Origin: Nitrospira japonica
GTDB taxonomy: Bacteria > Nitrospirota > Thermodesulfovibrionia > UBA6902
Direction: 5' to 3'
DNA length: 64,000 bases
Assembly: GCA_020723105.1 (NCBI GenBank)
Contig: DYJL01000003.1
Span: forward strand, 62,001 to 126,000
Below, in pieces: positions 1-64,000 of this stretch. The notes beneath the pieces are model-generated. The model worked only from the letters and a program-made list of their open reading frames with translations. It was not told the origin of the DNA and did no database searches. The position numbers and the translations under genes are program-made. The stretch's first letter is position 1. Each line of letters opens with the position of its first letter.

Positions 1-1123
1 GGGTATCATTAAAGGCATGAAACATCAGGTAACCGACGGCCATACAAAATCCCGCTGAGGGAAGATACAGAAATCGTGAACTCTGAAGATTACGGTTTAC
101 ACCATTCAACATGTTATATATAGGGGCCACGGATGCGAAGACGAACAATATGGAAAATATAAGCCCCTTTGGGACGTTCTTCTTCAGGAGAGTTGAGAAA
201 AATAAAATACCGAAGAACGCCAAAAAAATAATTGCCAGATACAGCCAATACGTCTGATTTGCCTGATAATTAAAAGGCGATATAAGTCTTAACGGGAAAT
301 TAATCAATAGTCCCTTAAGAATCCATCCGTTAATGTAATTTGTTATCTGAAACGACGCGTCTCCTGATTTGCCGTAAGCTTCTACGCTGCCAAAGACATA
401 AATACGCCAGACCAGACAGACCGAGGCAATTGCAAAATATGGGACATACCAAAGGACACGCTGACGCATCTTCTCATTGCGGAAGTCCCTCCCGCAGATA
501 ATGTCCCATAAAACAATAGAGAGCGGAATACTATACGCGATTTCTTTACTCAATATGGCCAGGAAAGTTCCTGCCAGAGATGCAAAATAAAATGTCCTTT
601 TCTTTTCTTTGACAAACTTGATGAAAAAGAGAAGGGAAGACAGATAGAAGAATATACTGAAGACATCAAACCTGCCGCATATCCACGCGACTGCCTCTAC
701 ATTGCCGGGAAAGATTGAAAAAAGGACCGCAGAGGACAGGCCAAGAGACCTGTTTCCGGAGCTTTTATAAACGATAAAATAGAGCAGACATGCATTTATA
801 AAATGAAGACTGACATTGGTCAAATGATATCCGAAGGGATTCAGCCCCCAGGCGCTGAAATCCAATGCCCATAGACCCATAGTCACAATCCTGATGACCG
901 ACTCGTGGTCCTGCTCAGGTATCCTTGACAGCGGCGTATAAAGCGTAAAAAAGTCCTTGAGATCAAACTGATTGAAAAGCGAGATCCACATCAGGTCTTC
1001 AGCCACGAAAAAACTGGTCAGGGCATAATAATAAACAGTAAACGTGATAAAAAATAACAGGGCTATATCCCTTATATATTTTTTATCTTCATTTACATTG
1101 TTTGGATTAATCAATGCTATCAA
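1..1123 (-). CDS. GT-C/PMT-like polytopic membrane protein (C-terminus beyond window)
   Basis: This reading frame is absent from the ORF track because it runs off the left edge; about 374 codons are open without a stop. Translation gives many hydrophobic segments. An early loop with an acidic AEDLMW motif and the stretch VEAVAWICGRFD resemble the GT-C membrane proteins that use polyprenyl-phosphate sugars (DUF1736/PMT type). A TTG start at 1121-1123 is chosen because AGTAGG lies just upstream and an in-frame stop sits at 1136-1138. It begins 8 bases after the sulfatase-like gene ends, so it is probably the next gene of the same operon. The family is inferred from a few motifs; the substrate is unknown. 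Confidence 0.6.
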   Translation of the reverse strand, partial: MIALINPNNVNEDKKYIRDIALLFFITFTVYYYALTSFFVAEDLMWISLFNQFDLKDFFTLYTPLSRIPEQDHESVIRIVTMGLWALDFSAWGLNPFGYHLTNVSLHFINACLLYFIVYKSSGNRSLGLSSAVLFSIFPGNVEAVAWICGRFDVFSIFFYLSSLLFFIKFVKEKKRTFYFASLAGTFLAILSKEIAYSIPLSIVLWDIICGRDFRNEKMRQRVLWYVPYFAIASVCLVWRIYVFGSVEAYGKSGDASFQITNYINGWILKGLLINFPLRLISPFNYQANQTYWLYLAIIFLAFFGILFFSTLLKKNVPKGLIFSILFVFASVAPIYNMLNGVNRNLQSSRFLYLPSAGFCMAVGYLMFHAFNDT

Positions 1124-1130
1124 ATCATTC

Positions 1131-3290
1131 CTACTTCAGATACCCGAGCGAGCGTAATTGTTGCAGCCTGCCGCTGTCTATTTTCTCCTGCTTTTCACCA
1201 CTATTAAAAGCGACAGCGCTGGACCAAGAGTTTAATATTTTATGAAGCTCATCCGCTTTTTCTCTTTCCTTGTGAATCAGATTAATATCTTCCTTATAAT
1301 CATTACTCAAATTATAGAGTTCTTTTTCTCCATCATCAGATTGAATATATTTCCACTCTTTATATATCACGGCCCTCATGCCAATTCCGTATTTTGGGTT
1401 TTGAACCTTCCAGTTAATGTCAGGACGAATTTCAGCAAAGGCAAGATCAAAATTGTGTTCTGTCTCTCCCTTTAAAATGGGTACCAGGCTTCTTCCCTGA
1501 ATGTTCTCCGGGGCCGGGATATTGAGGAGATCCAGAACAGTTGGCATCAAGTCAACAGTTTGCACAATATCTTTATTAACAACACGAACGTCAGATTTTA
1601 ATTCTGGATATCGGATGATAAAGGGTACTCGAATCTGCTCTTCATATAAACTGTTTCCGTGCTGCCAAACTTCATGCTCATTAAAACTTTCTCCATGATC
1701 CGATGTTATTATCAAAATCGTATTATCCAGAAGATGCCAGTCTTCAAGCTTGTCAAAAAGCAGTCCCAGGTAATGGTCCAGATAGCTTATCTCTCCATCG
1801 TAAAGATCCAGCAGGTCCTTCAGACTTGAAGAAGTGAGAGTAAATTCTCCTTTATTCAATCTTACTATGTCATCAAAATAAGGCAGCTCCCGTCCGCTGC
1901 TGTTTTTGTTATATGGAGACGGCGGCTCATATTTATAATGAGGCTCATTGTAGTGCAAAAACAGAAAAAACGGTTCTTTCCTGTCCTTGTTATCTTTAAG
2001 CCATCTGAAAGCTTTTTCATTTACCTCCACAACTCTTCTTTCCCCGTCATAATCATTTGTATCAATTATCTTCAGTATCTCAAAAAGCTTAAAGAGCATT
2101 GCTTCATCTTTCAATGATAAATACCTCACATCCTCGAAGAGGTCTACCTGGTCATCATAAAATTCGAAACCCTGGTCCATGCCAAATGAACGGGAAACGA
2201 ATGGATTACTGATAATACCGGCAGTCAGATAGCCTTTCTCCCTCAAGATTTCTGCAAGAGTCAGTGTAGATGGAGACAGTGGATCTACAGGGCGGCTCAA
2301 GGTCTGCTGCAGATTCCTGTCTGCTTTATGGGAAGAAGGGAATAAACCGGTCATCATTGAAGCATGTCCTGGAAGGGTCCATGTAGTTGGTGAATACGCC
2401 TTAGAAAATATATATCCGCTCTGTGAAATCCTGTCAATATTAGGCGATGTCTTCCTTTTAATCTCACCGTAACAGGAGAGATGATCAGCCCTTAAGGTAT
2501 CAATTGAGATAAGCAGGATATTCGGATTTGAAGATATGTCAGCCTTTTTTGCCATGCTGTAGTAGGCAAAACAAAACAGAAGCGTTGCTGAGACTGACAT
2601 GATTATAATAAGTTTCACTTTTGTAATGGTCAGAAGCAAAGCAGACAGGGTCGCTCCCAGCCGGACCTTTCTGAATAAAGCAACCAATATTTTATAAACC
2701 ACCAGAAATAGCAATAAGAGTGAAACAGCATACAGCGAGTTAAACCCCTGTTCAAAGGATGACTTCAAATAGATGTTCAACATCATATAAGCTGAAACCG
2801 TCAGCCACAGACTGAATAATTTAGATCCTAACTGCTCCATATACCCTTTGTTTCTTAGAAACTCCGCAAGTTGAAATACAGCATAGGCAATCATACCTGC
2901 AAAGACTAATTGAGCTAACGGGAAAAAGGCCCCATAAGAAGTATTTATTAATCCTCCGTAAGCAGACTTATACAGAATCCAGAATACTTCATATAAAAAA
3001 AGCGCTATAGAGCAAAAAACAATCATCAGAGTCCCGTCAGAAATATCTCTTTTCTGTAAAAATGACTTCAGCAAAAAAGCCATCGGAAACATGACTGCCG
3101 CCCATATGATCACGTAAGTAAAGAAAAGGGCCACAGAAATTACAAACACATCCCACGGCTCTATATAGCGTACTGAAGTACTGATTGTGATTTTAAAAGA
3201 TTCAAAAAGTGAGATACATAAACTCCAGATTACAACCGACTTGATAAGGTTCTTATAATAATTCGAACCGAAACTGGTTTTTATTGCCAT
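1131..3290 (-). CDS. Membrane-anchored sulfatase/phosphotransferase-fold protein
   Basis: About seven membrane segments (residues 15-250) precede an alkaline-phosphatase-superfamily catalytic domain (about 256-640). Metal-site motifs are visible: ISIDTLRADH with Asp264, and SDHGES further on. The nucleophile motif is T305-L-P-G-H309, where a true sulfatase would have Cys/Ser-x-Pro-x-Arg. No formylglycine can form, so a Thr-dependent phospho-group transferase or phosphodiesterase acting outside the membrane, as in LtaS/EptA-like enzymes, is as likely as a sulfatase. Its place in the polysaccharide locus suggests tailoring of a surface glycan with a charged group. Fold assignment is firm; reaction is inferred. 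Confidence 0.8.
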   Translation of the reverse strand: MAIKTSFGSNYYKNLIKSVVIWSLCISLFESFKITISTSVRYIEPWDVFVISVALFFTYVIIWAAVMFPMAFLLKSFLQKRDISDGTLMIVFCSIALFLYEVFWILYKSAYGGLINTSYGAFFPLAQLVFAGMIAYAVFQLAEFLRNKGYMEQLGSKLFSLWLTVSAYMMLNIYLKSSFEQGFNSLYAVSLLLLFLVVYKILVALFRKVRLGATLSALLLTITKVKLIIIMSVSATLLFCFAYYSMAKKADISSNPNILLISIDTLRADHLSCYGEIKRKTSPNIDRISQSGYIFSKAYSPTTWTLPGHASMMTGLFPSSHKADRNLQQTLSRPVDPLSPSTLTLAEILREKGYLTAGIISNPFVSRSFGMDQGFEFYDDQVDLFEDVRYLSLKDEAMLFKLFEILKIIDTNDYDGERRVVEVNEKAFRWLKDNKDRKEPFFLFLHYNEPHYKYEPPSPYNKNSSGRELPYFDDIVRLNKGEFTLTSSSLKDLLDLYDGEISYLDHYLGLLFDKLEDWHLLDNTILIITSDHGESFNEHEVWQHGNSLYEEQIRVPFIIRYPELKSDVRVVNKDIVQTVDLMPTVLDLLNIPAPENIQGRSLVPILKGETEHNFDLAFAEIRPDINWKVQNPKYGIGMRAVIYKEWKYIQSDDGEKELYNLSNDYKEDINLIHKEREKADELHKILNSWSSAVAFNSGEKQEKIDSGRLQQLRSLGYLK

Positions 3291-3299
3291 TCTATCCTC

Positions 3300-4670
3300 C
3301 TAATTCTGAAAAATATCTTTTGGAATCTTCAGAAAGTGGACTTCGCTTTTCTGATTCCTATCAGGTTTAACGTAATAAATCAGGCCCAATTGATCAGAAT
3401 AGTCTCTGATCAGGCTAACCTCATCAGTATAACGGTCCGGGTCCTGTATGCCGATCTGAAATTCACCTGTTCGCCATTCCTTGCCGTCGTACCAACGTAA
3501 GCGGTAATGGGGAGTTTCTTTTTGATAGGCTGCCACCAGGTGGGCCGGAACTTTTGAGGTATCAATCGAAAGAGAAATATCATTTCCTGCTTTTGTTTTT
3601 GTAATGACATTTGAGTCAATTATTAACCCGGCAACTTCATTCCCTGCTTTTGGCGACCAGTTGTCTTCCTCATAAGGGTGCGACAAAATTTTATGCCTCA
3701 AGGCTCCTGATTTATCAATATTAATAAGATGCAAACGATTAGTGCCGGGATCAAAAACTGCTACGGCCCGTTTACTTTCTGCATTGCCTTCTGCAATGAC
3801 ATACGGTTTTGTCCATCTGCCAGTTTTGGGATCATATAAGGAACCAAATATCTTCATATCAGATTTTAAGCAGATCACGGCAAAAACTTTTCCACTGTCC
3901 AGCGCAACGACCTGAATTGTAACCGTACCGCGTGCAGCAGCACGATAAAGCACAACATGCGGCTCCCATTTTGATATATCGTTTGCTTTACTTGAGCGGC
4001 TCACCCATGCTTCGAAAGGTTCTTCCTCCAGATGCCTTTCCATGCGTCCCCCAACCCAGAAAAATCCGTCTGAATCCTGCGTCAGAGAACCATAATGGAC
4101 TAATCCCTCGTAAGAAGCACCGTCCATAACCGGATATACAAGCCCCTGTGTTAAGGCGCCAGCCCTTACATCATATTGACTGATCTCATAAGGCAAATAG
4201 AAGTTATGGTCTTTACGCTTGAACCAGAGTTTTCCATTTTGCACTTCGGGAACATGAGCCAGCTCGCGATAGTAATTAGGACGGGAAATAAGCACAGTAA
4301 TCTTATCTCCAGCAAGCAACACATCCAGAGAGCTCGAATGGGAATTCCCTTCAAAAGCAGTATGACGTTCCGACCAGTTTATACCGTCTTTTGAAGAACG
4401 CCATGATACCCGATGTTTGCCGTCAGGATCTTTGCCGCCATGTCCATAAAACACATACCAGTAGCCGCTGCCAGCATGATATATAACTTTCCGGTTATGT
4501 GGACGGGTTGTTACATGATCTCCAACGATGTTCTTATCATCAATAATGACATGTCTGGTACCTGTTGCAGCAGGCTTCTTATCTTTTTCGGAAGCACGGC
4601 ATGCAGCAGAAATAATAATAATTGTCAGGGATATTACTACCAGAGGGTAGAGCTTTTTTAAAGCAATCAT
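3300..4670 (-). CDS. Secreted lipoprotein with sialidase/BNR-like propeller
   Basis: The ORF track opens at 4697, but the ATG at 4670 has GGAG at good distance and begins a signal sequence (MIALKKLYPLVV) that ends at Cys (IIISAAC), so a 456-residue lipoprotein is preferred. The mature part is rich in short strands with Asp-box-like pieces such as SWRSSKDGINWSE, as in five- or six-bladed sialidase/exo-glycosidase propellers. No catalytic residues can be assigned with confidence. The upstream ORF extension is encoded partly by a repeat remnant, which also argues against it. The protein probably sits at the cell surface and handles or binds glycan. Function is unknown. Confidence 0.65.
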   Translation of the reverse strand: MIALKKLYPLVVISLTIIIISAACRASEKDKKPAATGTRHVIIDDKNIVGDHVTTRPHNRKVIYHAGSGYWYVFYGHGGKDPDGKHRVSWRSSKDGINWSERHTAFEGNSHSSSLDVLLAGDKITVLISRPNYYRELAHVPEVQNGKLWFKRKDHNFYLPYEISQYDVRAGALTQGLVYPVMDGASYEGLVHYGSLTQDSDGFFWVGGRMERHLEEEPFEAWVSRSSKANDISKWEPHVVLYRAAARGTVTIQVVALDSGKVFAVICLKSDMKIFGSLYDPKTGRWTKPYVIAEGNAESKRAVAVFDPGTNRLHLINIDKSGALRHKILSHPYEEDNWSPKAGNEVAGLIIDSNVITKTKAGNDISLSIDTSKVPAHLVAAYQKETPHYRLRWYDGKEWRTGEFQIGIQDPDRYTDEVSLIRDYSDQLGLIYYVKPDRNQKSEVHFLKIPKDIFQN

Positions 4671-4693
4671 TATGTGCTCCTGCCCGAGTTGGC

Positions 4694-4724
4694 GCACAGG
4701 ACAGAACTGTATTTGAGCGGATTT
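4694..4724. repeat. Left half of a dispersed inverted-repeat element
   Basis: The string ACAGGACAGAACTGTATTTG followed by AGCGGATTT matches the left end of the complete copies at 5515-5647 and 30288-30420. No right half is seen nearby, so this is a truncated copy between the methyltransferase and the propeller lipoprotein. Confidence 0.6.
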
Positions 4725-4734
4725 AGATAATGCC

Positions 4735-5484
4735 TCATGCAGCTTTTCTCAATAAGAAAATTATGGATACCCCGACAGGAAAATCAAATGAGGAAAGCAG
4801 TCTGGATTCAACCGCAAAGACTGCGGCTAACAGTTGATTGACAATTCCAGGTTTATTGAATGCGAAGTCGGACTTGACCGGCGCTTCACCTTGAAATTTC
4901 TTAAACATGAATCTTTCCATAATCCTCACGGCAGCAATAAAAGGAAACAGAAAAAAATTAAAGTAAGAAGCTTTGACTATGTGCAACCCCGATGTCTCAG
5001 CTAACATTTTTAAGTCATTTACGGTATATCTTCTTTTGTGGTGAGTAACAATATCTATGTTCCCCCACAGGAACTGAAATGCAGGTACAGTAAGGAATAT
5101 CAGGCCCCCCGGTTTACATACTCGTACTGCTTCATCAAGGACTTCTTTATCATTATTAACATGCTCAAGCACATCCAGCATTAAAACTGCCGAGAAAGAA
5201 GAATCTTCAAATGGCAGATTTTCCACATTGGAATTGCAGGTATTTAAATAACTCTTTTCCCTGCAAAATTTTATGGATTTGAAACTGCTGTCAATTCCAA
5301 ATACTTTCCCAAAAGCCTGCAGGTCATTTAACATGCCGCCTGGCCCGCAGCCTATATCAAGAATACTGGCCCCTTCCGTGTTAAAGTATTTTTTTATTTG
5401 TTTCAATACTATCTTCTTACGGCCTATATACCACCAGTGCCAATCTACCAGTGTTGTAAATTCGTCGTAAAATTCGTCTCTCAT
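4735..5484 (-). CDS. Class I SAM-dependent methyltransferase
   Basis: The 249-residue protein has the SAM-binding motif I ILDIGCGPGG near residue 40, an acidic end to strand 2 (VFGIDSS), and LDVLEHV as motif of the Methyltransf_11/25 group. C-terminal hydrophobic stretches (FNFFLFPFIAAV and the last 30 residues) suggest membrane association, as seen in methyltransferases that act on lipid-linked sugars. It lies between repeat copies and among glycosyltransferases, so methylation of a glycan or lipid carrier is likely. The exact acceptor cannot be read from sequence. Confidence 0.85.
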   Translation of the reverse strand: MRDEFYDEFTTLVDWHWWYIGRKKIVLKQIKKYFNTEGASILDIGCGPGGMLNDLQAFGKVFGIDSSFKSIKFCREKSYLNTCNSNVENLPFEDSSFSAVLMLDVLEHVNNDKEVLDEAVRVCKPGGLIFLTVPAFQFLWGNIDIVTHHKRRYTVNDLKMLAETSGLHIVKASYFNFFLFPFIAAVRIMERFMFKKFQGEAPVKSDFAFNKPGIVNQLLAAVFAVESRLLSSFDFPVGVSIIFLLRKAA

Positions 5485-5514
5485 CTATTTTCCTTCTTGC
5501 ATTGCTCCCTTAAA

Positions 5515-5647
5515 TACAGAACAGGACAGAATTTGAGCGGATTTTTTTGCCGACAAGTTCAGACAGGAGGTCTGAACAGGCAAAAACCTCGGAGTCCCGC
5601 TGGATGCGGGACGAGAATGATGCGAAAATACTGTCATGTCCTGTGTT
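5515..5647. repeat. Complete copy of dispersed inverted-repeat element (copy A)
   Basis: This intergenic stretch has imperfect terminal inverted repeats: ACAGAACAGGACAG on the left, and GTCATGTCCTGTGTT on the right. Inside are nested hairpins TTCAGAC/GTCTGAA, TTTTTGCC/GGCAAAAA and GTCCCGC/GCGGGAC. The right subterminal motif GACGAGAATG and the left motif TTTGAGCGGATTT recur in the other copies. It carries no ORF of note and could fold into a branched RNA. The ORF-track entries here (5398-5649 and 5485-5673) are products of the repeat. Confidence 0.7.
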
Positions 5648-5689
5648 AGCAACATTTGTGAGTGCAGGCTCATGCATTGTTTCTATATA

Positions 5690-6442
5690 TTATTTACTGC
5701 CCTTCCCTTTAACCTTGTAAACCCCAAGTACATAATTAAGCCTGATTTGCAGGATACCTTTTAAAGACCCTATAATATCCCTTGACAGCCTCACCTTTGA
5801 CCCTTCTGCATCAAACCACGTAACAGGGATCTCTTTTATTTTATATCCCAGCTTGTTGGCCAGGAATAATATTTCCGCATCAAAGCTCCAATTATGTATC
5901 AACTGTCTTCGAAAGATATCCTGGCCCGCCTCTTTCTCAAACCCCTTAAACCCGCAGGTGAAATCGGAGACTCCACGCACCAGCAGCATATTCGACAGAA
6001 AGGTAAAACCCTTGCCTAACAATTCCCGGTACAACGGCTGTCTCTTCATAACGCTGGCCTCCCTGCTCTTCCTGGTGCCTATTACGACATCGCATCCCTT
6101 ATCAAGAATCTCCAAGAACCTGTCAAGTTCACTTATCGGCGTAGACAGATCCGCATCCATGAAAACAATGTATTTCCCCTTTGCATAAAGAATTCCTCTT
6201 TTTACGGCATGACCCTTGCCCCCGTTTTTTGAAGAAGTCAATATGGAATGACTGCAGTTTCCGTCCAGGCATTCTTTGGCAACTGATGTGGTTTTATCCA
6301 TACTGCCGTCATCCGCTACAATTATCTCAACAGAATAAGGTTTTTCTTTAATGTATTCCTGTATAGCTACCAGACTGTCCCTGAGCCTTCTTTCCTCATT
6401 ATATGTCGGAATAACTAAAGAAACAAAAGGCGAATTGTTCAT
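5690..6442 (-). CDS. Family 2 glycosyltransferase, polyprenyl-phosphate sugar synthase type
   Basis: The start at 6442 (MNNSPFVSLVIPTYNEE) is preferred over 6457 because its ATG overlaps the upstream stop as TAATG and has GGAG about ten bases upstream. The protein is a GT-A fold enzyme with VADDGSMD and the metal-binding VFMDADLSTP, matching the dolichyl-phosphate glucosyl/mannosyl synthase group. It lacks C-terminal membrane helices. It probably charges a lipid phosphate with a sugar for use by the GT-C membrane enzymes of this locus. Sugar identity is not determined. Confidence 0.88.
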   Translation of the reverse strand: MNNSPFVSLVIPTYNEERRLRDSLVAIQEYIKEKPYSVEIIVADDGSMDKTTSVAKECLDGNCSHSILTSSKNGGKGHAVKRGILYAKGKYIVFMDADLSTPISELDRFLEILDKGCDVVIGTRKSREASVMKRQPLYRELLGKGFTFLSNMLLVRGVSDFTCGFKGFEKEAGQDIFRRQLIHNWSFDAEILFLANKLGYKIKEIPVTWFDAEGSKVRLSRDIIGSLKGILQIRLNYVLGVYKVKGKGSK

Positions 6443-7428
6443 TATCTCATGCTCCATTTGTCAGCGCCTTTGCGGGAAATCAGGCCTTTAACAAACGCTA
6501 TACCATAAACTAAATGAGTCAAACATATACCGCAAAATACGTATACAGACCTTCTTTTATCCTCTGTCCCCAGACTGGACACAAGCACAGCTGTGAGATA
6601 TCCGGAGACTGACATAATATAAAGCGTCTTTAAATGCCCATATTCTGAAAAGGACAATGGTATGCCTCCCAGAATCCAGGCAATAAATGCAGTAGGCAGG
6701 AAATATACTGTTTTATCTATGGAAAAAAATTCCCTCATCAACACTCCCTTATCTCTGCCGTAATTCCACATCTGCTTCAGATGTGGAAGGAATACGGGTC
6801 TCCTGTGATGATAAACACACACGCCCGGAGAATAGATTATTTTCTTGCCCAATGCCAATATCTCAAGGCCCAGTTTATAATCCTCGCCTGTCAGGAGCGT
6901 CTCATCAAAACCATTGAGTGTTTCTGCAACGCTTCTTGGAAAAATAAAGTTACATGACATAATATCTTTTGTCTCAAAATCTCCTTTTGTTATCTGATAA
7001 CGCCTGCTGAATTTGCCAAGTCCCACATAGGAATTCAGGATATCGCCCCCAACTTTTTGCCAGAAATTATCTTCAGGCGGAGTAACATTAGGGCCTGTGA
7101 CTGCACCCACATCCAGGGAAGAAACAAAATAATAAACAGCCTTTTCAAGCCAATCACGTTCCGGATATGCGTCAGAATCAATAAAGGCAAAGATGTCCCC
7201 CTTTGCCTTTTTCATGCCGAGATTTCTTTTTATGGAAGGTTTTACAACGCCTGTAGGAATAACTATTACATCTTGCCTGTCCAGTATTTCATTATGATCA
7301 GGCAGAACGATAACCTCAAAACCATGATAGTCCAGCGCCAGGCACTCCTGGATGCACTTTGACGTGTCTTTATCTATGCTCCGGCAGGCAATAATTATTG
7401 AAACAAAAGGTTCAGCAGTCACTTCCAC
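6442..7428 (-). CDS. Family 2 glycosyltransferase with C-terminal membrane helices
   Basis: The N-terminal 220 residues form a GT2 domain (FVSIIIACRSID, then AFIDSDAYPERDWLEK as the Asp-x-Asp region, and TGEDYKLG as the ED motif). The last 90 residues contain two or three hydrophobic helices. Its start lies 17 bases inside the preceding radical SAM gene and its stop touches the next GT2 start, so the three genes are translationally coupled. It likely adds a sugar to a lipid-linked intermediate at the cytoplasmic face. Donor and acceptor are unknown. Confidence 0.85.
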   Translation of the reverse strand: MEVTAEPFVSIIIACRSIDKDTSKCIQECLALDYHGFEVIVLPDHNEILDRQDVIVIPTGVVKPSIKRNLGMKKAKGDIFAFIDSDAYPERDWLEKAVYYFVSSLDVGAVTGPNVTPPEDNFWQKVGGDILNSYVGLGKFSRRYQITKGDFETKDIMSCNFIFPRSVAETLNGFDETLLTGEDYKLGLEILALGKKIIYSPGVCVYHHRRPVFLPHLKQMWNYGRDKGVLMREFFSIDKTVYFLPTAFIAWILGGIPLSFSEYGHLKTLYIMSVSGYLTAVLVSSLGTEDKRRSVYVFCGICLTHLVYGIAFVKGLISRKGADKWSMR

Positions 7429-8848
7429 TTCCTGACTCAGCAGTATGTCTTCCTAAAATCATGTTTGAGATGCCGACCGCACCCCTTAAAATGTTCTTGA
7501 ACTCCAGCCAGGACCTGATACTCAGGAGCATGCGCAAAATATGTTTGGGCCTCATGTATACGCTTCTGTATGCCGTAGTGCAAAGCTTGGCAAGCTGCTG
7601 TCTGGTCATGGAATAAGGAACAAATCCCATCCTGTGCATACCGATGTCGGCAAGATTGGAACTTAGCGTCCCGTGTTTGCTTATTTCATCATATACAGGC
7701 GATCCCGGGAATGGCGTGAATGTAAAAAATTCAGCATAGAAAGGGTCCAGCTTTTTCGCAAACTCAATGGTCTGCAATCCCTCTTCATAGGTCTCGCCGG
7801 GAATGCCCAGTATAAATGTTGCAAATGTCTTTATCCCGTATTTGTGTGTCAAATGGATAGTCTCCTGCGCTCTCGATAAGTCGAGGTTCTTCCTTATTGT
7901 TTTCTGGTTTTTGGGCACCCCTGTTTCAATGCCGTAAAGAATACACCAGCAGCCGGCCTCTGCCATATTTTTCAGCATGACCTCGTCAATCGTGTCCACA
8001 CGGGAAGCGCAAAACCATGTAACATCAAGTCCTCTCTTTTTAATTTCATCGCAGATATCCAGCACCCTTTCCTTGTCATAAGTAAACAGATCATCCCAGA
8101 ATTTTATCTCCTTTACTCCGAATCTCTTTATATAATATTCCATTTCATCCACTACGTTTTTGGCAGACTTGAGCCGTATAGTCTTGCCGTTTACTCTGTA
8201 GCAGTATATGCACTTGAGGTGGCACCCTCTTGCGCTCATCATCTGGGCAATGGGGAGCCTGCTGTAGTGTCCCACCGGAGGACGATATTTATGCATATCA
8301 AGCAGATCAAGGGCATAAGGGGGAAGCTCATCAAGGTTCTCTATCAAAGGCCTTTCAGGATTGCGTATGATTCCTTCTTTTGTTCTTATTATGGTACCCT
8401 CGCAGCCATCCATTCCTTCACCCTTTTCCAGTCTGTTCACTATTTCCCTGACGGTATAGTCTCCCTCTTTCAGACAGACCGCATCAATGTCGCCGGATTC
8501 TTCAAAACACTTTTCCTGGAAATAAGAGGGACCTGGCCCGCCGACTGCAATGTATATGTTGGGGTATTTTGATTTCACTATTTTTGCAAGGTCTCTCGCC
8601 TTCGGCCACATGAGAGAAACACAGGATATGCCCAGAAATCCAGGGCCGATATCGTCTATGCCTTTCAGTATCTCTTCTGTTGAAAGAAGAGTCCCGTCAA
8701 GAATCGTAACATCATGTCCCGCCTCTCTTAAAACCGCTGCAATGGACATCAGTCCGGGCGGCGGCCATATTCCTGCAACGGTACTTCTCATGGCTTTGGT
8801 GTGGGAATCTGAAAGATCCCACTCTGGCATTGCTAATACGCACTTCAT
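7412..8848 (-). CDS. B12-binding-domain radical SAM protein
   Basis: Residues 1-140 resemble the cobalamin-binding Rossmann domain typical of class B radical SAM enzymes (PPPGLMSIAAVLREAGH, then AVGGPGPSYF). The radical SAM core follows with C209-x3-C213-x2-C216 (ARGCHLKCIYC). A C-terminal tail (residues 400-478) lacks further Cys clusters. The closest functional idea is methylation or rearrangement of an unactivated carbon on a sugar, lipid or isoprenoid. It heads a coupled set with two GT2 genes. A second enzyme of the same class lies at 22373-23839, but the two are clearly diverged. Confidence 0.88.
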   Translation of the reverse strand: MKCVLAMPEWDLSDSHTKAMRSTVAGIWPPPGLMSIAAVLREAGHDVTILDGTLLSTEEILKGIDDIGPGFLGISCVSLMWPKARDLAKIVKSKYPNIYIAVGGPGPSYFQEKCFEESGDIDAVCLKEGDYTVREIVNRLEKGEGMDGCEGTIIRTKEGIIRNPERPLIENLDELPPYALDLLDMHKYRPPVGHYSRLPIAQMMSARGCHLKCIYCYRVNGKTIRLKSAKNVVDEMEYYIKRFGVKEIKFWDDLFTYDKERVLDICDEIKKRGLDVTWFCASRVDTIDEVMLKNMAEAGCWCILYGIETGVPKNQKTIRKNLDLSRAQETIHLTHKYGIKTFATFILGIPGETYEEGLQTIEFAKKLDPFYAEFFTFTPFPGSPVYDEISKHGTLSSNLADIGMHRMGFVPYSMTRQQLAKLCTTAYRSVYMRPKHILRMLLSIRSWLEFKNILRGAVGISNMILGRHTAESGSGSDC

Positions 8849-8866
8849 ATGATTCTCCTTATATTG

Positions 8867-10735
8867 TTAGTTGATTTTATATATTTTTATTGTGGGCGAA
8901 ACATGAATATGATACTTTGAAAATCTTTCATCAGGTCCCGGCCACAGATTGTTTTGCGGCTTTATCTCTTTTATCAGCTTTCCTTCTGAAAAAAGTGAAG
9001 TATAAAACTTAACGTTCTCAGGATATTTCAAAGGGTAGGTCATGTACCTTCTATATTGTGTATCACTTACTATCAGGTACTCAAATTTATTGTCAACATA
9101 ATAATCAAGAGACACATCGCTTAAAGAATACTTTCTTGTAATCTTATAAGCTTCATCTGCAAGATCGCATGTATATGCATCCTGCCCGATTTTGCTTCCG
9201 TAAGCAATATTGTTTCCCACCCACTCCTTGGCTATGACTCTTGTGTCTTTATGAGTAAGGAGGTAGTCATAACGCAGTATATTGTATGTATTCGGCACAA
9301 CAAGAACTATTGATAAGCATGCCGTTACCATGGCTCTTTTGTTTTCCTCCATTTTATGCGTAATAACCCTTTCCATAAGAAAGTAGAAGAAATAGGCAGC
9401 GTACAAGGATATGAAAGGCATAAGTGTTACTGCGTAACGTTCCCACTTATATTTACCGGCTCCAAGAACGAGAACAAAAATCAGAGGAAACATGAGAACC
9501 AGTAAATCCTCCTTTCTTTTTCTGGTCAGTATCAGCAACAGACCCAGTCCAGACATGATCTCAATATGAAGCCCTGCTCCCCAGTTAATGGGTCCTTTAA
9601 TATACCACCAGATATTGTCTAAAAAACCCAGGCTTTCATTATCAATAAAATAAACATTCTTACCGCCGTAATTAGCATCTGTAAGCAATATCCGGATCTG
9701 ATTTTTGATATCAAGGAAAAACACAGGGTCAAAAACCATAAAACTTAAAAAGGCAGCAGCTATGCTATATAACAGTTTCCTGTTACTCAGCAGGTTGACC
9801 GTGATATTTTTTATGGGGGTTGAGCGTCTGCATAAAACACCTGCAATAATTAAAAATAACCCCGGCGCGGCAAGCGCCTTTATCATGAGACTTAGTGAAA
9901 CCATGACCTTTTGATTGAGCGCCTCATGCGGAGAAAAACGTATCCCCTCCAGGCCAAATAAATTAAATATGAATACCATGCTTATCGCCATCATAACAGC
10001 GCCGGAAATAATCAGGATGGAAGGAATCATTTCTGTGGCCTTTGGTTTATTCTGATCGCTCGACAAGGCCTTTCCTTCAGCCATAATATGCGCTGCAAAT
10101 ACAGGAAGTATAAGAACCGCAGATGTGAATTTTGTCGCTGTAGCAAGTCCTGTCACGATGCCTGCTGCTGCATATGATTTCAAATCTCCTTTTTCCAGGA
10201 TTAACAGACAATATAAGATCGCTAATACAGAAAACAACGTCGAAGAAATATCAGGTCTTATATATTGCGAATGCATACTGTGCATAAAGCTGGCAGAAAG
10301 AAAAAGTGCGGCTATTAAGCCGACTTTATGGTTATATAGCTTTTTCCCCAGATGATATAAAACCCAGACAGTACCTATTCCAAATAAGACGCTCATTATA
10401 CGGCCTATCAGATGGAAACTTGACGGGTCTGAAAGATAGAGATTCCTGAAACTCTCCATGTCAGGGAACAGGCCCGATATTTTCCCAACAATGAAATATA
10501 GCGAAAAAAGAACCGATTGAATATAGACCATGGTAAAGGCCGGCCATACATACAGGCCATAAAGTCCAAACCTGTTGAGGGGAGCATGCGCCGGTCCATA
10601 ATGCATAGCCCCCTGAACAGTTATATAATCATCCGGATGGGGGACGTCAAAATTGATTCCATATAATCTCAGGGCCAGGGCAAATAAAATTATCAGTAAC
10701 AGAACAGCAGGTATTTTCTTCTTCAGTCTATTCAT
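8867..10735 (-). CDS. GT-C (ArnT/PMT-type) glycosyltransferase
   Basis: The protein has 622 residues. A short cytoplasmic start is followed by a first helix and then the HPDD acidic motif near residue 34, the hallmark of PMT/ArnT enzymes that use polyprenyl-phosphate sugars. About eleven further hydrophobic segments follow, then a soluble periplasmic C-terminal domain of about 130 residues. The start overlaps the end of the next GT-C gene by eight bases. It probably transfers a sugar on the periplasmic face. Substrate is unknown. Confidence 0.85.
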   Translation of the reverse strand: MNRLKKKIPAVLLLIILFALALRLYGINFDVPHPDDYITVQGAMHYGPAHAPLNRFGLYGLYVWPAFTMVYIQSVLFSLYFIVGKISGLFPDMESFRNLYLSDPSSFHLIGRIMSVLFGIGTVWVLYHLGKKLYNHKVGLIAALFLSASFMHSMHSQYIRPDISSTLFSVLAILYCLLILEKGDLKSYAAAGIVTGLATATKFTSAVLILPVFAAHIMAEGKALSSDQNKPKATEMIPSILIISGAVMMAISMVFIFNLFGLEGIRFSPHEALNQKVMVSLSLMIKALAAPGLFLIIAGVLCRRSTPIKNITVNLLSNRKLLYSIAAAFLSFMVFDPVFFLDIKNQIRILLTDANYGGKNVYFIDNESLGFLDNIWWYIKGPINWGAGLHIEIMSGLGLLLILTRKRKEDLLVLMFPLIFVLVLGAGKYKWERYAVTLMPFISLYAAYFFYFLMERVITHKMEENKRAMVTACLSIVLVVPNTYNILRYDYLLTHKDTRVIAKEWVGNNIAYGSKIGQDAYTCDLADEAYKITRKYSLSDVSLDYYVDNKFEYLIVSDTQYRRYMTYPLKYPENVKFYTSLFSEGKLIKEIKPQNNLWPGPDERFSKYHIHVSPTIKIYKIN

Positions 10736-12356
10736 GAATAATTTTATAAATAATTATGTGAGTCTTTGAACCTTTTGTGGAAAATACAGGGACAAAATTA
10801 TCAGGCACTATCGGCCCGTTTTTAGTCAAGAGGGTCGGCAGAAACCATTTCCACCAATGTTCATCATAAATAACATAGTCAACATCCGTTACTATTTTCG
10901 TTGTCAATGTTTCCTGCCAAAAGAAAAAAGTGTTCTGCTCCCGCTTCCTGACCACATCTTTAAGCGGTAAAGAAGCATCAGTAGGATATTTAACAAATTT
11001 GTCTGTTCCGGCAAACCAGGCTGTCTGTGGTTTAGGCACCATAATCCAATCGTCATTTTTTAATTTAGGCTTTAGCCATTCACCGGCAACTTTCCATTCG
11101 TATATATGCTCCTTCCGCATAAATTCAGTTACCGCATCAAAGGATTTTACAGCAGAAAACAGGACCAGCAATGCAACAATGATTATCCTGAAAGGGATAT
11201 TAAAAGAAAGTCTTTCAGTTAATTTTCTCAAACTGAAAGACTCTGGCAAGACTTCACTTATGAAAAACGCAATGAATATACACAGTACTGGCATTAATGG
11301 TATCAGATATCTGTTCCAGGTATAGGCCATCGTTACCAGGCTTAAATAGCTCAGAGTCAGCAGAATTAAAATCAACCTTCGCCGGTCCAGAGATCCGAAT
11401 GCCATTAAGAAAGCCGGCAGCACGAAAATACCTGTTACAGACAGTATGTCAGACATATTGGCAGGAAGCCTTCTGATGTTGTTTAACCAGTTTCCCACAA
11501 ATTTTTTTGTGTCAGCAACAACCTCTTTCATAGAGGCATACTCTTCATTAAGCCTGAAATATTCCACCCAATATTTGTCAGGCATCGGCTGAGGCCTGTT
11601 CATTCCCCATGCGACATTGACATAGTGTTTGCTGTAAAAAGGACTGCCGTTTTTTATCGTATTGTTTATAAGCCACGGCGAGGAGAAAACAAAGAAGGCC
11701 GCAAAAAATACCATCGCTTTCTTTGACGAATCAATAAGCCCTCTGTCTGAAATATTAATTAAGGCAACTGCAGCTACTACCGGAAACAGGGCATATGTTC
11801 CATATTTCACCATATATGATATCCCTGCAAAGGCCCCTGACAGGAGAAAATTCCTCCATTCATTTCCCTTGATAAGAAAGTACACCGATACCAGCAGCAG
11901 TAGTGTAAACAGCATGTCCATTTCGACTAAGAAGGAATGCGAAAAGAAAAAATGATTGCTCGCCAGTATCAACACTGCCAGTATGGCAATCTTTTCCGAA
12001 AACACCTGTTTGCCGATTAAATATGTAAGCATCAGGATTCCGGCGCCTGAAAAAAGTGTGATTAACTTTCCAGACGTAAAAAAATCCATGCCGGTAATGA
12101 ACTTCAGAAAAGCAATCGTCGCCATGTATCCGAAGGGCCAGAAATCACTGTTATACCCCTCTCCTGCCAATATCCTCTTCGCATCAAAAAGCATTTCGGT
12201 GGCATCCCTTTCATAATCTGAGAGGATTGCATGGAATTTCAAAGCAATCATGCCTGCAAAAAGATAACATGCGATTATAAATATTAACTTCCATACTTCC
12301 CGTGTCAAACGGGGAGAAGATGGATTTAACGACAAATGATTTTCGGTATTATTCAT
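10728..12356 (-). CDS. GT-C (PMT_2-type) glycosyltransferase
   Basis: The 542-residue polytopic protein has an acidic first periplasmic loop (LSDYERDATEMLFDAKRIL) and PFGYMATIAFLKF, followed by EMDMLFTLLLL. These are features of the PMT_2/ArnT-like family. About ten membrane helices are followed by a C-terminal soluble portion of some 130 residues. AAGGA precedes the ATG. It is paired with the adjacent GT-C gene by an eight-base overlap, and they probably add different sugars to the same glycan. Confidence 0.82.
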   Translation of the reverse strand: MNNTENHLSLNPSSPRLTREVWKLIFIIACYLFAGMIALKFHAILSDYERDATEMLFDAKRILAGEGYNSDFWPFGYMATIAFLKFITGMDFFTSGKLITLFSGAGILMLTYLIGKQVFSEKIAILAVLILASNHFFFSHSFLVEMDMLFTLLLLVSVYFLIKGNEWRNFLLSGAFAGISYMVKYGTYALFPVVAAVALINISDRGLIDSSKKAMVFFAAFFVFSSPWLINNTIKNGSPFYSKHYVNVAWGMNRPQPMPDKYWVEYFRLNEEYASMKEVVADTKKFVGNWLNNIRRLPANMSDILSVTGIFVLPAFLMAFGSLDRRRLILILLTLSYLSLVTMAYTWNRYLIPLMPVLCIFIAFFISEVLPESFSLRKLTERLSFNIPFRIIIVALLVLFSAVKSFDAVTEFMRKEHIYEWKVAGEWLKPKLKNDDWIMVPKPQTAWFAGTDKFVKYPTDASLPLKDVVRKREQNTFFFWQETLTTKIVTDVDYVIYDEHWWKWFLPTLLTKNGPIVPDNFVPVFSTKGSKTHIIIYKIIHE

Positions 12357-12376
12357 TGCTGTCAGTTCCTTTCAGC

Positions 12377-13987
12377 TTATAGTGCCTCTTCTGCGACACG
12401 CACGGCATTTGCCATCATTGTCAGGGTCAACTGCTTTGCCGGCAAGAAAGGGAATGTAGTCCCATCAACAAAATAAAGATTGTTGAAATCATGGCTCTGA
12501 CAATATTTTGAAGCTGTAAATGCGGTTTTTTCTTCCGACATAGGTATTGTACCGGCATAATGAACGCTTGCGCCCATAGGACGTATATGTGCCATTTTAA
12601 CAGGCACAATACAACCCAGTTTCAAAAAGGCTTTTTTCACAACATTCATAGCGCCTTCCATTACAGCCTTTTCCCCGTCAACAGGTTTATAATTTATCAG
12701 TAATGCAGTCCTCGAGAAATCCCTATCAACATTTAAGGATATATAATTTTCATCCCGGCGGACGTCATGGAAGTTCAGGTTTATTACTCCTAACGCTGAA
12801 TGAAGATTTCCAAAAGCAAAGATCGAGGTTTTAAGATCCAGTGTAAAGCTCTGTATGATCGGATGTATCAATGCAGACTTTAAAGTAGTCACCTGTCCAT
12901 GTATATGTTCTCTTGAATCTGCTGTTTTGATGCCGAAGGCAACCTGATGATACTGATAGCTGTCACGCTTACACTCTTTGCCTATCATTTTCAGGTTAAG
13001 AAACGGCACCAGGATCTGGCGGTTGTCCATGAGGCCTGTAAGTTTAATAACCTCTCCCGTCTTTCGGAAAACAGACTCCAGAAATATCTTTGATGAAGAA
13101 GCAGTGCCAGCAGCCAACACCAGTTTATTTACCGGAAATTCATGAAGCGTGGAATCCTGGACTGATTCTGCCATCACAGAGGTTATATGATTTTGTTTGT
13201 TATATTTGAAATAGCTGACATACATGCCGGAAACATACTTAAAGGCGCTGTATTTCTTACACTCCTGCAGAGTCAATGAAGGAGTGTAAAAAGCCCCGTT
13301 CGGGCATCCCCATAAACATCTGCCGCTGTATGTGCATGCCTTTCTATCGTTTCTGTCATGACTCAATGTCGCCACTCTGGAGCGGCCCATGTAAAAACCG
13401 AATTTGTTATTTAAATAATTTTTCTTCCGGGCATAGCTTGACAGCAACATGCTGGAATGATAATCCGGATTAAGCGGTTCCATCAGATTTTCATGCCAGG
13501 GGAAAAACGTAAGCATATCGTCCTTTGCACCATTCATTCCAATACGCTCTGCAACCTCATTATAATAAGGCAGCAATTCTTTAAAAGAAAAAGGGAAATC
13601 GTCAAGCTCGCTGTCATTAAGGGCATAAACGCCGCCGGTCCAGACTTCGGCAAGTCCGCCCTGGGCAAAAGAGAAAAGAGGGGCAAAGCCCGAAGAAGAA
13701 AAATCGAACTGCCGGGGTTTATGCAAGACATAATTTTTATTAGGCGGAAAGCCGTAATATTCAGCTCCGTAATCAGGAGGTATAAAGGACTCAAAGTTCT
13801 CACCAAGAAAGTAATCAACAGGGTCCTTCAGACACTCTTTCAGCTCATCAATATTCTTCTCCGGACATAGCACCTCAGGTCTTTCGTATCCCACATCAAG
13901 CATGGTAACCTCGTATCCCTTTTTCAGGACTGTTAAGGCAAAATGCACGGCGCTTGCGCCTGAGCCTACAATCAGGATTTGGTCCAT
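12377..13987 (-). CDS. GMC-type FAD-dependent oxidoreductase
   Basis: An N-terminal FAD-binding Rossmann motif (VGSGASAVHFAL) and a C-terminal GMC signature (GASVHYAGTIPM then LYFVDGTTFPFLPAK) place this 536-residue protein in the glucose-methanol-choline oxidoreductase group. The Cys-rich segment C218-x5-C224-x3-C228 (CTYSGRCLWGC) is typical of the cholesterol-oxidase/sorbitol-dehydrogenase-like branch found in polysaccharide loci. It probably oxidises an alcohol on a sugar or polyol. The gene overlaps the epimerase fusion by 16 bases, so the two products likely act in sequence. Confidence 0.85.
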   Translation of the reverse strand: MDQILIVGSGASAVHFALTVLKKGYEVTMLDVGYERPEVLCPEKNIDELKECLKDPVDYFLGENFESFIPPDYGAEYYGFPPNKNYVLHKPRQFDFSSSGFAPLFSFAQGGLAEVWTGGVYALNDSELDDFPFSFKELLPYYNEVAERIGMNGAKDDMLTFFPWHENLMEPLNPDYHSSMLLSSYARKKNYLNNKFGFYMGRSRVATLSHDRNDRKACTYSGRCLWGCPNGAFYTPSLTLQECKKYSAFKYVSGMYVSYFKYNKQNHITSVMAESVQDSTLHEFPVNKLVLAAGTASSSKIFLESVFRKTGEVIKLTGLMDNRQILVPFLNLKMIGKECKRDSYQYHQVAFGIKTADSREHIHGQVTTLKSALIHPIIQSFTLDLKTSIFAFGNLHSALGVINLNFHDVRRDENYISLNVDRDFSRTALLINYKPVDGEKAVMEGAMNVVKKAFLKLGCIVPVKMAHIRPMGASVHYAGTIPMSEEKTAFTASKYCQSHDFNNLYFVDGTTFPFLPAKQLTLTMMANAVRVAEEAL

Positions 13988-15363
13988 AATTCAGCAGATG
14001 CTCTGGGGCCTTTGGTCCTGGCATCATAGAGCCTGAAGGGAGAGAAGATTATTATTGAGATAAAAAGTGACAAAAGAAAAATAAATGCTTTCTGAAACAG
14101 CCTTATACCAAATATAATTCCTGAGCTGTTACTGACTTTATCTACCTCATGATAGGTAGCTTTGCAACATTCAAGAATTGCCAGCATCAGAAGCAGCTTC
14201 TTTCTTAAAACTGCATTCCTGTAAAAAATACTTGTATACACATCTGCGAGCTTAAGAAAAAATGAGTTGCTGTTTGCAGTCCTGATTAAAATGGCATCCA
14301 GAAGGCCAGCATCCTTCTCAAGGTTTGCAGCTGCGTGTCCCTGCAGATACTTCGCCTGAATATATTCATCAGGACTGCGCCCTATCAGGTAATTGGTGAA
14401 TAGTTCGCATTCTGCCATCAGATCAGATTCGTTTCTGACAGCACCCTTCTCAGGCCTTACAGCAAGCGCCAGCATTTCATTCATACTGGTACTCTTTAAG
14501 CCGCGGCCTTCAAAACAGGGGTTGCGGTCCGCAATCCCGTCATTCGTAAAACTGGCAAGCTGTCCGGCAGTAAACGGCAGGAACTTTAGTAAAAATTTTT
14601 CCAGAAACAATAATATCTTTGCTATGGAACGAACCGGAAGATGGAGCATACGCAGTTTCTTTCTATATGACGCTTCATGCAGCCGCCTTATAAATCCTTC
14701 GATGGTAATCTGCTCAGGGCCTGCTATTGTCAAGGTTTGGTTCTGAAACAAGCTGTTATCAATGATAGACAGAATGCACCCGACTATGTCGTCAATATAA
14801 ACCGGCTGCACTTTTGTCCTGCCATTGCCGAATATGGGAACAACCGGGGCCTTCGCAAGTTTCAGCAGACTTTCCAGAATCGGGGAATTCTCTCCTATAA
14901 CCATAGTCGGTCTGACAATAGTGTAAGTCAGTCCGCCTGCCTCAATAATTTTTTCAGCGGCTATCTTTGAATGAGCGTAGTAATATCCCTCGATGTCTTT
15001 AAAATCCGCTGCTATGGAGCTGACAAATATAAAATGTTTAATATTGCTCCTTTTACACTGTTCAAGAAGAATCTCCGTGCCCCTGCTGTTAACCCTGAAA
15101 TATTCTTCAGGCCGGGCCTTCCCTGTCAAGGCAGCAAGGTGAAGCACTGCATCGGATGAATTGAGATATTGTGCATATGACGCCTGGTCGGACAGGTCTG
15201 CTTTAATAAATTTAAAATTATTGTATTCAGAGAGACTGTTTATTACATCATTATCTTTTCTGCCAAGACAAAAGATATTTTCATATTGATCCAGGTTTAT
15301 TTTTTTAAGCAGGCGGGTTCCGATATATCCGGTAGCTCCTGTAATGAACAGGCTCTTTTTCAT
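13972..15363 (-). CDS. NAD-dependent epimerase/dehydratase fused to an extra C-terminal domain
   Basis: Residues 1-290 are an extended short-chain dehydrogenase: G9-x2-G12-x2-G15 for NAD binding and Y129-x3-K133 as catalytic pair. Residues about 300-463 form an extra region not found in ordinary epimerases. It has a helical, charged stretch (SPDEYIQAKYLQGH), then one or two hydrophobic segments near the end (FIFLLSLFISIIIF). The extra part could anchor the enzyme to the membrane or carry a second activity. It sits between a GMC oxidoreductase and a GT2 gene, both overlapping it. The domain split is inferred by eye. Confidence 0.82.
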   Translation of the reverse strand: MKKSLFITGATGYIGTRLLKKINLDQYENIFCLGRKDNDVINSLSEYNNFKFIKADLSDQASYAQYLNSSDAVLHLAALTGKARPEEYFRVNSRGTEILLEQCKRSNIKHFIFVSSIAADFKDIEGYYYAHSKIAAEKIIEAGGLTYTIVRPTMVIGENSPILESLLKLAKAPVVPIFGNGRTKVQPVYIDDIVGCILSIIDNSLFQNQTLTIAGPEQITIEGFIRRLHEASYRKKLRMLHLPVRSIAKILLFLEKFLLKFLPFTAGQLASFTNDGIADRNPCFEGRGLKSTSMNEMLALAVRPEKGAVRNESDLMAECELFTNYLIGRSPDEYIQAKYLQGHAAANLEKDAGLLDAILIRTANSNSFFLKLADVYTSIFYRNAVLRKKLLLMLAILECCKATYHEVDKVSNSSGIIFGIRLFQKAFIFLLSLFISIIIFSPFRLYDARTKGPRASAELWTKS

Positions 15364-16304
15364 TCTTTACCGCCTGTAGAGTAAATGTCCTCGATCACAT
15401 AAATCGGGCGCTGTTTTGTTGCATTGAAAATGCGCCCTATGTATTCACCTATTATTCCAAGACAAATCAATTGAACCCCTCCCAAAAACAACATGCCGAC
15501 CATGATGGTAGCCCACCCGTGAACAGTGAATCCAAGTGCCTTCTGGATAAATACACTCGCCAAATATAAAAATGCAAGAAATGATGTGAAATACCCAAGC
15601 CATGTGGCCAGCTTTAGTGGAACGCTTGAAAATGACGTGATGCCGTCAAGGGCGAATTTGAGCATCTTGCTGTACGGATACTTTGTATTGCCTGCAAAGC
15701 GCCTGTCTCTTTTATAAAGTACGCCGGTTTGTCTGAAGCCTACCCAACTAACCAGCCCTCTTACAAACCGGTCTGTTTCTCTCAGCTCTTTCAGCTTGTC
15801 AACGACACGCCTGCTGATCAGTCTGAAATCTCCCGTATCTACAGGGACTTCGATTTTTATAATCTTTTTTAACAGCCTGTAAAACACAGCGGCGGTCAGG
15901 AGCTTCATTTTGCCTTCGCCGTCCCTCTTCTCACGGACCCCGTAAACCACGTCATACCCCTCATGCCATTTGGAGATAAATTCCTTAACGACCTCAGGAG
16001 GGTCCTGAAGGTCCGCATCAATGATCACTACTGCATCACCTTTAGCATTGTCTATGCCGGCTGTTATCGCAATCTGATGGCCAAAGTTTCTTGAGAACTT
16101 GATAATTCTCACATTGGCGTCTGCATCCGCCAGTCTCACCATCTTTTGATATGAATCATCCCTGCTTCCGTCATCTATGAAAATTATCTCATACGATATC
16201 TGAGCAATGGAGTCCATTACATCTTTCATGTGCTGATAAAAAGACTCTATGACCATGGTCTCATTAAAGACCGGCACTACAACAGATATCAGTTTATTAT
16301 TCAT
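15360..16304 (-). CDS. Undecaprenyl-phosphate glycosyltransferase (GtrB/ArnC-like GT2)
   Basis: This 314-residue protein has the classic pattern of the GtrB/ArnC/DPM1 family: FIDDGSRDDS, VVIIDADLQDPPEV, then two C-terminal membrane helices (LATWLGYFTSFLAFLYL and IMVGMLFLGGVQLICLGIIGEYIGRI). It makes undecaprenyl-phosphate-linked sugar at the inner leaflet, the donor for GT-C enzymes such as those flanking it. It overlaps the epimerase fusion by four bases (ATGA). Assignment to the family is secure; the sugar is not known. Confidence 0.92.
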   Translation of the reverse strand: MNNKLISVVVPVFNETMVIESFYQHMKDVMDSIAQISYEIIFIDDGSRDDSYQKMVRLADADANVRIIKFSRNFGHQIAITAGIDNAKGDAVVIIDADLQDPPEVVKEFISKWHEGYDVVYGVREKRDGEGKMKLLTAAVFYRLLKKIIKIEVPVDTGDFRLISRRVVDKLKELRETDRFVRGLVSWVGFRQTGVLYKRDRRFAGNTKYPYSKMLKFALDGITSFSSVPLKLATWLGYFTSFLAFLYLASVFIQKALGFTVHGWATIMVGMLFLGGVQLICLGIIGEYIGRIFNATKQRPIYVIEDIYSTGGKE

Positions 16305-16337
16305 TTTATGGATTTTTAAATTTGACCTCCACTGGCG

Positions 16338-16997
16338 TTAAGGATTACTTTGTCCTTTTTTACATCTATACAGCACATGAGGATGCGGATAGCCGCTTGC
16401 AAGCGATACAGTTTCAACCTGATATCCCGTCTTCTTCAGCAGCCCTTCCATATCCTCAGCACTCCTGAAATACAGTCTTCCTCTGTAAGAAATGGAATCC
16501 TGGATATAATGGAATATATACTTCCAGTAAGGCGCTTTTTCAAGATCTTTTATTATCAGCAAATCTCCCTCATTCTGTTTGCAATAGATCTTGTTCAGCA
16601 GAGCTGCCTGTTCTTCATAAGGCATATGATGCAGAAGATCAATCAAGGTGACGATCTCAAACCTTTCAAAAGGGACCGTATTCACATCTCCTGCAACAAA
16701 TTCCAGATTCGGATTCCCACTGGAAATCCTGCTTGCGGCCTCTATTCTGCTAACAGACAGATCAACTCCATACACCTTTCTTTCAGGCGCGCCCAGGGAA
16801 AGGATATTTGCAACGATTCCGTTTCCACAGCCCAGATCAAGGATATCCCCTTTCTCCGGCACATATTTTATCATCTGAATCATGGGAGCCAGTTTTAATC
16901 TTAACAACGTATACATCTTGCTTACAAAATCCTGAGAATAAATCCTGACGATTTCCTTTTTTATTGACTTAATGTCTTCCACGGTAAAGTCTCTCAT
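16338..16997 (-). CDS. Class I SAM-dependent methyltransferase
   Basis: The 219-residue protein has motif I ILDLGCGNGIVA, a motif II acidic residue in VYGVDLS, and TLIDLLHHMPYEEQ as motif IV. It lacks membrane segments. It overlaps the GT-C gene upstream by four bases and lies just before the GtrB-like gene, so it likely modifies the same glycan or its lipid carrier. No acceptor-specific domain is recognisable. Confidence 0.85.
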   Translation of the reverse strand: MRDFTVEDIKSIKKEIVRIYSQDFVSKMYTLLRLKLAPMIQMIKYVPEKGDILDLGCGNGIVANILSLGAPERKVYGVDLSVSRIEAASRISSGNPNLEFVAGDVNTVPFERFEIVTLIDLLHHMPYEEQAALLNKIYCKQNEGDLLIIKDLEKAPYWKYIFHYIQDSISYRGRLYFRSAEDMEGLLKKTGYQVETVSLASGYPHPHVLYRCKKGQSNP

Positions 16998-18664
16998 ATC
17001 TTTCTATACAATGTGCGCCTGTCGGGGAAAGTTTTCTCCAGCACATAGTTGTCTTTAATGTAATCCATCAACCTTGCAACATCACCATAATCATCTCTGT
17101 TATATTCTCTCATAAATTCTTCCATATTGTAGTAAACCAGCAGGATATAGCCCGGCTTTTCCTCATTTATTCCTTCGATAAATTCATCTCTCAACTGGTC
17201 CGTAAGAGCCTCGTTATATAACCCCTTATTAAACAGATACCAGGTAGATGTAAATCTTGTAGCTGACCGAAGGCCTGAAAGATAGTGAATAATCGTATCT
17301 CCTCCGCAATTAACAGTACGGAGGGTATCGCCCGGTTGAGCATGCATTTTCAGATAATTTACTACATCATAATCGGAGCGAAATGAATACAGATGCAGCG
17401 GAAATTCATTAAACACCTCATAATATTGCTGCTTGTTTATCTTCCCTGTAAGATATTGGATATTCCAGCGATAATAGTCATAATTACTGCCTAAAAAAAC
17501 TGCAAGGTTGCCGGCTAAAAGAACCCACAGCACAATAACAGTCATATTATTACGTGCGACAACAATTGAGTCCTTCCAACCGGATTCCGTCTTCAGAAAC
17601 TGCTTTATGCCATATCCAGTTAATACAGACAGGGGCCCGAGCATTAGAAGAAAGTGATAACCAAAAAATTTACCCTGTCCCCATATCATCATCAGTGTAC
17701 CTGCAGTCCAGGCCATAACAAGGAAGGTTTCCCTCCTCCTTCCATGCATCAGCAAATGCAGCATTGCCCCCAGTGAAAATACCCAGATCGCCAAATTCTC
17801 GATCATCACATAAGTATTGCCTTCAAATGCATTTACCACCATCAATCCCCTGGAAAGCTTGGCATATACCGAGGTATGAACAAAGACAGCCTTGTACATT
17901 ATATAGAGGCTGTCATGTATCCAAAAGTAATAAAGAAACGGAAGTTGAACTACCAAGCCCCCGAGAATCAAACCGGCTGTTTTTAGCAGAAAGGATTTGA
18001 AACCGTCTCTGTCATGGCTGAAAAAATCACTCATGACAATATATATCATGAGAGCTGGCAACATGATAACAGCAGTAATCTTTAAAACAGCCGCCAAACC
18101 TATACATGCTCCAGCCCAGAAATAGAGATGCCATTTTCTGTTCCGGTCCGCCAGTAAAGAAAGGATAATACCGGCTGCAATAAGCGGTGTCATAAAAACC
18201 TCTCTCTGGGCCAGTTGCCAGTATGTTCCCCATGCGCCCTTCATCTCATAGAGAGCGCTGAAGGCCCGGCCGCTTCCAAATAAAGCCGCTACAATCCCTG
18301 CAATAATTGCGCACTCCTTTCCATATAACAGCCTGCTCAGAAAATAAACAATCATAACGGTCAGGATTGACGCTATAAAATCACCTATATGAATGGCCAG
18401 CATATTATTGCCGAAGATTTTCAACAGTGCGGCATAAGCAAAAAAAACTCCATAACCCGTACTCGAATACAAATCCCGGTATGGCACCTTGCCGTCCAGC
18501 ATCTCCTTTGCAATATACCCATATACCGCCTGGTCTGCGCCCCAAGGCTGGAGAAAAGAAGGAAATCTTAATATAAAGACCGAGAACAGGATAAGAAGCA
18601 GAACAGATATTTCACGGGCGCTGAATTTTTCACCGGTGTTATCTATTTGGAGTGGCGAGTTCAT
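16994..18664 (-). CDS. GT-C (PMT_2-type) glycosyltransferase, tandem paralogue 1
   Basis: A polytopic protein of 556 residues with the acidic first-loop motif PWGADQAVYGYIAKEML and GKVPYRDLY, characteristic of bacterial PMT_2 proteins. The neighbour at 18673-20328 shares the same order of motifs (PYRD, a WxxAQRE segment, HREFFGYH or GKFFGYHFL) and similar C-terminal soluble domain. The two are therefore ancient tandem duplicates. They are separated by eight bases. Both probably transfer sugars from a polyprenyl carrier in the periplasm. Confidence 0.85.
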   Translation of the reverse strand: MNSPLQIDNTGEKFSAREISVLLLILFSVFILRFPSFLQPWGADQAVYGYIAKEMLDGKVPYRDLYSSTGYGVFFAYAALLKIFGNNMLAIHIGDFIASILTVMIVYFLSRLLYGKECAIIAGIVAALFGSGRAFSALYEMKGAWGTYWQLAQREVFMTPLIAAGIILSLLADRNRKWHLYFWAGACIGLAAVLKITAVIMLPALMIYIVMSDFFSHDRDGFKSFLLKTAGLILGGLVVQLPFLYYFWIHDSLYIMYKAVFVHTSVYAKLSRGLMVVNAFEGNTYVMIENLAIWVFSLGAMLHLLMHGRRRETFLVMAWTAGTLMMIWGQGKFFGYHFLLMLGPLSVLTGYGIKQFLKTESGWKDSIVVARNNMTVIVLWVLLAGNLAVFLGSNYDYYRWNIQYLTGKINKQQYYEVFNEFPLHLYSFRSDYDVVNYLKMHAQPGDTLRTVNCGGDTIIHYLSGLRSATRFTSTWYLFNKGLYNEALTDQLRDEFIEGINEEKPGYILLVYYNMEEFMREYNRDDYGDVARLMDYIKDNYVLEKTFPDRRTLYRKI

Positions 18665-18672
18665 CTGATATG

Positions 18673-20328
18673 TTAAGATGATATCCTGCTTATTCCCTGT
18701 TGGTTATAAACATACACGAACCTGTCATCGGGAAACTTTTTCTCAAGGAGGTAATTATTATTTATGAAAGCATAAATATCAGCGTACTCCTTAAAGGCCT
18801 CCAGGGACCGGACCGTAATAATATACTTTGGGGTTTTTGCCTTTAAATCAGCCAGAAGCTCTTTCCTGTATTCTGCGGCCATATCTACCTTGCCGTGAGC
18901 ATACTGAAATATAATCCACGAAAAGATAAACCTCGAAGGTGATTTTCTGTCAGTCAGAAAGTATATGACGCTTTCAATCCCGCCGAGGGAAAATATCATA
19001 TCGCCAGGATTAGTTTGATTCTTGATATATTGGGCCACGTTATAATCAGCCGGGAAAGAATAGTCGTGATCAGGATACGCATTGAAGAATTGATAATACT
19101 CATCCTGCGAAATCTTCCCGGTTACATAATAGAAAAATTTTGTGTAATGCATATGATTGATTGTGGCAAAGAAAAGCAGGTTGGCAGCTAAAATAAAAGC
19201 GACCATGGCCCGGCCCGGCTGTCCTGAGAAGAAATTGCGAAAGTTAAAGTCCGGCCCGAACATCTTTACTATCCCGTAAGCCGACAATATTGAGAACGAG
19301 GGAAAAATAATCAGATAATGATACCCAAAAAATTCCCTGTGGCTGATTACATACAGTAAAGATGCAGCAGCCCACAACACAAGCAATAAATTTTCCCTGG
19401 TGCGGTCGTTTATAAGAATATATATTGATGAGGCAAAACATAATAACCAGATTACAAAATTTTCTTTAGCCAGAAAAATCGTATGTTCCATACCGATTCG
19501 GGCCATTACGAGATAATCATGCTCTACCTGTCCATAGACAGAGGAGACATATTTAAAAATTATATCTGTCATGTCTTTCAATGCGCCTTTGGAAGCAAAG
19601 AAGAAAACAAACGGGACAATGGCAAGGATAAAGCCCGATATCAGGAACAAATTTTCACCTGCTAACTGCTTAATCGTTTTCCGTTCCCTGCTGAACAAAG
19701 AACCCACATTCACGTACAAAATGATGCACATAAAAAACAGCAAGGCCGGAAACTTGTAGACAAAGGCCAGCCCGGCCAATAAACCTGCAAGGGTCAATTT
19801 GAACTGATTCTTTGAGTCGTTTCCAGATTTATATATGAGATAAAAACTCCCCGCAATAAGAGGGACCATAAAAGATTCTCTCTGTGCAATGTACCAGAAT
19901 GTTCCAAATGCAGTGCCGCCTGCGGAATGCATGCCTATGCGAATGCCGTTGGAAAAGAATGCGTAAAACAGCGCACTGATGTAGCCGGCCTTATTATCCC
20001 AAACCGTTCGGCCCAGCATAAACACCAGTAAAGTTGTCAACATGGAAACCAGGGTATCAGTAACAGGGATTGCGGACATTGACAATCCGAATGCCTTGAA
20101 CATCAATGCATAAGTGAAAAATATTGCCGGTGAAGCCATCTCCCAGTTATCTCTGTAAGGGAGTTCTCCATTCAGGAGGCCCTTGCCGATTACAGACATA
20201 ATACCCTGATCAGGGCCTATAGGCTGTGTCAGGGAAGGGATGCGGATTATGCCTGCAAACAGGATTATGCACAAGACAAACAGCGCCTCCCTGATGTTAA
20301 CAGATGCTTTTTTATTCCCGACGTTCAT
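18673..20328 (-). CDS. GT-C (PMT_2-type) glycosyltransferase, tandem paralogue 2
   Basis: The 551-residue protein carries PIGPDQGIMSVIGKGLL as first-loop motif, ELPYRDNW, and the shared YIAQRESFMVPLIAG segment aligning with WQLAQREVFMTPLIAAG of paralogue 1. About eleven helices precede a C-terminal soluble domain with TVRSLEAFKEYADIY. Divergence between paralogues is strong, so the duplication is old and the pair probably differs in acceptor. It follows the flippase gene at 35 bases. Confidence 0.85.
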   Translation of the reverse strand: MNVGNKKASVNIREALFVLCIILFAGIIRIPSLTQPIGPDQGIMSVIGKGLLNGELPYRDNWEMASPAIFFTYALMFKAFGLSMSAIPVTDTLVSMLTTLLVFMLGRTVWDNKAGYISALFYAFFSNGIRIGMHSAGGTAFGTFWYIAQRESFMVPLIAGSFYLIYKSGNDSKNQFKLTLAGLLAGLAFVYKFPALLFFMCIILYVNVGSLFSRERKTIKQLAGENLFLISGFILAIVPFVFFFASKGALKDMTDIIFKYVSSVYGQVEHDYLVMARIGMEHTIFLAKENFVIWLLCFASSIYILINDRTRENLLLVLWAAASLLYVISHREFFGYHYLIIFPSFSILSAYGIVKMFGPDFNFRNFFSGQPGRAMVAFILAANLLFFATINHMHYTKFFYYVTGKISQDEYYQFFNAYPDHDYSFPADYNVAQYIKNQTNPGDMIFSLGGIESVIYFLTDRKSPSRFIFSWIIFQYAHGKVDMAAEYRKELLADLKAKTPKYIITVRSLEAFKEYADIYAFINNNYLLEKKFPDDRFVYVYNQQGISRISS

Positions 20329-20362
20329 AACATCAATCAGACATTTATTTCTCTGCAGCTAT

Positions 20363-21841
20363 TCAACTGCAAGTGGTCCCGGGCAAAAGGCTCTTCATTA
20401 TCCTGATTTCATCTCTTGTAATGCCGCCCAAGAGCAGTAAAGAGACAATATATATACCCCCTGAGACAGGTATCAGATATATCAATTCCCAACTATAAAA
20501 CAAATGAATGAAAACCGCCATGACAATGCATGCAATTGAAGGCTTAACAAAGGGTCTTACAATCGAAAGCAAAGTAAAATATCTGGATACAAGGTAGACA
20601 AAGGAAATCAAACCAATCACAGCAGTAAGGGCTTTAACAATAGCGGCCCCTGTGAAATCAAAGTAATATATAAAAATAACATTTAATACAGTGCTGACTG
20701 CAAAATTTATTGCAATAAAAACCACCTTTTCTTTTTGCCGGTCTATAGCGGTCAAAAGAGCGGAAAAGATAGCCTGAACAAATCCCGCCACTATGGTCCA
20801 GCATGTAATCTTCAGAACTATGCTCGCATCCCGAAACAGATCAGAATAAAACAGACTGATAACTTTGTCCGCAATAGCGGTTAATCCAACGGCTATTGGC
20901 AAACTTAACAATACAAGGTATCGCAATATCGTTTCCGAGGTCTCTATCAGCTTTTCTCTGGACTCTGTAAACAATCTGGTCAGGACCGGCAGGATTGCTA
21001 TATATATAAATGTAGACACCCCGAGAATAAAACCGGCTATCTTTATTCCCGACGAGTAAATGCCTACCGCCTGGTCGTCTTTAAGAAATCCCAAAAACAA
21101 CACATCCTGCCAAAACAATACTTCAACCAGTATCAAAGCCGAAAAAAACGGCATCAATTCGCTCAGGAGCTTTTTGTAATGCGCCGCATCCCTGAACTTT
21201 ATCCGCACAGGCCCTAATGCATGAGACGATACCAGAATACATGTAAAGAGATATATCAGGCTGCTTACCGGAAATACAATCATTACCGCATCATAACTTA
21301 ATCCGAGGTATATCAGAAGCAGACCTGCTGCTGTGTTTAATAATTTTAACCATATTCCCAGAAGGGCCACGCGGCCCATTTTCTGATAACCGTTTAACTC
21401 TGCAAGGAATACATCAGCTATGCTGAAAAAAACCCAGTAACCACCAAAATATCCTATGACCCTTAACTTCTGAACAGAACTGTCCTGAAAGAACAACATA
21501 AGAACAACTGCGGCAAGTAAAAAAATTATAACAATCGAAAGGGCCCTTAACACAAGACAATCATAAAACAACTCCCTGCTGCCTGAATGGTCGCGGGCTA
21601 TTTCACGAACAAGATAAATTGAAATGCCCAAATCAGCAAATACGGAAAAAACATATGTAAAGGAAAAAGCAAAAGAATATTCGCCTGTTGGGACTACGCC
21701 AAACTTCCGGGCAAAATAGAGAAAGAATACGAACTGCAGAAGATAACCAAACTTATCACCTATGGTTAAGAAAGTCGTATTTCTTAATATTCTTCTACCG
21801 TGACCCAATTGATACTGAGACCTCATTGAATTCGGCGTCAC
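20363..21841 (-). CDS. Wzx-like polysaccharide flippase (MOP superfamily)
   Basis: About 490 residues with roughly fourteen hydrophobic segments begin with RILRNTTFLTIGDKFG, the typical opening of RfbX/Wzx oligosaccharide translocases. The mid-protein ADVFLAELNGYQKMG loop also fits. It moves lipid-linked repeat units across the inner membrane. The start is ambiguous: GTG at 21841 overlaps the preceding gene by 47 bases, and ATG at 21826 is also possible; neither has a strong ribosome site. Its presence suggests a flippase-dependent pathway, although no clear Wzy polymerase was recognised. Confidence 0.87.
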   Translation of the reverse strand: MTPNSMRSQYQLGHGRRILRNTTFLTIGDKFGYLLQFVFFLYFARKFGVVPTGEYSFAFSFTYVFSVFADLGISIYLVREIARDHSGSRELFYDCLVLRALSIVIIFLLAAVVLMLFFQDSSVQKLRVIGYFGGYWVFFSIADVFLAELNGYQKMGRVALLGIWLKLLNTAAGLLLIYLGLSYDAVMIVFPVSSLIYLFTCILVSSHALGPVRIKFRDAAHYKKLLSELMPFFSALILVEVLFWQDVLFLGFLKDDQAVGIYSSGIKIAGFILGVSTFIYIAILPVLTRLFTESREKLIETSETILRYLVLLSLPIAVGLTAIADKVISLFYSDLFRDASIVLKITCWTIVAGFVQAIFSALLTAIDRQKEKVVFIAINFAVSTVLNVIFIYYFDFTGAAIVKALTAVIGLISFVYLVSRYFTLLSIVRPFVKPSIACIVMAVFIHLFYSWELIYLIPVSGGIYIVSLLLLGGITRDEIRIMKSLLPGTTCS

Positions 21842-22376
21842 AATATTTTACCCCTATCCCTATTACACCATTCAGGATATCGCCGTCATAAATTTCCATA
21901 TGGTTTGTTCCGTTTATCTGAAATCTGTGAATACCGGAATCAGCGTCAATGTTTACCTGGTAATCTTTCCCGGGTTCAAAATCGTAGTCCTGTTCTGCTA
22001 CGGTGCTCCATGTCCCCCGGAATCTTTTTATCAATTCCACTTTCTTTTTGAAGAGACACAAATGATAAGAATAGTAATTCCTGATATTTCTAAACAGGAC
22101 ATAGATGATTACTCCGCCCTCCGGAGGCTTTATACTGCCTGTCAGCATGCTGAACCTTACCTGCAAAGTTAAATTACTCCACTCTGATGAACCTATCACG
22201 GCTATGTTTTCACCGGTTTCAACTTTCGGTTCTTTGAGATATATGAGTTTATCGGATGACTTCAATTCCCACATCCCTGAGAAAACTTCCCATCTGTCCT
22301 TTCGTCTCATAAATTGAGAAAACCACTTGTGCCGAACTGCCGGACTAGATAAAAGATTAACCTGAGAAACAGTCAT
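21795..22376 (-). CDS. Concanavalin-like (DUF1080-type) beta-sandwich protein without signal peptide
   Basis: The 193-residue protein is rich in strands and has the pattern of LamG/DUF1080 glycan-binding folds: WEVFSGMWELKSS, then a central FRNIRNYYSYHLCLFKK and a late GVIGIGVKYCDAEFNEVSVS. No signal peptide or membrane helix is visible, so it is probably cytoplasmic, which is unusual for this fold. It is embedded between the flippase (47-base overlap) and a radical SAM gene (four-base overlap). A binding or scaffolding role on a glycan intermediate is possible; an enzymatic role is not excluded. Confidence 0.6.
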   Translation of the reverse strand: MTVSQVNLLSSPAVRHKWFSQFMRRKDRWEVFSGMWELKSSDKLIYLKEPKVETGENIAVIGSSEWSNLTLQVRFSMLTGSIKPPEGGVIIYVLFRNIRNYYSYHLCLFKKKVELIKRFRGTWSTVAEQDYDFEPGKDYQVNIDADSGIHRFQINGTNHMEIYDGDILNGVIGIGVKYCDAEFNEVSVSIGSR

Positions 22377-23839
22377 ACTGTTTTTCGAATTCTCTTTAAG
22401 GCCAGTCTGATATTGTACTTCAATATAAACATCAGGAGAGAAACAGTTACATTGAACCCGTATGGGCGCACCTTTTTAAATACTCTGGACCACTTGTCGC
22501 ACTGTCTTAAAGACGGATCGGCCAGCCTGTCAAAATATCCCAACCGGATATGTATTTCATTATAAGTGTTTATCCTCGAATCCCTTGAATAATTATCTGT
22601 CTCAAAAACCGGATCAATATCGTTTGAACCATATTGAAGCGCTCCCTGAATGGAACGGAGTATTCTCCCATTTCTTTGCACCCAGTCCCATGATTCAGTA
22701 TGTGGATAAGGGATAAAGTTAAACCACCACGCATCGATTCCATTTTCTCTGACAAAATCAACCGACTTCAGATCTGCCTCTCTGGAACTGTATGGCAAAC
22801 CTGTAATAAAGAAGCCGCCGACCCGGATTCCGGCCTTTTGAAGATGCTTGATGCCCGTTTCTATGTCTTCCAATTTTTCGCCTTTATTAATTGCATGAAA
22901 GACTTCCTCGTCGGCATTCTCAATGCCTATCCATACATATCTGCATCCTGACTGTTTCATTTTGCCGGCTAAATCTTCACGAAGCCGGTCTGCACGGATT
23001 CCATTCTGACAGTTCCATTCAAGATTAAGCCGCTCAGAAATCAGAAGGTCACAGACTCTGTCCACCCTTTTCAGATTCAGTGTGAAATTATCGTCAACAA
23101 CTGCGAAACAGGTATTGTTGTATTTTTCTTTGGCCTGCTGAAGTTCCTTAACAACGTTTTCCGGCGCCCGGTAACGCCACCTGTTACCCATAATCTTCGG
23201 CATGGAACAGTATGTACACTTGTAAGGACAGCCCCTGCTTGTCAGAATTGGATATTCGGGCAAGCGCCCGCCGTTATCAATAACAGAACTGAAGCTGTCG
23301 TAACAGGGAAAAGGAAGGCCGTTCAGATCCTCTATCTTGCTGCTTCCGGGATTTTGAACTGCTTCTCCATTTCTCCAGTAGATAAGGCCCTTTATACTTC
23401 CCAAATCACTTTTTTCTTTTATGGCTCTGCATAACTCAATGATTGTGAATTCCCCTTCTCCCTGGATTGTAAAATCAATTTTGCTTTCCTTGATAAAATT
23501 CAATCCGTCCAGAGTAATATGCGGGCCTCCTGCAATTGTCGCAACTTTCTGCCGCTTAGCTCTAACAAGGTCAAATATATGCCTTGCAATATCAGCTGTA
23601 AAAGTCTTTATTGAAATACCGAAAAGATCGGGGTTGAATTCTTCCACTGCACGGAGGACCCTTTCTTCCAGGCTTCTGACCGGCAGATCAGGATTTGGGT
23701 CGCCGCAGATTCCAATCTCAATATTGTTCAGGTCGAGTACCCGGACTTCATGGTCTTTCTTAAGTACAGCAGATAAATAGCCCAGGCCCGTATTCAACCC
23801 TTTATTCTTGCCGGGTGGATCTAACAACATTATCTTCAT
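22373..23839 (-). CDS. B12-binding-domain radical SAM protein
   Basis: The cobalamin-binding domain occupies about residues 1-140 (LLDPPGKNKGLNTGLGYLSA, then IAGGPHITLDG). The radical SAM cluster C204-x3-C208-x2-C211 (SRGCPYKCTYC) follows. The downstream motif VWIGIENADEEV is conserved in this class. It begins 10 bases after the end of the next methyltransferase gene. The class includes methylases acting on sp2/sp3 carbons and phosphinates; here a glycan or lipid substrate is likely. Nothing in the sequence fixes the substrate. Confidence 0.88.
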   Translation of the reverse strand: MKIMLLDPPGKNKGLNTGLGYLSAVLKKDHEVRVLDLNNIEIGICGDPNPDLPVRSLEERVLRAVEEFNPDLFGISIKTFTADIARHIFDLVRAKRQKVATIAGGPHITLDGLNFIKESKIDFTIQGEGEFTIIELCRAIKEKSDLGSIKGLIYWRNGEAVQNPGSSKIEDLNGLPFPCYDSFSSVIDNGGRLPEYPILTSRGCPYKCTYCSMPKIMGNRWRYRAPENVVKELQQAKEKYNNTCFAVVDDNFTLNLKRVDRVCDLLISERLNLEWNCQNGIRADRLREDLAGKMKQSGCRYVWIGIENADEEVFHAINKGEKLEDIETGIKHLQKAGIRVGGFFITGLPYSSREADLKSVDFVRENGIDAWWFNFIPYPHTESWDWVQRNGRILRSIQGALQYGSNDIDPVFETDNYSRDSRINTYNEIHIRLGYFDRLADPSLRQCDKWSRVFKKVRPYGFNVTVSLLMFILKYNIRLALKRIRKTV

Positions 23840-23848
23840 AAAATCTCT

Positions 23849-24565
23849 TTAACCTGTCTTCCTTGATACTGTAAGATGCCACTTAGGGCATATTTGGGGC
23901 CCATAATTCAAGTTCTTCACTATCTCAAAATCCATCTTTTCTAAAAGAGAATAAAATTCATCTCTGGCATAATGCCTGACTATTTTCTCCCACCCCGGCA
24001 GTACTCCATGAAACCTGATTGTCTTCAGCCAGTTCAGGGGATTCTTTCCCAGATATCTGGGATAAAATATCGTCCACAAGGGATTGCTGTTGGTAGAATC
24101 CATTATTAATTTCCCATGGTCTTTAAGTACCCGGTGAAAATCAGCCAGTGCCAACTCAGGCCTTTTCAGATGACAAAGCAGATCCAGCCCCACCACATAA
24201 TCAAACGTCTGGTCCTTAAACGGGAGATAGTGGGCATCAGCGTTTACTGGTTTTATTTTTTTTAAATTGTCTGCACGCTCTGCTGCCAGATTTAACATGT
24301 CTGTTGAAATATCAACGAGCACAACATCGTTTCTGTCCGACCGGGCCAGATCCAGCGAGAGCCGTCCCATACCTCCGCCGATATCGAGAATAGTCCTCGG
24401 ACCTTCAGAGCCGTTAATGAGATTTATCGTATCCTCTTTCTTCTGCTTATAAATTTTAGAAAAGGGGTTCCGTTTGTCTTCCGGTTTAAAGTATTTGACA
24501 TATTCGCCGGTCACAAATATTTCCCGGCTGTGCCCTGTGTCTTTTGATCTGCCGTTATTACTCAT
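23849..24565 (-). CDS. Class I SAM-dependent methyltransferase
   Basis: The 238-residue protein has TILDIGGGMGRLSLDLA as SAM motif I, VVLVDIST as motif II and VVGLDLLCHLKRPE as motif IV, matching Methyltransf_11/25. The N-terminal 50 residues (EYVKYFKPEDKRNP) are charged and probably form the lid. A truncated repeat copy lies immediately upstream of its start and may hold its promoter or ribosome-site region; no strong SD was seen. It likely methylates a glycan intermediate together with the adjacent radical SAM enzyme. Confidence 0.85.
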   Translation of the reverse strand: MSNNGRSKDTGHSREIFVTGEYVKYFKPEDKRNPFSKIYKQKKEDTINLINGSEGPRTILDIGGGMGRLSLDLARSDRNDVVLVDISTDMLNLAAERADNLKKIKPVNADAHYLPFKDQTFDYVVGLDLLCHLKRPELALADFHRVLKDHGKLIMDSTNSNPLWTIFYPRYLGKNPLNWLKTIRFHGVLPGWEKIVRHYARDEFYSLLEKMDFEIVKNLNYGPQICPKWHLTVSRKTG

Positions 24566-24580
24566 TGCTTCGATAAGCTA

Positions 24581-24632
24581 TGCCGCTGTATGCGGGACGA
24601 GAATGAGCGAAAATACAGTTCTGTTCTGTGTT
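24581..24632. repeat. Right half of the dispersed inverted-repeat element (copy C)
   Basis: The stretch GCGGGACGAGAATGAGCGAA followed by AATACAGTTCTGTTCTGTGTT matches the right end of copies A and B. The matching left end is absent. It sits 16 bases upstream of a methyltransferase start and downstream of a GT4 gene, so it lies in the transcribed spacer between them. Confidence 0.6.
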
Positions 24633-24640
24633 GTCTCAGT

Positions 24641-25822
24641 TCAGTTCCCCCTTTGTCTCAACCATGCGTCCCTTGTTCTTTCATAGTAAGACAGAAGTCT
24701 TAAGGCCACTTTTGAGACCTCAAAGTCCTGCGCCCGTTTTTTTGCCCCTTCAGAAATCCTGTTGAGCCCTTCTCTGTCCTTCAGGGCCGTTATCATTTTT
24801 TCAGCAAGAAGTCCGCTCTTCCCCGGCTCCACAAGATATCCGGAAATACCATCTTCAATAATCTCGGCAAATCCTGAACCCGAAGAAGCAATCACAGGAC
24901 GTCCCAATGCCATAGCCTCTACACAGACAAAGCCAAAAGCCTCCCAGAGAGAAGGCAGGACCACCATCCGAGCTGAATTAACAATAGGGAAAAGGTCTTC
25001 ATGACGCAGGTTCTCGAAAAAAATGACCCGGCCCATATAGCCGCCCAATTTTTGTTTCATGTACTCTTTCATGGGCAGCCCCTGAAATCCAATGTCGGAA
25101 CCGACTAACACTGCATTGAGCTGCGGAAACTGTTTAAAGACAGAAGGAAGCGCTTCCGTCAGGATATGCACCCCCTTCCTCTCTTCAAGACGACCAAAAT
25201 ATAAGACATAATCCATATGGGCCAGATTGCCGGGAACCGGCTTGTTCTCCCCGAGTTTTATCACCCGCGACAAGTCCACACTGTTTGGTATTATCTCTAC
25301 GCCTGAAGGGTCTATCCCCCATTTATCGGCAACCGCATTTGCCATGGCCCTTGTAGATGTAAAGATACTGTCACTCCGTAAGGTCTGTGTCTTTTCCATC
25401 CAGTTAAACAACGGGCGGGGCCCTAAAAAAACTTTACCGTTCATCTCTTCTATCAAAAAAAAGGGCGTAGCCAGTCTCGTGACAAGGGGATACTTCTTCT
25501 TCAGTGAAAAGCAAAAGGCTTCGCTCCCGTATTCACTCGACTGTACAATATCAAACCTGAAATTTATCTGAGAGATTTTTTTCGCAACTGAACAGGAATA
25601 TCTAAAAAGCGCCAATTCTTTCAGTTTCATTTTAAAAATCCTGACCCTGTGAACACAGACCCCGTTATCCTCATATGAATTATCAGCATTCTGAGTCGAA
25701 GCTATCACATGAACGGTATGGCCCAGCCCGGCTAAGGCTCCGGCCATGTTGTATGTATAGGTCCCGATTCCGCCAACATGAGTTTCCGGCGGATATTCCT
25801 GTGAAAAAAAACAGATGTTCAT
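24641..25822 (-). CDS. Family 4 glycosyltransferase (GT-B fold)
   Basis: The 393-residue protein begins with MNICFFSQEYPPETHVGGIG, the usual N-terminal domain of GT4 enzymes. It ends with the C-terminal nucleotide-sugar motif LPSLWEAFGFVCVEAMALGRPV, whose E-x7-E pair is present. Middle motifs LYFGRLEERKGVHIL also fit. It transfers a sugar from a nucleotide donor with retention of configuration, cytoplasmically. It is the only clear GT4 member among many GT2 and GT-C enzymes here. Its stop is followed by a repeat half-copy. Confidence 0.9.
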   Translation of the reverse strand: MNICFFSQEYPPETHVGGIGTYTYNMAGALAGLGHTVHVIASTQNADNSYEDNGVCVHRVRIFKMKLKELALFRYSCSVAKKISQINFRFDIVQSSEYGSEAFCFSLKKKYPLVTRLATPFFLIEEMNGKVFLGPRPLFNWMEKTQTLRSDSIFTSTRAMANAVADKWGIDPSGVEIIPNSVDLSRVIKLGENKPVPGNLAHMDYVLYFGRLEERKGVHILTEALPSVFKQFPQLNAVLVGSDIGFQGLPMKEYMKQKLGGYMGRVIFFENLRHEDLFPIVNSARMVVLPSLWEAFGFVCVEAMALGRPVIASSGSGFAEIIEDGISGYLVEPGKSGLLAEKMITALKDREGLNRISEGAKKRAQDFEVSKVALRLLSYYERTRDAWLRQRGN

Positions 25823-27240
25823 TATTGACCGGACCCTGCGGGAGGAATTGACGGCACGGTATCAGCGCCTGTTAACGCCGGTCCGGCAAACGTGGTAACA
25901 CTCTTTGCAGGAAGCACCGCCGTAAATCCATTCCCATTAACTTCAATGTTTAAGAAAGCCGCGAGGTTCAGGGTGTCAGTCGTAACATACGGCGTAACAG
26001 GGCCCGCCGGCAGATTGTTGAGACTGATATCTAATGTTTGATCAATACTGTTTTTATTGATAGCTACTATTGCAAAGCTGCCCGATACGGGATCTTTATA
26101 GGCCGATGTAAATACTCCCATTTCCGGCTCAGGAGTGCTGTCAATTCGATAGTATCCGGGCCGGACAAAACGGCTGAAATTACCTATAGTCCACAAACGC
26201 TTGGCATAGTTGTATGTGTCTCCGTCAATTTCGATTATCTTTTCGCCCCAGTCTTTTCTCCAGGACTTGCCGGTTGTCAGCCAATGCCAATTCCATGCGC
26301 TAATCTTGGCAGCAGTCATCCATTTATGGAGCCTTTCCGCCCAGAAGAGACCGTCGTCAATGCCTGGATCAGCAAGAGAGCCTGTTCCAAAGTTGCCGTT
26401 CTCTTCGGTTTGCCATACCGGCTTCTTTGACGACTTTGCGCTGGACAATTGAAAAGGATTGGCCGTCCAGTAACCATGAGCAGAGATGATATCAAGAATG
26501 GGCTCTGTAGCAGGGTCCTTAAGCGTCGGCTTAATAAGATCGTCCTTCCACTTCATCTGTTCTGCTGCGATTACCTTTGCCTTGATGCCCTGCTGGTCCC
26601 AGACAGGCTTAAGACTATTTTTCAGAAAATCGTGAAACTGGGGACCGGTCCACCTGCAGGACCGATATTTAGCTGTAAGGTCCGGCTCATTCTGCAGTGA
26701 CACCGCAGAAATATCAATGTTGTATTGGGACTTGAAATCTGTCAACCAGCGCGCGAGAAATTCAGCAAAGTCATTGTAAAAGTCGACTTTAAGACTTCCG
26801 CCATTATTGATATCATTATTGGTCTTCATCCATGCAGGCGGGCTCCCGACCCTGCCGAAATAATTCGTAACCCCGCGCTTCTTTGCCTCGTTTAATAGCC
26901 ACGCGTCTTTTTCCTGGACTGTTATATCATAGTTGCCTGGCGACGGCTCAAAATCATGTGAAATATATACTCGAACAATGCTTAGCCCTATGCCGTTGTT
27001 GACATCATACAGCAAGTCCAGGACCTCTTTCTGAGAGACTGCCGACATTTTTTGAATATCACGCATTGCGCCTGCTTCGCCGCCGAATCCGTCTATTCTC
27101 TGGTGGGTCACACTTCCATCAACAATTACCCGGACCGCAGCGTCAACACTGCCGACATAGCACGCTACGAAAAATGTAAGCGCAAGCAGGCTGGAATGCA
27201 GGACAGGACTGTATTTGAGATGAAATAGTTTAAAGACCAT
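25822..27240 (-). CDS. Secreted GH30-like glycoside hydrolase
   Basis: A hydrophobic signal sequence (residues about 14-35, ending near VDAA) precedes a TIM-barrel with GH30 motifs: RIDGFGGEAGAMRD, the acid/base in SLQNEPDL (Glu185), and the nucleophile region PVWQTEENGN (Glu279). A short beta-sandwich domain follows (about 370-455), as in GH30 glucuronoxylanase and glucosylceramidase-like enzymes. It probably cleaves or edits the exported polysaccharide. No ribosome site is evident. Residues 9-15 (KYSPVLH) are encoded by a repeat remnant. Confidence 0.82.
   Translation of the reverse strand: MVFKLFHLKYSPVLHSSLLALTFFVACYVGSVDAAVRVIVDGSVTHQRIDGFGGEAGAMRDIQKMSAVSQKEVLDLLYDVNNGIGLSIVRVYISHDFEPSPGNYDITVQEKDAWLLNEAKKRGVTNYFGRVGSPPAWMKTNNDINNGGSLKVDFYNDFAEFLARWLTDFKSQYNIDISAVSLQNEPDLTAKYRSCRWTGPQFHDFLKNSLKPVWDQQGIKAKVIAAEQMKWKDDLIKPTLKDPATEPILDIISAHGYWTANPFQLSSAKSSKKPVWQTEENGNFGTGSLADPGIDDGLFWAERLHKWMTAAKISAWNWHWLTTGKSWRKDWGEKIIEIDGDTYNYAKRLWTIGNFSRFVRPGYYRIDSTPEPEMGVFTSAYKDPVSGSFAIVAINKNSIDQTLDISLNNLPAGPVTPYVTTDTLNLAAFLNIEVNGNGFTAVLPAKSVTTFAGPALTGADTVPSIPPAGSGQ
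27198..27219. repeat. Repeat remnant inside the GH30 signal peptide
   Basis: GCAGGACAGGACTGTATTTG is nearly identical to the left end of the dispersed element. Here it lies inside a coding sequence, where its complement encodes KYSPVLH in the n-region of the signal peptide. Confidence 0.5.
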
Positions 27241-28171
27241 GTTTTACAGCAAAGTCGAAAATTTTCTTGCGTACAGCATCCGGCAGATGTCGCATAACTA
27301 CTTCCTTAACGTAGTCTCTGGACAAGTCCTTAATTAAAAAAATCGGGGCCACAGTATCCGTACCCGCTTCTTTTTTGCCTTTTTCGTAAAGATATGGATC
27401 GAGGAAATTCAGCGGACATTTACAAAATTTAAATGGGCATCGAATAAGCTTCTTATTGAATTTTACTTTATCATGTATCTGACCGATTGATCTGGATATA
27501 TTAAAACAGGGGCTTATATATCCATAAGGGTTAACAACGCCGACATTATATCCGGCGTTACATAGCTTGCCTTTCTGCTTATAGGTAGTCGAATTTTTAT
27601 CACTTTGACTCAATATGTTAATCTCTTTCTCATTGTAAGAGTCAGGATATTTTTTCCCGCTGTACTCTCCGATAAAAGGGTCCAACCTCACGCTTATCCC
27701 TTCCTCCTGAAAATATTCCCTGTATTTTTCAACTTCATCCAGAAGGGGCGGATATGCTACTACATGTGCGGTTATGTCGAATCCCCTTGCCCTGCAAAGC
27801 TGAAAATTGTGTACATATTTTTCCAGCAAGTTAAGTCTTTCCAATTCTTTAATATGTAATGATGCCTGGATATATAGCACTCTTTCGGGATCAATTTTTT
27901 CAGAAAATTCTTTGATCTTCCCTGAAGTCAGGTTGGTGTTAATGCCAATAAAGTGATGTCGAGTTATTTCAACACAGACCTCGATAATATTTGGTATCAA
28001 AAACGGCTCTCCCCCGCCGGTAAAACTGATTCTAAAGACTTTACCGGTTTCATTGAGGGCCCTTGTTATGTCAAAGGTATTTATTTTGGGGATTTCCGAA
28101 CTCTTCTTTATGGGATTGCTGAAGCAATATGCACAATTCAGGTTACATCTATAAGTGGGAATCCAGTGCAA
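27230..28171 (-). CDS. SPASM-like radical SAM protein
   Basis: The radical SAM cluster C9-x3-C13-x2-C16 (RCNLNCAYC) lies almost at the N-terminus, and the C-terminal part has two further Cys groups (KLCNAG and SPCF, then CPFKFCKCP) consistent with a SPASM-like auxiliary cluster. The track uses a TTG start with no good ribosome site. The frame stays open for about 16 codons upstream, where GGGAGG precedes an ATT codon by five bases, so the true N-terminus may be longer. It follows the 686-residue unknown gene directly and probably acts with it. Substrate is unknown. Confidence 0.8.
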   Translation of the reverse strand: MHWIPTYRCNLNCAYCFSNPIKKSSEIPKINTFDITRALNETGKVFRISFTGGGEPFLIPNIIEVCVEITRHHFIGINTNLTSGKIKEFSEKIDPERVLYIQASLHIKELERLNLLEKYVHNFQLCRARGFDITAHVVAYPPLLDEVEKYREYFQEEGISVRLDPFIGEYSGKKYPDSYNEKEINILSQSDKNSTTYKQKGKLCNAGYNVGVVNPYGYISPCFNISRSIGQIHDKVKFNKKLIRCPFKFCKCPLNFLDPYLYEKGKKEAGTDTVAPIFLIKDLSRDYVKEVVMRHLPDAVRKKIFDFAVKHGL

Positions 28172-28214
28172 CCAGCAATCATAATCCCGATTTGCTTTTT
28201 GTATGGTATTCGTA

Positions 28215-30257
28215 CTAATGATGGCCTCCCTTGCCGGCTATTATTCTTGCATATCTAGCAATGGTGTACGGTTTAACATTGATCAACTTTTTTGAAGCTC
28301 CGCCAGCAGCACAGAATTGCGCTATTTCAAACAACCTGTTCCCTCTTTTCCAGAATTCCCCGCTGAAGGTCCATAAACATGAATCTATTGTGCTCACCAT
28401 CCAGCCCGGCTTATTTCTTTTTAATAATGCCCTTTCGGATTTTTTCAAGTCAGAAACATCATTTACGGTCTCAAAAGGGGTCCAGCCGTCCCACTGTCCT
28501 GACGTATAGTTTAACGCTATAAAATCATCATCGGCATATTTAGTTTCAGGATTTGTGTTGAACCCTGCTTTTGTAAACATGTACTTAAGTCCGGTAGATT
28601 TTACAGCCTCGACAACATCCTTTTTAACAGCGCCTGCCTTATAAAATTCATAAGGCCGATACGCTTCAAAATACTTCATTAAACCGCGCTCCTGGACAAG
28701 GCGTCCGATTTTTTCAACAAACCTCTGTTTTAAAGAACCCGATATTTCAGTGTCAGAAGGAGCGCCATCACTGAACTTTTTGTCTCTTCCATGATATCTG
28801 AGCTGGAAGTAAGGAGGATACTTTAAAAAACGGACAGCGCTCGGTCTCTCCGGACGGTCCAGTTTTTCAAGATCGGTATCCATAGTCGCCCACCATCCTC
28901 TGGGCGCGAAACTGTCATTCTTGACCTTCTTTAAAATTCTGGACAACCCCTCTGCCATGTCCTCCAGCAATCTTTCTTTCGTCATATATGATTCTATACC
29001 AACTCCAACTCCGCAACTGCCAAGAACCGGTTCTACAAGAGGATAAACTCCACCCTGATGCAGCGGCACCGTAAGCAATTCAAAAGGAGGATGCATCATG
29101 TACTCATAACTTTGAGCAGTCACAATCATTCCGCATCTTAGTCTGCTCATCGCTATAAGATCCATGAGATTATGAAAATTCTCAACTTCACGTATCATTC
29201 CACTCCAGAACATCAGTGACACAAGAATCCTTCCTTCTGAAGCAAATTGTCTTAGTTCTTCATCGCTGTATTCATCATTATAAAATCCATTTCCATGTCC
29301 GTTTGTATCCCAGCCATACTCCGCATGTCGGACCGACTGAAAAGGAGGACGACAAGGATCAATAACCTGAAGGCACTGATTTAATTTAGACAACTCAAAA
29401 AAATCCCGGTCGCTGTACTGACGGCCGTAAACAACGTTTCCCCTTGAGGAAACCAAAGGGCCTAACTGAGACACAATCTTTTCCTGAGGGACACTATATA
29501 TGGCTATCAGATCTTTTTCGCATGCTGTCGGCACCCAATGAACTGCCAGTATCGGATCCCCCAGTATCCACCCCTTGACGGTTTTTTCCCATCTGTGCGC
29601 TATCCGTTCAGTAACAGTTAAATAATCATCACCGGATTTCAACTGATCAACAACTTCAATATTGTATCCTTTCTTAACCAGTCTGCCGGTTACGTCATCA
29701 GCAACAAAAAAACAAAATATTTTGCCGCCTTTCTGATACAGACCGGCCAAATCTTCATCTGAGATCGTCTCCGGTACCCCGATTGCCTGGCGATAATAAA
29801 TTTCCGGATACAAATACGCCTCCAGGCCTGACAGGGTTTTTCCGAAGCTGGAGCCTATCATTACAATGTTTAAAGGCAAAGCAGCATTCAGATAATTAAA
29901 AGTCCTCTGGTAAATAACGCTTAGCTGATCTGAGAGGGCTATAACAGGAACGCCTAAATTTTTTATACTTTGTGAAAAAATTGTCTCTCCTGTGGAGACT
30001 ATTGAAACGTCGAATTTGTGAAGTATGAAATAAAACTCTTCAAAGTGCCTGTCTCCGCAGACAGTGCCGCCTGTTAACAGCCCTGTTGACAGATTTCTTG
30101 AATCTCCCCCTGGAAAATGGACACCCTGGTGATAGCTGTCATAATAGTTATCAAAAAGACAGTCCTTCGTTTTTGCAAGCCAGGCCAGAGTAGACGCAAT
30201 TGAAACATTGTCCGGACGGTCCAATTTAGAAAGATATAAAATTAATTTCTTTTTCAT
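28215..30257 (-). CDS. Large protein of unknown family
   Basis: The start is taken at ATG 30257 (MKKKLILYLSKLDRPDN); the track uses GTG at 30275, which would add six residues. No signal peptide or membrane helix is seen, so it is probably cytoplasmic. The N-terminal half has alternating strands and helices with Gly-rich turns (STGLLTGGTVCGDRHFEEF, MIGSSFGKTLSG), suggesting a Rossmann-type or GT-B-like fold. The C-terminal 220 residues (RYHGRDKKFSDG, GLKYMFTKAGFN, GWMVSTIDSCLWTFSG) may be a separate catalytic domain, faintly like NodB-type deacetylases. I do not recognise the family; the gene order links it with the following radical SAM gene. Confidence 0.75.
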   Translation of the reverse strand: MKKKLILYLSKLDRPDNVSIASTLAWLAKTKDCLFDNYYDSYHQGVHFPGGDSRNLSTGLLTGGTVCGDRHFEEFYFILHKFDVSIVSTGETIFSQSIKNLGVPVIALSDQLSVIYQRTFNYLNAALPLNIVMIGSSFGKTLSGLEAYLYPEIYYRQAIGVPETISDEDLAGLYQKGGKIFCFFVADDVTGRLVKKGYNIEVVDQLKSGDDYLTVTERIAHRWEKTVKGWILGDPILAVHWVPTACEKDLIAIYSVPQEKIVSQLGPLVSSRGNVVYGRQYSDRDFFELSKLNQCLQVIDPCRPPFQSVRHAEYGWDTNGHGNGFYNDEYSDEELRQFASEGRILVSLMFWSGMIREVENFHNLMDLIAMSRLRCGMIVTAQSYEYMMHPPFELLTVPLHQGGVYPLVEPVLGSCGVGVGIESYMTKERLLEDMAEGLSRILKKVKNDSFAPRGWWATMDTDLEKLDRPERPSAVRFLKYPPYFQLRYHGRDKKFSDGAPSDTEISGSLKQRFVEKIGRLVQERGLMKYFEAYRPYEFYKAGAVKKDVVEAVKSTGLKYMFTKAGFNTNPETKYADDDFIALNYTSGQWDGWTPFETVNDVSDLKKSERALLKRNKPGWMVSTIDSCLWTFSGEFWKRGNRLFEIAQFCAAGGASKKLINVKPYTIARYARIIAGKGGHH

Positions 30258-30287
30258 TGTTGATTCTTTGGTCACGCACTAGTCTAG

Positions 30288-30420
30288 AACGCAAGGCAAG
30301 GCTGTATTTGAGCGGCTTTATTTTGTCATAAAAAAAACAGGATGTTTTTTTGACAAAATACCTCGCAGGAGGACACGAAGTCCGACGAGAATGAGCGAAA
30401 ATACAGCCTTGTCCTGCGTT
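30288..30420. repeat. Complete copy of dispersed inverted-repeat element (copy B)
   Basis: The ends AACGCAAGGCAAGGCTGTAT and ATACAGCCTTGTCCTGCGTT are inverted repeats with two mismatches over 20 bases. Inside, TATTTTGTCA pairs with TGACAAAATA around a short loop. The right subterminal GACGAGAATGAGCGAAAATA and left TTTGAGCGG are shared with the other copies. It is 133 bases long and sits upstream of the 686-residue unknown gene. The ORF-track entry 30226-30474 is an artefact of this element. Confidence 0.75.
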
Positions 30421-30451
30421 ACACAAACTTATGAATAAAACAGGCTGATGC

Positions 30452-31441
30452 TCAATACACCTTCTTTTGCACATAATATTTGTAATGCCCTATGATAAAA
30501 CCCAACGTGCCGTAGAGATAATACAGAAAATGGAAAGGAATGACTTTCAGCGTAAACATGAGGCCCCTTTTTTTCAGATAAAAACTGTAGAAGTTATAAT
30601 TCATCACAAAAAATATAATCAATAAAACAGGTATTGCCAACACGAACCGTACAGATATTGCAGCAACAAAAACAGAAGCCAACAATAAAATAACTATTAC
30701 CGCACTTATCTTGTGCCCGGTTTTGAGGTTAAGGTCATTGGCAGATTGTTTGTTGCTGAGAATTAATATGGTCCATGGGATAGCCCTGTCAAACAGATCG
30801 GATTTCAACAAATAGGAAAATGAATACCGCTTGAGATGCTTGACAGTTAATCCCTTGTCGAGATGAATCTTATGATTTTCAGACAGCAGCCTGTAACCGA
30901 GTTCAATGTCCTCCATCATCCTGCATCTTTCATTGAACATTCCGACTTTGAAGAACGCTTCTTTTTTGACCGCGCCGCAAGCGGTCCAGAAGGTTGACGC
31001 CTCTTCTTTCGAGGTCTGGTGAATATAATGATGAAACAGGTTCTTGTATTGTGATAAAAAGTTTTTACTGTCCGGCTGGTCATCGTATGTGCCGAAGACA
31101 GCCGATGTCTCCTGATTATCTTCAAAATGTCTGTTTACTTTATCCAGACAATCGGGATAGATTGTTACATCTGCATCAATGAAGAGCAGGATATCCCCAC
31201 GCGCAGCTTCAGCGCCTCTGTTACGGGCATAGGCAGCTCCCTTATGTCCATCCAGATGGACTACTTTAACATTAAAAGACTGGGCTATCTTAAGTGTGTC
31301 ATCATTTGAACGGTCATCCACTACAATACATTCAAATGAAGGGTATGATGACCTGGATACACTTTCCAGGCAACGGCCGATTGTGCTGCCTCCGTTGTAT
31401 ACCGGAATTATGATGGAAATAAACTGCTGTTTGTACATCAT
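30452..31441 (-). CDS. Family 2 glycosyltransferase with C-terminal membrane helices
   Basis: The start at 31441 (MMYKQQFISIIIPVYNGGST) overlaps the preceding stop as TAATG and is preferred to 31483. The GT2 domain shows VVDDRSNDDT, LLFIDADVTIYPDC and MMEDIELGYRL. The last 110 residues hold about three hydrophobic segments (AVIVILLLASVFVAAI and VLAIPVLLIIFFVMNY). It likely adds a sugar to a lipid-linked intermediate. The complete repeat copy B follows its stop after about 30 bases. Confidence 0.87.
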   Translation of the reverse strand: MMYKQQFISIIIPVYNGGSTIGRCLESVSRSSYPSFECIVVDDRSNDDTLKIAQSFNVKVVHLDGHKGAAYARNRGAEAARGDILLFIDADVTIYPDCLDKVNRHFEDNQETSAVFGTYDDQPDSKNFLSQYKNLFHHYIHQTSKEEASTFWTACGAVKKEAFFKVGMFNERCRMMEDIELGYRLLSENHKIHLDKGLTVKHLKRYSFSYLLKSDLFDRAIPWTILILSNKQSANDLNLKTGHKISAVIVILLLASVFVAAISVRFVLAIPVLLIIFFVMNYNFYSFYLKKRGLMFTLKVIPFHFLYYLYGTLGFIIGHYKYYVQKKVY

Positions 31442-32394
31442 TAAGATTGGTTCAGGAGCCTGAACTTTATCAGGCCTGCGCATGAACCGGCAAAATGGAA
31501 TAATTCTATAAAAATCAGAAAAGGGGAAATTGCCATTATGTCTATAACATTCTTCCTTCCAAAGATAAATTCATCTCTGAGAAGGCCTCCAAGAAAAACA
31601 ATAAAAAGAACAAGTGAAAAATATAATAAGCTCAAGTTCATTGCGGCAAAAGGAATAAATAACAGGGCCATAAGAAAAACAAAATGCCTTTTGAGCATGA
31701 AAAATTTATTCTGTTTCCTCCGGTACCAAATGGAGCTGACGCCGCGCAAATATTTTTGCCTTAGTAAAGAACTCAGCTTAGCCTTATGCTTATGATGAAC
31801 AAGAGCCTGAGGGTTATAGTAAATTTTATGCCCGTCCCTGATGAGATAGTCACACAATAAAGTTTCTTCATATCCGTACTTGATCTCATCATTAAATAAA
31901 TACTGTCTCAATATATTACTGTCAAAGGACATATTGCAGCCCTGAATATAGGACACGTAACCCTCTGAGACTGCTACATGATTAAGTCCTCTGCTGGAGC
32001 GTTTCCAGATATTGTCTGTACGGGCATCGAGTATCCTGCCGCCTGCCGCAGCCACCTTCTCGTGACCGTAAGCTTTTACCAGCTCTGAAATCCAGTGTGG
32101 ATCAGCAACGCAGTCAGAATCCGTAAAGGCTATGATATCTCCTCGACAATGTCTGATTCCTGCATTTCTGGCTCCGGCTACTCCACGATTCGTTTCATTT
32201 GTCACAATAACAAGGTCTGAATTTGTCTGAGCCTTGAAGGACTGTAAAAATTCCGGGGTGCCGTCAGTAGAGGCGTCGTTGACCACAACAATTTCAACCT
32301 CACCATAATCCTGTTTTTCAAGAGACTGCAAACATTCCCTTAAATCATCTTTTGCATTATATGTTATTACGATAATGGAAACTCTTTGAGGCAC
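31441..32394 (-). CDS. Family 2 glycosyltransferase with membrane anchor
   Basis: The protein has RVSIIVITYNAKDDLRECL at the start, VNDASTDGT, then AFTDSDCVADPHW for the Asp-x-Asp region and YGYEETLLCDYLI for the ED motif. Two or three hydrophobic helices follow residue 215. It is coupled to the next GT2 gene by a one-base overlap. It is similar in design to the enzymes at 6442-7428 and 30452-31441, so these may be functional relatives serving different linkages. Confidence 0.87.
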   Translation of the reverse strand: MPQRVSIIVITYNAKDDLRECLQSLEKQDYGEVEIVVVNDASTDGTPEFLQSFKAQTNSDLVIVTNETNRGVAGARNAGIRHCRGDIIAFTDSDCVADPHWISELVKAYGHEKVAAAGGRILDARTDNIWKRSSRGLNHVAVSEGYVSYIQGCNMSFDSNILRQYLFNDEIKYGYEETLLCDYLIRDGHKIYYNPQALVHHKHKAKLSSLLRQKYLRGVSSIWYRRKQNKFFMLKRHFVFLMALLFIPFAAMNLSLLYFSLVLFIVFLGGLLRDEFIFGRKNVIDIMAISPFLIFIELFHFAGSCAGLIKFRLLNQS

Positions 32395-32411
32395 GAATTT
32401 AGATCCCTAGT

Positions 32412-32879
32412 TTATTTCTTTTGAAGCTGTATTTTTCCCCTCGTCACTAAATAATCTCTTATCAATTCTGCAACAATTCTATTCCCTTCTTCATTATAGT
32501 GTCCCCCATCACATCTTTTGAACAGACTACATGTTTCCCTATGTCCTATTCGTTTTATGAAGCCTTCTCCAATATTAAGAGTTTCTATTCCATCTTCCTT
32601 CAATCTGTCAAGCAAGTTCTGATAATCCCATTCCCCGGTTTTTTTATATATTTTAAGATCAAATTCCATTGGGAAAATTACTACAACAGGAATTTTGCCC
32701 TTCTCAGTTGCTTCACGGTGAAAAGATTCAATGATCAAAGTCGTAAGCTGAAGGGCCTGAGAAGGATGATCTTCAGAATAGAAATCCGCCCAAAAAGATT
32801 TCCCGGCCAACATTGATTTAACACGGAATAAATTCCAAAGATCCATCTTGTCCAATAATAAATCTGGGGTGCAGGTCAA
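32412..32879 (-). pseudogene. C-terminal fragment of a decayed SGNH hydrolase-like gene
   Basis: The residues FRVKSMLAGKSFWADFY onward, and the block CDGGHYNEEGN with its Asp-x-x-His, match the C-terminal half of the SGNH/GDSL hydrolase-like proteins often found in exopolysaccharide loci. The track start at 32879 is only the read-through of the neighbouring frame. The N-terminal partner at 32818-33225 ends in a different frame across the same bases. Together they look like one gene broken by deletion and frameshift. If translated alone it would lack the nucleophile Ser block. Confidence 0.65.
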
Positions 32880-33225
32880 CCCCCCTGCTGTGATAAAGAA
32901 GCCCCTTTAATTGGTTAACATTCCTTATTATATTTTCGGACAAATGGCCCAGAATAACAATTTTTGCCCGGTCACGGTCATTATATTTGAACCTCAAATA
33001 TGAATGGTCCGTCCCATATCCTTCAACGCCGAAATTTGATACCCTGCAGCCAAGCATGGGGTCCCTTCTTTTCAGATATTCCCCATAGTTCTTAGGCATA
33101 TAGGGTTTATAAATAATCCCTTTTCTCTCCAGATATCCTATAGCGATATATGAAACTCCTTCCGTAAAAAATACCAATATTATGACTGAGAGAAAACAGT
33201 TAATAATTTTTCTGTTAAAAGACAT
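32818..33225 (-). pseudogene. N-terminal fragment of a decayed SGNH hydrolase-like gene
   Basis: A membrane-anchor sequence (residues about 8-27) is followed by YLKRRDPMLGCRVSNFGVEG and the GYGTDHSYLRF and HLSENIIRNVNQ blocks of an SGNH family. In relatives as I recall them, a GDS-containing segment of some 60 residues stands between the DPMLG and CRVSNFG equivalents; here they are joined directly. The frame then stops after DGSLEFIPC, where the C-terminal half continues in another frame. Two deletions therefore appear to have inactivated the gene. This rests on remembered family layout, not on an alignment. Confidence 0.65.
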
Positions 33226-33254
33226 CCATCCTGGTTTGATTGTAACTTCAGAAA

Positions 33255-34142
33255 TTATGCTGTCTTTTTAAGTGCCGCCGCATAATACCCCGCAGCAGTT
33301 GCTGCCTGTGAGAGGGTAAGCAGGGAAACAGCCTGCAGCTTTTCCTTTATGCCACGATATCCTTTGACTATTGAAAGAAAAAATTCCATGTAACTTCCTG
33401 AAGAGAGATATTTCTGCTCCGGATACCTTGTGTATATATTATAGGCCGCTTTGCCGTAATTGAAGTTTTTCCTTGCAAAAGACCTCAAAGTCAGGTCCTT
33501 GTCATGATACACCAGAATATTCTCGTCCAGCCTCAGTTTACCGCCAGCCTTTAATATTTTTATATTCAGGTCCCGATCCTCGCCGGAAGCCCTTTTAAAA
33601 CTATCGTCAAAGCGCCCTATCTTATCCAGTATTGATTTCCGATATCCGGCATTGCACGTAACAAGAAAAGAACAACCATCATGCGACGTGTACTGATTCA
33701 GATACCAGTTGAAAAAATCTGCGTTGACCTGGCAGCAAATACTGTCCGAGGGGTCCTTGAGGACATACCCTCCGATGCCGTCATAATCGGGATATCTTTC
33801 CCATGCTTTAATCGTAGCCTCCATCCAGATGTTCACAGGCAAGCTGTCATCATCCAGAAGCAGTATAATTTCTCCGTTAGCTTTTTCTATCCCCAGATTT
33901 CTTGCTGCTGCAGGGCCCTTATGATCCTGATAATAGTATCTTAAATCAATCTGCCCTTCTGCAGAACGAATATCTCCGGACACTTCAGACTTCCCGCCGT
34001 CGTTGACAATTATGACTTCAAACTTGTTTTTGTCTGCCGTCTGGTTGCACAGCGCCTTAATGCACTCTCTCAAAACAACGGTTGTGTTGTATGTAGGTAT
34101 GATTATTGAGAAATGAGGTTTATTTGAATTTGATGATTCCAA
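33255..34142 (-). CDS. Family 2 glycosyltransferase, cytosolic type
   Basis: The 295-residue protein has HFSIIIPTYNTTVVLRECI, VNDGGKS, LLDDDSLPVNIWMEA as the metal-binding region and ASGEDRDLNIKIL as the catalytic ED motif. The C-terminus is helical but lacks a clear membrane segment. It probably acts on a lipid-linked intermediate at the cytoplasmic face. It follows the small membrane protein gene by about 33 bases. Donor unknown. Confidence 0.88.
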   Translation of the reverse strand: MESSNSNKPHFSIIIPTYNTTVVLRECIKALCNQTADKNKFEVIIVNDGGKSEVSGDIRSAEGQIDLRYYYQDHKGPAAARNLGIEKANGEIILLLDDDSLPVNIWMEATIKAWERYPDYDGIGGYVLKDPSDSICCQVNADFFNWYLNQYTSHDGCSFLVTCNAGYRKSILDKIGRFDDSFKRASGEDRDLNIKILKAGGKLRLDENILVYHDKDLTLRSFARKNFNYGKAAYNIYTRYPEQKYLSSGSYMEFFLSIVKGYRGIKEKLQAVSLLTLSQAATAAGYYAAALKKTA

Positions 34143-34175
34143 TAAAATATACCGTGGGCCTTATAGAGAAATCTT

Positions 34176-34505
34176 TCAATTCCTGAAATCTACAATCTTG
34201 TTGTAGATCCAGCCTATTAAGGCTCCGCTCAGGGTCCCTATTGCAAAGCCATAACCAAAGCCGATAATGCTTCCAAGAAAAGAAACCCTGTATCCGATAA
34301 AATATTGACTCAGCAGCCTTAAGTGCGGGCCGACAACATACTTTCCGCTTGGATCAATATGCCCCCCCTTGATGACAAGCCAATTGGTTGCAATAAAAAT
34401 CACCAGGCCCAGCAACAGGCCCATGATTAAACCCATTACCTTTGCATTAAGCCGAAGAATACCACTGAACAGTTTCTCCTCATCTTTAGAGTTAGCCTTT
34501 GCCAT
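34176..34505 (-). CDS. Small membrane protein sharing a domain with the neighbouring FAD oxidoreductase
   Basis: This 109-residue protein has two or three hydrophobic helices (GLIMGLLLGLVIFIATNWLV and FLGSIIGFGYGFAIGTLSG). Its segment NWLVIKGG through VGPHLRLLSQYFIGY is nearly the same as LWLVIKGG through VGPNLRLLSQYFIGY at the C-terminus of the upstream oxidoreductase. The two therefore share a membrane domain of about 85 residues. Function is unknown; heterotypic pairing of the two proteins in the membrane is a fair guess. GGAGG precedes the start. Confidence 0.75.
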   Translation of the reverse strand: MAKANSKDEEKLFSGILRLNAKVMGLIMGLLLGLVIFIATNWLVIKGGHIDPSGKYVVGPHLRLLSQYFIGYRVSFLGSIIGFGYGFAIGTLSGALIGWIYNKIVDFRN

Positions 34506-34559
34506 CTTTCCTCCTCAACTTTACAACAGCTTCATTATCTTAAACATGAATTAACGGAA

Positions 34560-36383
34560 TTAAAAGTGATCCAGGAAATCACTGAAGGACAGCAGCTCTG
34601 TCTTCTTTTTTACACGGTAAATATAAAAAGCCAGTGAGACATTTCTAAGATACGCAAACAGCCACCCGAACAAAAATCCCCACATAAAACTATAACCCAT
34701 GCCTATAAAGGCGCCTTTCACGGTCACCGAATACCCTATAAAATACTGAGACAGAAGCCTCAAATTAGGACCAACAACCTCGCCTCCTTTGATTACCAGC
34801 CAGAGTGTGGCCATAAAAATCAGCAAACCCGACACCGTACCGAGAGCAGTGGCAAAACCCAGTTTGTCCATCCTTGAAAAGGCCCTGATTATGGCGCTGT
34901 CCGGAATGAGTTCTTCCGGAGCCTCCGTTATTTCTTCTTTGCGTTCTTCATGATATTCCTGTTCCACGTTAACATTCCACAGGTCATGTTCTGCTCCGTA
35001 AATATTTTCCACTGCCAGCATTGCCGTCAGCATGGAATGGTCCTGATTGTTATATCTGTGCATACCGTTTCGGCCCACAACCTGAAGATTGGCAACGCCA
35101 TCCAGAAACCTGCGTATGATATCAAGCATCTCACGGTATTTTGAATCATAGGCCGGGTAGGCCTTGGGCATACGCACTACGCTGCCATCTTCAACATCAG
35201 AGGCCTTTAGTAATCCAAGTTTCTCCATCTCTTTCTTTCCGAGTTCGATCAGGTCCCTGTCAGGCATATTCCAGAGGTCATCACCTTCAAAGCAGAAGTA
35301 TTCAAGCCCAACGCAGGTCTTATTCTGGTCCGGAACCATATGCGAACTCCAGTTCTTAAAGTTCTGGGCTCTTCCCAGTCTGACTCTCGGGTCATGAATA
35401 TATATCCAGTTATCCGGAAACAGTTCTGGCTTGTTTACAATCAAGGCAACTGTAAGGAAGTCTCTGTAATTAAGATTATTTGCAGCTTTCAGCACTTCAT
35501 CAGGCACAGATGGTTTAAATTTCTGGATCAGTTCCCTGACAGGCATACTGCTTATAAAGTCCGTCCCGGAAACAAGTTCCTGACGGCCGTTGGCTCTGAT
35601 TTCTATCGCCTCTACTTTTCTACTTTCCCGGTCCCAGAGAATTGTTTCAACGTCAGCCCCAAGGCGTACTTGTGAACCATTCCCCTGCACAATGTCAGCA
35701 ACGGCCTGCCACATCATACCCGGACCGAATTTTGGATAATCAAAAGAATCTATCAGTGTCTTTATAACAGCCTTGCCTTTCTGCTCCTGGTTCTGCTTTA
35801 TAAGCGCATTTCTGATGGCGCTCAGAAGTGAAAGTCCCTTAATACGCTGCGCAGCCCACTCAGCCCTTATTTCACTGCATGGGATTCCCCATACTTTCTC
35901 TGTGTAAGTCTTAAAAAAAGTATTGTACAGACGCTTCCCGAACCGGTTTGAGACCCATTGTTCGAAAGTCTCTTCATCTTTATAGGGAAAGATATGCGAA
36001 TAGAGGTAACTTATAAGTATCATGGAGCTATTCCACAGGCCCAATCCACTCAGTGCATTAAGGGGACGAAGCGGATAATAAAAGAACTTATTGTTGTAAT
36101 AAATACGGGACAAACGACTGCGATGGAGCATATCATCGCTGAGTACTTCTTTCCACATATCATTTGCCGCTTTTATCTTCGTGAAAAAGCGATGGCCGCC
36201 TATATCAAAAAGATAGTTCTTGTAATTAACAGTTCTCGATATTCCGCCGACTACCTCATCTTTTTCAATTACAATTGCCTTTTTATCGAGCTTGTGTAAT
36301 TGATAGGCTGCTGTAAGGCCAGCAGGGCCTCCGCCGATAATGATTATTTTTTTGGGATCAGAATTCCCGCTGGATTCTTGCAT
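34560..36383 (-). CDS. FAD-dependent amine-oxidase/UGM-like oxidoreductase with C-terminal membrane domain
   Basis: The start is taken at 36383 (MQESSGNSDPKK); the track's GTG at 36434 lies against a palindrome. The FAD motif IIIIGGGPAGLTAAYQL is followed by VEKDEVVGG and GGHRFFTK, as in the UDP-galactopyranose mutase/protoporphyrinogen-oxidase-like branch. The catalytic part ends near residue 490. An extra stretch of about 110 residues carries two helices, with the shared IKGG/LLSQYFIGY motif found in the next gene. It probably modifies a lipid-linked or nucleotide sugar at the membrane. Confidence 0.83.
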   Translation of the reverse strand: MQESSGNSDPKKIIIIGGGPAGLTAAYQLHKLDKKAIVIEKDEVVGGISRTVNYKNYLFDIGGHRFFTKIKAANDMWKEVLSDDMLHRSRLSRIYYNNKFFYYPLRPLNALSGLGLWNSSMILISYLYSHIFPYKDEETFEQWVSNRFGKRLYNTFFKTYTEKVWGIPCSEIRAEWAAQRIKGLSLLSAIRNALIKQNQEQKGKAVIKTLIDSFDYPKFGPGMMWQAVADIVQGNGSQVRLGADVETILWDRESRKVEAIEIRANGRQELVSGTDFISSMPVRELIQKFKPSVPDEVLKAANNLNYRDFLTVALIVNKPELFPDNWIYIHDPRVRLGRAQNFKNWSSHMVPDQNKTCVGLEYFCFEGDDLWNMPDRDLIELGKKEMEKLGLLKASDVEDGSVVRMPKAYPAYDSKYREMLDIIRRFLDGVANLQVVGRNGMHRYNNQDHSMLTAMLAVENIYGAEHDLWNVNVEQEYHEERKEEITEAPEELIPDSAIIRAFSRMDKLGFATALGTVSGLLIFMATLWLVIKGGEVVGPNLRLLSQYFIGYSVTVKGAFIGMGYSFMWGFLFGWLFAYLRNVSLAFYIYRVKKKTELLSFSDFLDHF

Positions 36384-36435
36384 AACAGGTCCAAATATAA
36401 GCAACTCCGCACATAGCTCCGCTCTCTCAGTCACG

Positions 36436-36469
36436 GGATTACATAACCGGATGCTATATTATGTAATCC
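36436..36469. other. Perfect 11-base inverted repeat at the locus boundary
   Basis: GGATTACATAA and TTATGTAATCC pair perfectly around a 12-base loop. It stands between the exopolysaccharide core operon and the glycosyltransferase region. There is no T-tract, so it could be an operator, an RNA stem or a weak terminator. Confidence 0.55.
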
Positions 36470-36541
36470 ACTCCTTCACATCAAAATAAATTAAACACCC
36501 TAAACGCAACTTTCAGGACATAAACTAAACAGAACTTCTTA

Positions 36542-37744
36542 TTACTGCCTTATCTTTTTATTTAAGCTGCTGAGCGTGTCTGTCAAATTCTTAATTTCTT
36601 CTGTCAAGCCGTCCACCTCTGTGAGGGCCTTGTTTGCATCTTCGCCCTGCAAAGCGTCATTTCTTTCACTTTCGTTTAACGTAACATGCATTTCAGTTAT
36701 CTTATTCAGAACATCAGCAAGTCTTCCATCCTTCAGAATGCCGTATATCATTGATATATCTTTTTCCATGTAACCAATCCTGCTTGTCAGTGACACAACA
36801 TCTGCAAGATTGCTTTTAATGCTCTCTTCGAGTCTGATAAGTCTTAATGTAATATCTCCCATAATCTTTAACGCATCAGCATCTTCATGCTTTTTTACAA
36901 GATCCGAAGGGGTTGTTTTCTCAAGGTCGTTCCAATAGTCGTTCGCTTCAAGATCTTTCGCAACTTCTCTCACAATGTCAACTGTTACCTCTTTTTCCCC
37001 TTCAACAAAGGCGGTAAGCAATGCAAAATCACACAGGATATTAATAAGTCTCGGAATGCCCTTGCTGAATTGATAAATCAGGGGTAGCATATTTTCATGT
37101 AATTTTATTGCGTCAGGATTGCCCGCAATAGTAAGGCGATGTTTGATATATTTTGCAGTTTCATCAATTGTCAGCGGGGCAATATGGTAGTTTATGTTAA
37201 TGCGCTGACGTAATTGTATCAGTTCCGGAAGCATAAGAGTTCTTTTCAATTCCGGCTGTCCTACAAGTATTATCTGCAGAAGTTTGGCCCGGTCCGTTTC
37301 AAGATTTGAGAGGAGCCTTATCTCCTCCAGCAAGTCGGGTGAAAGATTTTGTGCTTCGTCAATCAATAATATCGGCTGATATTTTTTTGAATACTGTTCT
37401 ATAAGAAATACATTCAGCTCGCTCAACAGCCGGGTCTTGTTCTTTCCCTCTATATCCAATCCAAAATCTTCATTAATCATTGAGATAAGCTGTTCAGAAG
37501 AAATTTTTGTATTATGGATTCTTGAAAGCTTAACCGACCCGTTAAGGTTTTTAATAAGGTTGCGAATGATCGTTGTCTTGCCTGATCCAATTTCACCTGT
37601 TAGAAGGATAAAACCGATTTTCTCCTTGATGCCATAATCAAGGTAAGTTATGGCCTTCTGATGCGTACTGCTTAAAAAGAGGAAGTCTGGATTAGGGACT
37701 AAATCAAACGGCTTATGTCTAAAAGAAAAATGTTTTTCATACAT
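36542..37744 (-). CDS. ExeA-like AAA ATPase of the PEP-CTERM/exopolysaccharide locus
   Basis: The N-terminus MYEKHFSFRHKPFDLVPNPDFLFLS is the signature opening of the XrtA/PEP-CTERM-associated ATPases (TIGR03015 group, ExeA/GspA-like). Walker A is GEIGSGKTT (residues about 50-58) and Walker B is ILLIDEAQNLS. An AAA lid region with KGIPRLINILC follows. The C-terminal 130 residues are charged and coiled-coil prone. It probably energises an envelope export process. It is the last gene of the core operon. Confidence 0.9.
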   Translation of the reverse strand: MYEKHFSFRHKPFDLVPNPDFLFLSSTHQKAITYLDYGIKEKIGFILLTGEIGSGKTTIIRNLIKNLNGSVKLSRIHNTKISSEQLISMINEDFGLDIEGKNKTRLLSELNVFLIEQYSKKYQPILLIDEAQNLSPDLLEEIRLLSNLETDRAKLLQIILVGQPELKRTLMLPELIQLRQRININYHIAPLTIDETAKYIKHRLTIAGNPDAIKLHENMLPLIYQFSKGIPRLINILCDFALLTAFVEGEKEVTVDIVREVAKDLEANDYWNDLEKTTPSDLVKKHEDADALKIMGDITLRLIRLEESIKSNLADVVSLTSRIGYMEKDISMIYGILKDGRLADVLNKITEMHVTLNESERNDALQGEDANKALTEVDGLTEEIKNLTDTLSSLNKKIRQ

Positions 37745-37753
37745 CTTGGCTGC

Positions 37754-39016
37754 CTAAAAAACGAGTTTCGCCTGTAACGAAATGATATTATTAGTAAAGT
37801 CTTTGGTATCTGTACTGGAGTTCCTGTTATTATTTCTGTATCCAAGACCGGCTGTTATTTTCTGAGTGATTCTGTAATCAAGGTTTATCCCTGCATTGTA
37901 TCTGCGGATCTTTTCTTCCTTGGGCAAAAACTTCTGTCTTTCCCACAACCCGTCAATCAGGAGATTTATTTTTGGAGTCAGCGGCTGCATAATACTGGCA
38001 GTAATTCCATAGGCCCGATCCTCTCTGTCGGCCCTTAAATATTTATCAGTTGAATGATATGAATCTACTGATAACTTCAACACCTTTCCAGTCTTAAAAA
38101 TTACATCAAATCTGCGGCCCTTGTAGACACCGGATGTAGATGAATCTTTTAAAGACGTACTATATCCTGCCGTTAAGGAAGTGCTTTCAGTAATCCTGAA
38201 CCTGTAGTCAGAATTGATATTCCAGAAATCAGCCTCAAGGTCGCGTCCTGATTTGTAATTATATTTTGCCTTGCCAATTTCACCATTCACCGAAAAATCC
38301 GGTGTGATCTGATAGGACGCTGCCATAGTGCCGCGGTGACTGTTATAGTCTTTAATGACATCAGAGTTCGTTTCCGATTCAGGGATATATTTATAATAGG
38401 TGTATGTTATCTCTCCATTTAATTTGGACGAGAATTTTTTGTTTAATGTTAAAAAAGCGCTGTGCCTTTCAGAGTCAGTATTCTGATCACTGCTGTATGA
38501 AGTATTATCATATTTATATCCTAATCTGGTTGAAAGTGTAGATGACAGCGGCAATATCGTATATGGAGAGATTGTAAACACATTATTTTCTGTCATATTT
38601 ACTGATACATTCTCTGAAGAAACCCGCCTTCTGACATCTATGGGGACTTTACTATAAGTATCTGTCACATCAATAAAGACCCGCTTCACAGGCCTGGCCT
38701 GTCCCTTGAAAATTATATTCTGTGTCTCCTTGATACTCGTGTTGTTTAAGTTGCCGTTACGGCTATAGAATCTGAAGTTAAGGGCATAATCAAGAGAAAG
38801 GTCTAATGCACTGTTAGGAGAATATTCAAGAAGCAGACCCGGGGAAATGACGCTGATGTAATCGTGCTCCTTATCTGATGCAGTCAGGAATATATTATCA
38901 TTATATTCTTCTCTCAGAGCGATCTGAGGTACTATATTAAACTTTGCGAAAGAAGTGTTTATATATGCAAAGAGACTTAGTATCAATACACAAGAACATA
39001 TAAACTTTTTCATCAT
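37754..39016 (-). CDS. Outer-membrane beta-barrel protein, PEP-CTERM system associated
   Basis: A signal peptide (cleavage near SFA-KF) precedes about 395 residues of alternating strands with many aromatic and polar positions, ending in a strand with terminal Phe (ISLQAKLVF). This fits a beta-barrel insertion signal. The gene order next to the tyrosine kinase and ATPase matches the TIGR03016 group of PEP-CTERM loci. It may form part of the outer-membrane side of polysaccharide secretion. The role is not known. Confidence 0.82.
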   Translation of the reverse strand: MMKKFICSCVLILSLFAYINTSFAKFNIVPQIALREEYNDNIFLTASDKEHDYISVISPGLLLEYSPNSALDLSLDYALNFRFYSRNGNLNNTSIKETQNIIFKGQARPVKRVFIDVTDTYSKVPIDVRRRVSSENVSVNMTENNVFTISPYTILPLSSTLSTRLGYKYDNTSYSSDQNTDSERHSAFLTLNKKFSSKLNGEITYTYYKYIPESETNSDVIKDYNSHRGTMAASYQITPDFSVNGEIGKAKYNYKSGRDLEADFWNINSDYRFRITESTSLTAGYSTSLKDSSTSGVYKGRRFDVIFKTGKVLKLSVDSYHSTDKYLRADREDRAYGITASIMQPLTPKINLLIDGLWERQKFLPKEEKIRRYNAGINLDYRITQKITAGLGYRNNNRNSSTDTKDFTNNIISLQAKLVF

Positions 39017-39822
39017 TTGTTTCTACCTTTCCTTTTATAATTATAATAATAGTACCGGGAATAGTGCCCGTCAAGGTTTTCTATGTTTGCAGAGTTAAAT
39101 ACAATACCCAATACCTTCATATTCTTTAACAGATTCAACGCATTCTCGATTGATTTCTTTTGCGCATTCCCTTCCATTACAACAAAAATTACCCCATCTA
39201 CCAGGGAGCCTAATGAGATTGCATCAGCAAAAGGCAGGATGGGCGGCGTGTCAATAATAACATATCGGTCCATATACCTGTGTTTGACCTCATTTATAAG
39301 CGCCTTCATTCTATCAGACGACAGGACCTCTACAGGGTTATCAATCCCATGCCCGGCAGGCAATAATATAAGATTACCAATGCCCGTTTTCACCAAAATT
39401 TCTGAGATATCAAGGTCCCGGGTTAAATAATCGGAAAGTCCATATTTAAATTCTACTCCAAGATATTCATGCAGCATAGGCCTTCTGAGGTCTGCGTCAA
39501 TAAGAAGGATTGTGTGGTCTATTTCCTGTGCAAGCGTTACCGCAAGATTTACTGCTGTGATACTTTTCCCTTCTCTCTCTATGGAACTTGTTACCATGAC
39601 AGTATTCAGAAAATCTGACTTTGTCTCCCGAATCAACATGGACTTCAGCCTTCTATATTCTTCAGCGACCGGCGAATCCGGCTGAGTCATGGTTATGACA
39701 TACTGATTATCAACTTTACTCGGGTCACTTCTCCTGAAGATATTTGATTTAACGCCTTTCCCGTCATTCTCTGAACTTCTTAATCTTTTTGCTTTTTCCA
39801 ATGCTTCTTCAATCTTGCTCAT
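39013..39822 (-). CDS. Exopolysaccharide tyrosine autokinase (CpsD/Wzc-C type)
   Basis: The N-terminus MSKIEEALEKAKRL is characteristic of this family (TIGR03018 group). The P-loop is SSIEREGKS (79-87), the Walker A' motif is ILLIDADLRRP, and Walker B is VIIDTPP. A C-terminal Tyr cluster (YSRYYYYNYKRKGRNK) provides the autophosphorylation sites. It controls assembly with the adjacent Wzz-like protein, which lacks its own kinase domain. The stop overlaps the beta-barrel start by four bases. Confidence 0.93.
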   Translation of the reverse strand: MSKIEEALEKAKRLRSSENDGKGVKSNIFRRSDPSKVDNQYVITMTQPDSPVAEEYRRLKSMLIRETKSDFLNTVMVTSSIEREGKSITAVNLAVTLAQEIDHTILLIDADLRRPMLHEYLGVEFKYGLSDYLTRDLDISEILVKTGIGNLILLPAGHGIDNPVEVLSSDRMKALINEVKHRYMDRYVIIDTPPILPFADAISLGSLVDGVIFVVMEGNAQKKSIENALNLLKNMKVLGIVFNSANIENLDGHYSRYYYYNYKRKGRNK

Positions 39823-39844
39823 TCATTCCCTCGTAATATTTTCA

Positions 39845-41398
39845 TTAGTACATTTTTATTGCTTCAACAATTATAAGGACACATATCATGGAAAAATATG
39901 CTATAGAAAATGCATAAACCTTTCTGTCCTTCTTTTTCCTTTCATCTACATCATTGGCAGTAACAATCTGCGGTATCACAGCCAATACCGGGACGTTAAA
40001 GGCCTTCTTAAGTTCATCAACTGTTTTTACCGAATTATCAAAAGCATGAAGCAGTAAAATGATTCCAATTCCTGCACCAATTCCTGCAACAATCCCTCCC
40101 AGCATAATTAAGACCCTGTTAGGACTTACAGGCCTTGTCGGTATAATTGCAGGGTCAATTATCCTGAAAGTCTCTGTTTTGTCCTGAATCTCCATTTGCT
40201 TGGAAACTTCGCTTTGACCAAGTTTCATAATAAGTTCGTCATCAATCTTCCGGTATGTATCTTTTTCCCGTTCAAGGTCTGCAAGGACTTTCTTTTCAAG
40301 CGGGATACTTCCAAGATATTCTTTTTTTGATTCTATAAAGGCCCTTAGATGCTTCTCCTTTGCAGAGAGCGCAGCCAGGTCCAGATCTGTTTTGCCGAGC
40401 TCTTCTTTTATCTTCTGGTGAATAGGGTTTAAAGTTGACATCTCGGTTTCGTTCCCCTGTGCATTTTCATTAGGAGAAGGATTTTCCTGAACCTGTTTTT
40501 TCAATATTTCAATCTCAGCCCTCGTCCTGATAACCTCAGGGTAATTGTCTGTATATTTCACTAACAGCTCATTCAGTTTATCCTGAAGTTTGGTTATCTT
40601 GTCGTTTAGAGTGTCTCCCTTGGTCTTGCCAAACATTGCAACTGTATAAGGTTTCTCTTCCCTGAGCTGTTTCTCTGTCATGATCTTCTTTGCTTCCAGT
40701 TCGATCCTCTGGACTTTAAGCGTCTCAAGGTTTGCCTCTGCCGCTTTTATTTCCCCGACAATTGTTTTCTCATCAACAGATACAAAAATACCTTTGTTCT
40801 TTCTGAATTCCAGTATTTTCCCTTCGGCGGCATCCATTTTATCTTTAAAAAATTTTCTCTGCTCAAAAAGGAACTTGTTGGCATCATAAGATTCTTCTTT
40901 CTTTGCCGATATATTCTCCTCAACGTACCGGTTCACCAGCGTATTGACAAAGTCTCGTGCAACCTTAGGATTTTCATCTCGATAGGTAACCGAAAACCAA
41001 TCCGTTCCCTTGCCGCCCTTGTCAACGACTTTTATCTTCGTTCCTAACTGAAATTTCTTTACGAGCATTTCCAGGTCAATAGGTTTTCCGGAACCTTTAC
41101 TGATATCAAGATCAAGATCATGTATCACCTTCATTATGAGATTCCTGCTCGTCATAGTCAGAGATAAAACCCTGAGCCTTTCATCTATCGAAGGAGTTAT
41201 GGCAATACCTCTGACAAGCGCATTGATAATATTTCTTTCAACAAGAACTGTGCACTGGGCCTCATATTTTTTTGGTATCAGGTAACTGCCCACAACTATT
41301 ACTGACAGGCAGATCAATGCAACAGTGATAAACAGATACCGCCGTCGCACTATAAGCCTCCAGTAATCCTTAATGTCAATTTTTGACATGTGATCCAT
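39845..41398 (-). CDS. Wzz-type chain-length determinant of the PEP-CTERM/EPS locus
   Basis: A first helix (YLFITVALICLSVIVVGSYL) and a last helix (VLIMLGGIVAGIGAGIGIIL) flank about 370 residues of periplasmic coiled coil, and a short cytoplasmic tail follows with another helix at the very end. It fits the TIGR03007 group, and PVSPNRVLIM matches the usual proline-rich segment before the second helix. GGAG precedes the ATG at 41398. It sets polysaccharide length together with the kinase encoded next. Confidence 0.92.
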   Translation of the reverse strand: MDHMSKIDIKDYWRLIVRRRYLFITVALICLSVIVVGSYLIPKKYEAQCTVLVERNIINALVRGIAITPSIDERLRVLSLTMTSRNLIMKVIHDLDLDISKGSGKPIDLEMLVKKFQLGTKIKVVDKGGKGTDWFSVTYRDENPKVARDFVNTLVNRYVEENISAKKEESYDANKFLFEQRKFFKDKMDAAEGKILEFRKNKGIFVSVDEKTIVGEIKAAEANLETLKVQRIELEAKKIMTEKQLREEKPYTVAMFGKTKGDTLNDKITKLQDKLNELLVKYTDNYPEVIRTRAEIEILKKQVQENPSPNENAQGNETEMSTLNPIHQKIKEELGKTDLDLAALSAKEKHLRAFIESKKEYLGSIPLEKKVLADLEREKDTYRKIDDELIMKLGQSEVSKQMEIQDKTETFRIIDPAIIPTRPVSPNRVLIMLGGIVAGIGAGIGIILLLHAFDNSVKTVDELKKAFNVPVLAVIPQIVTANDVDERKKKDRKVYAFSIAYFSMICVLIIVEAIKMY

Positions 41399-41415
41399 TT
41401 TTTATTGCTCCTTTT

Positions 41416-42219
41416 TTAAAACAAACTTTCCTTTACGACAACAATGTCGCCAGGCATCATCAGAATATTCTTGTTGATTTCACCCTTCTTCATCAAATCC
41501 TTGCCCCTCACAGGAATTTTCGTTCTTTCGCTGCCATCATTTCTTCTCAGAATCTCTACGGCGTTTTCATCTGCGAATTCTGTAAATCCTCCAACAGATA
41601 ATATTACATCCAGAAAAGTAAGCCCTTCCCTGTAAGAAATAGTGGAGGGTTTAGCAACTGCGCCAACAATGCTGATTCTTTCTTCAAAATTATCAGGGAT
41701 AAACAACATATCATTCGGCTCCAGGACGATATCCTGATTAAAATCTCCCTTTGCATATAACTCGTGAAAACCTGTTTTCACTTTCTTCTTCGCCCTTATG
41801 AGATATGCCTTCTCCAGGTTAGCATTTTCCAATGAACCCAGTTGTGCAAGAAACTCAAGGAGGGATGTCTCTTTCGTAAGTGCACGAACTCCTGAGGGTG
41901 CGCCTTTCCCCAATACAAAAACCCGATAATTAGTAATGCCTGTCATAATAACAGTAACAATAGGGGTCTTTACCACTTTGGACATCTCATTTGTTAGGAT
42001 ATTTGTTAATTCTACAGGGGTTAACCCGGACGCCTTTATTTCACCTAAGGCAGGAATTGATATTTTGCCGTCGGGCCTGACGGTAGTAGTAAGGCTGAGT
42101 TCAGGATTACCCCACACAGATATTATAAGTGTATCGCCGTCTCCAATTACATAATCCTTTGCAAAAGCATTAAATGAAAGCAGAAATAAAATTATTACAA
42201 TAAAAACAATCTGTTTCAC
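41416..42219 (-). CDS. Wza-type polysaccharide export protein
   Basis: A GTG start at 42219 is chosen over the track's 42261: CTGGAGGG lies just upstream and the following VKQIVFIVIILFLLSFNAFA is a clean signal peptide. The Poly_export domain begins at DYVIGDGDTLIISVWGNPEL, and two SLBB-like domains follow (YRVFVLGKGAPSGV and ISIVGAVAKPSTI). It forms the periplasmic/outer-membrane channel for polysaccharide (TIGR03027 group). No lipobox Cys is seen, so it may not be lipidated. Confidence 0.92.
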   Translation of the reverse strand: MKQIVFIVIILFLLSFNAFAKDYVIGDGDTLIISVWGNPELSLTTTVRPDGKISIPALGEIKASGLTPVELTNILTNEMSKVVKTPIVTVIMTGITNYRVFVLGKGAPSGVRALTKETSLLEFLAQLGSLENANLEKAYLIRAKKKVKTGFHELYAKGDFNQDIVLEPNDMLFIPDNFEERISIVGAVAKPSTISYREGLTFLDVILSVGGFTEFADENAVEILRRNDGSERTKIPVRGKDLMKKGEINKNILMMPGDIVVVKESLF

Positions 42220-42280
42220 ACACCCTCCAGTTATTGATATTCTCGGATAAATTTGGAACATTCTTTAATTTATTATATGG

Positions 42281-43657
42281 TTATCTTCCACCCTTTCCAA
42301 AAATAATTACTTTAATTGTATCTAAAACAATAAGAAGGTCAAGAGAAAGAGACTGATACTTGATATAGTAGAGGTCATATCTCAGTTTCTCAATAGCATC
42401 TTCAATTGAATCGCCGTATTCATACCGGACCTGCGCCCATCCAGTGACCCCAGGCTTTATACAGTGCCTTTCTGAATAATAGGGTATCTGTTTTTTCAAT
42501 GATTCAACAAAAAAAGGCCTTTCAGGCCTGGGCCCGATAAAACTCATTTCACCGAAAACAACATTAAACAATTGAGGAAGTTCATCAAGGCGTGTTTTCC
42601 TCATAAATCTCCCCAGTCTCGTTATCCGGCTGTCACCTGTATGAGACCATACAGGGCCTGTATTTTTTTCAGCTCTGTCAATCATGGTCCTGAACTTATA
42701 AAGAGTAAATCCTTTCTCACCCTCTCCGACACGCTTTTGTTTGAACAGTACCGGCCCTTTTGAATCCAGCTTTATCAACAATGGAATAATTATAAGAAAG
42801 GGTATTGCCAACACTATAACCATCAAGGCAAAAACCAGATCGAACATACGCTTCAGATAACGCTGTATAACAGTTACCCTGAAGCCATCTGAAAAAATAA
42901 GATGGCTCGGATTCATATTTTCAATAAGCAGTTTACCGGTTATCTGTTCATAAAAAGACAGACCATCAACAATATCAATCCCCTGCATCTTGCAGTTGAG
43001 CACTTCCCTGACAGGGAAAGTCCCTCTTCTCTCAGTAAGAGAAACAACAATTTTCTGCACTTTTTCCTTTGTTGCAACTTCAAGCAGTTCTTCCCCTCCT
43101 CCAATTATATAATCCCTTGGCACATGAACCGCCTCGCCAGCGCAGTTAACATAACCGGCCAATGCAAGTCCGCTGTTATTTGCAAGAAGCAGATTCCCCA
43201 TTGTATGTGCAATAGGGCCCGTACCGAGTATCAGGACTCTCTCGGCAATGCCCGGCAATCTCATAAACAACAAATAGCCAATATGCCATAGTGAGGTCAG
43301 CAACACAGCAAAGCAGAAGGAGAAAAATAAAATACCCCTTCCGATATATGTATAAGGCACAAAATAGTAAAAGGCGCCGGTTGCAAATACTGCCAGCACA
43401 TTTGCAGAAATTATTTTTGCAAGTATTTCTTTATTTCCATCGTTCTTTTCAACATCATAAAGATCCATAAAGAAATATATAATTACTATAAAAAACGAAA
43501 ATATTATGGCCTTGGGATACAACGGAAAATACTTGTCCAGCTCAAACTGAGAGACATAAAATAATCTCAGATAAGCTCCGGCATAGACTGAGGCCACAGA
43601 GATGAGCAGGTCCCCGGTTATCAGTAAAATGTTTTTTGATGCAAAAGGATTTTTCAT
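42281..43657 (-). CDS. Priming polyprenyl glycosylphosphotransferase
   Basis: Four or five N-terminal helices and a central Rossmann segment (VLILGTGPIAHTMG) are followed by the catalytic bacterial sugar transferase domain: KRMFDLVFALMVIV, GPVLFKQKRVG, TRLDELPQLFNV, GPRPERP and KPGVTGWAQV. It attaches the first sugar phosphate to undecaprenyl phosphate and so begins repeat-unit synthesis (TIGR03013/03025 group). It lies directly after prsT with a short gap. Assignment is secure; the sugar is unknown. Confidence 0.94.
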   Translation of the reverse strand: MKNPFASKNILLITGDLLISVASVYAGAYLRLFYVSQFELDKYFPLYPKAIIFSFFIVIIYFFMDLYDVEKNDGNKEILAKIISANVLAVFATGAFYYFVPYTYIGRGILFFSFCFAVLLTSLWHIGYLLFMRLPGIAERVLILGTGPIAHTMGNLLLANNSGLALAGYVNCAGEAVHVPRDYIIGGGEELLEVATKEKVQKIVVSLTERRGTFPVREVLNCKMQGIDIVDGLSFYEQITGKLLIENMNPSHLIFSDGFRVTVIQRYLKRMFDLVFALMVIVLAIPFLIIIPLLIKLDSKGPVLFKQKRVGEGEKGFTLYKFRTMIDRAEKNTGPVWSHTGDSRITRLGRFMRKTRLDELPQLFNVVFGEMSFIGPRPERPFFVESLKKQIPYYSERHCIKPGVTGWAQVRYEYGDSIEDAIEKLRYDLYYIKYQSLSLDLLIVLDTIKVIIFGKGGR

Positions 43658-43662
43658 AACAC

Positions 43663-46431
43663 CTATTTCTTCTTCATTCCTGCCAGGATTTCCTGTGCAT
43701 CTTTCAATTCAGGGAAAGGATAAATACGGCCCAGACGGATTGAATTTTTAAACTGCTCTTCTGCCTTGTCTTTCATTTCTTTTTTCAGATATGCAAGCGC
43801 CAGATGATACCGGACCGACGGCTCTCCCGGCAGATAATGTGTGGCCTCTATAAAATATTTTAAGGCCTCGTCATACCGGCCTGCCTTATACAGCGCCCAC
43901 CCCAGGGTATCTGTTACGCTGCCGTCTTTTGGTGTGGACTTCTTTGCCTTCTGCACAATTTCTATCGCCTTTTCAACAGGGCCATATCCTTCCGTATATA
44001 AATATGCAAGATTATTCAATGCAGGCACATAGTCCGGGAAGAGTTCAAGCATTTTTTCATACTTCCTGGCTGCAGCTTCTTTCTGTCCACTCTGTTCGAG
44101 AACATTTGCCTGATAAAAATAGGCCGGCATATATTTAGGATCTGTCTTTTCGAGCCCTTCAAAAATCTCAAGCGCCTTCCGGAAATCTTTGCTTGCCATA
44201 TAAATCCGGCCCTCTGCGGCCCTGTTTTCAATATTAGCCGGATTCAAGGCCTGGGCCTTTTTTACCGTATTTACTGCGTCCTGAAACTGACGGTTCTCCG
44301 TATATACTGAAGCGAGAATCAGGTAACCCGCATCGCCCTGAGGTTTTGAAGCGATAAGCTCTTTTGCTGTTTTCTCAGCATATGCAAAATCTTTTTTCTT
44401 TACATAAATATTAACAAGTTTCCCCAATATGTCTATCCTGCTGGAATCTTTATGTAACAGGCTCTGCAGTTCCTTTACAGCGTTATCGTATTCTCCCATT
44501 GCCGTATATAGCTCGGCTATCATTTCAGCTCCTATTTCCGGTGAAGACGCCTTCAGGTCTTTATATACCAGCAGGGCTTCTTTATATTCCCTGCCTGCAA
44601 CGTGTAAACGTCCCGCCAAGGCCCGGGCCTGAATATTTCTGGGGTCCACACTTAAAGCTTCCTGCAGAACTTTCAGGGCCTGCTTGTTATCATTCTTCCT
44701 TTGGTAATATTCCGCAAGCGCTATGAATGCTATTTCTTTTTCTGTCTCTTTGGCCCTTGTATAAAAAGATAATGCTTCCTTGTCTTTCTTCTCTGCCTCC
44801 CGGATCTTTGCCAGCATCAGCAACGCCGTAACATTGTTCTTATCTATATTGAGGACTTTCATATATTCTTTCACTGCCATTTCCTTATCACCTTTACTCA
44901 GATACAGAAGCGCTAAGTTAAAATATGGGAGAAAAAACTTGGGATTGGAAGAAATGGCCTTTTTAAAATTCTCTCTGCTGTTTGCAATATCCTCGGCACT
45001 GAGATATGCAGCGCCGATAATATTGTAAACAACGGCGTCATCGGCGTTACCCTTTAACCCCTGCTTTAGTGTATTTACAGCGTCCTGAAATCTTCCGGTC
45101 TTAATGTAATATTGGGCAAGCACAATTCTGTTGTTGAGCAAGTCTGGTGCAATTCTTACAGCAATTGCGAATTCCCTCTCTGCTATCTGATCATTTCCTG
45201 ACTGCAAACTGAAGGCTCCCTTTTTCATATGGGCGTCAACAAGCTGGGGGTTTATCTCAATTGCCTTATTGAATTCCTCCAGGGCCAGCTCGCCTTTATT
45301 CAAGGCAAGATATGCGCTTCCAAGCAGATTATGTGCAAGTGCGTTATTCCCATCAATTTCCAGAACTTTTTTTGCCTCTTTCTCAGCTTCCTCGAAGCGA
45401 CTTCTCTTAAGATGTGTTATGGCAAGTAAAATGCGTGCCTGAAACATCTCAGGCCTCATATCAATTACTCTCTGAAACTCATTTGAGGCCTGTTCCAAAT
45501 CTCCCTTCTCAAAACGACAGAGTCCGAGATAATAATGTGCTCCAGGGTATGGTCTGATTTCGGTTGATTTTTGAAGAGATACCAATGCATCGTCTATTTT
45601 TCTTTCGTAGAAATATACCAGGCCCATCAAGTACGGAGCTTCCGGTTTCTTGGGATGCAGTTTCTTAATCTTCTCGGCTAATTCCTTAGCCTTTTCATTA
45701 TGTCCCTTCTCCAGATAGGCCAACCCTAATTCGAATTGAGCCCTGGTATCCTGCGGATCTATCTCAATAATTTTTTGATAGGCAGTAATGATATCGTCAA
45801 ACTTCCTCTGAACCTGTTTTATTTTTGCAAGAATGTAGAGCGCTTCCTTCTCTTTACTGTTTATATTAAGGACCTCTTTAATCAGTCTTTCCGCTTCATC
45901 GGTTCTTCCAGTCAATAAATAAACATCTGCAAGTATAATTTTTGCAGAGTTTTCTTTAGGAAACTTACTAACTGCTTTGTTCAGATATTCCTCTGCAGTC
46001 AGATAATCTTTTTTAATGCTATATGCGGTAGCAGCCACTTCATAAGCCTTTATACTGTCACTGGCTTTATTGAAATACAGTTTTATTTCCTTGATAGCAT
46101 CATCTGCTCTCATCTTGCTGACATATGTTTTGGCAAGATCTATATGAGCTACATGAAAGGACGGGTTCAATCTTAATACCTTGAGAAACTCTCTTTCAGC
46201 AGAATCATATTTCCCCTGCATTGCATATGCTAAGCCGAGCTGATATCTGGCTTCAAAATAATTCTGATCTGTCTCAATTGCCTTTTTAAAAGCAATAATA
46301 GCCCCGTTAGTGTTGCCGCTATTAAGATACCCAATGCCTTTTTGATAATATTGCTGCTTGCTTACATTGTTGGTGTTGCATCCAGCAGATATAGCAGCAA
46401 TGAAGACAATCAAGACCAGTATGTTACGCAA
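43663..46431 (-). CDS. prsT: PrsT-like TPR lipoprotein
   Basis: A lipoprotein signal with lipobox SAGC (Cys18) precedes about 900 residues of tandem tetratricopeptide repeats, roughly twenty by eye, with typical pieces such as YYQKGIGYLNSGNTNGAI and YDEALKYFIEATHYLPGE. Length and order match the TIGR02917 TPR lipoprotein of PEP-CTERM/exosortase A loci. It is probably a periplasmic scaffold for the export machine. It overlaps the pseudo-receiver gene by eight bases, so the two are coupled. Confidence 0.92.
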   Translation of the reverse strand: MRNILVLIVFIAAISAGCNTNNVSKQQYYQKGIGYLNSGNTNGAIIAFKKAIETDQNYFEARYQLGLAYAMQGKYDSAEREFLKVLRLNPSFHVAHIDLAKTYVSKMRADDAIKEIKLYFNKASDSIKAYEVAATAYSIKKDYLTAEEYLNKAVSKFPKENSAKIILADVYLLTGRTDEAERLIKEVLNINSKEKEALYILAKIKQVQRKFDDIITAYQKIIEIDPQDTRAQFELGLAYLEKGHNEKAKELAEKIKKLHPKKPEAPYLMGLVYFYERKIDDALVSLQKSTEIRPYPGAHYYLGLCRFEKGDLEQASNEFQRVIDMRPEMFQARILLAITHLKRSRFEEAEKEAKKVLEIDGNNALAHNLLGSAYLALNKGELALEEFNKAIEINPQLVDAHMKKGAFSLQSGNDQIAEREFAIAVRIAPDLLNNRIVLAQYYIKTGRFQDAVNTLKQGLKGNADDAVVYNIIGAAYLSAEDIANSRENFKKAISSNPKFFLPYFNLALLYLSKGDKEMAVKEYMKVLNIDKNNVTALLMLAKIREAEKKDKEALSFYTRAKETEKEIAFIALAEYYQRKNDNKQALKVLQEALSVDPRNIQARALAGRLHVAGREYKEALLVYKDLKASSPEIGAEMIAELYTAMGEYDNAVKELQSLLHKDSSRIDILGKLVNIYVKKKDFAYAEKTAKELIASKPQGDAGYLILASVYTENRQFQDAVNTVKKAQALNPANIENRAAEGRIYMASKDFRKALEIFEGLEKTDPKYMPAYFYQANVLEQSGQKEAAARKYEKMLELFPDYVPALNNLAYLYTEGYGPVEKAIEIVQKAKKSTPKDGSVTDTLGWALYKAGRYDEALKYFIEATHYLPGEPSVRYHLALAYLKKEMKDKAEEQFKNSIRLGRIYPFPELKDAQEILAGMKKK

Positions 46432-46804
46432 TGATATTCCCTCCCGATAATTTCAAATAGCCATTTATGATCCCGCGAACTATATACTTGAACCGCTCAA
46501 AATCAAGTGGCTTTACAAGACAGATTGAGTTTTTAATTTGTTGCATTATTTTCATCAAATCGTTATTTAATTCATCAGACAGCACAATTGTCGGTATATC
46601 CTTTATTGCTTTTGATGTTAAAAGAGATATGGCAAAAGGATAACTCGAGACAATCAAGGATATTCCATTAGTTGAAACAAGCCTGGCAGCTTCCTCTGTA
46701 GACACAGCGAGCCGGGTTTGAAAGCCTTCATCCTGCAAAATGGCAGAACAGACCTTTGAAAAACCATCTTCATCAATAATCAGAATTTTCTTTGGAAAAG
46801 ACAT
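46424..46804 (-). CDS. Degenerate receiver-domain protein (no phospho-acceptor Asp)
   Basis: A single CheY-like domain of 126 residues. The acidic pocket is present (IIDEDGF) and so are the conserved Ser/Thr (IVLSDE) and Lys98 (CLVKPLDF). The phospho-acceptor position in ISLIVSSYPF is Ser54 rather than Asp. It cannot be phosphorylated in the normal way and is probably a binding module or constitutive-state switch. It is the first gene of the core operon, 80 bases downstream of a predicted sigma-54 promoter, and overlaps prsT by eight bases. Confidence 0.85.
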   Translation of the reverse strand: MSFPKKILIIDEDGFSKVCSAILQDEGFQTRLAVSTEEAARLVSTNGISLIVSSYPFAISLLTSKAIKDIPTIVLSDELNNDLMKIMQQIKNSICLVKPLDFERFKYIVRGIINGYLKLSGGNIIA

Positions 46805-46883
46805 TGATATTTTGTCAGTAAGCGAACTTTATAAACAAATTCTAATGTATGTATATAGGTTAATTATCAAAACGGATATAAAC

Positions 46884-46899
46884 GCAATTATTATGCCAC
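46884..46899 (-). promoter_or_regulatory. Predicted sigma-54 (-24/-12) promoter of the core EPS operon
   Basis: On the minus strand the bases TGGCAT-AATAA-TTGCG match the consensus TGGCAC-N5-TTGCW at all but two positions, with exact spacing. It stands 80 bases upstream of the pseudo-receiver start in an AT-rich gap of 381 bases (46805-47185) that otherwise holds no credible gene. No clear palindrome was seen upstream. Confidence 0.65.
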
Positions 46900-47128
46900 T
46901 ACTACTATTTTGTCTTCAGCAAGCCTTACAAAAACTATTCACTAATTACAACTACTTGAATTTTCAAATATTATCTGGCAGGAATATCTCTATTTATATG
47001 CTTATTGATGGCATGACTAAGAAAGCTGACCAGCAAGATGGGCGCATTAAAACTGTATCGAAAATATACAATTTATATTTATATGACCTGAAAAGGTAAT
47101 TAAATCAGGACGGTGTGCTGTTCCAAAA

Positions 47129-47174
47129 GTTATGTATCCAAAGGATACACAACTTGCCCCGAATGCAGGCAAGT
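47129..47174 (-). terminator. Double hairpin after the NtrC-type activator gene
   Basis: Two stems lie just past the activator stop: ACTTGCC/GGCAAGT (7 base pairs) and GTTATGTATCC/GGATACACAAC (11 positions, one mismatch, 3-base loop). On the minus strand the second is followed by CTTTTGG, a weak T-tract. It may separate the regulatory pair from the core operon. Confidence 0.5.
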
Positions 47175-47185
47175 TACCAGAAATC

Positions 47186-48538
47186 TCAAGCCTTGGCACC
47201 CCTGAGTTTACTGTAAAGCGCCTTCCTTGTTATACCAAGGGCCTGTGCTGCTTTTGATTTATTCCCTTGAAACTTACTTAATGCCTTTAATACAGTCTCT
47301 ATCTCAAGCTCCCTTAAAGACTTTATGCTGTCAGTGCCAATACCGGTTTTAATATCCCTTATAATTTCCCTGGGAATATCCCTTAAACCTATTTCATCTC
47401 CCTTTGCAAGCACGACAGCCCTCTCTATAACATTTTCAAGTTCACGTAAATTCCCGGGCCATATGTACTGAAGGAAAATATTCATAACCTCGGAAGACAC
47501 AGAAGTAATACGTTTATCCTCCTGCTGAGAAAATTTGTCAATAAAATGTGTTACCAGAAGAGGTATATCGGCCTTTCTTTCTCTTAAAGGAGGCAGCTTA
47601 ATCTGCACCACATTTAACCGGTAATATAAATCCGCTCTGAAGTTTTTCAGTTTCACCTCTTTCTTTAAATCCCTGTTGGTTGAAGCTGTCAAACGGATAT
47701 CGATTTTGATTTTTTTACTACCTCCAATACGCTCTATTTCCTTTTCCTGAATCGCACGTAAGATCTTTGCCTGCAGAGCTAACTCCAGTTCACCAATCTC
47801 GTCAAGAAACAACGTCCCTGTATCCGCCTCTTCAAATTTTCCGATCCGCCTTGAAACAGCTCCGGTAAAAGCGCCTTTTTCATAACCAAAAAACTCTGCC
47901 TCAAGAAGTTCACGCGGCACCGCAGCACAGTTTACCGCTGTAAAAGGCCTGTAATGCCGATGACTTGTATAATGAATAGCCCTTGCAAGCAGTTCTTTAC
48001 CGGTCCCAGTCTCACCAATTATTAATACATTAGTGGATGAATCTTTAATCGTTTCAACCATTCTGAATATTTTTTCCATGCTTGCGCTTTTCCCGATAAT
48101 ATTTGAAAACCTGTATGTGGATTCAAGTTGATTACGCAAATCAGTAATTTCATTTTTGAGTTTTTTCTGTTCAACAGCTTTAGCTAATACAGCCTTGAGC
48201 TTTACGTAATCAGGAGGTTTGATAAAATAAAAAAAGGCCCCTTCTGTCATTGCCGTGACAGCAGAATCAACTGTTCCAAAAGCTGTTAGAAATATGACTG
48301 GAATGTCGGGATAGTTCGATTTTAAATAATCAAAAAAATACAGACCATCTTTTCCAGGCATCTTGAGGTCTGTAATAACTGCATCTATTCTTTCAGTCGA
48401 AACAATCTCCTGTGCCCTGTCCACTCTGTCTGCCTGATAGATATTGTATGAAGCTTCCCTGAGAATCGCTGAAAGGACCTTCAGGGCATTGGGTTCGTCA
48501 TCAACCAGAAGAATGTTTACTGACGGCTTATTATGCAT
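47186..48538 (-). CDS. NtrC-family sigma-54-dependent response regulator
   Basis: The start at 48538 ([17 protein letters not shown]) overlaps the kinase stop by eight bases; the track's longer form reads through the kinase gene in another frame. The 450-residue protein has a full receiver domain (Asp57, Lys107), an AAA+ domain with Walker A GETGTGKE (175-182) and the sigma-54 contact GAFTGA (222-227), and a C-terminal Fis-type helix-turn-helix ([20 protein letters not shown]). It probably activates the -24/-12 promoters found in this window. Generic NtrC features are stronger than those of PrsR, so no symbol is given. Confidence 0.92.
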
Positions 48539-49544
48539 TTTTGTGCACCGGAAAAAAGATCCTGAACGTTGTTCCCTTGCCTTTAACACTCTCCCATAAC
48601 AATTTTCCATTATGAGACTTAATAATCTCTCTGGAAAGAAAAATGCCAAACCCTCTGTGACTGCTTTCCGAATTGTCAGAGAGTTCACCAAGGATATTTA
48701 GTTTTTTTCTGGAAATCCCTTTTCCTGTATCAGCTATTTCTATTACAATATAATCAAGGTCTTTTTCCCATGATGAATAGGTCCTTATGGCAAGGTTTCC
48801 ACCTTTTGGCATTGCTTCAAAGGCATTATTGATAATATTAAACAAAGCCTGTTCAATCTGAAAGGGGTCGGCGTTTATCCGCGGCAAACCAGAAAAATCA
48901 TATGAAATATTAATACGCTGTATTTCAGCACGCGGTGTTATCATAGTAAGTATCCTTTTGAGAATGTCGTTGGGACTTACCATGACAGATTTTATTCCTC
49001 CGTGAGCTGCACTCAAAAAATTGGAAATAAAATTATCAAGCTTGTTGATTTCATCATTTATTATTGTGCTGAATTCAAGAAGTGTAGCCTCATGTCCGTA
49101 TTTCTCACGCAGATAGACTACCGCACCTTTTATAGCATTTAGAGGATTCCTTACGCCATGAGCAAGAGATGAAGCTATTTTCCCGATTTCAATCATCTTC
49201 TCCTCAGAGTTTGAAAATCTTTTCTCTGTTGCATTTCGTTTTGTAATGTTAGTAAACAGAACATTAACCTCACAGACCTTCCCACGTTCATTTTTTATTG
49301 GGGAAATCTCAACACAAAAAGAGGAATCCGTTCCAATGAGGCATCTGTTTCCGAAATTTCTCAAATTCCTCTTTTTACCATCATCAAAAACAAGTTTCAC
49401 TTTGTCGAATAGAAGAGGGAATACCTTGTTAAGTTTCTTGCCAATCATGCTTTTTGCAGACCTGTGACTTATTTTCTCCATACTTGTATTCCAGGTCTTT
49501 ATTACAAAGGCTTTATTAATACGAAAGAAATGTTTATTTACCAT
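48531..49544 (-). CDS. NtrB-like sensor histidine kinase, soluble
   Basis: An N-terminal PAS-like domain (residues about 1-105) precedes the HisKA box SLAHGVRNPLNAIKG with His129, followed by HATPase motifs NIINNAFEAM and IADTGKGISRKK. No membrane helix is present, so it senses a cytoplasmic cue. It is the partner of the adjacent NtrC-type regulator through an eight-base gene overlap. It is much shorter than the PrsK kinases of other PEP-CTERM loci and lacks their membrane domain. Confidence 0.9.
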   Translation of the reverse strand: MVNKHFFRINKAFVIKTWNTSMEKISHRSAKSMIGKKLNKVFPLLFDKVKLVFDDGKKRNLRNFGNRCLIGTDSSFCVEISPIKNERGKVCEVNVLFTNITKRNATEKRFSNSEEKMIEIGKIASSLAHGVRNPLNAIKGAVVYLREKYGHEATLLEFSTIINDEINKLDNFISNFLSAAHGGIKSVMVSPNDILKRILTMITPRAEIQRINISYDFSGLPRINADPFQIEQALFNIINNAFEAMPKGGNLAIRTYSSWEKDLDYIVIEIADTGKGISRKKLNILGELSDNSESSHRGFGIFLSREIIKSHNGKLLWESVKGKGTTFRIFFPVHKNA

Positions 49545-49598
49545 ATGCTTCTTAATTTGAAAATTTTTCTTCTTCAGCGGGCAGTAACAAGTGGCCTG

Positions 49599-50345
49599 TC
49601 AATCTCTGATAAATTCTTTATACAGTTCCGGGTCTTTATCTGACATCGTCTGTTCTATCTTATCTATCTCTCCCAGATACGGGGTCCGAATACCATGATA
49701 ATCAACAGGATCACCAATGGCATTAAACATCAGTCCAAATTTATCAAGTAAAACTATAATCCCTTTTGTCATAACAGCATACCAATAGTTTAATTGCCTT
49801 CGCTTGCTTTCCTGATATATTGCTTTATATAAGCTAAGAATTATCTCGTGTTTTTTTCGCCTTTCAATTTGAGATGCGCCAGGTCGTAGAGAGGTATTCT
49901 TATATCTGTTTTTGTCTTCAAAGCGTCTGTTGTATGAATAATTGTTTGAAAAATCAAAACTTCCGATGCTTCTTCTATCTTCATCCGGCCCATATATATA
50001 TTTGTCCTCAACCCTTCTCCTGAAATCCCTATGTATTGCCAGCCTTGAAATCTCAACTGTTTTTTGTCTGGGAATCTGATCTGTATTAATATCCAACTGG
50101 CAGTATTTCTCAATTGGGAAACCTTCCCTTGAATCAGGTATCAATCTTATCGCCCCAATGATTTTGCCTGTATAATCTCTCACAGCAAAATGCAATGCAT
50201 AATTATCATATACGTCTGTCAAGATTCCATTCGAATATTTCTCCGGCTTTTCAAACCCCCATTCCAGACAATATATTTTATATCTCAGCCTGTAGATTTC
50301 AGTCAGATCTTTTTCATCTGAGACTGTGAACACTGTAAACGACAT
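49599..50345 (-). CDS. PEP-CTERM/exosortase-associated acyltransferase (N-acyl homoserine lactone synthase-like fold)
   Basis: The start at 50345 (MSFTVFTVSDEKDLTEIYRLRY) is chosen over 50399 because the longer form adds a hydrophobic tail unlike this family. EIYRLRYKIYCLEWGFEKP matches the autoinducer-synthase/GNAT fold, and ISRLAIHRDFRRR is the acceptor-side motif. It matches the TIGR03694 exosortase-associated acyltransferase group. It may acylate a component of the sorting or polysaccharide system. Its exact substrate is unknown. It has its own spacer of over 500 bases upstream. Confidence 0.85.
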   Translation of the reverse strand: MSFTVFTVSDEKDLTEIYRLRYKIYCLEWGFEKPEKYSNGILTDVYDNYALHFAVRDYTGKIIGAIRLIPDSREGFPIEKYCQLDINTDQIPRQKTVEISRLAIHRDFRRRVEDKYIYGPDEDRRSIGSFDFSNNYSYNRRFEDKNRYKNTSLRPGASQIERRKKHEIILSLYKAIYQESKRRQLNYWYAVMTKGIIVLLDKFGLMFNAIGDPVDYHGIRTPYLGEIDKIEQTMSDKDPELYKEFIRD

Positions 50346-50422
50346 AAGGCATTCTCTCAATAAAATAAAAATTATTAAGCAACAAATAAAATCCAACAAT
50401 TGTTCTATAGGTATGACGCCCT

Positions 50423-50450
50423 ATAATAACATAATAGTGTGACATGGCAA
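50423..50450 (-). promoter_or_regulatory. Possible sigma-70 promoter for the acyltransferase
   Basis: On the minus strand TTGCCA and TATTAT are separated by 16 bases and lie about 80 bases before the start at 50345. This is a plain motif match in AT-rich DNA, so false positives are common. Confidence 0.3.
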
Positions 50451-50593
50451 AAGCCGCACACAAAGGTTACAGTGCCAGATTTCCATAATAGCAAACCGTG
50501 CAATGCAGTAAAGATTACAACAGAGCATAGCCATAGTTATCATTCTCATAAATTATTTAATGAATTGTCTGGTCCTGACGCCCCGGACTTTAA

Positions 50594-50618
50594 CTAACAT
50601 TATATTAGATAATGTTAG
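50594..50618. promoter_or_regulatory. Palindrome next to the PEP-CTERM gene promoter
   Basis: CTAACATTAT and ATAATGTTAG form a perfect 10-base inverted repeat with a 5-base spacer. It ends 7 bases upstream of the -24 box. It could bind a dimeric regulator, or help DNA bending; it is nearer to the promoter than usual enhancer sites. Confidence 0.6.
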
Positions 50619-50625
50619 CAGTTTC

Positions 50626-50641
50626 TGGCATAATATTTGCA
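50626..50641 (+). promoter_or_regulatory. Predicted sigma-54 promoter of the DUF1566-like PEP-CTERM gene
   Basis: TGGCAT-AATAT-TTGCA matches the -24/-12 consensus with perfect spacing, differing only at the sixth base. The expected transcript starts about 220 bases upstream of the gene, leaving a long leader with a short ORF. Confidence 0.75.
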
Positions 50642-50769
50642 GATATTTCTGATGTTGTTGAGGGACATGGGAAAATTTTTGGGCCTAATCATCATTCAAT
50701 TTTTTTTAACGGCACAGAAGTTTTTATCCATTCAGAAGCAATTTACTTCAAAATCAAAATGGAGGGGAC

Positions 50770-50799
50770 ATGAAAACAAGAAATAAATTTTATCCTTAA
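50770..50799 (+). CDS. Possible 9-residue leader peptide
   Basis: An ATG with a strong site (GGAGGGGAC directly upstream) opens a nine-codon ORF, MKTRNKFYP, in the leader of the PEP-CTERM gene. It may be a real leader peptide, the start of a lost PEP-CTERM signal peptide, or chance. It is too short for the ORF track. Confidence 0.3.
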   Translation: MKTRNKFYP

Positions 50800-50872
50800 T
50801 ATTTCAATCAATTTCAGAAATCAATCTATTCAGTACAAACAACTATAACCTGAGAAAAATGGGGGACACTCA

Positions 50873-51448
50873 ATGAAAAGATTTATCACTCTAATCGCAG
50901 CAACAATGTTTTTATATGCACTGGCAGGGCCTGCTTATGCAACATTAATAGACAAAGGGAACGGCCTTATATATGATGATGATTTCAATATTACATGGCT
51001 TCAGGATGCAAACTATTCCGGCGTTACTATGACATGGGCTGATGCAAACACATGGGCTTCAGACCTTGTTTTCCAGGGTTTTGACGACTGGAGGCTTCCC
51101 ATATCTGACACTTGTTCAGGAAATACCTGCACCGGAAGCGAGATGGGGCACCTCTTTTATACCAAGGGAATCACATCGTCTTCAAACGGTCTGTTTCAAA
51201 ATGTGAAACCTTCCTTATACTGGGCTGCGACAGAATATGACAACGCTCAATCGTGGCGTTTTAATTTCTTATACGGGACCCAAAGCCTCGGGGACAAGAC
51301 ACAAAAGCGTTATGCATGGGCTGTCAGAAACGGAGATGTAACTCCTCCAGTGGCGCCTGAGCCGGTAAGTGCGATATTATTTGTTACAGGGGGGATGGTA
51401 TTAAGCGCAAAAATATACAGGAATAAAAGAAGAGCTCCTAATTCGTAA
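50873..51448 (+). CDS. PEP-CTERM sorted protein with DUF1566-like domain
   Basis: A signal peptide (residues 1-24, ending AYA) leads into a DUF1566/Lcl-type domain: DKGNGLIYDDDFNITWLQDA and DDWRLP are typical. Two Cys pair up in SDTCSGNTCTGS. The C-terminus has the exosortase anchor: PEP at residue 162, a hydrophobic stretch AILFVTGGMVLSAKIY, and a basic tail. GGGGGA precedes the ATG. It should be exported and then attached by an exosortase not encoded here. The upstream sigma-54 promoter ties it to the locus regulator. Confidence 0.88.
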   Translation: MKRFITLIAATMFLYALAGPAYATLIDKGNGLIYDDDFNITWLQDANYSGVTMTWADANTWASDLVFQGFDDWRLPISDTCSGNTCTGSEMGHLFYTKGITSSSNGLFQNVKPSLYWAATEYDNAQSWRFNFLYGTQSLGDKTQKRYAWAVRNGDVTPPVAPEPVSAILFVTGGMVLSAKIYRNKRRAPNS

Positions 51449-51470
51449 TATTTTCCTTTTCTTAGAAAGC

Positions 51471-51510
51471 TGATCATAGATATCCTGCAATTTCAGAGTA
51501 TCTATGATCA
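51471..51510. terminator. Bidirectional hairpin between convergent genes
   Basis: TGATCATAGATA and TATCTATGATCA form a perfect 12-base-pair stem with a 16-base loop. It lies between the end of the plus-strand PEP-CTERM gene and the end of rnhB. No T-tract is clear, but the place fits a shared transcription end. Confidence 0.6.
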
Positions 51511-51526
51511 CTCTTCTATGACTTAA

Positions 51527-52192
51527 TTATCTATAAGGAGTAGGGGATAGAAAGAGGGGAACCTCGGCTACTCTTCTGAAACTCTTTCTGTGAATAGGAC
51601 ATGGGCCATATGAGTTTATGCATTTGATATGCTCTTGTGTTGAGTAACCCTTGTGACTTTTGAAATTATATGCAGGATACTTTTCATGATAGTCAAGCAT
51701 AATATCATCCCTTACAACTTTTGCAATAATTGACGCTACAGCAATTGAGGCGCTTACTGATTCACCTTTTATTATTGATTGCTGACTGATATTGATATCC
51801 GGGAGGTTAACAGCATCTATTAATAATATGTCCGGTCTTAACTTCAGGTCCCCTACTGCAAGTTTCATTGCAAGTTTCGTTGACTGAAGAATATTAATCC
51901 TGTCAATGACATCGGCCTCAACTATCCCAACACCAATAGAAACAGCATGATTGACAATCTTCCAGAAAAGGTCTTTCTTCTCACCTTCAGCAACAATCTT
52001 TTTTGAATCCCTGATTCCTTCTATTATCAGGCCTTCTGGAAGTATCACAGCGGCAGCCACTACAGGACCGGCAAGCGGCCCCCTGCCGGCTTCATCAATG
52101 CCGGCAATGACGGAGTTTTTCTGCCGAATATTTTCATCATAAGAAAAGATTCTGGAGGTTTCTGTCTTCCTGGACGCTTTACGGGGGGACAT
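51527..52192 (-). CDS. rnhB: Ribonuclease HII
   Basis: The 221-residue protein has the RNase HII active-site block AGIDEAGRGPLAGPVVAAAV, with further motifs DSKKIVAEG, LIDAVNLPD and ASIIAKVVRDDIM. It removes ribonucleotides from DNA by cutting at RNA-DNA junctions. The short N-terminal extension (about 30 residues) is charged. It is the last gene of the ribosome/translation operon, after rplS, with a strong hairpin in the gap. The length is slightly above the usual 200. Confidence 0.95.
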   Translation of the reverse strand: MSPRKASRKTETSRIFSYDENIRQKNSVIAGIDEAGRGPLAGPVVAAAVILPEGLIIEGIRDSKKIVAEGEKKDLFWKIVNHAVSIGVGIVEADVIDRINILQSTKLAMKLAVGDLKLRPDILLIDAVNLPDINISQQSIIKGESVSASIAVASIIAKVVRDDIMLDYHEKYPAYNFKSHKGYSTQEHIKCINSYGPCPIHRKSFRRVAEVPLFLSPTPYR

Positions 52193-52203
52193 AAATCAAG
52201 ATC

Positions 52204-52243
52204 ATTTGTTAGTTGTTAGTTTTCAGGCTAACAACTAACAAAT
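52204..52243. terminator. Perfect 16-base-pair hairpin between rplS and rnhB
   Basis: TTTGTTAGTTGTTAG and CTAACAACTAACAAA pair perfectly, extended by one A-T pair, around an 8-base loop. It directly follows the rplS stop on the minus strand and precedes rnhB. No T-tract follows, so it may be a processing or attenuation stem rather than a full terminator. Confidence 0.6.
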
Positions 52244-52250
52244 TATTTAT

Positions 52251-52613
52251 TTACTGTTGCTGGGTTTCACTAAAGGCCTTCTCTTTGACTTTAGTAGCAG
52301 CCTTACCCTTTTTGCCTCTGAGATAATAAAGTTTCGCTCTTCTTACCTGTCCTTCTTTTATAACTTTAATGTCCTCAATCAAGGGGGAATTCAGCGGGAA
52401 TATCTTCTCAACACCAATGCCATATGAAATCTTTCTTACCATAAAGGTCTCGCGTGTACCGCTTCCCTTTCTTCCAATGACAACACCCGTATAAGCCTGA
52501 ACTCTCTCTTTGTCCCCTTCTTTAACTTTCATATTTACAGTAATTGTGTCGCCAACCCTGAAATTTGGCATCTCCCTTTTGTATCCTTCTTCTACTACAT
52601 TAATAGCATTCAT
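52251..52613 (-). CDS. rplS: Large ribosomal subunit protein bL19
   Basis: The protein is 120 residues with the L19 hallmarks MPNFRVGDTITVNMKVKEG, QAYTGVVIGRKGSG, and SPLIEDIKVIKEGQVRRAKLYYLRGKKGKAA. It sits at the interface of the two subunits. It lies four bases downstream of trmD, the usual order. The C-terminal tail (KVKEKAFSETQQQ) is slightly extended. Confidence 0.97.
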   Translation of the reverse strand: MNAINVVEEGYKREMPNFRVGDTITVNMKVKEGDKERVQAYTGVVIGRKGSGTRETFMVRKISYGIGVEKIFPLNSPLIEDIKVIKEGQVRRAKLYYLRGKKGKAATKVKEKAFSETQQQ

Positions 52614-52617
52614 TATG

Positions 52618-53346
52618 TCATTCCTCCTTTAATTCGGACAGTATTTTTTTATCCTGTTCTGTCAGTTCAACTTTCTCAATAAGATCAGGTCTTACCTTTA
52701 ATGTTTTCCTCAAAGATTCTCTTCTTCTCCAAAGCCCTATCTCCTTATGATTGCCAGATACAAGAACATCTGGAACCTGCATTCCTCTGAATTCCCTGGG
52801 CCTTGTATAATGCGGATAGTCAAGCAAACCCCATGAAAACGATTCATCCTCAATTGACTTTTCGTCACCAAGGGCCCCTGGTAAAAGTCTTGCAACCGCA
52901 TCAATTATAACAAGAGCAGCAAGTTCGCCGCCTGTTATCACATAATCACCGATAGAAACTTCCTCGTCTACTAATACCTTTATTCTCTCATCAAGGCCTT
53001 CATAACGACCGCAGATAAATACAAATCTCTTTTCTTCTCTTGAGTAAGCCTCTGCTATTGCCTGACTAAAAGGCTTCCCCTGCGGACTCAGCAGAACTAC
53101 TTTCCGAGGTTCACCGTCTCCTTTAAGAAAATCCAAAGCCCCAAATATCGGTTCGGGCTTAAAAACCATGCCAGCCCCTCCACCATATGGATAATCATCA
53201 ACTGTCCTGTGCGGGCCTGATGCAAAGTCACGTATATTATACAGCGTTACTTCAAGTAAGTCTTTCTCACACGCCCGCTTTAGAATGCTTTCATTAAGAT
53301 AGGCAGTCAGAATATCGGGGAAGAGCGTCAGGACATCACATTTCAT
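52618..53346 (-). CDS. trmD: tRNA (guanine-N1-)-methyltransferase
   Basis: The start at ATG 53346 is preferred over the TTG two codons upstream. The SPOUT knot motifs are clear: GGGAGMVFKPEPIFGAL, ICGRYEGLDERI and SIGDYVITGGELAALVIIDAVAR. It methylates G37 of tRNAs to prevent frameshifting. It follows khpA after 26 bases; the rimM gene normally found between them is absent. Length (about 242) is normal. Confidence 0.96.
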   Translation of the reverse strand: MKCDVLTLFPDILTAYLNESILKRACEKDLLEVTLYNIRDFASGPHRTVDDYPYGGGAGMVFKPEPIFGALDFLKGDGEPRKVVLLSPQGKPFSQAIAEAYSREEKRFVFICGRYEGLDERIKVLVDEEVSIGDYVITGGELAALVIIDAVARLLPGALGDEKSIEDESFSWGLLDYPHYTRPREFRGMQVPDVLVSGNHKEIGLWRRRESLRKTLKVRPDLIEKVELTEQDKKILSELKEE

Positions 53347-53372
53347 TTGCAATAAAGAAGTGAAAAACTCTT

Positions 53373-53603
53373 TTATTCCAGTATCTCAAGAACGCAGCGT
53401 TTACCAAGCTTTGTACCGGCAGCACTCAGAATCGTCCTCATTGACCGGGCTGTTTTTCCCTGCTTTCCGATCACCTTGCCAAGATCAGACGTAGCTACAC
53501 GAAGTTCATAAACAGTGGTTCTTTCTCCGTCTACTTCTGCCACTGATACTTCCTCTGGTTTATCTACCAGAGCCTTCGCCATTTGTTCAATGAGTGATTT
53601 CAT
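53373..53603 (-). CDS. khpA: KH-domain RNA-binding protein
   Basis: The start at 53603 ([19 protein letters not shown]) is selected because GGAGGT stands at ideal distance; the longer form would read through this site. The 76-residue protein has the single KH motif [16 protein letters not shown]. In many bacteria KhpA binds RNA with KhpB. It lies between rpsP and trmD, the usual position. Confidence 0.93.
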
Positions 53604-53632
53604 ATCCACCTCCATAGCATTTGGGCTGCCTT

Positions 53633-53869
53633 TTACAGTCCCGAAATTTTCAAAAGTTTCTTTACAACAGAAGTTGGTTGTGCTCCGCAGCCAAGCCAGT
53701 ACTTGGCCCTTTCTGTATCTATCTTAATCTCAGAAGGGTCTTTCATCGGATCATATGTCCCAATAATCTCTATAAAGGGGCCATCTCTTCTAACTTTTGA
53801 TTCGGCAACAATTACTCTGTAAAAAGGCTTCTTCTTGGCGCCTTTTCTTGTCAGTCTTATCTTTACCAA
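53633..53869 (-). CDS. rpsP: Small ribosomal subunit protein bS16
   Basis: The protein is 78 residues: [41 protein letters not shown] is the normal N-terminus of S16 (shown in part by its family motif). The start codon is TTG, with GGAGG seven bases before it. It begins the translation sub-operon after ffh, with a 123-base spacer. No gene or RNA is seen in the spacer. Confidence 0.97.
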
Positions 53870-53992
53870 ACTATTTCCTCCATATCAAAAATATTTAATG
53901 ATACAGGATACACAATATAATATAAAAAATTCAAGTCGTTTATCAGTTCTTCTGTCCCAATGTTTTATGAATGAGGGAATGGCTGAAAATAG

Positions 53993-55309
53993 TTAGAATT
54001 TAAACTGTGGCATCCTGAATTTACCACTTTTAAATTTCTTCAGCATCTTCTTCATTTCCAAATACTGTTTAAGCAGCCTGTTTACATCGGCAACTGAAGT
54101 CCCGCTCCCGTCAGCAATCCGCTTTTTTCGGCTGCCGTTCAGTATAACATAATTCCTTCTTTCCTGTTTTGTCATTGAGCTAATAATTGCTTCAACCTTT
54201 ACAAAGGCCTTGTCGTCAATATTAACACCCTTTATCTGTTTACCAAGCCCTGGAATCATCCCGAGGATATTTTCAAGAGGACCCATTTTCTTTATCTGTT
54301 TAATCTGGTTCTTGAGATCCTCAAAAGTAAAACTGTCTTTTCTCAATTTCTCTTCAAGCTTAAGGGCTTCCTCCACATCAACTGCTTCCTGTGCCTTCTC
54401 TACAAGCGATACCACATCCCCCATACCAAGAATCCTTGATGCCATCCGCTCAGGATGAAAGACCTCAAGAAATTCAATCTTCTCGCCTACGCCGATCAAT
54501 TTAATCGGCTTGCCAGTCACGGCAACAATTGACAGGGCCGCTCCGCCGCGTGCATCTCCATCCATCTTGGTAAGAATGACTCCGTTAATATCGAGTCTGT
54601 CATTAAAAGTCTTTGCAATATTTACAGCATCCTGTCCGGTCATGGCGTCTGCTACAAGCAAAATTTCCTTTGGCTTCGCCTCTCGCTTCAGGTTTTCAAG
54701 TTCTTTCATTAACTGCTCATCTATATGAAGCCGGCCGGCCGTGTCAAGTATTAAAACATCCCTTCCATCCTGATTTGATTTCTTGAGGGCTTCTGGATAA
54801 ATTCTGACAGGATCATCTCCGGGCTTCGTTGCATAAACTGGCACGTCAATCTGTAAACCAAGCGATTTCAACTGGTCAATCGCTGCAGGTCTTCCTGTAT
54901 CCAACGCAACAAGCATAGGCCGTCTTCCGTCTTTTTTAAAATTGTTTGCGAGTTTTGCGGCAGTTGTCGTTTTACCAGAACCGTGAAGGCCTACAAGCAT
55001 TACAATTGTAGGAGGATTGGGAGCAAGATTTATCTTTTGAAAGCCCCCGCCCATTAAAGCACACAGTTCATCATGGACTATTTTTACAACCTGTTGTCCG
55101 GGAGTAATGCTTTCAATTACTTCTTTACCTGCAGACTTTTGCTTTACTCTCTCGGTAAAATCCTTTACTACCTTAAAATTAACATCAGCCTCAAGAAGCG
55201 CCATTCTAATTTCCTTCATGGCTTCAATAATATCTTCTTCTTTCAGAAACCCGCGGCCCTTTAATTTTTTAAAAACACCTTCTAATTTTTCTGATAATGA
55301 TTCAAACAC
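53993..55309 (-). CDS. ffh: Signal recognition particle GTPase Ffh
   Basis: The NG domain has GLHGSGKTTTAAKLA (G1), DTAGR (G3) and TKMDGDARGGAALS (G4), and the M domain ends with GSRKKRIADGSGTSVADVNRLLKQYLEMKKMLKKF. It binds SRP RNA and signal sequences for co-translational export. The LDTGRPAA segment differs from the common DTYRPAA by Gly for Tyr. It follows trxB with a two-base gap. No SRP RNA gene was seen nearby. Confidence 0.97.
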   Translation of the reverse strand: MFESLSEKLEGVFKKLKGRGFLKEEDIIEAMKEIRMALLEADVNFKVVKDFTERVKQKSAGKEVIESITPGQQVVKIVHDELCALMGGGFQKINLAPNPPTIVMLVGLHGSGKTTTAAKLANNFKKDGRRPMLVALDTGRPAAIDQLKSLGLQIDVPVYATKPGDDPVRIYPEALKKSNQDGRDVLILDTAGRLHIDEQLMKELENLKREAKPKEILLVADAMTGQDAVNIAKTFNDRLDINGVILTKMDGDARGGAALSIVAVTGKPIKLIGVGEKIEFLEVFHPERMASRILGMGDVVSLVEKAQEAVDVEEALKLEEKLRKDSFTFEDLKNQIKQIKKMGPLENILGMIPGLGKQIKGVNIDDKAFVKVEAIISSMTKQERRNYVILNGSRKKRIADGSGTSVADVNRLLKQYLEMKKMLKKFKSGKFRMPQFKF

Positions 55310-55311
55310 TG

Positions 55312-56235
55312 CTAAAAATTCTCCTCTATATATTTCTCTGCTGCCATTGCAGCAGTGGCCCCATCACCAACAGCTGTAGCAATCTGCTTTAATGGTTTAT
55401 TTCTCACATCACCTGCTGCATATATCCCGGGTACAGATGTACACATATTGTCATTAGTAATGATGTAATTGTTTTCATTAAGTTTTACCAAACCCTTGAG
55501 GAATTCTGTATTCGGATTATAGCCTATATAAATGAAAAGGCCTTCTGCCTGTATTACAGATTTTTCTCCTGTCTTAACATTTCTTACATGCAGCGCCTCA
55601 ACACCTTCTTTACCAGTTATTTTTTCTACAACAGAGTTCCACACAAACTTAATTTTGGGATTTGAGAAAACCCTCTCCTGCAGGATCTTTTCCGCCCGAA
55701 GCTGGTCCCTCCTATGGATGACCCAGACAGTTTCAGCAAATTTTGTCAAAAAAATAGCTTCCTGAACAGCAGAATCCCCTCCGCCTGCAACAGCCACATG
55801 TTTGCCTCTGTAAAAAGCACCATCACAGGTAGCGCAATAAGAGACCCCTCTCCCGCGAAACTCATTTTCTCCTTCTATCTTCAGCGGCCTTGGATGCGCC
55901 CCCGTAGCAAGTATAATGCTTTTAGCCTCATAATACCGCCCGCCTTCAAGGGTTATTCTCTTGACTTTGTCATGCAAAGAAATATCAATAACAGATTCCT
56001 GAATGATTTCCAGTCCAAATCTTGTCGCCTGCTTCTCCATTTTCTGAGCAAGCTCAACACCCATAATGCCTTCTTCAAAGCCGGGATAATTCTCCACCCA
56101 TTCAGTAGTTGTAACGAGCCCGCCCGGCAGGGCTTTCTCAATAAGCAGACTCTTAAGCCGGGCCCTTGCAGCATAAAGCCCTGCCGTTAGTCCGGCAGGG
56201 CCTCCTCCAATAATTACTACATCATAATAACTCAT
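55312..56235 (-). CDS. trxB: Thioredoxin reductase
   Basis: The 307-residue flavoprotein has the FAD motif VVIIGGGPAGLTAGLYAAR, the redox site CATCDGAFYRGK, the NADPH motif VAVAGGGDSAVQEA and the C-terminal IYAAGDVRNKP. It reduces thioredoxin with NADPH. It sits three bases downstream of trxA, so the two form one redox unit at the head of the housekeeping operon. Confidence 0.97.
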   Translation of the reverse strand: MSYYDVVIIGGGPAGLTAGLYAARARLKSLLIEKALPGGLVTTTEWVENYPGFEEGIMGVELAQKMEKQATRFGLEIIQESVIDISLHDKVKRITLEGGRYYEAKSIILATGAHPRPLKIEGENEFRGRGVSYCATCDGAFYRGKHVAVAGGGDSAVQEAIFLTKFAETVWVIHRRDQLRAEKILQERVFSNPKIKFVWNSVVEKITGKEGVEALHVRNVKTGEKSVIQAEGLFIYIGYNPNTEFLKGLVKLNENNYIITNDNMCTSVPGIYAAGDVRNKPLKQIATAVGDGATAAMAAEKYIEENF

Positions 56236-56238
56236 GGA

Positions 56239-56562
56239 TCAGAGCAGAGATTCAATCTTGGACTTAAGCTGTGCCTTTGGAACGGCGCCAACTATCTGAT
56301 CCAGAATCTTTCCATCCTTAAAGAATATAAGTGTGGGAATTCCTCTGATACTATGACGGCTGGCAAGATCAGGATTTTCATCAGTATTCACCTTTGCAAA
56401 AGTTACCTTACCTGCATATTCCTTTGCAAGTTCTTCAACAACAGGGCCTATTATCTTGCATGGTCCGCACCATGTAGCCCAGAAGTCAACCATAACAAGA
56501 TTCTGCGATTTCACCGTTTGATCAAAAGAGTCAGCCGATAGATTTTTCACAACATCTGACAT
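56239..56562 (-). CDS. trxA: Thioredoxin
   Basis: The 107-residue protein has the active site WATWCGPCKIIGPV, cis-Pro in IRGIPTLIFFK and FAKVNTDENPD. It is the cytoplasmic disulfide reductant used by the neighbouring reductase. GAGGAGG precedes its ATG. It is the first gene of the minus-strand operon; its promoter must lie in the short 156-base gap shared with the divergent gene at 56719. Confidence 0.97.
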   Translation of the reverse strand: MSDVVKNLSADSFDQTVKSQNLVMVDFWATWCGPCKIIGPVVEELAKEYAGKVTFAKVNTDENPDLASRHSIRGIPTLIFFKDGKILDQIVGAVPKAQLKSKIESLL

Positions 56563-56662
56563 TAAAATATCCTCCTCAACAAAAAAGATTTACAGTAATT
56601 AATTATATTCTCTGTCACCTTCTTTGTCAATTTTCCCAGCGTGTCGGAGCCGAAGTAAAAGT

Positions 56663-56686
56663 GATAAATTTATGTTAAAATTTATC
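56663..56686. promoter_or_regulatory. Inverted repeat in the divergent trxA promoter gap
   Basis: GATAAATTT and AAATTTATC pair perfectly with a 6-base loop, 33 bases before the plus-strand start at 56719. It overlaps an AT-rich TTAAAAT stretch that could be a -10 box, so it may act as an operator. Confidence 0.4.
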
Positions 56687-56718
56687 CTTGGTTCTCAATA
56701 ATAATCGAGGAGGTCTTA

Positions 56719-57102
56719 ATGCCAGAGATCATAAGCCGTGAAGAAAAACCTTTACCAGGAATTGAGTTTTCAGAGATTCGCATTCCTGACGATGAATATC
56801 TCGGGACAGGCATTTTTATAACAGTTCTTGAACAAAAGGCCCTGGCTAAAATCAATCCAATCATAAGTTCAATAGTAAATGTCCCTGTATTTCAATTAAT
56901 CGTCAATATAAATTCAGCAGAAGAGGAAGTGACCGTTCTGCTTGGCAAGGCTGACAAGAGTCCCGCTCTCTCAAGAGCAGTTTTCATGTTGCCCAATGAG
57001 CTTGATGTATCTAACACCCATCGTTTTGACGCAATTTTTACTAATTGGAATATATCAGAGCTACAGATGAACGGGGATACTTTAAAGAAAGTGTCAGACT
57101 GA
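56719..57102 (+). CDS. Protein of unknown function, 127 residues
   Basis: The start is supported by GAGGAGGTC at correct spacing. No signal peptide or membrane helix is seen. The sequence is mixed, with hydrophobic strands (VFQLIVNINSAEEEVTVLLG) and helices, consistent with a small cytosolic alpha/beta domain. No Cys, His or nucleotide motif stands out. It is divergently placed from trxA. I do not recognise the family. Confidence 0.75.
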   Translation: MPEIISREEKPLPGIEFSEIRIPDDEYLGTGIFITVLEQKALAKINPIISSIVNVPVFQLIVNINSAEEEVTVLLGKADKSPALSRAVFMLPNELDVSNTHRFDAIFTNWNISELQMNGDTLKKVSD

Positions 57103-57233
57103 CTATTACAGTTTTTCCGTGATTTTCTTCTTGCCTATTTACTGATTTTATTGTTTAAATAAATAAAAAACCATGTTCTCTCTTTTCACAATCAAGTGTT
57201 AGAACCTTTTAAAAAATCATGGGGTTTTGAGGA

Positions 57234-57635
57234 ATGAGAACAGAAAAAAAGAAATTCGGTATTTTAATAGCATCATTCCTTATGGCTTTATTATTCTTTA
57301 CCGCTGTTAAAGGGAGAAGTATTTCGGCCCCGGTTATTCCAAATGAGTCTGTTGTCAATGGCACGGTGGTTGAATATTCAATTGTCTCTTCGCATTTAAT
57401 CGGCATTAAGCCGGAACAGATAATTTATAACTTAACCATAAATATAGAGTCAGCAAAGAGCGTCAATGACAGACCAAATTTCCTTAACAACAAGGAAGGG
57501 CAGAACATACAATTTTATTCCAGAGAAAAACTCTCTCCGGAACTATTTGGAAAAAAAATAAAGGCAGTCGCAACTTACACCGGAGATGAAAAGGGCGGTC
57601 TCTACTGGATAAAATATATTGAAACTATAAAATAG
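57234..57635 (+). CDS. Secreted or anchored small protein of unknown function
   Basis: A basic start then a hydrophobic helix (FGILIASFLMALLFFTAV) suggests a signal peptide or N-terminal anchor, followed by about 105 residues of strand-rich sequence with a GTVVEYSIVSSHLIG motif. GAGG lies very close to the ATG, so the exact start is uncertain. It precedes the M6 protease by 18 bases and so is probably co-transcribed. No family is recognised. Confidence 0.65.
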   Translation: MRTEKKKFGILIASFLMALLFFTAVKGRSISAPVIPNESVVNGTVVEYSIVSSHLIGIKPEQIIYNLTINIESAKSVNDRPNFLNNKEGQNIQFYSREKLSPELFGKKIKAVATYTGDEKGGLYWIKYIETIK

Positions 57636-57653
57636 AATGGGGGACTTAATATT

Positions 57654-60362
57654 ATGAAAAAGCATGCTATTTATCCAATTATTCTTACTATGGTATACAT
57701 AATTATCTTAATCTCTCCTGCCTTAACTTATGCTGTACCAGCTGCACCTGGCATCTATATTATGGATCAGCCTGATGGCTCCGTCTTTAAAGCAAAACAA
57801 TGGGGAGATGAATCTCTCCATGGGTGGGAAACCGAAGACGGATATACAATAGAATTTGATGAAAAGCTGAATTCATGGGCCTATATAACAATTGACATAT
57901 ACGGTATTCCTGGAAAATCATCACAGGTTGTTATTGCAGATGTCCTTCCTGCAAATATACCCAAACATATCAGGCCCTCAAATGTTCTTCGTTCCAAGAA
58001 GTTTGTAAACGGAATTTCAAGAACGAGTTCAACAGGTATAGTGGCGCCTCAACAGTCTGCTCCGTCAACAGGAACCAACTATGTCCCTGTAATCCTCATC
58101 AACTTCAATAATACGTCAACTACTTACTCAAGTACAGATTTTAATACCCTCCTTTTCGGCTCCGGCAATTACAGCATGAAGGATTATTATCAGGAAGTTT
58201 CATATGGCATATTCAGTGTTTCTGCCGGGCCAAGTGGAATTGCCGGATGGCACACTGCCTCAAATATACATGATTATTATGGACAGAATGACGCCTGGGG
58301 CAGTGACAAATGGCCTGGAGACCTCGTATATGAAGCTGTAGCGGCAGCAGATGCCGCAGGCTTTAACTTTGCTCCCTATGACCAGGATGGGGACTGCTAT
58401 GTGGATGTAGTCAATATCATCCATCAGGGTTCCGGCGAGGAAGCAGGTGGGCCTGCAACAGATATATGGTCTCATAGCTGGAATCTTAACAGCGCCTGGT
58501 ATTATGGAAACAGCCACAATAGTGAATATATAACAAATGATAACTGCTCCGTAAACCCTTCTGTCAAAGTCAGAGTTAATGATTATGTAATACAGCCGGA
58601 AATCCTTTGGGGCGGTATACAAACAATGGGCGTCTTTGCCCACGAATATGGCCATGCCCTGGGCCTGCCGGACCTCTACGATACTGATTATAGTTCAGAT
58701 GGTATTGGCTATTGGAGCTTAATGGCAGGCGGTTCCTGGAATTACATTGTAAAACCAGGGGATCGTCCGGCTCACATGGATGCATGGTCTAAATACAAAC
58801 TTGGATGGGTGTCGCCAACACTGCTTACAGGAACATTGACTAATGAGCCCATAACGCAGGCAGCAACTGCTTCAGATGTCTATCAACTGCTTAATGGAAG
58901 TCCTTTGTCAGGAGAGTATTTTCTCGTTGAAAACAGACAAAAAACAGGGTTTGATGCAGGGCTTCCAGGAGCCGGCCTTCTTATATGGCATATTGACGGA
59001 ACTAAGATTGCTAACACTATAGCTAATAATCAAGTAAATAATAGCGAATGCTATCCGCCCTCCAATTGCTCCTCAAACCACTATGGTGTGGCCCTTGTAC
59101 AGGCTGACAATCTCTGGGAGCTGGAAAAAGGGCTTAACAGTGGTAATACAGGAGATCCATATCCGGGCTCCACAAGCAAAACATCCTTCACAAACACTTC
59201 ATCTCCTAACAGCAAACTTTATAACGGCAGTTCAAGTAATGTCAGCATCACAAATATCAGTGCATCCAGCTCAACCATGACTGCAACCATGTCTGTCACG
59301 CCTGTAACAAACTCTGATTTGCTAATCTATAGTCTGACGGTCCCATCCTCTGCCAGTGAAGGCCAGACTATCTCCTTAACGGACACAACCCAAAATAGTG
59401 GTACAGGCACAGCAAGCGCTTCAATTACCAAGTTTTACTGGTCCTCTAACAGCTCATATGACACAGGAGACACATATCTTGGAGAAAGAGCAATACCAGC
59501 GCTTGCAGCAGGAGCTTCAAATACAGGAAGCACTTCAGTAGTAGTGCCTTCAGGTACATGCCTCGGCACTTCCTACATTATAGCTGTAGCAGACGCCAAC
59601 AATGCAGTTTCAGAAACGAACGAATCTAACAATACGAAGAGCAAATCCATAAAAATAGGCGCTGACCTCATAGTATCATCTATTTCAGCTCCGGCAACAT
59701 CTGGTGCAGGACAGAGCATCACCGTATCTGATACAACAAAGAACAACGGAGGATGCACAGCAGGTGCTTCAATTACCAAGCTTTACTGGTCCTCTAACAG
59801 CTCATATGACACAGGAGACACATATCTTGGAGAAAGAGCAATACCAGCGCTTGCAGCAGGAGCTTCAAATACGGGAAGCACTTCTGTAGTAGTGCCTTCC
59901 GGCACAACCACCGGCACTCGTTATATTATAGCCAGAGCAGACGCCAACAATGCAGTTCCGGAAACAAGCGAGTCTAACAATAACAAAAGCAAATCCATAA
60001 AAATTGGTCCGGACCTCACAATATATTCCCTATCCATACCCTCGAGTGCAAACTTGGGCGCAACTATCACTATTACTGATACAACCAAGAATAACGGCGG
60101 AGGTTCATCCGGTACATCAACAACGAAGCTCTATCTTTCAACCAATACAACGTATGAATCAGGAGATACTTTACTTGGAAGCAGAGCAGTCCCGGCTCTT
60201 TCAGCAGGGACATCAAACTCAGGAAGCACATCTGTAACCATACCAACCGGCATAAACAACGGCGCCTATTATATCATTGCAAGGGCCGATGCAGACAGTG
60301 TCGTTACCGAGACTAATGAAACGAATAACTATAAATACAAAGCAATAACGATAAATCCATAA
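57654..60362 (+). CDS. Secreted M6-family metalloprotease with three CARDB-like repeats
   Basis: A signal peptide (about residues 1-28) is followed by a propeptide and a catalytic domain with the zinc motif H330-E-Y-G-H-A-L-G-L-P-D340 and the Met-turn YWSLMAGGSW, the pattern of immune inhibitor A/M6 peptidases. Residues about 560-902 are three tandem CARDB-like beta-sandwich repeats of about 116 residues, each with a NNAVSETNESNN-type end. No PEP-CTERM or lipobox is present, so it is likely released. Its place next to PEP-CTERM genes may be by chance. Confidence 0.9.
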   Translation: MKKHAIYPIILTMVYIIILISPALTYAVPAAPGIYIMDQPDGSVFKAKQWGDESLHGWETEDGYTIEFDEKLNSWAYITIDIYGIPGKSSQVVIADVLPANIPKHIRPSNVLRSKKFVNGISRTSSTGIVAPQQSAPSTGTNYVPVILINFNNTSTTYSSTDFNTLLFGSGNYSMKDYYQEVSYGIFSVSAGPSGIAGWHTASNIHDYYGQNDAWGSDKWPGDLVYEAVAAADAAGFNFAPYDQDGDCYVDVVNIIHQGSGEEAGGPATDIWSHSWNLNSAWYYGNSHNSEYITNDNCSVNPSVKVRVNDYVIQPEILWGGIQTMGVFAHEYGHALGLPDLYDTDYSSDGIGYWSLMAGGSWNYIVKPGDRPAHMDAWSKYKLGWVSPTLLTGTLTNEPITQAATASDVYQLLNGSPLSGEYFLVENRQKTGFDAGLPGAGLLIWHIDGTKIANTIANNQVNNSECYPPSNCSSNHYGVALVQADNLWELEKGLNSGNTGDPYPGSTSKTSFTNTSSPNSKLYNGSSSNVSITNISASSSTMTATMSVTPVTNSDLLIYSLTVPSSASEGQTISLTDTTQNSGTGTASASITKFYWSSNSSYDTGDTYLGERAIPALAAGASNTGSTSVVVPSGTCLGTSYIIAVADANNAVSETNESNNTKSKSIKIGADLIVSSISAPATSGAGQSITVSDTTKNNGGCTAGASITKLYWSSNSSYDTGDTYLGERAIPALAAGASNTGSTSVVVPSGTTTGTRYIIARADANNAVPETSESNNNKSKSIKIGPDLTIYSLSIPSSANLGATITITDTTKNNGGGSSGTSTTKLYLSTNTTYESGDTLLGSRAVPALSAGTSNSGSTSVTIPTGINNGAYYIIARADADSVVTETNETNNYKYKAITINP
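59418..59897 (+). repeat. Near-identical tandem repeat units within the M6 protease gene
   Basis: Starting at GCTTCAATTACCAAG, the stretch from 59418 is repeated 348 bases later with only a few changes over about 130 bases. The third repeat unit is more divergent. The high identity of the first two points to recent duplication or gene conversion within the coding sequence. Confidence 0.8.
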
Positions 60363-60391
60363 CAGCAGTTACTTCTTGAATCAGCCATTTT

Positions 60392-60433
60392 AAGTGTAAA
60401 TTTTTTAGCCATATGTCGTCAGATTTTACACTT
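60392..60433 (+). terminator. Hairpin after the M6 protease gene
   Basis: AAGTGTAAA and TTTACACTT form a 9-base-pair stem with a 24-base loop, 30 bases past the protease stop. It probably ends the protease transcript before the next promoter. Confidence 0.45.
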
Positions 60434-60454
60434 TATCTCTTTATTCCAAACTAT

Positions 60455-60482
60455 TATGATTCTGTTTATAAATAGAATCATA
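60455..60482. promoter_or_regulatory. Palindrome next to the second sigma-54 promoter
   Basis: TATGATTCT and AGAATCATA form a perfect 9-base inverted repeat with a 10-base spacer, ending 12 bases before the -24 box. Its sequence differs from the palindrome at 50594, but placement is the same. Confidence 0.55.
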
Positions 60483-60494
60483 TAGTTATATTTA

Positions 60495-60510
60495 TGGCAT
60501 AAAGTTTGCA
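60495..60510 (+). promoter_or_regulatory. Predicted sigma-54 promoter of the second PEP-CTERM gene
   Basis: TGGCAT-AAAGT-TTGCA matches the -24/-12 consensus with exact spacing, the same sixth-base T as at 50626 and 46899. The start codon at 60552 lies about 40 bases downstream, giving a short leader with a strong SD. Confidence 0.75.
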
Positions 60511-60551
60511 TTATACATTTTATGTCACTTTATCAACATAAAGGAGGCCAT

Positions 60552-61226
60552 ATGAATAAAATTATGTCACTAATCGTTGTAGTAATACTCGGATTAGTTT
60601 TAAACGGATGGGCCATTCCCATAGTTGGAGATACTGCAAATTCAACAGGAAATCTTGGCAATTTTTCCGGAAGTTTTACATATTCATTTACAAATGATAC
60701 TTCGGCAACAATCGTTGTGAATCTCACAAATACTTCTCCTGCAGCTAATGGAGGCTATCTTACAGCGTTTGCCTTTAATAATCCAAACAATTCTATAACA
60801 AACGCATCACTCTTGAGCACTTCAGCGAGCTTTGGTCTTATTGGAACCCCGGATTTTAATAACACAATTCCCGCAAATCCCTTTGGTGATTTTGATGTTG
60901 GATCCTCAATAACCAGTTCATGGTTAGGGGGTGGACGCCCTCTCAGCGGGATAGCTGTTGGTAATTCAAGCACTTTTACCTTTTTCCTGACAGGCTCCGG
61001 ATTTAGCAGCTTGACAACTCAAGACTTCATTGACGAATTGACATCATCTCCTTCCGGACAGAACTACTGGTTTGCAGCCCGCTTCCGCGGCTTTGACAAC
61101 GGAGGGAGTGATAAAGTACCTGGGGTACCAGTTGAGACCCCACCGATTCCAGAACCCTCAACCATTATTTTGCTTGCTACCGGCATAATGGGATTGCTCC
61201 TTTTTAGGAAAAAATTAGCGAAATAA
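60552..61226 (+). CDS. PEP-CTERM sorted protein of unknown function
   Basis: The start at 60552 (MNKIMSLIVVVILGLVLNGW) is chosen because AAGGAGGCC sits directly upstream; the track's 60522 adds an unlikely leader. A signal peptide leads to a strand-rich domain with many Asn, Ser and Gly. The C-terminus is a classic sorting signal: PEP at residue 200, then STIILLATGIMGLLLF and RKK. It should be processed by exosortase A. The body of the protein gives no known family. Confidence 0.87.
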   Translation: MNKIMSLIVVVILGLVLNGWAIPIVGDTANSTGNLGNFSGSFTYSFTNDTSATIVVNLTNTSPAANGGYLTAFAFNNPNNSITNASLLSTSASFGLIGTPDFNNTIPANPFGDFDVGSSITSSWLGGGRPLSGIAVGNSSTFTFFLTGSGFSSLTTQDFIDELTSSPSGQNYWFAARFRGFDNGGSDKVPGVPVETPPIPEPSTIILLATGIMGLLLFRKKLAK

Positions 61227-61422
61227 TTAATCAGACACTTAGCCCATCTTCCGCAGTTCAAGAGTTGAAAGTAAATTAATTCAATAGATTACGCTTCAGA
61301 TGCTGAAGAGTCCTCCACATGGCCAGAGCCGGGAAACAAACCATGATATGGGCTTGAGTCCTGTCCTGTTTCTCTCAAGTAACCGCCCGATCCTTATTTC
61401 TTCAACGAAAACTGTAAGAAGC
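61227..61422. other. Spacer between convergent PEP-CTERM gene and thiC
   Basis: No gene or structured RNA is evident. A 15-base piece near 61357-61371 (AGTCCTGTCCTGTTT) resembles the end of the dispersed inverted-repeat element but lacks its other motifs, so it is at best a remnant. Confidence 0.3.
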
Positions 61423-62724
61423 CTACCTCTTTCTTAATGCTGCTTCAACTGTCTTAATAGCGCAAAACTCCCCGCACATGCTGCATACGTGCGATTCGGT
61501 CGGAGGCACTTCAGCACGCCACTGACTGACTTTATCAGGATTCAATGACAAGGCTATCTGCCCGTTCCAGTCAAGCGCCTTTCTCCTCTTTGCCATTTCA
61601 ATATCAAGATCAATTGCGCCTTTAACTCCCTTTGCTATGTCTGCAGCATGCGCTGCTATCTTTGATGCAATAACGCCTTCTTTCACATCCTCAATATTGG
61701 GAAGCCTGATGTGTTCAGCCGGTGTCACATAGCAAAGAAAATCAGCTCCGGCCGCTCCCGCGATAGCTCCCCCAATAGCAGCAGCGATATGGTCATAGCC
61801 CATTGCAATATCTGTCACAAGAGGCCCGAGAACATAGAACGGCGCTCCCTTACAAATCTCCTTCTGCATCTTGATGTTTAACTCAACCTGATTCAATGGG
61901 ACATGGCCGGGACCCTCGATAATAACCTGTACGCCTGCTTCAACTGCCCTGGCCTGTAACTCCCCGAGTGTCAGCAGTTCATCTATTTGCGTCCTGTCGG
62001 TCGCGTCTGCGAGACATCCCGGACGCGCACTATCGCCGAGGCTCAGCGTGAGATCATACTTTCTTGAAAGTTCAAGAAGCCTGTCATAATTCTCATAAAG
62101 CGGATTCTCTCTGTCATTGTAAATCATCCATTCAACAAGAAATGCGCCTCCGCGGCTGACAATATCGAGTATCCTGCCTTCGTCACGCAATGTCTCAATA
62201 GTCCTTCTCGTAAATCCGCAGTGGACCGTCACAAAATCCACACCCTGCTCAGCATGTTCTTCAATGACGGTAAAAAGGTCGTCAGCGCTCATCTTTGAAA
62301 TAGAGCCTTTCTCTTCTGCAGCCTTTGCCACAGCTTCGTAAATCGGAACTGTTCCGACTGCAACAGGTGATTTCCGCAATAGCAACTTTCTGATGTCCCT
62401 TATCGGACCCCCTGTAGAAAGATCCATCACAGCGTCCGCACCGTATTTCACAAGCACATCAAGCTTCTCCATTTCGTCTTCGAGAGAAATCCTGTCCTTC
62501 GAGGTCCCGATATTGGCGTTAATCTTTGTTCTTAATCCTCTGCCAATGCCGAGAGGCTTAATATCATGAAAAGCGTTACGCGAGATGACTGTAAAGCCAT
62601 CCGCAATGTCCTGTGATAACCTCTCCGGCTCAAGGCCATCATCAAGCGCAACCTGCTTTACCTCATCAGTGATAATACCCTTTCTTGCAAGTTCGATTCG
62701 TGTATGCTGTAATGGTTTAATCAT
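61423..62724 (-). CDS. thiC: Phosphomethylpyrimidine synthase
   Basis: The start at 62724 (MIKPLQHTRIELARKGIITDE) has AGGAG at good distance; the track's longer form reads through the neighbouring gene in another frame. The 433-residue protein has the radical SAM ThiC C-terminal cluster C-x2-C-x4-C (HVCSMCGEFCAI) and core blocks such as IIEGPGHVPLNQVE. It makes the thiamine pyrimidine. It overlaps the methyltransferase gene by eight bases; no TPP riboswitch is seen before it. Confidence 0.95.
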   Translation of the reverse strand: MIKPLQHTRIELARKGIITDEVKQVALDDGLEPERLSQDIADGFTVISRNAFHDIKPLGIGRGLRTKINANIGTSKDRISLEDEMEKLDVLVKYGADAVMDLSTGGPIRDIRKLLLRKSPVAVGTVPIYEAVAKAAEEKGSISKMSADDLFTVIEEHAEQGVDFVTVHCGFTRRTIETLRDEGRILDIVSRGGAFLVEWMIYNDRENPLYENYDRLLELSRKYDLTLSLGDSARPGCLADATDRTQIDELLTLGELQARAVEAGVQVIIEGPGHVPLNQVELNIKMQKEICKGAPFYVLGPLVTDIAMGYDHIAAAIGGAIAGAAGADFLCYVTPAEHIRLPNIEDVKEGVIASKIAAHAADIAKGVKGAIDLDIEMAKRRKALDWNGQIALSLNPDKVSQWRAEVPPTESHVCSMCGEFCAIKTVEAALRKR

Positions 62725-64000
62725 TTTTTTTGCTCCTGATAGATTGTTTTTTAGATACAGTATATTTTCTCTTTTTCTCATGAAATAAACATGGCTGTTC
62801 TTCATGTTGCTTATAATGTTTGTTTAAACCATATTCTTCAACCAGGCATTCAGGAATTGGCAGCTTTTCCAAATTTCTTGGTTCAACTTTTATTGCTCCG
62901 GAGCCGTAACTTTTCCCGACGAGTTGTAAATTTTTTAGTGTGTCAGGATGATTTAATATCTTCCACAAACTATTTACAAATCCCTCATCTTTAGATTTTG
63001 GATAAACGCAAAGAAACCCTGTTAATGGAAGAACACCGGCAACATTTTTCACAAATCTTATATTTCTCCGGCCCAAATATGCGAACAACAACTCAGGCGT
63101 TTCTCTTTTTTCCATTCTGAACCATGGCTTCCGCTGTTTAATAAGAGGACGCTCCGGCAATCCCTCCGTCGTACCCTTTTTAAGATAGTTAAGTATTTCG
63201 GGCGGTAAGTTTTTTTCCGACGGATCAATGGAAAGAAGCAGGGTCGGTCTTGAGTCTCTTTCAAGCATCTTAATATCTTCCTGCCTAATAGTATCTCCGA
63301 TAACATCCCTTGTTCTTCCTATAGCTTGTTTTAAATACTTATAAGGAATTCGTAATTCTTCTACCTGTTTTCTTGTAAAGAAAAAAAATTTATTAGCGCC
63401 TGTGGCTATGCCTCGCATAACAGTTGCAAAATCGGCCAGATGATACTTAGAGCCGTTGTTGCTTTGGGGAAGCCTTGACAGTCCTGTGTTTAATGCTTCT
63501 TTAAGCTCTCTTTTTACTACGAATAGTGTTTTGCTGGGATAGTCGAAACGAGATGATACAAACTTAAGCAAGTCATAGGAATATCCCTGATTGACTTTCA
63601 CCCAGAAGATTTCTTTTGCGGGTTTGTCCTTTCTTATAAGAAAAACCATTGCATTGGTATCAACTTTCGGGAATGGTGTAGCGTCCTTATCGAATGTTAT
63701 TACGCTTTCAAGACAATAATTCTCTGTTATCCACTTCCACAGTTTCTTTGCGAAAGTTCCTTCGCAAGTATCCGCAGGCATTATAAAAGCAAGCCTTCCC
63801 TTGTCCTCCAATAAATGCAATGCTTGTAAAAGAAAATAAATGTGGTAACCGGCGCGGCCGTCAATGACAAAACCCGTAATTTTCGCACAAAGATGTTTAA
63901 GAAACAACTTGGTTTTTTCATCAAGCCTGTGATGCCTGATATAAGGAGGATTTGCTACGATAGCCTTGAATTTTTTATGCGGCGGTCTTTTAATAAAATC
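62717..64000 (-). CDS. N6-adenine DNA methyltransferase-like protein (5' end beyond window)
   Basis: The track starts at 63907, but the frame stays open to the right edge and includes the amino-methyltransferase motif NPPY (bases 63941-63952, IVANPPYIRHHRL). The following region (LHLLEDKGRLAFIMPAD) also fits the C-terminal half of Eco57I/TaqI-type DNA N6-adenine methyltransferases, with a target-recognition domain after it. The SAM-binding FxGxG motif must lie outside. It could be part of a restriction-modification or anti-phage system. The stop overlaps the thiC start as ATGATTAA. Confidence 0.8.
   Translation of the reverse strand, partial: DFIKRPPHKKFKAIVANPPYIRHHRLDEKTKLFLKHLCAKITGFVIDGRAGYHIYFLLQALHLLEDKGRLAFIMPADTCEGTFAKKLWKWITENYCLESVITFDKDATPFPKVDTNAMVFLIRKDKPAKEIFWVKVNQGYSYDLLKFVSSRFDYPSKTLFVVKRELKEALNTGLSRLPQSNNGSKYHLADFATVMRGIATGANKFFFFTRKQVEELRIPYKYLKQAIGRTRDVIGDTIRQEDIKMLERDSRPTLLLSIDPSEKNLPPEILNYLKKGTTEGLPERPLIKQRKPWFRMEKRETPELLFAYLGRRNIRFVKNVAGVLPLTGFLCVYPKSKDEGFVNSLWKILNHPDTLKNLQLVGKSYGSGAIKVEPRNLEKLPIPECLVEEYGLNKHYKQHEEQPCLFHEKKRKYTVSKKQSIRSKKND

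Follow-up and report, generated by a model that had tools for sequence, protein, structure and literature searches.

Related Systems

Bacteria join glycosyltransferases of the GT4 family to methyltransferases in systems that presumably include ManT/MeT1 of methylmannose polysaccharide and the WbdD capping system; in both, as at the locus described here, a GT4 enzyme and a class I methyltransferase are joined in one pathway. To our knowledge, no GT4-methyltransferase pair has been described with a partner like X680, the name given here to a 680-residue protein encoded in a 64,000-nucleotide stretch of Nitrospira japonica DNA (the window).

The surroundings of X680 resemble PEP-CTERM/XrtA-type exopolysaccharide operons. 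As read from its sequence, the window likewise has Wzc-like, export, priming transferase, AAA, and TPR genes, together with a PEP-CTERM-like protein. The likeness does not extend to X680 itself: none of the 395 further genomes searched in the window's phylum has it, and the Azospirillum loci that carry X680 lack such a layout. The PEP-CTERM-like tail (PEPSTIILLATGIMGLLLFRKK) ends a small secreted protein at 60522-61226 and suggests that the genome has an exosortase-type system. Proteins of the NodB/CE4 type (PF01522) are common in operons of the same kind as that of X680.

The X680 Gene and Its Homologues

The sequence-only reading had placed an unrecognised cytosolic protein at 28215-30257, and an uninterrupted open reading frame of 680 codons occupies exactly this interval on the minus strand. 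It begins with an ATG at 30257, in agreement with the start position in most homologues, and ends with a stop at 28215-28217; the plus strand of the interval has many stops. The gap upstream holds a nested inverted repeat (30288-30420), detected by a repeat search, with outer arms of 22 nt (91%) and inner arms of 16 nt (94%). Ten near-matches to the outer-arm core CAAGGCTGTATTT occur in the window versus 2.5 expected (the arms themselves account for two of the ten), and the repeat looks like either a small mobile element or a hairpin that controls transcription.

X680 alone has no match in Pfam, NCBIfam, or the PDB. A 15-sequence alignment gave nothing above noise in Pfam or the PDB, and a 6-row alignment, the only set used for alignment searches of NCBIfam and PHROGs, gave nothing above noise in those two collections. 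The view that X680 belongs to no known family thus holds across all four resources. A literature search returned nothing on the protein, and no relatives were present in the viral contigs or phages searched.

Fourteen homologues were found, 11 in Chloroflexota and three on Azospirillum megaplasmids, with identities of 31-47%. Because this similarity spans about 640 or more residues, chance is excluded as its source. Two Chloroflexota metagenome-assembled genomes carry a homologue at 40% identity, and nine more came from a search of 400 Chloroflexota genomes, an even draw from a larger group. The closest homologue, in genome G581, is 47% identical, and those on the three Azospirillum plasmids are 32% identical and annotated as ‘hypothetical protein’. 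The homologue in G796 is incomplete, its gene being cut by a contig end. That in G544 has two stops in the matched reading, although the open reading frame at L062:8930-11035 is nevertheless open over 701 codons. Weak matches in G025, G059, and G131 were rejected as short, the one in G059 lying inside an unrelated open reading frame that reads as DUF72-like.

In the window's own phylum, the other 395 of 396 searched genomes lack X680. Since only this one genome has the gene, X680 was likely acquired horizontally. Further phyla were sampled through 72,556 plasmids and a single pattern-based pass over genome contigs, and given that limited sampling the family is probably wider than the members found here.

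A Methyltransferase Accompanies X680

The genes downstream of X680 share its orientation on the minus strand, each separated from the next by a short gap or overlapping it. Two of them, a class I SAM methyltransferase (23849-24565; Methyltransf_11/25 in Pfam) and a GT4-family glycosyltransferase (24641-25822; assigned by Pfam and BLAST), lie 2.4-6.4 kb farther down the operon. The methyltransferase passes no specific NCBIfam cut-off. An orthologue is present in all 11 Chloroflexota genomes with X680, on all three plasmids, and in the window, versus none of the 389 Chloroflexota genomes without X680 (reverse search of the 400 genomes at 1e-35; all true matches score 1e-55 or better). The hypergeometric probability of this split is nominally 1e-21, a value that assumes independent genomes whereas the 11 carriers are related by descent. 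Within the window's class, the methyltransferase has no match at 1e-25 in any of the 230 remaining genomes. X680, the methyltransferase (1e-15), and the GT4 enzyme (1e-50) each match the same three of the 72,556 plasmids and no others.

Gene order tightens the association. At all three Azospirillum loci, the GT4 and methyltransferase are fused, and the fusion gene overlaps X680 by 4 nt; in Azospirillum lipoferum 4B, the X680 homologue is WP_014249801 and the fused partner WP_014249802. A Chloroflexota locus (L002) has a GT4 gene (38% identical to that of the window) and a methyltransferase gene (42%) directly before X680. The methyltransferase adjoins X680 in five genomes (G461, G544, G477, G635, and G767), shares a contig with it at a distance of 8-13 kb in three (G581, G760, and G742), and is on another, mostly short, contig in the remaining three (G460, G777, and G796). 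In the last of these, at L095:1603-3966, the methyltransferase domain ends a 787-residue open frame whose first 540 residues have no Pfam match; high GC content may have produced this frame artefactually, or it may represent a different fusion.

The GT4 enzyme is a less constant companion. GT4 proteins of the partner loci are 37-44% identical to that of the window by BLAST, and an orthologue occurs near the methyltransferase or X680 in eight of the 11 Chloroflexota genomes, at all three Azospirillum loci, and in the window. It sits beside the methyltransferase in most genomes with X680 and elsewhere within the locus in G742. Because no GT4 gene was seen near the methyltransferase at the loci of G581, G777, and G796 (the regions surveyed for it), the constant pair is X680 and the methyltransferase, with GT4 as the usual third member.

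The trees of these proteins mirror one another. The X680 and methyltransferase trees correlate with r = 0.82 (0 of 5000 permutations), and the X680 and GT4 trees with r = 0.79 (2 of 5000). The window and G581 pair together with support of 1.00 in the X680 tree and 0.997 in the methyltransferase tree. X680 is a family universally associated with this methyltransferase, frequently adjoining or overlapping the GT4-methyltransferase pair, and its members are co-inherited with these partners.

All X680 loci that are readable or annotated are rich in polysaccharide genes, including those for glycosyltransferases, flippases, Wzz/tyrosine kinase, and O-antigen ligase, which bears out the earlier placement of X680 in a glycan-building operon. 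An oligosaccharide flippase-like membrane protein of the window (20363-21841, minus strand, identified by BLAST) has weak homologues (21-25%) in several partner loci. A 193-residue protein (21795-22376, minus strand) is lectin-like (concanavalin-type); no domain in the window copy passes a Pfam or NCBIfam cut-off, and G581 has a 37% homologue. In G777 and G742, proteins with weak domains of this type come after the methyltransferase.

Conserved Residues and Candidate Folds

The highest hydropathy of X680 over 19 residues is 1.31, with no membrane-like stretch, and the protein looks cytosolic, as had been proposed. The blocks picked out earlier as invariant-looking (TKAGFN, GWMVSTIDSCLW, and INVKPYTIARYARI) do recur, falling within conserved regions of the 15 homologues, which span three phyla. 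Invariant positions in the 15-sequence alignment include G556, Y559, F566, P617-G618-W619, D625, L628-W629, V661, P663, and R668-Y669-A670-R671. Tryptophan is overrepresented among them (seven observed versus two expected, p = 0.004). The C-terminal half has eight invariant acidic residues, from D332 to D625, and the invariant carboxylates include E357, E409, E422, D460, D590, E608, and D625. The same alignment has no invariant His or Cys in this half. Such a pattern of residues would suit a carbohydrate-binding, metal-independent site.

As to the suggestion that X680 has two domains, a layout of an alpha/beta N-terminal half and a Trp-rich C-terminal half is plausible. AlphaFold models built from a three-row alignment have a mean pLDDT of 37 for the whole protein and 41 for the C-terminal half, and fold searches with these poor models were uninformative (TM-scores of ~0.1-0.2).

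One reading makes the C-terminal half (residues 325-680) a NodB-type (CE4) barrel, of (beta/alpha)7 form, whose metal ligands have been lost or replaced. By eye, the order of motifs is alike (FWTGMIRE..., SCGxGxxIES, and YRPYE...GP...DV..AVRSAGF.Y), R534-P535-[YF] is conserved and compares with the RxPY of NodB motif 3, and hhalign, which aligns the profiles weakly around this R-P-Y, places the NodB motif-3 region where it would be expected in every run that used a cleaned NodB set. The scores of those runs (22-23, probability 1-2%, P 0.03-0.04) nevertheless fall inside the range of shuffled NodB comparisons, which reach 24.6 in 60 shuffles and 23.0 in another run, so that the motif-3 alignment is within noise, and the structure models are too poor to add to it. 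Motifs 1 (TFDD) and 2 (HxxxH) are absent, the corresponding stretches reading FW[TS]GM and [VI]ES; none of the 15 members matches PF01522 at E<=1; and NodB proteins differ from X680 also in that the latter has no invariant His in its C-terminal half. Membership in the NodB family was rejected on these grounds, and a barrel of this type with altered ligands is doubtful.

A second reading makes X680 a catalytically dead scaffold, or a chain-length or termination subunit, that keeps both the GT4 enzyme and the methyltransferase on the growing glycan, to which its Trp-rich half binds. The invariable pairing with the methyltransferase, the 4-nt overlap with the fusion gene, and the lack of invariant His or Cys in the C-terminal half all agree with this, and the Trp-rich invariants fit glycan binding. 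However, the C-terminal half keeps eight invariant acidic residues, and scaffolds usually diverge faster. This reading is judged unlikely.

X680 could also be a non-canonical glycosyltransferase, its N-terminal half being GT-B-like or a related Rossmann unit and its C-terminal half an accessory barrel. In the weak N-terminal model, strands alternate with helices (pLDDT of 50-60 in parts), sugar-binding proteins and, in a few cases, GT-B enzymes are among the weak fold matches, and the surroundings are rich in glycosyltransferases. The low TM-scores of those matches weigh against it, as do the profile comparisons. Against GT4, the N-terminal half scores 19.8 with hhalign (probability 0.5%) versus up to 16 for shuffles with the same alignment, and with six rows it scores 16.0 versus a shuffled 19.4; against the GT2 profile it is at noise. 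With hmmscan empty and the profile score near noise, X680 is not placed in GT4, and its profiles were at or near noise against GT4, GT2, another glycosyltransferase set, and the methyltransferase. A glycosyltransferase of this form is improbable.

Radical SAM Enzymes at the Locus

The gene directly after X680 encodes a radical SAM enzyme with a CNLNCAYC motif (27230-28171, minus strand; Pfam PF04055), and a GH30-like glycoside hydrolase follows, an order correctly given in the sequence-only reading. The hydrolase (25822-27240, minus strand; Pfam GH30 models) has an N-terminal hydrophobic stretch; its nearest NCBIfam model is XynC, below cut-off, and it has no match in the loci homologous to that of X680. 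The start codon of the radical SAM gene is uncertain. There is no in-frame ATG or GTG ahead of CNLNCAYC, only a TTG at 28171, and the frame (27230-28237, 335 codons) stays open ~22 codons beyond that TTG, into the end of X680.

The earlier description of this enzyme as SPASM-like was not borne out by profile searches. The protein has C-terminal cysteines, but no profile match to the SPASM domain PF13186, and only PF04055 passes its cut-off. The best NCBIfam match is to STM4011-type radical SAM proteins at 51.6 bits, far under the 200-bit cut-off. Nor does the enzyme travel with X680. Relatives are absent from all 11 Chloroflexota genomes with X680 (E<=1e-8), from the plasmids, including the three Azospirillum carriers (1e-15), and from 60 relatives (1e-20), in a search where the query does recover itself. 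Because of these absences, the gene is a local neighbor of X680 and not a partner. That the two form a functional pair installing a modification, as first proposed, is very improbable: they adjoin in the window, and the G581 locus has two SPASM-domain radical SAM genes (L064:5444-6637 and L064:14428-15510), but these are unrelated to the adjacent enzyme, which has no relative in any other X680 genome and never adjoins an X680 orthologue.

Radical chemistry on the glycan may still hold for one branch, by way of a different enzyme. A radical SAM enzyme with a B12-binding domain (22373-23839, minus strand; Pfam B12-binding and Radical_SAM; nearest NCBIfam model HpnJ, below cut-off) is common to the window and G581, where a gene 48% identical to it adjoins the methyltransferase. 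At 1e-40, it is absent from the other ten Chloroflexota genomes with X680. The idea of a radical SAM modification thus fails for the adjacent enzyme and may apply to the B12-binding one in the branch of the window and G581. Another radical SAM-like protein of the cobalamin type, recognized by reading its sequence, is encoded in the same operon region at 7412-8848, ~15 kb from the first.

A Proposed Role for X680

The favored reading, which we consider about as probable as its negation, makes X680 a sugar-active protein of the cytosol that belongs to an undescribed family. It would be a fixed part of a small glycan-modifying module, set within exported-polysaccharide operons, that unites X680 with a class I O- or N-methyltransferase and usually a GT4 glycosyltransferase. 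At the cytosolic face, a lipid-linked oligosaccharide would receive a sugar through the GT4 enzyme, and the methyltransferase would methylate that sugar. X680 may be the catalyst of another step on this sugar or on the acceptor, such as trimming, transfer, or deacylation. The active part would be the Trp-lined, probably barrel-shaped C-terminal half, with E357, E409, E422, D460, D590, E608, and D625 as candidate catalytic residues; the conserved Trp and acidic residues are the basis for suggesting catalysis. The finished glycan unit would then be flipped out. In the window/G581 branch, the B12-binding radical SAM enzyme could act in the same pathway.

A bolder version is tentative, and on balance we would not expect it: that X680 founds a new carbohydrate-active enzyme family and, together with the methyltransferase dedicated to it, produces a methylated sugar unit or cap undescribed in bacterial exopolysaccharides, which one branch alters further with the cobalamin-dependent radical SAM enzyme.

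It is uncommon for a 680-residue protein conserved in three phyla to be absent from Pfam, NCBIfam, PHROGs, and the PDB alike. Its close presence/absence tie to a single methyltransferase makes X680 part of a testable pathway, and the Azospirillum carriers are sequenced and annotated soil and plant-associated bacteria whose polysaccharide can be analyzed directly. X680 is probably a missing piece in the building of a methylated surface polysaccharide by some bacteria and, if it is an enzyme, would represent a new family for polysaccharide biosynthesis.
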